Source of the DNA: a virus
IMG/VR virus record: IMGVR_UViG_3300045747_000569
Span: 1 to 21,885 of that record
Length of the DNA stretch: 21,885 bases
Direction: 5' to 3' (one strand)
Part shown: one piece after another, positions 1 through 21,885 of the stretch
Layout of the letters: each line of letters opens with the position of its first letter
Numbering within the stretch: the first letter of the stretch is position 1
Made by a program: the position numbers and the translations under genes
The notes under the pieces: model-generated
Databases searched by the model: none
What the model was told of the DNA's origin: nothing
Seen by the model: the letters and a program-made list of their open reading frames with translations, nothing else

Positions 1-95
1 AAGGCGGCGCCGACACCCTCGACAACCTGGCGCCCGTCTGCCACGCCTGCCACCAGGTCAAGACACATACCGAGGCGATGCGCGGCCAGCGATGA
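1..95 (+). CDS. HNH endonuclease, C-terminal end only (5' truncated by window)
   Basis: Only the last 30 codons are present, read from position 3 to the TGA at 93-95. They spell the C-terminal half of an HNH nuclease zinc-bound beta-beta-alpha motif: GGADTLDNLAPVCHACH followed by QVKTHTEAMRGQR. The Asp-Asn-Leu, the CxxC pair and the Cys-His followed by Lys-Thr are typical of phage HNH proteins encoded next to terminase. In HK97-like phages such HNH proteins (HK97 gp74) assist terminase in DNA packaging. The position just upstream of the small terminase gene fits that role. The first His of the motif lies outside the window. Confidence 0.85.
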   Translation, partial: GGADTLDNLAPVCHACHQVKTHTEAMRGQR

Positions 96-188
96 ACAGA
101 ACGAATCAGACGGGTCGCGGGGCCTTCGAATGGCTAGGAAGTGGGGGCGCCCAGACACCGCGCAGTGTCCAAACGCGAGTGAAAGTCA

Positions 189-221
189 GTTCAAAACCCT
201 CGTGTTTCAAAAGTTTCAAAG
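189..221. repeat. Short direct repeats GTTTCAAA in the gap before small terminase
   Basis: The 137-nt gap between the HNH gene and the small terminase gene (96-232) holds no gene. It contains GTTTCAAA twice in tandem (204-211 and 213-220), with a close variant GTTCAAAA at 189-196. These A/T-rich iterons stand out in a GC-rich sequence. A site next to HNH and terminase genes could be a terminase recognition site (cos or pac), but that is inference from position. The rest of the gap shows no clear promoter or terminator. Confidence 0.4.
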
Positions 222-232
222 CCAGGTGACTC

Positions 233-781
233 ATGGGCGGTCGAGGTAGCGGCGGACGGCGCGTCGGGTCGGGACAGAAGAAGAAGTTGGCGGTCGTCGT
301 CCGGCATCCGAGCGCCCCGGCGGACGCAGGCGCTGTGATCGACGCCATGGACCCGCCGGCCGAGCTCCAGGGGGACGCGGCGGAGCTGGCGAACCTCGTC
401 TCACAGCTCGCGTTCCTGCAGCAGGCGTCAGGGCCGGGCGAGCCGAACCCGCAGATCGCCGAGATCCAGGCGCACGTGAACGAACTCGAGGCCCACGCCC
501 ACGCGCTGGCGATCTGGCAGGAACTGGCCCCGCAGGCGACCGCGGCGCGCACGTTGACGCCGGCGACGTCGGCCGCGTTCGTGATGCTCTGCCGGGCCGT
601 CGTGCTCGAGCGGGCGCTCTCCGCCTCGCCGTCGACCGCCGGCGGCCCGAATCACCGGGGGCTGCAGCATCGGGTGGCGACCTGGATGAAGGACTTCTGT
701 CTGTCGCCGTTTGGGAAGCCGCTGTCTGAGGCGACGCCGGCCGCGGCCTCCGTCAGTCGGTGGGGTAGTGCGCTGAAATGA
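233..781 (+). CDS. Terminase small subunit, P27-like
   Basis: The 182-aa protein would recognise phage DNA and deliver it to the large terminase at the portal. The Gly/Arg-rich start (MGGRGSGGRR) is typical of P27-type small terminases. Residues about 125-160 (LAIWQELAPQ, then a helical stretch with LTPATSAAF and a Cys-Arg-containing helix) match the central pattern of that family. A helical region with QLAFLQQ and AHVNELEAHAHAL around residues 60-120 may be a coiled coil or multimerisation segment. The ATG is preceded by AGGTGA six bases upstream. The stop overlaps the next start as ATGA. The family assignment is recalled from pattern, not from a search. Confidence 0.75.
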   Translation: MGGRGSGGRRVGSGQKKKLAVVVRHPSAPADAGAVIDAMDPPAELQGDAAELANLVSQLAFLQQASGPGEPNPQIAEIQAHVNELEAHAHALAIWQELAPQATAARTLTPATSAAFVMLCRAVVLERALSASPSTAGGPNHRGLQHRVATWMKDFCLSPFGKPLSEATPAAASVSRWGSALK

Positions 782-1689
782 GCACATCCGCCGGCGCGCG
801 CGCGGTCCGGCTCATCAATCTGCTCACGCATTCGTCGGGTACGTTCGGCCGCCAGCCGTTCAACCTGCGGCCGTGGCAGCAGCGCATCATCCGGAAGCTC
901 TTTCGCACGCGGCCGGACGGCCTCCGGATCTATCGCACCTGTCTGTTGATGTTGCCGAGGAAGAACGGGAAGACCGAGCTCGCCGCGGCCATCGCGATCT
1001 ACTGCCTCCTCTTCGACCAGCCGCCGGAAATTGGCGGGGAAATCTATCTGGCCGCGGCGGACAAGGAGCAGGCCTCGAAGGTGTTCCTCGCGATGGTCGC
1101 GATGATCGAGAACGATGCGGAACTGGACGCGCAGGTCGAGATCATCCGGTCTACGTTCCGGATCACCCATCGCGCGAGCGGGAGCTTCTGCCGGGTCATC
1201 TCCGCGGAGGCCTACACGGCGCATTCCTTCAACGCGAGCGTGGTCATCTACGACGAGCTCCACTGCGCGCCGACGCGTGATCTCTGGGACGTCCTGGTCA
1301 CCAGCCAGGGCGCTCGCGCGCAGCCGCTCATGATCGCCATCTCGACCGCCGGCTTCGACAAGCAGTCGATCCTCTACGAGCTTTACAGCCACGCGAAGCG
1401 CGTGCTCGAGAACCCGTCCCTCGATCCGACGTTTCTCCCGATCATCTACGAGATGCCCGTCGACGCGGACTGGACCGATGAACGCGAGTGGCGCAAGGCC
1501 AATCCCGCGCTGGGGGATTTCCGCAGCCTCGAAGAAATGCGGACCTCGAACCAGCGCGCGCAGCAGATCCCCGCGTTTGAAATGGCCTGGCGGCGGCTGT
1601 ACGGCAACCAGTGGACGGAAAGCGCCGAACGGTGGGTGAGTCTCGCCGCCTGGGATGTCTGTAACGTCTGCGCGGAGCCTGCCGCATGA
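778..1689 (+). CDS. Terminase large subunit, N-terminal ATPase part (split gene)
   Basis: This 303-aa ORF encodes the packaging motor ATPase of an HK97-type (Terminase_1) large terminase. Visible motifs are the adenine-binding region FNLRPWQQ (28-35), the Walker A-like loop LPRKNGKTE (59-67), the Walker B strand VVIYDE (155-160) with the catalytic Glu, and the coupling motif AISTAG (187-192). The family is normally one chain of about 500-560 aa with a C-terminal nuclease. Here the reading frame ends at residue 303, just after the AWDVCNV linker region, and the nuclease follows as a separate ORF in another frame. The stop (TGA) overlaps the ATG of that ORF. It is either a true two-chain terminase or the result of a one-base change in the phage or in the assembly. 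Confidence 0.85.
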   Translation: MSTSAGARAVRLINLLTHSSGTFGRQPFNLRPWQQRIIRKLFRTRPDGLRIYRTCLLMLPRKNGKTELAAAIAIYCLLFDQPPEIGGEIYLAAADKEQASKVFLAMVAMIENDAELDAQVEIIRSTFRITHRASGSFCRVISAEAYTAHSFNASVVIYDELHCAPTRDLWDVLVTSQGARAQPLMIAISTAGFDKQSILYELYSHAKRVLENPSLDPTFLPIIYEMPVDADWTDEREWRKANPALGDFRSLEEMRTSNQRAQQIPAFEMAWRRLYGNQWTESAERWVSLAAWDVCNVCAEPAA

Positions 1690-2348
1690 CCCGCACCGAG
1701 TTCCGCGCTCGACTCAAAGGCCGACTCTGCTACGTGGGGATGGACCTCTCGTCCACGAAGGATCTGACCGCCCTGGCCGCCGTCTTTCCCGACGACGAAG
1801 GTCCGGGCTTCGACGTGCTGGCCGAGTTCTTCATGCCGCACGACAACATCCTCGAGCGCGTGACACGGGACCGGGTGCCGTACGACCAGTGGGAGCGGGA
1901 CGGGTTCATCCTCGCGACGCCGGGCAACCGCGTGGACTACCAGGTCGTCCGCCGGGTGCTGAACGAGTGGGCGCTCGAGTTCTCGATGCAGGAAGTGGCG
2001 TTTGACCCCTGGAACGCGACCGGCTTGATTCAGGAGCTCCAGGACCAGGACGGGTTCACCTGTGTCCCGATCCGGCAGGGGTTCCGATCCTTGTCGGCCC
2101 CGACGAAGTCGCTCGAAACGGCTATCCTCACGACGCGCCTGCGGCATGATGGACACCCCGTGCTCCGGTGGTGCATCGGGAACGCCGCGGCTGAGCAGGA
2201 CGCGACAGGGAATATCAAGCTGTCGAAGAAAGTCTCGACCGAACGGATCGACGGGGCCGCCGCGCTGGTCAATGCCATAGACCGAATGGACCGGCACGCC
2301 GGCGCCGACATGGGGCCTGCACAGGATCCCTACCTGGTGGTCGCCTGA
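1686..2348 (+). CDS. Terminase large subunit, C-terminal nuclease part (split gene)
   Basis: This 220-aa ORF carries the RNase H-like headful/cos nuclease domain of the large terminase. The three expected acidic residues are visible: D20 in YVGMDLSSTKDLTAL, D107 in EVAFDPWNA, and D189 in RIDGAAALVNA. The start ATG lies in an ATGA overlap with the ATPase ORF. It has GGAG at 1674-1677, eight bases upstream, so independent or coupled initiation is believable. The ORF is in the -1 frame relative to the ATPase ORF. An in-frame stop at 1662-1664 limits any frameshift to the following 25 bases, where no slippery run is seen. Together the two parts total 523 aa, the normal length of the intact protein. 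Confidence 0.85.
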   Translation: MTRTEFRARLKGRLCYVGMDLSSTKDLTALAAVFPDDEGPGFDVLAEFFMPHDNILERVTRDRVPYDQWERDGFILATPGNRVDYQVVRRVLNEWALEFSMQEVAFDPWNATGLIQELQDQDGFTCVPIRQGFRSLSAPTKSLETAILTTRLRHDGHPVLRWCIGNAAAEQDATGNIKLSKKVSTERIDGAAALVNAIDRMDRHAGADMGPAQDPYLVVA

Positions 2349-2528
2349 ATGAAGCGCACGCATCCCGGCCGCCCGCGCGTCGACGACGACGACGAGACCG
2401 TCGAGGTAGGCGTGTCGATCCCCTTGAAGCAATACGACGGCTACGCGACCCGGGCCCTGCGGGAGGACGTGAGCGTGCCCGAGATCATCCGCCGCGAGCT
2501 GCAGGGGAAGCCCCGGCGCCTCGAATAA
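2349..2528 (+). CDS. Small ribbon-helix-helix DNA-binding protein
   Basis: The 59-aa protein begins with a basic segment (MKRTHPGRPRV), an Asp/Glu run, then TVEVGVSIPLKQYDGYATRA and REDVSVPEIIRRELQG. That is a beta strand with alternating residues followed by two helices, with SVPEIIRREL as the second helix, as in CopG/Arc-type regulators. Such proteins bind DNA as dimers through the strand. The ATG directly follows the TGA of the terminase nuclease ORF with no spacer. A regulator inside a packaging operon, followed by a hairpin, could act on late transcription or on packaging. No target operator was identified. Confidence 0.65.
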   Translation: MKRTHPGRPRVDDDDETVEVGVSIPLKQYDGYATRALREDVSVPEIIRRELQGKPRRLE

Positions 2529-2561
2529 ACATCGACAAACCCTGCGATCCGACCCCGACAC

Positions 2562-2588
2562 CCCACACTGGTCCGTGTGGGTTTCTCC
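2562..2588 (+). terminator. Terminator-like hairpin after the RHH gene
   Basis: CCCACAC at 2562-2568 pairs perfectly with GTGTGGG at 2575-2581 around a six-base loop, and TTTCTCC follows. The stem is seven base pairs, GC-rich and followed by a short T-rich run. It resembles a weak intrinsic terminator or attenuator located 33 nt after the RHH stop codon and just upstream of the next small gene. The T-run is imperfect, so partial read-through into the portal operon is likely. Confidence 0.5.
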
Positions 2589-2596
2589 CGCTAGTT

Positions 2597-2824
2597 ATGC
2601 GCTGGTTGTGCTTCTGGCGACCGCCGTGTCTCCTGCGTCGCGTGATTGTGAATTTCACGCACGACCCGACGGAAGCGATCGAGGGCGTGTTGTACGCGTA
2701 CCGGGGCGGGTGGCTGACGCTCAAGGAGTGCTCACCCCTCAAGGCCGGCCAGGTGCCCGGGAAGATTCCCGGCGACGTCGTCGTGCATCGCGATCGGATC
2801 GCCTTCCTGCAGGTGGCCCCGTGA
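2597..2824 (+). CDS. Small phage protein of unknown function, upstream of portal
   Basis: This 75-aa protein starts with a basic, aromatic N-terminus (MRWLCFWRPPCLLRRV). Beta-rich sequence follows: IEGVLYAYRGGWLTLKEC, then GKIPGDVVVHRDRIAFLQV. Small proteins of this shape (a short beta barrel ending with a V-x-F-L-Q strand) are often encoded just before the portal gene in HK97-like phages. Their role is not known to me. The ORF overlaps the portal start as GTGA. No strong ribosome binding site is visible before the ATG, and a GTG at 2642 is an alternative start. Confidence 0.6.
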   Translation: MRWLCFWRPPCLLRRVIVNFTHDPTEAIEGVLYAYRGGWLTLKECSPLKAGQVPGKIPGDVVVHRDRIAFLQVAP

Positions 2825-4323
2825 TCGTCCGGACATTCGAAGGACTGCAGGCGCTCACCGCCCAACAGCCCACGTGGGGATCGCACGGCTCCTCGTTACG
2901 CCTGTACGATCAGCACCAGTCGTATGCCGAGATTTATCGCCGGGATCCGAACATGCGGATCCCGATCGACTTCCTGATGCGCAACGTCGCGCATCTCTCA
3001 CCGCCCCAGGTGTTTCGCCGCGTCTCGGATACCGATCGGGTTCGGCTCACGAATCACCCACTCGCGCGCTGGCTGAAATACCCGAACCCCGCGACGACCG
3101 GCTATCGCTTGTTCGAAACCCTGATGGGCGACCTCGGGGTCTACATGGAGGCGTTTTGGCTCAAGGTGCGGTACGACGACGCCGCCGGGGCCCAGATCGG
3201 CCTGCTCGCGCTGCCGCCCCAGGAGATGGCGATCCAGGGCGGGGTCTTACCCGCTGAGTTCCGCTGGACCTCGAACGGGCAAGAGCGCGCGTTTCCCCCG
3301 TCTGAGATCGTCTACTTCAACGGGTACAACCCGATCGATCGCTTGCGCGGGCTCTCCCTCTTCGAGACGCTGCGATCCATTGCGGCCGAAGACGCGGCGG
3401 CCAGTGAACATCGCGAAAGCTTCTGGCGCAACGCGTCCCGCCAGGAGGGGGTCATCGAACAGGCGACCGACGCGCCCGCCGGTAAGTGGTCGCCCGACCA
3501 GAAGAACGCCTGGCGCGATCAGTGGCAGGCGCGCCACACCGGGTCGGCGGCGGGCCAGGTCGCCCTCTTGGAACCGGGCTGGTCCTTCAAGGCCGGATCG
3601 TTCTCCCCCAAAGACGCCGAGTACATCGCCGGCATGAAGGCGCGGCGCGAGGTCTCCGCGGCCGGCTGGCACGCCCCGCAACCGTTTGTCGGCATCCTCG
3701 ATCACGCCACCTTCAGCAACATCCGAGAGCAACACAAGAACCTCTACCAGGACGTGCTCGGCCCAACGTTTGAAATGATCATCCAGGAGCTCGAACGCCA
3801 GGTGCTCCCTGAATGTGATGACCAGGATCGCATCTACCTCGAGTACAACGTGGCGGCGAAGCTCGCCGGCACACCGGAAGAGCGCGCGACCTCCATGCAG
3901 GTCTCGATTGGCCGCCCGTGGCGCACCGTGAACGAAGGCCGCGCCCTCGACAACCTCCCGCGTCTCGACGACCCCGAGCTCGACACCGTCGCGCCCCAAC
4001 AGGGCGGCCCGTCTGATGCGACCGCGCACCCCGAGAAGGCGACGGCGCCGATGATGACCAAGCCGGGCGATGCGACCGACAGCGCGGCCGAGACGATCAT
4101 CCGGCAGTTCTGGGCGCGGCAGTCCGACCGGATCCTGAAAATGCCCGCGGACGAACGCGCGCTGTTCTTCGATGCCGCGCGATGGGACGCGGAATTGAGC
4201 CACGACCTCGGCGGACAAGACGCCTGGGCACACGCGATCAACCTCGAGACCGTCGCGTTGCTCGAGGCGGGCGCGCCCGCGTTCGCCCGCAACCGGCCGG
4301 TGAAGGAGCCGCTCCATGGCTGA
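2821..4323 (+). CDS. Portal protein, HK97 type
   Basis: The 500-aa protein forms the dodecameric channel through which DNA enters and leaves the head. I chose the GTG at 2821 because it overlaps the upstream stop as GTGA and begins at the conserved part; the frame is open further upstream, to 2575. Typical portal features are the helical N-terminus, the segment NHPLARWLKYPNP with an MGDLGVYMEAFW strand, the PPSEIVYFNGYNPIDRLRGL loop, SPKDAEYIAGMKARREV and the VGILDHATFSNIREQHKNLY region before the clip and crown. GRPWRTVNEGRALDNLPRL follows near residue 364. The last roughly 110 residues are a polar linker followed by a helical tail (RQSDRILKM, RWDAELSHDL). Confidence 0.9.
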   Translation: MIVRTFEGLQALTAQQPTWGSHGSSLRLYDQHQSYAEIYRRDPNMRIPIDFLMRNVAHLSPPQVFRRVSDTDRVRLTNHPLARWLKYPNPATTGYRLFETLMGDLGVYMEAFWLKVRYDDAAGAQIGLLALPPQEMAIQGGVLPAEFRWTSNGQERAFPPSEIVYFNGYNPIDRLRGLSLFETLRSIAAEDAAASEHRESFWRNASRQEGVIEQATDAPAGKWSPDQKNAWRDQWQARHTGSAAGQVALLEPGWSFKAGSFSPKDAEYIAGMKARREVSAAGWHAPQPFVGILDHATFSNIREQHKNLYQDVLGPTFEMIIQELERQVLPECDDQDRIYLEYNVAAKLAGTPEERATSMQVSIGRPWRTVNEGRALDNLPRLDDPELDTVAPQQGGPSDATAHPEKATAPMMTKPGDATDSAAETIIRQFWARQSDRILKMPADERALFFDAARWDAELSHDLGGQDAWAHAINLETVALLEAGAPAFARNRPVKEPLHG

Positions 4324-5290
4324 CCGCTACGCGCGGATCATCACGCTCGTACAGGACATGCCGTGGGCGATCCTCCCGGCGAAGCTCGCCGCGATCAAGT
4401 CGCTCCTGCAGCTCCGATCGGCTGGACTCACGTTGACGGCGGAGGATGTGCGCGCGCGCCTCGGGGGGGATCCGCCGACGCGCCAGGACCCGCGCATCAA
4501 CGGCGCCGGCGTGGCCGTGCTCCCGGTCTTCGGCGTCATCGCCCAGCGGATGGATCTCTTCGCCGAGATGAGTGGTGGCACGTCCACCGAGACGCTCGCG
4601 CGCGACTTCCGCACGTTCCGCGATAACGCCCAGGTGAAGGCGATCGTGCTCGCGGTGGACTCACCCGGAGGCGGGGTCTACGGCATTGACGAACTCGCGA
4701 CCGAGATCCGCGCGGCCAGAGGCCTCAAGCCGATCGTCGCCGTGGCCGACAGCGTGGCGGCATCGGCCGCGTACTGGCTGGCGAGCCAAGCGGACGAGCT
4801 CATCGTGACACCCGGCGGACAAGTCGGCTCGATCGGCGTGTTCACCGCGCACGACGACGTCAGCAAGATGCTCGACGAACTCGGCGTCACAACGACCCTA
4901 ATCTCGGCCGGCAAATACAAGGTTGAAGCCAATCCCTTCGAGCCGCTCTCAAAGGACGCGAAGGCCGCCCTCCAGGCCACCGTCGATCAGTACTACGCCC
5001 GGTTCCTGCAAGCCGTAGCCGCGGGCCGGCACGTCTCCGCGGCCGCGGTCGAAGCCGGGTACGGCCAGGGCCGGATGCTGACGTCGGCCGACGCCCTGGC
5101 TGCCGGCATGGTCGATCGGATTGACACCTTGGACGCGACGATCGCGCGGCTCAGTGCCGTCGCGGCCGCGTCTGCCCTCAGCTCTCTGCACGCCACCGGC
5201 ACGGCCCAGGAACCCGTCAGGGTCACGGCCCAGGACCGTCGGCGGCAGTCCCAGCAACTCGCCCTCGCGGGCGCGCTGCTCGACCTGTAA
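4316..5290 (+). CDS. S49-family (SppA-like) prohead maturation protease
   Basis: The 324-aa serine protease would cleave the capsid and scaffold during head maturation. It shows SppA/lambda gpC-type landmarks: VLPVFGVIAQR (68-78), AVDSPGGGVYGIDELA (113-128), the nucleophile region SVAASAAYWLAS with Ser150, GGQVGSIGVF (167-176), and SAGKYK (197-202), which holds the probable general-base Lys. The start overlaps the portal gene by 8 nt. The C-terminal 120 residues (Gln/Ala-rich, helical) extend past the protease core and could help in scaffolding. A separate scaffold gene is absent, but the capsid protein has its own delta domain. The substrate is inferred from position. Confidence 0.88.
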   Translation: MADRYARIITLVQDMPWAILPAKLAAIKSLLQLRSAGLTLTAEDVRARLGGDPPTRQDPRINGAGVAVLPVFGVIAQRMDLFAEMSGGTSTETLARDFRTFRDNAQVKAIVLAVDSPGGGVYGIDELATEIRAARGLKPIVAVADSVAASAAYWLASQADELIVTPGGQVGSIGVFTAHDDVSKMLDELGVTTTLISAGKYKVEANPFEPLSKDAKAALQATVDQYYARFLQAVAAGRHVSAAAVEAGYGQGRMLTSADALAAGMVDRIDTLDATIARLSAVAAASALSSLHATGTAQEPVRVTAQDRRRQSQQLALAGALLDL

Positions 5291-5317
5291 CGGACCGCTT
5301 CACCGAAAGAAGAGCCT

Positions 5318-6556
5318 ATGAACATCGACGCCCTCAAACGCGACCTGGCCGCCAAGAAAGCCCAGATCGAGACCCTCAGCCAGAAGTCCCGCACCCTCGC
5401 CGAGCAGGAGAACCGCGCCCTGACCGACGCCGAGATGGCCGAGCTCACGGCGCTGATCGACGAGGGGAAGAACTTACGGGCCCGGATCGACCGCCTCGAA
5501 GGCCAGCAGTCCCAGATGGCCGAAATTGATCGGCTGACCGCCGGCATGACGCCCCCGGCGCCCGCGCGTGGTGCCGCCGCAGACCCGTCCGCCCGGCAGT
5601 ACCGATCGATGGGCGAAATGTTCGCGGCCGAAGCCGGCGAGTTCTTCCGCCAGGGTCGGCACCGGAACGCGGGGGCGTGGGTCTCACCGAGCGTCGAGTA
5701 CCGGGCGACCCTCATCGACACGACCGGGGGCTCGGGCGGGCCGTTGATCGTGCCGGACTATCGCCCCGGCCTGGTCGACCTGCGGTTTCAGGCCCCGACG
5801 ATCGCCGACCTCATCGCACCTGGCACGACCGACAGCAACGCGATCATCTACTTCAAGGAAACCACGTTCACGAACGCCGCGGCCGCCGTGGCCCAGGGCG
5901 CCGCGAAGCCTGAATCGGCCCTCGTCTACGAACAGGCGACCGATCCGGTGCAGAAGATCGCCCACTTCTTCGCGGTCACGAGTGAGGCGCTCGAGGACAT
6001 CCCGGCCATGCGCTCGATGATCGATGCGCGCGGGCGGTACGGCTTGCAGCTCGCGGAAGACAACGCGCTGCTCAACGGCGACGGCACCGCGCCGAACATC
6101 AGCGGCATTCTGGATCGGGCCGGGTTGGCCGCGGCGCAAGCGCGCGGCGCGGACAGCAACGCGGACGCGATCCTGAAAGAGATCAGCAAGATCGAAACGA
6201 CGTCGTTCGTCCCCGTGACGGGCATCGTCCTGAATCCTGCCAACTGGCAGACGATCCAGCTCACGAAGAACGCCGCCGGCAACTACCTGGGCACCGGGCC
6301 CTGGTCCGCGCCGCAGACGCCGATGCTGTGGGGCCTGCCGGTGGTCAAGACCTCGAAGATCGCGGCGAACCTCGGCCTCGTCGGCGACTTCCGCGGCTCC
6401 GCGCAGATCTTCCGCAAGGGCGGCGTGGTCGTGGTCGCGACGAACAGTCACAGCGACTGGTTTGTCTACAACAAAACCGCGGTGCTCTTCGAGGAGCGCC
6501 TCGCGCTGGCGGTGTACAGAGAATCGGCCTTCGGCACTGTGACGGGGTTGGCGTAA
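5318..6556 (+). CDS. Major capsid protein, HK97 fold
   Basis: This 412-aa protein builds the icosahedral shell. Residues 1-75 are a charged coiled coil (LKRDLAAKKAQIETLSQK and onward), matching the HK97 delta/scaffold domain that is cut off by the protease. The mature shell domain follows from about residue 100-120. It includes LIVPDYRPGLVDL, an E-loop-like segment with YFKETTFTNAAA and QGAAKPES, the helix EALEDIPAMRSMIDARG (spine region), and the A-domain strands around GIVLNPANWQ and LWGLPVVKTSKI. The C-terminal part reads AVLFEERLALAVYRESAF. The ATG is preceded by AAAGAAGAG. Cleavage probably falls in the linker near residues 85-120. Confidence 0.92.
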   Translation: MNIDALKRDLAAKKAQIETLSQKSRTLAEQENRALTDAEMAELTALIDEGKNLRARIDRLEGQQSQMAEIDRLTAGMTPPAPARGAAADPSARQYRSMGEMFAAEAGEFFRQGRHRNAGAWVSPSVEYRATLIDTTGGSGGPLIVPDYRPGLVDLRFQAPTIADLIAPGTTDSNAIIYFKETTFTNAAAAVAQGAAKPESALVYEQATDPVQKIAHFFAVTSEALEDIPAMRSMIDARGRYGLQLAEDNALLNGDGTAPNISGILDRAGLAAAQARGADSNADAILKEISKIETTSFVPVTGIVLNPANWQTIQLTKNAAGNYLGTGPWSAPQTPMLWGLPVVKTSKIAANLGLVGDFRGSAQIFRKGGVVVVATNSHSDWFVYNKTAVLFEERLALAVYRESAFGTVTGLA

Positions 6557-6578
6557 GGCAGCAGCAGTGCGCTAGATG

Positions 6579-6604
6579 GCGAGCCGGCCCGCGCGCTGGC
6601 TCGC
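6579..6604 (+). promoter_or_regulatory. GC hairpin after the capsid gene
   Basis: GCGAGCC at 6579-6585 is perfectly complementary to GGCTCGC at 6598-6604 across a 12-base loop, within the 96-nt gap after the capsid stop. No T-run follows (GTCCTTGCCC), so it is not a standard intrinsic terminator. It could act as an mRNA 3' stabiliser for the abundant capsid transcript or as a weak attenuator. High GC content makes chance stems common, so confidence is limited. Confidence 0.3.
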
Positions 6605-6652
6605 GTCCTTGCCCCCGAGGTGGTTCACGCGCGCTTCGAAGGAGTCTCGACA

Positions 6653-7024
6653 ATGGAACAGCCACGCTACGACGCCACGCAGAACAAATACGTGCGCGGC
6701 CAGGATCTGACACTCGTGGCGCCGGCCGCGCACACGGTCACCTTTACCGGCCCGGCGCAGAACTGCGCCGAGTACGGCGAAGGCGACTTCACCCTGACCG
6801 TCACGGCGAAGGCGGGCACGGCGCCGACGCTCGACGTGCAACTGCAAACCCGCGCGTACGGCGGCGCCTGGGCGAACGTCGGCGCGGCGTTCACGCAGAA
6901 GACCGACGCCGGTGCGCAGACCCTCACCGTCGACGGCTTTCGGGACGAAGTGCAGGCCGTGTGTACGATCGGTGGCAGCGCCGGCCAGTCCGTGACCTTC
7001 GGCGTGACGGGCGCGGTCAAGTAG
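6653..7024 (+). CDS. Probable head decoration or beta-rich structural protein
   Basis: The 123-aa protein is almost entirely beta-strand in character. It has no charged helices, and its pattern is TVTFTGPAQ, DFTLTVTAKAG, LDVQLQTRAYGGAWANVG, TLTVDGFRDEVQAVCTIGG and SVTFGVTGAV. This resembles small Ig-like or jelly-roll proteins that phages encode right after the capsid gene and that often decorate the head. The start at 6653 is preceded by GAAGGAG at good spacing; a GTG at 6620 in the same frame is less likely. The function is inferred from gene order and composition, and a tail role is not excluded. Confidence 0.55.
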   Translation: MEQPRYDATQNKYVRGQDLTLVAPAAHTVTFTGPAQNCAEYGEGDFTLTVTAKAGTAPTLDVQLQTRAYGGAWANVGAAFTQKTDAGAQTLTVDGFRDEVQAVCTIGGSAGQSVTFGVTGAVK

Positions 7025-7028
7025 GCCG

Positions 7029-7286
7029 ATGTTCCGTCAGGATCCCGGCCCCTGCCCGATCTGCGGCCACGCGCACACCGCGTGCACGGCGGACAGTGGG
7101 CCGATCCGTGTGGCACAACTCCCGCAGCGAGATGCCGCGGCGCCGTCGGCTCCGCTGGGAACTGCGGCCGCCCCGGCTCCAGATGCGGGACTCGCCGGCG
7201 CCGCGCCGCTCGTGGCGGACGTCGTCCAGGCGACGGAGACGCGCACGACCGGGACGGCTCGACGCCCCAAGAAGAAGGCCCGGTGA
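7029..7286 (+). CDS. Small zinc-finger-like protein in the head-tail region
   Basis: This 85-aa protein has an N-terminal CPICGHAHTAC motif, giving Cys-x-x-Cys plus His and Cys in a compact zinc-knuckle arrangement at residues 9-19. A low-complexity Ala/Pro linker follows, then a basic tail (TARRPKKKAR). Short proteins of this design with DPGPCPxCG and GPIxVxQLP are familiar from phage genomes, where they sit between capsid and connector genes, but their role is unknown to me. The basic tail suggests nucleic-acid contact. The stop overlaps the next GTG start as GTGA. Confidence 0.65.
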   Translation: MFRQDPGPCPICGHAHTACTADSGPIRVAQLPQRDAAAPSAPLGTAAAPAPDAGLAGAAPLVADVVQATETRTTGTARRPKKKAR

Positions 7287-7891
7287 CCCTCGTGCAGCCC
7301 CCGTTCTGGGCCCACGGCACCCGCCAGGGGGTCGCCCCGCATGCGGTGTCGGTGCTCGTGACGCCGCCCGAGAGCGAGCCGATCGACCTGGCGACGGCGA
7401 AGCTGTACGCACGCCTCACCGGCACGGATCTCGATGGCTTGATCCCGGGGTTCATCACGTCGGCCCGAATGCAGGTCGAGCAGGAGACGGGACTCGCGCT
7501 GATCGAGCAAACCCGGGACGTCTCGTACGACGCGATCGCAGGGCCGATCCTCACGTTGCCGTCGCAGTCTCGACCGTTGCAGTCGGTCACCTCGATCACC
7601 TCGACGGATTCCGCCGGCGCCGAGCACGTCCTCGATCCCGCGAACTACGTCGTCGATTTGGCGAGCGCGCGGATTGGATTGGCGATCGGCGGCGCGTGGG
7701 CGAGTGACCTGAGACCCTTTCGTCCGTACGTGATTCGGATCGTCTCTGGCTGGGCAACACCCGAGGCTGTCCCGCAGCCGTTGAAAGACGCGGTCGGGTT
7801 CTTCGTGGACTACCTCGTGAACAAAGACGCGATGGCGCTCCAGCTCTACGAGCAGGCGATCGCGAACTGGCGCCCGGTGGTGGTGGCGTAG
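7283..7891 (+). CDS. Head-tail connector protein (gp6 / phiE125 gp8-like)
   Basis: The 202-aa protein would form the ring under the portal. I chose the GTG at 7283 because of the GTGA overlap. The pattern fits this connector family: EPIDLATAKLYARL (a helix following an acidic-Pro start), DLDGLIPGFITSARMQVEQE (long helix), TGLALIEQTRDVSYDAI, LPSQSRPLQSVTSI, NYVVDLASARIGL, a YVIRIVSGWATPEAVPQPLK strand-turn, and a C-terminal helix with DAVGFFVDYLVNKD. The frame continues upstream to 7082, but that part overlaps the zinc protein and lacks family features. Confidence 0.8.
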   Translation: MTLVQPPFWAHGTRQGVAPHAVSVLVTPPESEPIDLATAKLYARLTGTDLDGLIPGFITSARMQVEQETGLALIEQTRDVSYDAIAGPILTLPSQSRPLQSVTSITSTDSAGAEHVLDPANYVVDLASARIGLAIGGAWASDLRPFRPYVIRIVSGWATPEAVPQPLKDAVGFFVDYLVNKDAMALQLYEQAIANWRPVVVA

Positions 7892-8470
7892 ATGGCGCCC
7901 CCGGACCCCGTCCTCCGTGAGTCGATCGAGATCCAAGAGAACCTTCCGGACCCCGTCCCAGTGGCGACGCTCACCCGCACGTCGGCGACGGCGACCGTGA
8001 CTACGGCCACGCCCCACGGGTTCACGACGGGCGACTTCGTCCAGATCGCCGGCACGACGCCCACGGGCTACGGCGGCAAGGTCAAGATCACCGTCACGGG
8101 CCCGACGACGTTCACCTATCCGGTCCTTGGGACGCTCGCCACGCCGGCCACCGGGACGATCACGGTGACGTACGTGAGTGACGCCCAGGGCGGTCGCAAG
8201 ATCGGCTGGGAAGCCCTGCGCACCATCCACGCGGAGGCGATCCCGGTCAAGGCGTGGGAGAAGCTCCAGGTGCAGGCGCTCCAGGGCCAACTCGACTATC
8301 GCTTCCGGATTCATACCGTGGACGCCGGCGGGATCACCGACGAGATGCGGATCGTGTGGACGCCGCAATGGCCCGCGGGCTCGCCGGTGCATACGCTCGA
8401 GATCAGCGGCATCTTGCCCGATCGCGACGGGCGCCAGTTCGTGTTCCTCGAGGCGGGGGAGACGGTCTGA
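7892..8470 (+). CDS. Head-closure / head-tail adaptor protein with inserted beta domain
   Basis: This 192-aa protein looks like a head-tail adaptor (head-closure knob) made of two separated parts. Residues 1-22 hold the first strand (LRESIEIQE). Residues 97-192 hold the rest: DAQGGRKIGWEALRTIHAEA, then LDYRFRIHTVDAGG, EMRIVWTP and HTLEISGILPDRDGRQF. Between them, residues about 24-96 form a separate beta module (TVTTATPHGFTTGDFVQIAG and TTFTYPVLG ... ATGTITVTY) of a kind common in phage tail adhesins. The usual adaptor is about 110 aa, so the insert explains the extra length. The start immediately follows the connector stop. Confidence 0.7.
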   Translation: MAPPDPVLRESIEIQENLPDPVPVATLTRTSATATVTTATPHGFTTGDFVQIAGTTPTGYGGKVKITVTGPTTFTYPVLGTLATPATGTITVTYVSDAQGGRKIGWEALRTIHAEAIPVKAWEKLQVQALQGQLDYRFRIHTVDAGGITDEMRIVWTPQWPAGSPVHTLEISGILPDRDGRQFVFLEAGETV

Positions 8471-8934
8471 TGCCGTACATCCTGCCCACGCGCGCCGTGC
8501 GCACGGCCCTCTACGCCCTCTTTGTCACGGACGAGGCATTGGCCGCGCTGACCCCGGGCGGCATTCAGACGGACGTCGGCACGGAAGCCCACGAGTACCC
8601 GTTCCTCTGGGTGGAGGTGTTCCACGATCAGAACTACGGGGGGCTCGGCACGTCACCGGGGCATGGATCGATGCCGGGGATTTCGGTCCGCCTCCACGTC
8701 TTCCAGGGCGATTACGGCACGCTGCAGGACGCCGAGACCGTGATGGAGCGCGCGATCTTCTTGCTCTGGGATACCGACGGGCACCCGCTCGGCGTGGAAG
8801 GCTACACAGTGTGCGCCGGCGGCCCGATGCCCGAGACGAGCTCGTTCCCGTTGTCGTTCGAGCTCCTGAACAACGTGCCGGTCAAGGAACTCGTGCAGCT
8901 CGCGGATCTGATTCTCGAAGAGGTGGCCGCCTGA
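8470..8934 (+). CDS. Tail terminator / tail completion protein candidate
   Basis: The 154-aa protein starts at an ATG overlapping the upstream stop (TGATG). It has an N-terminal helix (PTRAVRTALYALFV), an EYPFLWVEVFHD strand, a VRLHVFQGDYGTLQDAETV segment and a helix leading to FLLWD. This arrangement of alpha/beta segments, with a short hydrophobic strand then LHVxxxxxGxxEAxxxxxxA, is like DUF3168/gpU-type tail terminators that cap the tail tube. Its place between head closure and tube genes agrees with that. The similarity is by pattern only, and another neck protein is possible. Confidence 0.5.
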   Translation: MPYILPTRAVRTALYALFVTDEALAALTPGGIQTDVGTEAHEYPFLWVEVFHDQNYGGLGTSPGHGSMPGISVRLHVFQGDYGTLQDAETVMERAIFLLWDTDGHPLGVEGYTVCAGGPMPETSSFPLSFELLNNVPVKELVQLADLILEEVAA

Positions 8935-9146
8935 TGCGCCCTGAGCCGACACCGGTCAACGCACCCGTGATTGTCGATCCGACCGGGAAGCCGGCACGCA
9001 CGGCCACGAGTACGGCGTGTCCGCGGTGTGCGGCGGGGCCGGAACGGCGAATCGCGTCGTGTGGATTTGGGGTCCGTCGGCCCTGTTGTGAGTCGTGCGG
9101 GTACGTCTGGGCAGGCGAAGTATTCAAGGAGCCCGTCAATGGGTAA
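8934..9146 (+). CDS. Small zinc-ribbon protein
   Basis: This 70-aa protein carries a four-cysteine zinc ribbon: CPRC near residues 29-32, and CCESCGY near residues 51-57. A Gly/Arg-rich stretch lies between them. Its start overlaps the previous stop (TGATG), and its end overlaps the next gene by 8 nt. Zinc-ribbon proteins of this size occur next to tail tube genes in some phages, but their job is not established. Together with the gene at 7029, it makes two zinc-type proteins in one neck/tail operon. Confidence 0.65.
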   Translation: MRPEPTPVNAPVIVDPTGKPARTATSTACPRCAAGPERRIASCGFGVRRPCCESCGYVWAGEVFKEPVNG

Positions 9147-9864
9147 GGCGTCATCGGCACAATTCTCCGCGTTGACCGTCGACGGCTTCAATCTGCTCGC
9201 CGCGAAAGTCCAGAGCGTCAGCCACGAGATCGCGTTCGAGCTCGAGCCGGGCGATGGGCTCGGCGACGCCTGGCGGGAGAAGGCGCCGACCGGGATGTGG
9301 ACGGCGACCCTCGAACAGACCGGCGCGTTCTTCACCACGGCGGCAAACAGCATCCACGACGCCATGAACGGGCTTCCGGCCACGAAACGGATCGTGTCCT
9401 GGGCGACCGCGGGGAACACGATCGGCGCGGTCTTCAACGGGGCGATCGGGGCGTTCACGGCGAAATATGCCGTTCTGAGTGCGCTCGGCAAATTGACCAA
9501 AGCCAACGTGACGTACGCCGTCGCCGGCCAGGTCGATGAGGGCGTGATCCTCCAGCCGCAGCACCAGGAGACCGTGGACTGGACCGGGGCCTCGGTGGAT
9601 CACGGGGCCAGTTCCGCGAGCGGGGGCGTGGGGTATCTGTCCGTCTCGCAGATGGCGGGCCTCACCGGCTTTGTCGGCACCATCGAAGGGTCTGGCGACA
9701 ACGCGTCGTGGACGGCGCTCGGGCCGACGTTCGCCAACATCACCGCGGCGCCCGCAGTGCACCGGCTCGTCTTCGCGGGAGCCGTGCCGCGGTATCTCCG
9801 GTTCCGGGGCGACGTGACGGGCACAGGGACGGTGACGAGCTTCGTGGGGTTCGCGCGCACGTAA
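9139..9864 (+). CDS. Tail tube-like protein with C-terminal adhesin-like beta domain
   Basis: The 241-aa protein has a tube-type N-terminal domain (residues 1-160) with FSALTVDGFNLL, an AWREKAPTGMWTATLEQTGA motif at about 45-64, TAANSIHDAMNG, and ANVTYAVAGQVDEGVIL. The C-terminal domain (residues about 160-241) has SGGVGYLSVSQMAGLTGFVG, GSGDNASWTALG and PRYLRFRGDVTGTGTVTSF. This looks like the Ig- or galactose-binding-like beta sandwich found on surface-exposed tails. The WREKAPTGMW motif is shared with the next gene, so the two are probably paralogues. The ATG at 9139 overlaps the zinc-ribbon gene; an upstream in-frame extension is less likely. It may be the major tail protein or a decorated tube subunit. 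Confidence 0.65.
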   Translation: MGKASSAQFSALTVDGFNLLAAKVQSVSHEIAFELEPGDGLGDAWREKAPTGMWTATLEQTGAFFTTAANSIHDAMNGLPATKRIVSWATAGNTIGAVFNGAIGAFTAKYAVLSALGKLTKANVTYAVAGQVDEGVILQPQHQETVDWTGASVDHGASSASGGVGYLSVSQMAGLTGFVGTIEGSGDNASWTALGPTFANITAAPAVHRLVFAGAVPRYLRFRGDVTGTGTVTSFVGFART

Positions 9865-9909
9865 CGCGCGGAGTGGTCTCAGTTTTTAGACAAAGGCAGG
9901 GTAGACATC

Positions 9910-10332
9910 ATGGCCGTAGGGAAACAGGGCTCCGCCGATGTGATCGTGACGCTGGATGACGCCGCGAGCGCCCCCCAAGTCGTGACGGACTTCATCATGG
10001 ATCTCGGGGGCGCCGAGATCGAGATGGAACTCGAATCGTCGGAGTCGTTTGGCAAGAAGTGGCGCGAGAAGGCGCCGACCGGCATGTGGACGTGTCCCCC
10101 GATCGCGATGAAAGGCCACTACGACACGACGCCCGTCACGGGGCCCACGGTCGTGATGCGTCCGGATCCGAACGTCGCGCCGACCTTGCGCACCCTGAAG
10201 ATCGAGTTCGGCGACGGCACGAGTTTCACGGTCGAGGCGTGGCTGAACAAGTTCAAGGTGACACCCACGAATGGAAAACTGACCGGGTTCGAGGCCACGG
10301 CGACCCCAAGCGGCGCAGCGGTCTGGGCGTAG
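9910..10332 (+). CDS. Tail tube protein (short paralogue)
   Basis: This 140-aa protein is a single tube-fold domain. It opens with VGKQGSADVIVTLDDAA and contains MDLGGAEIEMELESSESFG, then KKWREKAPTGMWTCPP, which is nearly identical to the motif in the gene before. It closes with LKIEFGDGTSFTVEAWLNKF and a FEATATPSGAAVW strand. Such proteins stack as hexameric rings to form the siphophage tail tube. A 45-nt gap separates it from the longer paralogue, with AGGG before the ATG. Which of the two is the main tube subunit cannot be told from sequence alone. Confidence 0.65.
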   Translation: MAVGKQGSADVIVTLDDAASAPQVVTDFIMDLGGAEIEMELESSESFGKKWREKAPTGMWTCPPIAMKGHYDTTPVTGPTVVMRPDPNVAPTLRTLKIEFGDGTSFTVEAWLNKFKVTPTNGKLTGFEATATPSGAAVWA

Positions 10333-10336
10333 TCCC

Positions 10337-10858
10337 ATGCCCTCGCCGTTCGCCAGTCGCACGGTGTCCGATCCGATCCCCCTCCCGTTCGATGCGGGAC
10401 AGTGGATCCAGGTCCGCACGCTCACCGCGCGGGAGTGTGATACCTGCCGGCAGGCCCATGCCGCAGGGATTGCGGCCGGCGATGCGCGGCTGTGGCCGAT
10501 GCGGTTCCGGCGGATCCTCGAAGGCAGCGTGTCGGACAAGGCCCTGGTCGACCAGGCCATCGCCGATCCGTTGACCGGCTGGGACCGCTTTTCGCTCGTG
10601 CGCTTGGGGCTGGTGGCGTGGTCGTATCCGCAGTCGATCGCGATCATGCCAGGCACGCCGGCGGCGATGAACCCGGACGGCACGACCAAGACGCCCGCGA
10701 TCCCGGCGATCGACCACGTCGGCGACCTGGTGGATGAGGCGGTGGATTTCTTCGCGACCGCGGTCCTCCGTAAAACCAAGCCCGGGTTGTTCCTCACGAC
10801 GGAGGAGGACATCGAGGCGGCCCAAAAACACCTACCGGGCCCTGTACCGCCTGCTTGA
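10337..10858 (+). CDS. Tail assembly chaperone, short form (gpG-like)
   Basis: The 173-aa protein fits the position and form of the lambda gpG-type chaperone that coats the tape measure during tail assembly. It has a helical middle (TARECDTCRQAHAAGIAAGD), a MRFRRILEGSVSDKALVDQA segment, and GLVAWSYPQSIAIM with a short helix before DEAVDFFATAVLRKTKPG. Near its end, the sequence GCC CAA AAA CAC contains a run of five A residues (10824-10828), where a shift would give the longer form. Without a shift, translation ends at the TGA at 10856-10858. The chaperone identity is inferred from gene order, size and the frameshift arrangement. Confidence 0.7.
   Translation: MPSPFASRTVSDPIPLPFDAGQWIQVRTLTARECDTCRQAHAAGIAAGDARLWPMRFRRILEGSVSDKALVDQAIADPLTGWDRFSLVRLGLVAWSYPQSIAIMPGTPAAMNPDGTTKTPAIPAIDHVGDLVDEAVDFFATAVLRKTKPGLFLTTEEDIEAAQKHLPGPVPPA
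10823..10829 (+). promoter_or_regulatory. Candidate programmed frameshift site CAAAAAC (-2 or +1)
   Basis: The gpG-like frame reads CAA AAA CAC here, while the downstream frame reads CCC AAA AAC ACC. A tRNA-Lys on AAA at 10826-10828 can slip back two bases onto a perfect AAA at 10824-10826 and continue with AAC ACC TAC. That would be a -2 shift with full re-pairing. A +1 slip (AAA to AAC) gives the same frame with weaker pairing. No ATG or GTG start is present in the downstream frame between this point and about 10950, although conserved-looking protein sequence begins at once. Confidence 0.6.
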
Positions 10859-11138
10859 AGGCGGGCAGCGGCCCAGCTATCGACCGGTCAGCCCGCTCGC
10901 GCACTACGTCGGGCGCATCTGCGAAGAGTTCCCGGCGCTGAAGCCGTCTGACGTGCTGGCGGAACGGGCCCGGCTGCCCGAGGGGTTCCTCGAAGAGATC
11001 GTCGAATCCCGATCGTTTGCGCGCGCGGTGCAGGCCAATCAGATCGACCCGAAAGGCTGGCAGTCCTCACCCATGCGGATCACGGCGATGGAATGCGAAC
11101 ACGAAATGGCGGAAGAGGAGATCGCGTCGCGTGGCTGA
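10824..11138 (+). CDS. Tail assembly chaperone, frameshift extension (gpT-like part of gpGT)
   Basis: Read in the next frame from the slippery site, this adds about 103 residues: NTYRALYRLLEGG, RPVSPLAHYVGRICEEFPAL, SDVLAERARLPEGFLEEIVE and on to EMAEEEIASRG. Fused to the first 164 residues of the gpG-like protein after a -2 shift, the product would be about 267 aa. In lambda, the minor gpGT form binds the tape measure through its T part. The nominal ORF reaches back to an ATG at 10734, but that upstream part is Arg/Ser-rich shadow sequence from the overlapping frame. The stop overlaps the next gene's GTG start region by 8 nt. Confidence 0.65.
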   Translation, partial: KNTYRALYRLLEGGQRPSYRPVSPLAHYVGRICEEFPALKPSDVLAERARLPEGFLEEIVESRSFARAVQANQIDPKGWQSSPMRITAMECEHEMAEEEIASRG

Positions 11139-11580
11139 TTCCTTCACGATCGACATCGACACGGCGCCGCTCCTGGCCGCCTTGGCGGCGATCCCGGAGG
11201 CGGTGCATGCCCATCTGAAGGCGGCGGCAAAGATCACGGCGGAGCACATCGCCACGGAAGCACGCGCGCGGGTGGCCCGTCGGACCGGGACGACGGCGTC
11301 CCTCATCACGGTCGAGGAGACGACCAGCGGGGATGGCTACGTGATCTATGTCGCGCCCGACGTCACGTTGTCGTGGCACGACATGCCGTCCGGGCGAGGG
11401 CATACCCAGAAGGTGACCTACAACGCGGTGGCGGGCTGGTTGGAGTTCGGGACGAAGTTCATGAGCGCGAAGCCCTTCCTGTTCGTGTCCGCCCGCCTCG
11501 AAGAAGGCGCCCACGACCAGCGGGCGCGCGAGGCGGTGCAAGACGCGATCGATGAAAGCGGACTCGGAGAGGCGGCGTAA
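11131..11580 (+). CDS. HK97 gp10-like neck/minor tail protein
   Basis: The 149-aa protein starts at GTG 11131. It has IDTAPLLAALAAIPEAVHAH, a helix AAAKITAEHIATEARARV, then RRTGTTASLI, a beta segment DGYVIYVAPDV, and the closing pattern WLEFGTKFMSAKPFLFVSAR with a final helix. The layout of a helix ending in ARxxxxRRTG followed by VEFGTxxxxAxPFLxPA is typical of HK97 gp10-type proteins. In HK97 these sit between the head-closure and tail-terminator genes. Here the gene lies between the chaperone and the tape measure, an unusual place. GAGGAG lies upstream of the start. Confidence 0.75.
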   Translation: MADSFTIDIDTAPLLAALAAIPEAVHAHLKAAAKITAEHIATEARARVARRTGTTASLITVEETTSGDGYVIYVAPDVTLSWHDMPSGRGHTQKVTYNAVAGWLEFGTKFMSAKPFLFVSARLEEGAHDQRAREAVQDAIDESGLGEAA

Positions 11581-14217
11581 GTGGCTGGCTCGAACCCCGC
11601 CCTCATCGTCCGCGTGGCCGCCACGATCGAGGAACTGCGGCGGAATCTCGCCGAGGGTGTCTCGCAGATCGAAACCACCACGGCGGCCATGGGCAAACTG
11701 GCGGCGTCGTTCTCCGGCGACAAGTTGATCCAGGCGGCCCAGAACGTGACGGCCGCGGTGAACTCGATCGGCGGGGCCTCCAAGCTCACCGATGCGGAAG
11801 CCGCCCGCGTCAATGCGACGCTGGAAAAGGCGCTCGAGAAGTATGAGGCGCTCGGTCGCGTCGCCCCGCCAGGGATGCGAGAGTTGGCCGATGAAACCAA
11901 GCGCGTGGACACCGAGAGTAGTGGGCTGACGGAGACGGTCAAGCAGCTCGCGCTCGGCTTTCTCGCGATGTTCACGGCACGGGCGGCGTTCACCTTCGTG
12001 AAGGCGACGCTCGAGGAAGCCTCGGCGCTCCAGGATCTCAGTCGGCAGACACGCATCAACGTCGAAGACCTCCAACTCCTCGCGGGCGCGATGTCCCAGT
12101 TCGGAGTGGACGCCGACACGCTCGGGAAGGGGCTGTTCAAACTGTCGCGCGGCATTGCCGGCGGTGACGAGTCGGTGGCGACGGGACTCCACATGATGGG
12201 GATGTCCCTGAAGGACCTCGACGGCATCAACGGCAAGGAATTGTTCCTCAAGATTGAAGGCGGGCTGGCCACGTTACAGGGCGGCCTGCGGGATACGGCG
12301 GCGGCGGATCTCTTCGGGGGGCGGTTGGGGGCGGCCATGGCGGGGGCCTCGGAAGGGATCGGCGGCGCGATCGCGACCTGGGAACGCTTGAACCAGGTCG
12401 CGAGCTCCGAGTCGGTCGAGGCGCTGGAGACGTTCAATGAGGCGATCAAGCGGGCCAACAAGAACCTCGACGCCATAGCCGCGAACATGATCGGTCCCGT
12501 CGCGCAGGGCTTCAATGTCGTGATTGCGGCGGCCGAGAAGGGCGCGCCGAAATGGGATCTGTTCGTCGCGATGGTGAAGGACTTCGCGGCGAGCAATGTC
12601 GTGACCGGGGCCAGCGCGTCCAACCTGGCCACGCTCCTCGACGGCCTCAACACGAAAACGACTGAGGGTGCGGCCGCGCACCAGAAACTCGCTGAACAAG
12701 CGCGGGCCTTGGACGCCGCCGGTGGTCCGCTCAAGGACGGCATGACGCTCCAACTCGGGTTGCATGGGCAGATTGCGGCGGCGATCGATACGCGGACCCA
12801 GGCCGAGAAGTTCATGGCGGCCCTCGAAGCGGACGCGACCGTCGCGTTGACCGCGGCGCAGCGCGCCAACCTCGCCCACCTGGCCGAGATTGGGGCCCTC
12901 ACGGCCTCGAACGCGGCCGCGATCGGCGTCAATGGGGCGCAGTTCGAGCTCTACAAGGCATCGATCGACCACGCCAAGACCGCGACCGAGGCCCTCGCGA
13001 AGGCCACCCGCGACCTGGACACCGAGACCGTCACGCAGTTGAAGAATGCGCTCAAGGGGATGGCGGAGGTCGAGAAGGCGCGGCTCGATGGTGCGATGGG
13101 GAACTACCGCGAGCAGATCCGCGCCGTCCAGGATCTGGACATCGCCGAGCAGGCGGCGTTCAAGCGGACCTTCGAGTCACTCGACGATGAAGTCAAACGC
13201 CGCGGGGTGCTCGGCGAGAGCGTCACCGCCCACATCAAGCGCATGGACGAGGAGGCGGCGCTCCAGACCAAACTCGCGGGCGTGACGAACACGGCGATCC
13301 TCTCGGAGTTCGATGCGCAGACGAAGCTCAACGCGTCCTGGGGGCTCGATGCCTACGGCGCCCTGAAGCTGCAGAAGACCGCCCGCGATGAGTACCTCGC
13401 GGATTTGGCGACGCTCCATCAAGCCAAGGTGGACGGGGTCTCGCAGTCGAAAGAGGAGCAGATCCTCCTCGACACGTACCTCGGAAAACTGGCGGCGATC
13501 CCGCCGGTCATGGATCAAGTCAAGGCCGCCGGCGGTCGGGTCGCGGACAGCTTGACCGAGATGACGGGGACGGCCGGCGCCTTCGGGATGGCGATGATCG
13601 ACACGTCCGGCAAATCGATCAGCGCCCTCGCGGCGCTCACGGACGTGTCGAAGGGCTACACGGACGCCGTCCGGGCCGAAATGGAAATGCTCGTCTCCGA
13701 CTCCGTGCGCATGGAACAGGGGATGGCCGCGCAGTCCGCGCTCTTTTTCGAGCAGATGCGGAATCAAGCCGCGTCCCAGTCCAACTTTGCGATCCAAGGC
13801 GGCACGAACGCCGCGGCATCCCAGGCGCTGACGCAAGTCAACGCGGACGTGTTCGGACCCTACGGCCAGATGCCGCTCTCGATGGAGACGTACAACGCGC
13901 TGTCCGCGGAGGTGCAGCGGCGGATGTTCGATCTCGGTTTCGGGGCGACGCCGGTCGCGCTCAACATGCGGCGCGACAGCGGGGGACCCGTCTCGGCGGG
14001 CCAGTCCTACTACATCGGCACGGGCGCCCAGCCCGAGCTCTTCACCCCGTCCTCGAGCGGCTTCATGACGCCGGCGGGCAGCGGGGGCACGACCGTCAAC
14101 GTGACGATCCAGGTCACGCAACCGCTCGGGACCCCGGACGCGATCGCCCGAGCCGTCGGCGAGGCCCTGAACGCGCGGATGCGCAGCCTCGGTGATCGCA
14201 CCCCATGGCAGTCCTAA
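11581..14217 (+). CDS. Tail tape measure protein
   Basis: This 878-aa protein starts at a GTG directly after the upstream stop. Its length would set the tail length; at the roughly 0.15 nm per residue usually assumed, that is on the order of 130 nm. It is largely helical with Ala/Lys/Glu heptads. It has a hydrophobic segment LALGFLAMFTARAAFTFV at about 123-140, and a middle segment (AFGMAMIDTSGKSISALAAL). The C-terminus has the common tape-measure ending RRDSGGPVSAGQSYYIGTGAQPEL followed by FTPSSSGFMTPAGSGG and a beta-like segment. No peptidoglycan hydrolase domain was noticed. It overlaps the hub gene by 13 nt. Confidence 0.88.
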   Translation: MAGSNPALIVRVAATIEELRRNLAEGVSQIETTTAAMGKLAASFSGDKLIQAAQNVTAAVNSIGGASKLTDAEAARVNATLEKALEKYEALGRVAPPGMRELADETKRVDTESSGLTETVKQLALGFLAMFTARAAFTFVKATLEEASALQDLSRQTRINVEDLQLLAGAMSQFGVDADTLGKGLFKLSRGIAGGDESVATGLHMMGMSLKDLDGINGKELFLKIEGGLATLQGGLRDTAAADLFGGRLGAAMAGASEGIGGAIATWERLNQVASSESVEALETFNEAIKRANKNLDAIAANMIGPVAQGFNVVIAAAEKGAPKWDLFVAMVKDFAASNVVTGASASNLATLLDGLNTKTTEGAAAHQKLAEQARALDAAGGPLKDGMTLQLGLHGQIAAAIDTRTQAEKFMAALEADATVALTAAQRANLAHLAEIGALTASNAAAIGVNGAQFELYKASIDHAKTATEALAKATRDLDTETVTQLKNALKGMAEVEKARLDGAMGNYREQIRAVQDLDIAEQAAFKRTFESLDDEVKRRGVLGESVTAHIKRMDEEAALQTKLAGVTNTAILSEFDAQTKLNASWGLDAYGALKLQKTARDEYLADLATLHQAKVDGVSQSKEEQILLDTYLGKLAAIPPVMDQVKAAGGRVADSLTEMTGTAGAFGMAMIDTSGKSISALAALTDVSKGYTDAVRAEMEMLVSDSVRMEQGMAAQSALFFEQMRNQAASQSNFAIQGGTNAAASQALTQVNADVFGPYGQMPLSMETYNALSAEVQRRMFDLGFGATPVALNMRRDSGGPVSAGQSYYIGTGAQPELFTPSSSGFMTPAGSGGTTVNVTIQVTQPLGTPDAIARAVGEALNARMRSLGDRTPWQS

Positions 14218-17200
14218 CCGCCGCTCGGATCGGCGTGGCGCGGGTTGGAGGCACCCGGCTCGGCTATCCGATTGCCCAGGGCGTCGTCCTGCCCACGTAC
14301 GCGCTGCTCGGGGTGGCGCGGCTGGGGGCGACGCGGCTGAACTGGCATTCGCCGAACGTCTTCGTCGCGATCAACGGCGTGCACGTGGGGACGGCGCGGG
14401 ACGTGGACACGGCCAAAGTCCGGTACGGGACGCCGACGATCACCGGGTCGCTGGGGGCCACGCCGAGCACGGCCGCGTGTACGACGCAAGGGTTCCGGCC
14501 GGTCGAGGGGCACGAGGTCATCATCACGCTCGGCTCGAAGAACAATCTGCGGCGCGAGTTTGCCGGCCAGATCCTCTCGTCGACGCGGGGCTATGTCGGC
14601 ACGCCCGAGAACTTCCATGACCAGCTCCGCCTGATCGATTACACCTGGGGGCTGAACAAGCGCAAGGTCCGGAACCGGTATCTCTCGACGACGGTGGCCG
14701 CCGTCGCGGCGGACCTCCTGGCGAACGCGCCGGGCTACACCCTGTCCGTCGCCGCGGACATCGGCGCCGAGCGCCTCGACGAGATCACGTTCACGGAGCA
14801 GGACCTGACCGTCTGCCTCTCGCAACTCGTGACTCGGGTCGGCGGGGAGTGGGTGTGCGACTACCACAAAGTGGTGCGCCTCTTCTACGAAGACGCGACG
14901 CAGACGGCGCCGACGATCCTGAACGCGGTGCACACGAGCCTGGCCAACGTCTCGGTGACGCGCGACCTCAGCCAAGTGCTGACGCGGGTCTACGTCGAGG
15001 GCGGCGGGGTCAACGTGGCGGCGTCGCTCGCGGTCGGCGAAACGATCCTGCCGCTCGACGGGGACCCGGCGTGGTATCAGGCCGGCGGCGGCGTCGTCGT
15101 CTGCGGTCCGCAGCGCATCACGTACACCGGCGTGTCGGGCGGCTCGGGGGGCGGTCTCGTCGGCACCGGCGCGTCGCCGTCGGGGAGTCCGGTTGGCGCG
15201 CTCACGAGTGGCGCCGGCATCGAGACGGGCGCGCACCAGTACACCGTGACCTTCGTCACCGCGGCCGGCGAGTCGATCAGCGGACCTGTCGCCACGATCA
15301 CGACGGGCGTCACCGTCGAGCCGCTGACCGCGCCGACGACCGGCGCGCCCACCATCGGCACCGGACCCAATCCGGGGAGTCATGACTACGCCGTGTCCTT
15401 CGTGACGGCGAGCGGCGAGACGCTGCCGGGGCCACGCGCGACGCAGGCGACGGCGCTGTCTGCCGAGCCTGCCGCCGCGCCGACCGTGAACACGCCAACG
15501 CTGGGCGCCGGCGTGACGGACGGTCAGCACGAGTACGCCGTCACGAACGTGACGGCTATCGGCGAGACGACGCCGGGACCGATCAGCGCGCAAGTCACCG
15601 CGGGATCGCTGCCGGGGCCGGCGACGGCGCCGACACTCGGCGCGGGCACTCCGGGCACCGGGCCGGATGCAGGCGTGCACGAGTACGCGGTGACGTTCGT
15701 CACGGCGCTGGGCGAGACGACGGCGGGCGCGCGTGTGACGGCCGCGAACCTCTTCGCGGTGCCGCCGGCGACGGCGCCATCGGCGAGCAATCCGATGAGC
15801 GGCATCGGACCGGAGCCGGGGACGTACGACTACCTCGCGACCTTCGTCACGCCGAGCGGCGAGACGACCGCGGGACCGGCGGGGACGGGTTCAACGAGCC
15901 TCTCCGCGGCGCCCACGACCGCGCCCGCGGCCGGCAGTCCAGCCGTCGGCGTCGGCATCGAGAACGGCACCGTTGACTACGTGGTGACGTTTGGCGCGTC
16001 CGGTGACTCGCAGTACGCCGCGCGCGAGACGACCGCGAGCGCCGTTAGTAACGCGGTGACGTGCGGCGTCCAACTGCTGCCGGTTGCCACGACCGACCTG
16101 TGGCCGACCTTCAGGGCAGAAGCCATCGGCGGCTCCGGCGGCGGACTGTCCGGCATCTATCAGTACGCGTTCACACGCGTGACCGCTTTCGGCGAGACGA
16201 CGGCCAATCCCTCGACCGGAACAACCAGCAGCGTAGTCACAGGATATTTCGTCACCATTCCGTCGGCGCCTGCGGGTTGTACCGCAACCAATCTGTACCG
16301 GACGGTCGGCAACGGATCGCAACTCAAGCTCGCCGCGACGCTGCCGGTGGCGGGCGGCATGACGTTCTACGCCGACACGCTGCCGGATGCGTCGCTCGGT
16401 GCGGCGCCGCCGACGACGAACACCGCGAACGTCGCGCACAATCAAGTCGTCGTCACCCTGCCGTCGAGTCCCGACCCCTACGTCACGATCCGCGGACTGT
16501 ATCGGCGGTTCAACGGCGCGGGGCCATTCCTCCGAGTCGCGACTCTCGGAAACAGTTGGCCGCCGACCTACACCGATGCCGTTTCGAACGCCAGTCTCGG
16601 GGCCGCGCCGCCGACCGTCAACACCGCGTACTTGCAGCAACTCCAAGTCTCGACCTCGGTGGGCGAGGCGCAAGTAACGGCGCGGCGCATCTACCGGCGG
16701 ACCTCCGGCGTTGGGACGTTCAAGCTCGCCGGTACGGTCTACAACAACGCCGCGACGGCGTGGACCGACACGACGCCGAACGCCAGTCTCGGCGCCGAGC
16801 CGCCGACCGTGAACACGGCGAGCCTTCAGCGGACGATTCCGCTCACCGCGATTCCGACCGGACCGAGCGGCACGACGGCGCGCAAACTCTACCGGACCGC
16901 GGCGGGCGCTTCACAGTTGAAGCTCCTCGCGACTCTCTCCGGCAACTACACGACGACGGCGACGGATGCGACGCCAGACGCGGGTCTCGGGGCGGATGCG
17001 CCGACGGTCGGCACCGCCGCGGCGAACGTGATCGCGCTCGCGGACATCCCGACCGGCGACAGCACGGTCACGAGCCGCAACCTCTATCGGCGCTCGGGCG
17101 GGCTGGGACTGAAGTTCCTCGCGACCCTGCCGGGGAACTCCAGTCACACCTACACGGACACGACGCCGAACGCCGGTCTCGGCGCCGCGGTGCCGGTCGC

Positions 17201-18272
17201 GAGTACGGCGTACGTGCAGCGGATCGCGCTGACCGCCATCCCAAAGGGCGGCGCGCTCGTCACTGCCCGGAAGGTGTACCGGACCGCGGCCGGCGGAAGC
17301 CAACTCAAGCTCTTGACCACGCTGGCCGACAACACGACGACCGCCTTCGCGGACTGGACGACGGATGCCGCGCTCGGGGCGAACGCGCCCACGGTCAACA
17401 CGGCGACAGCAAACCGCGTCGCGCTGACGAGTATCCCGGTCGGCGCCGCCGCGGTCACGAGCCGCAAGGTCTATCGCACCGTGGCCGGCGGGTCACAACT
17501 GAAGCTCTTGACCACGCTCGCGGACAACGTGACGAACGTCTACGCCGACAGCGCCGCCGATGCGACGCTCGGCGCGAACGTCCCGACGTCGGACACGTCC
17601 GGCCTCACGCAGCCGCAGGGGAACGTCCTCGCCGGCTCGACGTCGCTCCAGATTGCGAGCATCGGCGCGTTTCCGCCGCAGGGCTGGGCCGTCATCGGCA
17701 ACGGTCAACAGGTCATTCGCTACACGAGCATCGCGGGGAACGTGCTGACCGGCATCCCGGCGAGCGGCGACGGGGCGATCCTCGCGTCGATCACCTTCAA
17801 CAGCAGCGTCACCGCGGCGCCGGCGCTGACCGGCATCCCGGCGAGCGGACCCGGCTCGATTCGGTTCCGCTGTCTCAAAGGCGACGGCGTGAACTTGTGG
17901 GCGCGCGTCGACGACGTTCCGGCGCAGACGGCGCTCGCCGCGGTCATCGGCGGGGACGGCATCCAAGAGGACACCCTCCAAGACCGGCGCCTGTCCTACA
18001 CCGAAGCGGTTGCGCGGGGCCAAGCGTGGTTGGCGCTTAAGCGCGACGTCGAGATCAGCCTCCGCTACTCGACGCGCGACCTCAACGCGCGCGTCGGTCG
18101 GACGCAGGCGGTCAACTTGGGCGAGCCGTTCAACGTCGTCGCGGACTTCATGATCCAGACGGTCACGGAGTCGGCCTTTATGGCGAACCTGATGCCGACG
18201 TTCGACGTCACGGCGTGCAGCGTCCGGTATTCCTTCGACGAGTTTTTGAGGCAGATCAAAAAGGCGGCATGA
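14205..18272 (+). CDS. Large tail hub/baseplate protein with two internal repeat arrays
   Basis: The 1355-aa protein would form the tail tip hub. Residues 1-312 contain paired segments RIGVARVGGTRLGY and LLGVARLGATRLNW, then a hub domain with RNRYLSTTVAAVAADLL, DEITFTEQDLTVCLSQLVTR and DLSQVLTRVYVEGGG. The conserved C-terminal part resumes after about 1222: RVDDVPAQTALAAVIGGDGI, RLSYTEAVARGQAWLALK and STRDLNARVGRTQAVNL. Between the two lie seven FN3-like units with a 49-aa period, seven units of another type with a period of about 65 aa, and two LTGIPASG copies. Similar phage tail proteins lack most of this middle. It starts inside the tape measure gene. Confidence 0.75.
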   Translation: MAVLTAARIGVARVGGTRLGYPIAQGVVLPTYALLGVARLGATRLNWHSPNVFVAINGVHVGTARDVDTAKVRYGTPTITGSLGATPSTAACTTQGFRPVEGHEVIITLGSKNNLRREFAGQILSSTRGYVGTPENFHDQLRLIDYTWGLNKRKVRNRYLSTTVAAVAADLLANAPGYTLSVAADIGAERLDEITFTEQDLTVCLSQLVTRVGGEWVCDYHKVVRLFYEDATQTAPTILNAVHTSLANVSVTRDLSQVLTRVYVEGGGVNVAASLAVGETILPLDGDPAWYQAGGGVVVCGPQRITYTGVSGGSGGGLVGTGASPSGSPVGALTSGAGIETGAHQYTVTFVTAAGESISGPVATITTGVTVEPLTAPTTGAPTIGTGPNPGSHDYAVSFVTASGETLPGPRATQATALSAEPAAAPTVNTPTLGAGVTDGQHEYAVTNVTAIGETTPGPISAQVTAGSLPGPATAPTLGAGTPGTGPDAGVHEYAVTFVTALGETTAGARVTAANLFAVPPATAPSASNPMSGIGPEPGTYDYLATFVTPSGETTAGPAGTGSTSLSAAPTTAPAAGSPAVGVGIENGTVDYVVTFGASGDSQYAARETTASAVSNAVTCGVQLLPVATTDLWPTFRAEAIGGSGGGLSGIYQYAFTRVTAFGETTANPSTGTTSSVVTGYFVTIPSAPAGCTATNLYRTVGNGSQLKLAATLPVAGGMTFYADTLPDASLGAAPPTTNTANVAHNQVVVTLPSSPDPYVTIRGLYRRFNGAGPFLRVATLGNSWPPTYTDAVSNASLGAAPPTVNTAYLQQLQVSTSVGEAQVTARRIYRRTSGVGTFKLAGTVYNNAATAWTDTTPNASLGAEPPTVNTASLQRTIPLTAIPTGPSGTTARKLYRTAAGASQLKLLATLSGNYTTTATDATPDAGLGADAPTVGTAAANVIALADIPTGDSTVTSRNLYRRSGGLGLKFLATLPGNSSHTYTDTTPNAGLGAAVPVASTAYVQRIALTAIPKGGALVTARKVYRTAAGGSQLKLLTTLADNTTTAFADWTTDAALGANAPTVNTATANRVALTSIPVGAAAVTSRKVYRTVAGGSQLKLLTTLADNVTNVYADSAADATLGANVPTSDTSGLTQPQGNVLAGSTSLQIASIGAFPPQGWAVIGNGQQVIRYTSIAGNVLTGIPASGDGAILASITFNSSVTAAPALTGIPASGPGSIRFRCLKGDGVNLWARVDDVPAQTALAAVIGGDGIQEDTLQDRRLSYTEAVARGQAWLALKRDVEISLRYSTRDLNARVGRTQAVNLGEPFNVVADFMIQTVTESAFMANLMPTFDVTACSVRYSFDEFLRQIKKAA
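15172..16260 (+). repeat. Seven FN3-like repeats inside the hub gene (array A)
   Basis: Units are aligned on a Tyr-centred strand (H-x-Y-x-V-T-F-V-T-A-x-G-E-T-x-x-G-P). They begin at 15234, 15381, 15528, 15678, 15825, 15972 and 16158. The period is 147 nt (49 aa) for most steps and longer for the last one. Units 6 and 7 are degenerate. Each unit looks like a small fibronectin-like or Ig-like beta module, probably displayed on the tail tip for adhesion. The consensus is stronger in protein than in DNA, pointing to old duplication. Confidence 0.8.
16287..17600 (+). repeat. Seven second-type beta repeats inside the hub gene (array B)
   Basis: Units start at 16287, 16491, 16683, 16881, 17076, 17268 and 17463, with a period of 192-204 nt (64-68 aa). 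Each has the order (R/T)xxYRT, a QLKLLxTL strand, a Tyr/Phe-Thr-Asp segment, LGAxxPTVNTA and a final LTxIPxG before xVTxRK. Units 6 and 7 are the most alike (RKVYRT ... SQLKLLTTLADN in both), so the last duplication looks recent. The last copy is cut short. Thr and Ala are very frequent, consistent with an extended adhesin fold. Confidence 0.8.
17745..17848 (+). repeat. Two exact 23-bp direct repeats (LTGIPASG) in the hub gene
   Basis: The same 23 bases (beginning CTGACCGGCATC and ending GAGCGG) occur at 17745-17767 and 17826-17848, encoding LTGIPASG twice, 27 codons apart. Identity at the DNA level suggests a recent partial duplication near the end of array B. It lies between the second beta module (ending at about 17740) and the resumed hub domain at about 17870. 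Confidence 0.7.
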
Positions 18273-18273
18273 G

Positions 18274-19128
18274 ATGGCAGTCGCGATCACTCGACAGGCG
18301 CGCGTCGACGACGACGGCAGCGGCACGACCGGCACCGTGATCAACGCGGCGTTCATTACCGCGATCTACGACGAGATCGACGCGGCACTCGCGGCGGTGC
18401 AAGGTCTCGGGCTGCCGCTCGCCGGCGGGACGGTCGCGGGGAACGTCACTTTTAGTGCAGGCTATCTTGCGTTCTCTGGCGATTCCACGGGCACAACCGG
18501 CCCGAGCATTTTTCGTTCTTCAAACCAACTCGTGATTCGGGGAGCGACGAGCAACATTCTATTTACGAACCGGGCTGGCAGTCTCGTCAACATGACGCTA
18601 TCGGACGACGGCCGCCTGGTCGTGGGCGCCGGAGCCGCCGTGACGCCCGCGCATATGACGGTGAATTATCCGGGGGCCACACGCGTCGGGCTGGCTCTCA
18701 ATGATCCGGACTCGCTGTCGAATACGGCGTTTCTTTACTTCACCCTGGCGGGTACGACTATCGGCGCCGTCCTCCGGAACGGTTCGACGAGCGCGGTGCA
18801 ATATTTAACGACATCGGATCGCCGACTGAAAACGGATCGCGGGGTGGCGCAGAACGTCTCGGCGTTGCGATCAGTCGTGGTCCACGACTTCGACTGGACC
18901 GCCAGCGGCGTCCACGACCGCGGCGTGTTCGCGCAGGAAGCGCACGCGTTCTATCCGCAGGCCATCACCGTCGGTGACGACACGATGAAGGACGGCCACC
19001 TTGTGAAACCGTGGATGGCCGACTACTCCAAGTTCGTCCCGGACCTGATCGTCGGCTGGCAGCAGCACGACGGCGAACTGGCGACGCTGAAGGCGCGGAT
19101 CGCGGCGCTCGAAGCGAAGGCGGCGTGA
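18274..19128 (+). CDS. Tail fibre with C-terminal S74 intramolecular chaperone
   Basis: This 284-aa protein has an N-terminal helix (INAAFITAIYDEIDAALAAV), a LPLAGGTVAGNVTF segment, a beta-helical fibre shaft (residues about 55-175) and a peptidase S74 chaperone from about 178. The self-cleaving dyad is visible as S181 and K186 in TTSDRRLKTD, spaced as in endosialidase and fibre chaperones. The chaperone ends in a coiled coil (ELATLKARIAALEAKAA). The chaperone is expected to trimerise the fibre and then cut itself off at Ser181. The fibre shaft DNA (18451-18590) counts to 74 G/C of 140, well below its neighbours, so this part may have been exchanged with another phage. Confidence 0.85.
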   Translation: MAVAITRQARVDDDGSGTTGTVINAAFITAIYDEIDAALAAVQGLGLPLAGGTVAGNVTFSAGYLAFSGDSTGTTGPSIFRSSNQLVIRGATSNILFTNRAGSLVNMTLSDDGRLVVGAGAAVTPAHMTVNYPGATRVGLALNDPDSLSNTAFLYFTLAGTTIGAVLRNGSTSAVQYLTTSDRRLKTDRGVAQNVSALRSVVVHDFDWTASGVHDRGVFAQEAHAFYPQAITVGDDTMKDGHLVKPWMADYSKFVPDLIVGWQQHDGELATLKARIAALEAKAA

Positions 19129-19412
19129 TGTCGAAGACGTCTCGCACACACGCGCCGACGCCGAACAAAGAGATCCGCGTGACGCTGACGCCGCGCGAGT
19201 TCGCTGATCTTCAGGGGACGTGCGCGATTGCCGCGCTCGCCTTGCAGGCCATCCGTCAGCAGACCGACGACGCCATCGCCGCCGCGCAGAAGCCGCAACA
19301 ACTCGCGATGGCGCGTCTCGTCAAGAAATACAAAGCGCAGGGCTTGCGCGTGGATTGCCTCTATCGCTTCGACGTCGAGGCGCACGCGCTCGTGAGCGTG
19401 GAGACCCCATGA
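19128..19412 (+). CDS. Small protein of unknown function between fibre and lysis genes
   Basis: The 94-aa protein begins MSKTSRTHAP at an ATG that overlaps the fibre stop. It has a short strand (EIRVTLTPREFADL), a long amphipathic helix (TCAIAALALQAIRQQTDDAI) and a C-terminal helix-strand with ARLVKKYKAQGLRVDCLYRF. I do not recognise the family. Its place just before a membrane protein and an endolysin suggests an accessory role in lysis or fibre assembly, but this is position only. Its end overlaps the next start by 4 nt (ATGA). Confidence 0.6.
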   Translation: MSKTSRTHAPTPNKEIRVTLTPREFADLQGTCAIAALALQAIRQQTDDAIAAAQKPQQLAMARLVKKYKAQGLRVDCLYRFDVEAHALVSVETP

Positions 19413-19909
19413 ACCAACCCAACGTCCCCGCGGTCGCGCCTGTCGCCGTCGCGCCGAACCCCGGCCAACTCGTGCAGATCGGGACAACGAGCGCGCCGAC
19501 GCCGACGGCGCCTGTCGTGTCGGTCGGCCTGAACTGGGAAGTGATCATCCCGCTCGTCTTCGCCGGACTCGGTCTGCTCCTCGCGCAAGTGCTGAACTAC
19601 TTGCAGTCTCGTAAAACCGCCGCGAAGGTGGATGACGCCGCCGCCGTGACCGCGGCGCATAACGCGACGCAGAGCACGAAGCTCCAGCGCATCGAAGTGC
19701 TCGTGGACGGCCGGTATGGGCAAGTGCTTCAAGAACTCGCCGCGGTCAAGCGCCTGCTCGCCGCGGAGTCGGGACTCGCCTCCGACAAAACAAAGGCCGC
19801 CGTCGCGCAGGCACGCGCCGACGAGCAAGAGGCGCGCGTCGCCGTCGCGGACACCGTGCCGCCGCCGGCCGTGGTCGACGCGATCACCCTGCCGCCGGAG
19901 CCGCGGTGA
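19409..19909 (+). CDS. One-pass membrane protein with coiled coil, holin-like candidate
   Basis: This 166-aa protein has a Pro/Ala-rich N-terminal stretch (1-38), then one transmembrane segment (WEVIIPLVFAGLGLLLAQVL, about 43-62). A coiled-coil region follows, with KLQRIEVLVDGRYGQVLQEL (about 91-110), and then a charged Ala-rich tail with a PPPAVVDAITLPPEPR end. It sits directly before the muramidase and overlaps it by 4 nt. That is the usual holin place, but the single TM segment and long coiled coil also fit a spanin-like or anchoring protein. Identity is undecided. Confidence 0.6.
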   Translation: MNQPNVPAVAPVAVAPNPGQLVQIGTTSAPTPTAPVVSVGLNWEVIIPLVFAGLGLLLAQVLNYLQSRKTAAKVDDAAAVTAAHNATQSTKLQRIEVLVDGRYGQVLQELAAVKRLLAAESGLASDKTKAAVAQARADEQEARVAVADTVPPPAVVDAITLPPEPR

Positions 19910-20400
19910 CGACCGACGAACTGATTGACGGACTTCTGACGCGCGAAGGTCCGAACACGCCGCCTTATCTCGACCCGCACGACCGCGGCGGCCGGACGGC
20001 GTGGGGCATCTCCGAGCGCGCGCATCCGGAGGCGTGGCAACCCGGACCGCCGACACGCGCCCAAGCGCGCGTCATTTACTGGACCGACTACGTGCAGCCG
20101 TTCGCGGTGCTCGACGTCGACGACCGCATCCGGACGGCGCTCGTCGACGATGCGGTGCTCTCCGGCGTGGGCACGTCGATCCGGTCGCTCCAACGCGTGG
20201 TCAGCACGACGCCCGACGGCGTCATCGGACCGGAGACGCTCGCGCGAGTGCACGCGCAAGCGCGCGCGACCGGCGGCCGGCTGCTCGTGCGACTCGTGCA
20301 GGCGCGGACGCATCGACTCGCGCGGATCGTGCAAACGGACCCGACCCAACTCGACTCGCTTGTCGGCTGGGTCGACCGGAGTCTCTCCATGCTCGGCTGA
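19906..20400 (+). CDS. Endolysin: GH108-type muramidase with PG-binding domain
   Basis: The 164-aa enzyme would cut peptidoglycan glycan strands at lysis. The N-terminal part shows the GH108 pattern: REGP (catalytic Glu14), then YLDPHDRGGRTAWGI with the conserved Asp/Gly-Gly-Thr-x-Trp-Gly. The C-terminal half carries a PG-binding-3-like segment (SIRSLQRVVSTTPDGVIGPE then TLARV). It lacks a signal peptide and would need a holin or pinholin. The GTG start overlaps the upstream stop. The family is usually about 160-190 aa, so this is full length. Confidence 0.85.
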   Translation: MTTDELIDGLLTREGPNTPPYLDPHDRGGRTAWGISERAHPEAWQPGPPTRAQARVIYWTDYVQPFAVLDVDDRIRTALVDDAVLSGVGTSIRSLQRVVSTTPDGVIGPETLARVHAQARATGGRLLVRLVQARTHRLARIVQTDPTQLDSLVGWVDRSLSMLG

Positions 20401-20412
20401 AAGGGTGACGCG

Positions 20413-20577
20413 ATGCTGCTGATTGTTCTCCTGTTGTTGCTCGTCTTCGGCTCCGGCGGCTACTACTTCGGCGGGCCGGAGTACGGCTGGCACTACGGCG
20501 GGGGCGGTGTCGGTCTCGTGATCCTCGTCGTGCTCGTGCTGTGGGTGCTTGGGATGTTAGGGCCGCGGGCCCAGTGA
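20413..20577 (+). CDS. Tiny two-segment membrane protein, DUF3309-like
   Basis: A 54-aa ORF begins at ATG 20413 with AAAGGG upstream. It starts with MLLIVLLLLLVFGSGG, continues with a Tyr/Gly-rich loop (YYFGGPEYGWHYGGGG), and ends with a second hydrophobic segment (VGLVILVVLVLWVLGML). This closely matches the layout of DUF3309 small membrane proteins found in bacteria and some phages. The function of the family is unknown to me. Next to an endolysin it could be a holin or antiholin. It is the shortest certain-looking gene in the window. Confidence 0.65.
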   Translation: MLLIVLLLLLVFGSGGYYFGGPEYGWHYGGGGVGLVILVVLVLWVLGMLGPRAQ

Positions 20578-20593
20578 AAAGGATTGGTGTGTC

Positions 20594-20980
20594 ATGCGTC
20601 TGAAATTCGCCCTGCTCTTCCTCGTCTTCGTCGTCGGGCTGGCCGCGGTGCCGAACTGCGCGAAGGCCCCACCGACCCTCTCGCCTGTCTCGTCGGTCAA
20701 GTTCGAGCAGACGCGCATCATCAAAGGGCTCGACGTCCTGCGGGACATCGCCGTCTCGGCGAACCAGCAGATCCCGCCTGTGCTCCCGGAGACCACGACG
20801 CGCGCGGTCGTGACCTGGCATCGGTCCGCGCTCGTGCTGATTGACGGCTACGGCGCCGGCTGGGCGACCACGGTGGGCGCCAGTCTCGATGAGGTGATCA
20901 AGAACCTCCCGCCGCCCCAACAGGCCACCCTCGCCCCGTACGTCGCGCTCGTCCATACGATTCTCAACGAGGTGAAGTGA
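20594..20980 (+). CDS. Exported small protein of unknown function
   Basis: The 128-aa protein starts with a Sec-type signal peptide: MRLK, then a hydrophobic core (FALLFLVFVVGLAAV), with cleavage probably at NCAKA or nearby. A Cys follows the core but the -1 to -3 residues (VPN) are not a good lipobox. The mature part has a helix (IKGLDVLRDIAVSANQQ) and a C-terminal helix (APYVALVHTILNEVK). I do not recognise it. In a lysis cassette it might be a periplasmic spanin-like partner, but no spanin motif is clear. The neighbour at 20980 overlaps by 1 nt. Confidence 0.6.
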   Translation: MRLKFALLFLVFVVGLAAVPNCAKAPPTLSPVSSVKFEQTRIIKGLDVLRDIAVSANQQIPPVLPETTTRAVVTWHRSALVLIDGYGAGWATTVGASLDEVIKNLPPPQQATLAPYVALVHTILNEVK

Positions 20981-21198
20981 TGGCCATCAGCATCGACCCG
21001 CGGCTCGTGACGCTCGCGATCCAGAACCTGCCCGGCGTCATTGCCTGGATTCGCAGCGCGTTCGTGTCCGCGCATCCGGACGTGGTGCCGCCGACGGACG
21101 AGGAAGTGCTCGCGGCGTATCTCACGGCCTTCAAGAGCTCGATTGCCGTGGACGACGCCTGGTTGCTCGCGCATCCGGTGCCGCCGGTGGTCTCGTGA
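20980..21198 (+). CDS. Small protein of unknown function
   Basis: A 72-aa ORF begins ATG 20980 (TGATG overlap). It has MAISIDPRLVTLAIQNLPG, then IAWIRSAFVSAHPDVVPP, and a helix with DEEVLAAYLTAFKSSI before DDAWLLAHP. Small proteins with the pattern HPxxxPPTDxEV and SSIxxDxxWLxxHP are seen in phages near lysis genes, but I cannot assign a role. No membrane segment is clear. The stop overlaps the next GTG as GTGA. Confidence 0.6.
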   Translation: MAISIDPRLVTLAIQNLPGVIAWIRSAFVSAHPDVVPPTDEEVLAAYLTAFKSSIAVDDAWLLAHPVPPVVS

Positions 21199-21885
21199 TC
21201 CTCAACCGCGACGTCGAGTTCACCGGGACCATCACCGCGAAGTTCGTCCAGTGGCTTGGGCATCCGCCGAACGGGGATCAACTCGTTGCCTTCTTGACGT
21301 TCTGCCGCGGGGGCGGGACGGGGGACCAGATCGACGCCATCCTGTCGAAAGAGCCCGAGTCGATCGCGTACAAGGCCAAGCCACCGGTGCCGGTGCCGGG
21401 GCCCAAGCCGCACCTCGAGCGCCGCGGGAACGACTTCGTCGATGCCCAGGGCCAGCGCGTCGTGCGTGTGGGCTGTGACGCCTTCCTGGCCTTCCGGCAG
21501 TGGCTGGACGGCGGGGCCGACGCGCTCGCGCCGTTCGTGGCGGAGTCCCACGAACTCGGGTTCGACACCTGGCGGATCTTCATGATGGGCAGCCAGCGCC
21601 AGAACACCGTGCTCGAGCTCAACCCGTCGGAGCCGCGGTACTACGACCAGGTGCGGCCGTTCGCGGACTACCTGGCGGGACACGGGATCGTCCCCCTCCT
21701 GACGATGTTCGTCGACGCCCAGGACATCATGCCGAACGTGACGGCCCGCTCGGCCCACCGCAACCACATGGCGGAGCTCCTCGCCGGCGGGGCGGTGCTG
21801 TGGTCGGAAGGCAACCAGTACCCGAAAAACGGGTGGAGTCCGACCGACGCCAGCGACCCGGGGGGCGGATTGATCTGGAGCCGCG
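21195..21885 (+). CDS. Glycoside-hydrolase-like TIM-barrel protein, 3' truncated by window
   Basis: The first 230 residues are present. Residues 1-62 form a small N-terminal domain (GTITAKFVQWLGHPPNGDQL and SKEPESIAYKAK), followed by a Pro-rich linker (PPVPVPGPKP, 63-72). From about residue 75 the sequence resembles a GH5-like barrel start: DFVDAQGQRVVRVGCDAFLAF, ESHELGFDTWRIFMM, PRYYDQVRPFADYLAGHGIV, LLTMFVDAQD, and LWSEGNQYPKNGW at 202-214. Such proteins occur at the tips or sides of phage tails and may degrade surface polysaccharide. The start GTG overlaps the upstream stop. Where an acid/base Glu is expected after Asn, this protein has Gln (GNQ), so activity is uncertain. Confidence 0.55.
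   Translation, partial: MILNRDVEFTGTITAKFVQWLGHPPNGDQLVAFLTFCRGGGTGDQIDAILSKEPESIAYKAKPPVPVPGPKPHLERRGNDFVDAQGQRVVRVGCDAFLAFRQWLDGGADALAPFVAESHELGFDTWRIFMMGSQRQNTVLELNPSEPRYYDQVRPFADYLAGHGIVPLLTMFVDAQDIMPNVTARSAHRNHMAELLAGGAVLWSEGNQYPKNGWSPTDASDPGGGLIWSR

What the first reader, a model, noticed from the sequence alone, without database searches (positions are those of the whole stretch)
1662..1700. Large terminase split cleanly between ATPase and nuclease
The ATPase part (motifs at 59-192 of the first ORF) stops at 1687-1689, and the RNase H-like nuclease starts at 1686 in another frame. The junction lies at the domain linker, there is a GGAG eight bases upstream of the second ATG, and the combined size (523 aa) is that of the intact protein. 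Family knowledge says the motor is normally one chain. A two-chain motor with coupled translation would be unusual; a one-base assembly error or recent mutation is the main alternative. No intein, intron or homing endonuclease sits at the junction.
Basis: partly seen in the sequence, partly recalled or inferred. Interest (0 to 1): 0.75.

Follow-up and report, generated by a model that had tools for sequence, protein, structure and literature searches.

The report
Packaging motor made in two pieces
In this uncultured phage and many relatives, the protein that pumps DNA into the virus head is made as two separate chains, motor and cutter, from overlapping genes, and in some relatives other small genes have slipped in between them, so the two halves must work without being joined.

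Summary
A TerL ATPase ORF (778-1689, 303 aa) and a TerL RNase H-like nuclease ORF (1686-2348, 220 aa, -1 frame) overlap by ATGA at the domain joint. It is not an assembly error: among 146 distinct related loci, 43 have TerL split at the same joint. Twenty-two have the same 4-nt overlap. Nineteen have 46-865 nt inserted exactly at the joint; 18 of these inserts carry an ORF of 37-290 aa (17 unrelated sequences), nearly all overlapping the ATPase stop by 4 nt and the nuclease start by 4 or 14 nt. Inserts are present, absent or swapped between close relatives. Both chains are under purifying selection; no frameshift signal, intron or intein was found. Best explanation: a non-covalent two-chain packaging motor translated from coupled cistrons, whose joint also serves as a recombination point and small-gene slot. 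Two-gene TerL is already reported for Arthrobacter cluster AY phages and annotated in Gordonia phages Phishy and Meyran, so the split itself is a new variant of a known kind. The gene slot and the split/fused switching appear unreported in the text I could search. Complex formation and activity are untested.

The parts
233..781 (+). probable terminase small subunit; its stop overlaps the ATPase start by ATGA (778-781)
   Evidence: position just upstream of TerL and a weak PHROG 83 match, E 9e-4; overlap read from sequence
778..1689 (+). terminase large subunit, ATPase chain (303 aa), ending with the lid element RW-x5-WD and a short tail
   Evidence: PF03354 3e-20, PHROG 9 1.7e-86; Walker A PRKNGKT and Walker B VVIYDE in the sequence; dN/dS 0.14-0.16 against L004/L006
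1674..1677 (+). GGAG upstream of the nuclease start; particular to this phage, not conserved
   Evidence: sequence; Shine-Dalgarno test across split loci negative
1686..1689 (+). ATGA: start of the nuclease cistron overlapping the stop of the ATPase cistron; site of inserted genes in relatives
1686..2348 (+). terminase large subunit, RNase H-like nuclease chain (220 aa), with N-terminal head MTRTEFRARLKGR typical of split forms
   Evidence: PF20441 8e-35, PHROG 2699 1e-63; head compared across loci; dN/dS 0.15 against L004/L006

Best explanation
The phage makes its large terminase as two proteins. Translation of the ATPase cistron ends in ATGA and the ribosome restarts at the overlapping ATG to make the nuclease. 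The chains then assemble non-covalently on the portal into a motor otherwise like HK97 TerL. The break lies in the loop after the RW-x5-WD element of the ATPase lid and before the first strand of the nuclease. The ATPase tail probably docks on the nuclease in trans, replacing the covalent linker. Because the joint is already a cistron boundary, it tolerates insertion of small genes, exchange of either half, and re-fusion. Shown by sequence: two cistrons, the same joint in many relatives, inserts, purifying selection, recombination. Inferred: translational coupling, trans docking, packaging function.
For: 43 distinct loci split at one joint. 22 with 4-nt overlap. 18 inserts with ORFs, 17 of them starting on the ATPase-overlapping ATG, open frames unlikely by chance (about 1e-19 combined). 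Empty/filled pair L020/L022 and swapped inserts L047/L049, L054/L196 with 87-94% identical flanks. dN/dS at most 0.16 for both chains. Break lies in a loop of a pLDDT 93 model of the fused relative L002. Plaque-forming AY phages have the same two-gene arrangement.
Against: No protein-level evidence. In T4, separated ATPase and nuclease domains keep their activities but lose translocation (PMC9958956), so a free two-chain motor needs an unproven interface. No conserved Shine-Dalgarno site. A close relative, L002, is fused.
Confidence: 0.83

Rival explanations
1. Assembly or sequencing error, or a private recent frameshift in this one phage.
For: One base would join the frames in the window; L001, the only near-identical record, is 100% identical over 5345 nt and may not be independent; L002 is fused.
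Against: 43 distinct loci are split at the same joint, including L016/L029, two records 98.6% identical with 15 mismatches, and 18 loci with an ORF between the halves.
Confidence: 0.01
2. Programmed -1 frameshifting joins the chains, so that some or all TerL is one polypeptide.
For: The nuclease lies in the -1 frame with a 4-nt overlap.
Against: No in-frame X XXY YYZ heptamer in the last 75 nt of the ATPase in any of 24 overlap loci; impossible in the insert-bearing loci; the nuclease frame carries its own conserved ATG/GTG start.
Confidence: 0.04
3. The gene is interrupted by an intron or intein and is rejoined by splicing.
For: Intron-split terL is known in Jug phages and Pectobacterium phage CB7 (PMC12363816, PMC7344957).
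Against: The window has no intervening sequence; no Rfam match in the window or in the insert-bearing loci scanned; inserts are filled by ORFs overlapping both neighbours; no intein or homing-endonuclease match.
Confidence: 0.02
4. The split is decay: the nuclease half is dispensable, or both halves are remnants in defective prophages.
For: All close relatives are metagenomic contigs; host and infectivity are unknown.
Against: Purifying selection on both chains; conserved active-site residues; ordinary portal, S49 protease and capsid genes follow in order.
Confidence: 0.03

Closest known systems
Two-gene TerL of Arthrobacter cluster AY phages (BillyTP, BlueShadow, Auxilium, Faja) and Gordonia phages Phishy and Meyran
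   Same: ATPase and nuclease domains encoded by two consecutive genes (PMC11920828, PMC12820723); the BillyTP ATPase chain also ends shortly after a W-x5-W element
   Different: Only marginal sequence similarity (32% over 59 aa, E 0.001); joint is a 17-nt overlap in BillyTP, 14-nt in Meyran, a 28-nt gap in Phishy; no gene lies between the halves in the three records read
HK97 TerL (PDB 6z6d)
   Same: Closest solved relative of the fused homologue L002 by sequence (9e-73) and by fold search; same domains and order
   Different: One chain, with a short linker and a beta-strand joining lid to nuclease (PMC9410871)
Intron-split terL (Jug phages, Pectobacterium phage CB7) and trans-spliced terminase of mirusviruses
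   Same: Terminase gene in pieces
   Different: There RNA splicing rejoins the message (PMC12363816, PMC7344957, PMC12768974); here no intron was found and the pieces are separate cistrons
T4 gp17 with domains separated in the laboratory
   Same: ATPase and nuclease as separate chains
   Different: The separated T4 domains lost DNA translocation (PMC9958956); the natural split forms are conserved by selection

Membership tests
HK97-type large terminase (TerL) | TerL ATPase domain with Walker motifs | tested here: met
   PF03354 3e-20, above the curated cutoff; K65 and D159/E160 invariant in 16 split ATPases
HK97-type large terminase (TerL) | RNase H-like nuclease domain with three catalytic aspartates | tested here: met
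   PF20441 8e-35; D313, D400, D482 of L002, matching HK97 D302, D388, D471 by alignment, invariant in 95 fused relatives; the motifs GMDLSS, AFDPWN and ERIDG are present in the window chain
HK97-type large terminase (TerL) | both domains in one polypeptide | tested here: not met
   separate ORFs in different frames; by sequence only
Two-gene TerL as in Arthrobacter AY phages | ATPase and nuclease in consecutive genes divided at the interdomain joint | tested here: met
   architecture only, common descent of the split is not claimed
Programmed -1 frameshift gene | in-frame slippery heptamer before the stop | tested here: not met
   0 of 24 overlap loci
Intron-split terL | group I or II intron between the parts | tested here: not met
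   no intervening sequence in the window; no Rfam match in the window or the insert-bearing loci scanned
Functional two-chain packaging motor | the two chains bind each other and package DNA | not testable with these tools
   needs complex prediction or biochemistry

The most novel reading that the evidence does not exclude
The joint of a two-chain packaging motor is a standing slot for exchangeable accessory genes whose products act on packaging (for example by bridging the two chains, timing the switch from translocation to cutting, or choosing which DNA is packaged), so that these phages vary their motor by swapping a small third protein.
Probability: 0.12. Interest if true: 0.85.

Novelty: new variant of a known kind. 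Interest (0 to 1): 0.62.

Why it matters
Models of viral DNA packaging give the covalent hinge between ATPase and nuclease a central role, and T4 domains separated in the laboratory do not translocate DNA. Here is a natural lineage in which fused and split motors occur among close relatives, so whether the linker is needed, and what replaces it, becomes directly testable with pairs such as L002/L003 or L014/L016. The slot with many unrelated small genes also shows how a core machine gene can become a site of gene gain.

Tried and rejected
Assembly error, frameshifting, intron/intein and pseudogene readings: rejected as given under rivals. A conserved Shine-Dalgarno site driving reinitiation: rejected, the energy equals that of shuffled sequence. 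One vertical origin of the split in the ATPase tree: rejected by the AU test, p = 7e-5; the same test on the nuclease tree did not finish. Function of the inserted ORFs: Pfam and PHROGs gave nothing firm; the largest (290 aa, L170/L172) matches PHROG 15934 of unknown function. Host: the best genome relatives found are about 50% identical and fused, so no host is assigned. The first structure model, with 10 sequences, was poor (pLDDT 71); a 95-sequence alignment gave pLDDT 93. Three pattern-scan loci (L167, L174, L187) have no TerL match and were discarded.

Full report
What is there. The window is a 21,885-base virus record. The terminase ORFs are followed by portal, S49 protease, HK97-fold capsid and head-completion genes. 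The TerL ATPase ORF (778-1689) and the TerL nuclease ORF (1686-2348) overlap by the four bases ATGA, the second in the -1 frame. The preceding probable small-terminase ORF overlaps the ATPase start in the same way. Pfam TerL_nuclease is divided between the two ORFs at profile positions 85 and 89 with nothing important lost.

Is it an error? No. Searching IMG/VR with each chain, with an alignment of split ATPases and with a junction pattern, and GTDB genomes with the alignment, gave 198 loci. Classified by script, 146 are distinct by the last 150 nt of the ATPase match: 43 split and 103 fused. Among those with at least 60% ATPase identity there are 43 split and 61 fused; in searches seeded with the ATPase only, 29 split and 58 fused. 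These are not prevalence estimates, because the searches start from split queries and one pattern was built to find split joints. Every split falls at the same place, after WD-x-C and a short tail often ending VV-x-A, and before a nuclease that starts close to MTR-x-[ED][FY]R-x2-L-x-GRR. Twenty-two loci have a 4-nt ATGA/GTGA overlap, one 14 nt, one 1 nt, and nineteen have an insert.

The slot. The inserts are 46-865 nt. All except the 46-nt one (L183) carry an ORF of 37-290 aa. Seventeen of these 18 start at the codon that overlaps the ATPase stop by 4 nt, and end overlapping the nuclease start by 4 or 14 nt; L017 is the exception. The 18 ORFs are 17 unrelated sequences. The open frames are unlikely by chance: combined shuffle probability about 1e-19 over 16 loci, although most of the short ones are not significant singly, and the independence of the loci is assumed. 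L020 (empty) and L022 (filled) have 92% and 87% identical flanks. L047/L049 (87 and 92%) and L054/L196 (89 and 94%) carry different inserts in like flanks. The filled site therefore looks like ATGA-ORF-ATGA where the empty site has one ATGA. This suggests insertion or exchange at the short repeat, which is inference.

Selection and recombination. dN/dS is 0.005-0.16 for the ATPase and 0-0.16 for the nuclease in pairs with measurable dS. On the ATPase tree the split/fused state needs 13-15 changes, and one split clade is rejected, p 7e-5. The nuclease tree needs 12-13 changes. The halves have been exchanged: L014 (fused) and L016 (split) are neighbours in the ATPase tree but not in the nuclease tree, while L028 and L170 have nucleases 91% identical in DNA and ATPases only 73%. 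L042 is fused yet keeps both split hallmarks (CSVVGSALSVAEFRARLRGR), which reads as a re-fusion. Because the split forms share their tail and head, I favour few origins followed by exchange and re-fusion, but many independent splits are not excluded.

Structure. The fused relative L002 (88% and 81% identical to the two chains) was modelled at pLDDT 93, pTM 0.77 with 95 sequences. The break lies in the stretch between helix 288-292 and nuclease strand 307-313, outside both cores. HK97 TerL 6z6d is its closest solved structure by sequence and by fold search, although the whole-chain superposition is loose (TM about 0.5, rmsd 10), which may reflect a different domain orientation. In HK97 a short linker and a beta-strand packed on the nuclease hairpin join the lid to the nuclease (PMC9410871). 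The RW-x5-WD element, invariant in 16 split ATPases (R285, W286, W292, D293), stays on the ATPase chain. I propose that this tail docks on the nuclease in trans; this is untested.

Known precedents. [quoted passage not shown] also PMC12820723). BillyTP formed plaques and was sequenced at 906x; its ATPase chain ends shortly after a W-x5-W element (TWLRDGLW). Gordonia phages Phishy and Meyran are annotated likewise. So a two-gene TerL is compatible with a viable phage. In contrast, separated T4 domains lost translocation (PMC9958956). I found no report of genes inserted between the halves or of split/fused switching, but only openly licensed text was searched, by words.

Verdict. The split is real, recurrent and maintained by selection: a new variant of a known architecture, with an apparently unreported gene slot at the joint. 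Complex formation and packaging remain to be shown.

Noticed in passing
window 14205-18272 (+): A 1355-aa ORF has a long middle part made of repeated segments (VTFVTALGETT..., RKVYRTAAGGSQLKLLTTLADN...), probably a tail-associated protein with diverged repeats.
   Followed up: no
window 2349-2528 (+): A 59-aa ORF (MKRTHPGRPRVDDDDETVEVGVSIPLKQYDGYATRALREDVSVPEIIRRELQGKPRRLE) starts directly after the nuclease stop (TGAATG); it looks like a small ribbon-helix-helix-type protein, read by eye only.
   Followed up: no
L056:1579-1752: The 57-aa ORF in the TerL slot of L056 has a sub-threshold match to the phage major capsid family (PF05065, 21.0 bits vs cutoff 24.2), ending in a capsid-like NGTGTGTPKGIL motif; possibly a capsid-gene fragment.
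   Followed up: no
L054:2844-3215, L188:2111-2635, L049:1412-1693: Several slot ORFs are rich in CxxC pairs (zinc-ribbon-like), but unrelated in sequence; Pfam matches are below cutoff.
   Followed up: partly
L170/L172 slot ORF, 290 aa: The largest slot ORF matches PHROG 15934 (unknown function, 4e-19) and hypothetical proteins of Streptomyces phage Yara and Corynebacterium phage phi16, which lie elsewhere in those genomes.
   Followed up: partly
window 19906-20400 (+): Probable endolysin: glycosyl hydrolase 108 plus peptidoglycan-binding domain.
   Followed up: no
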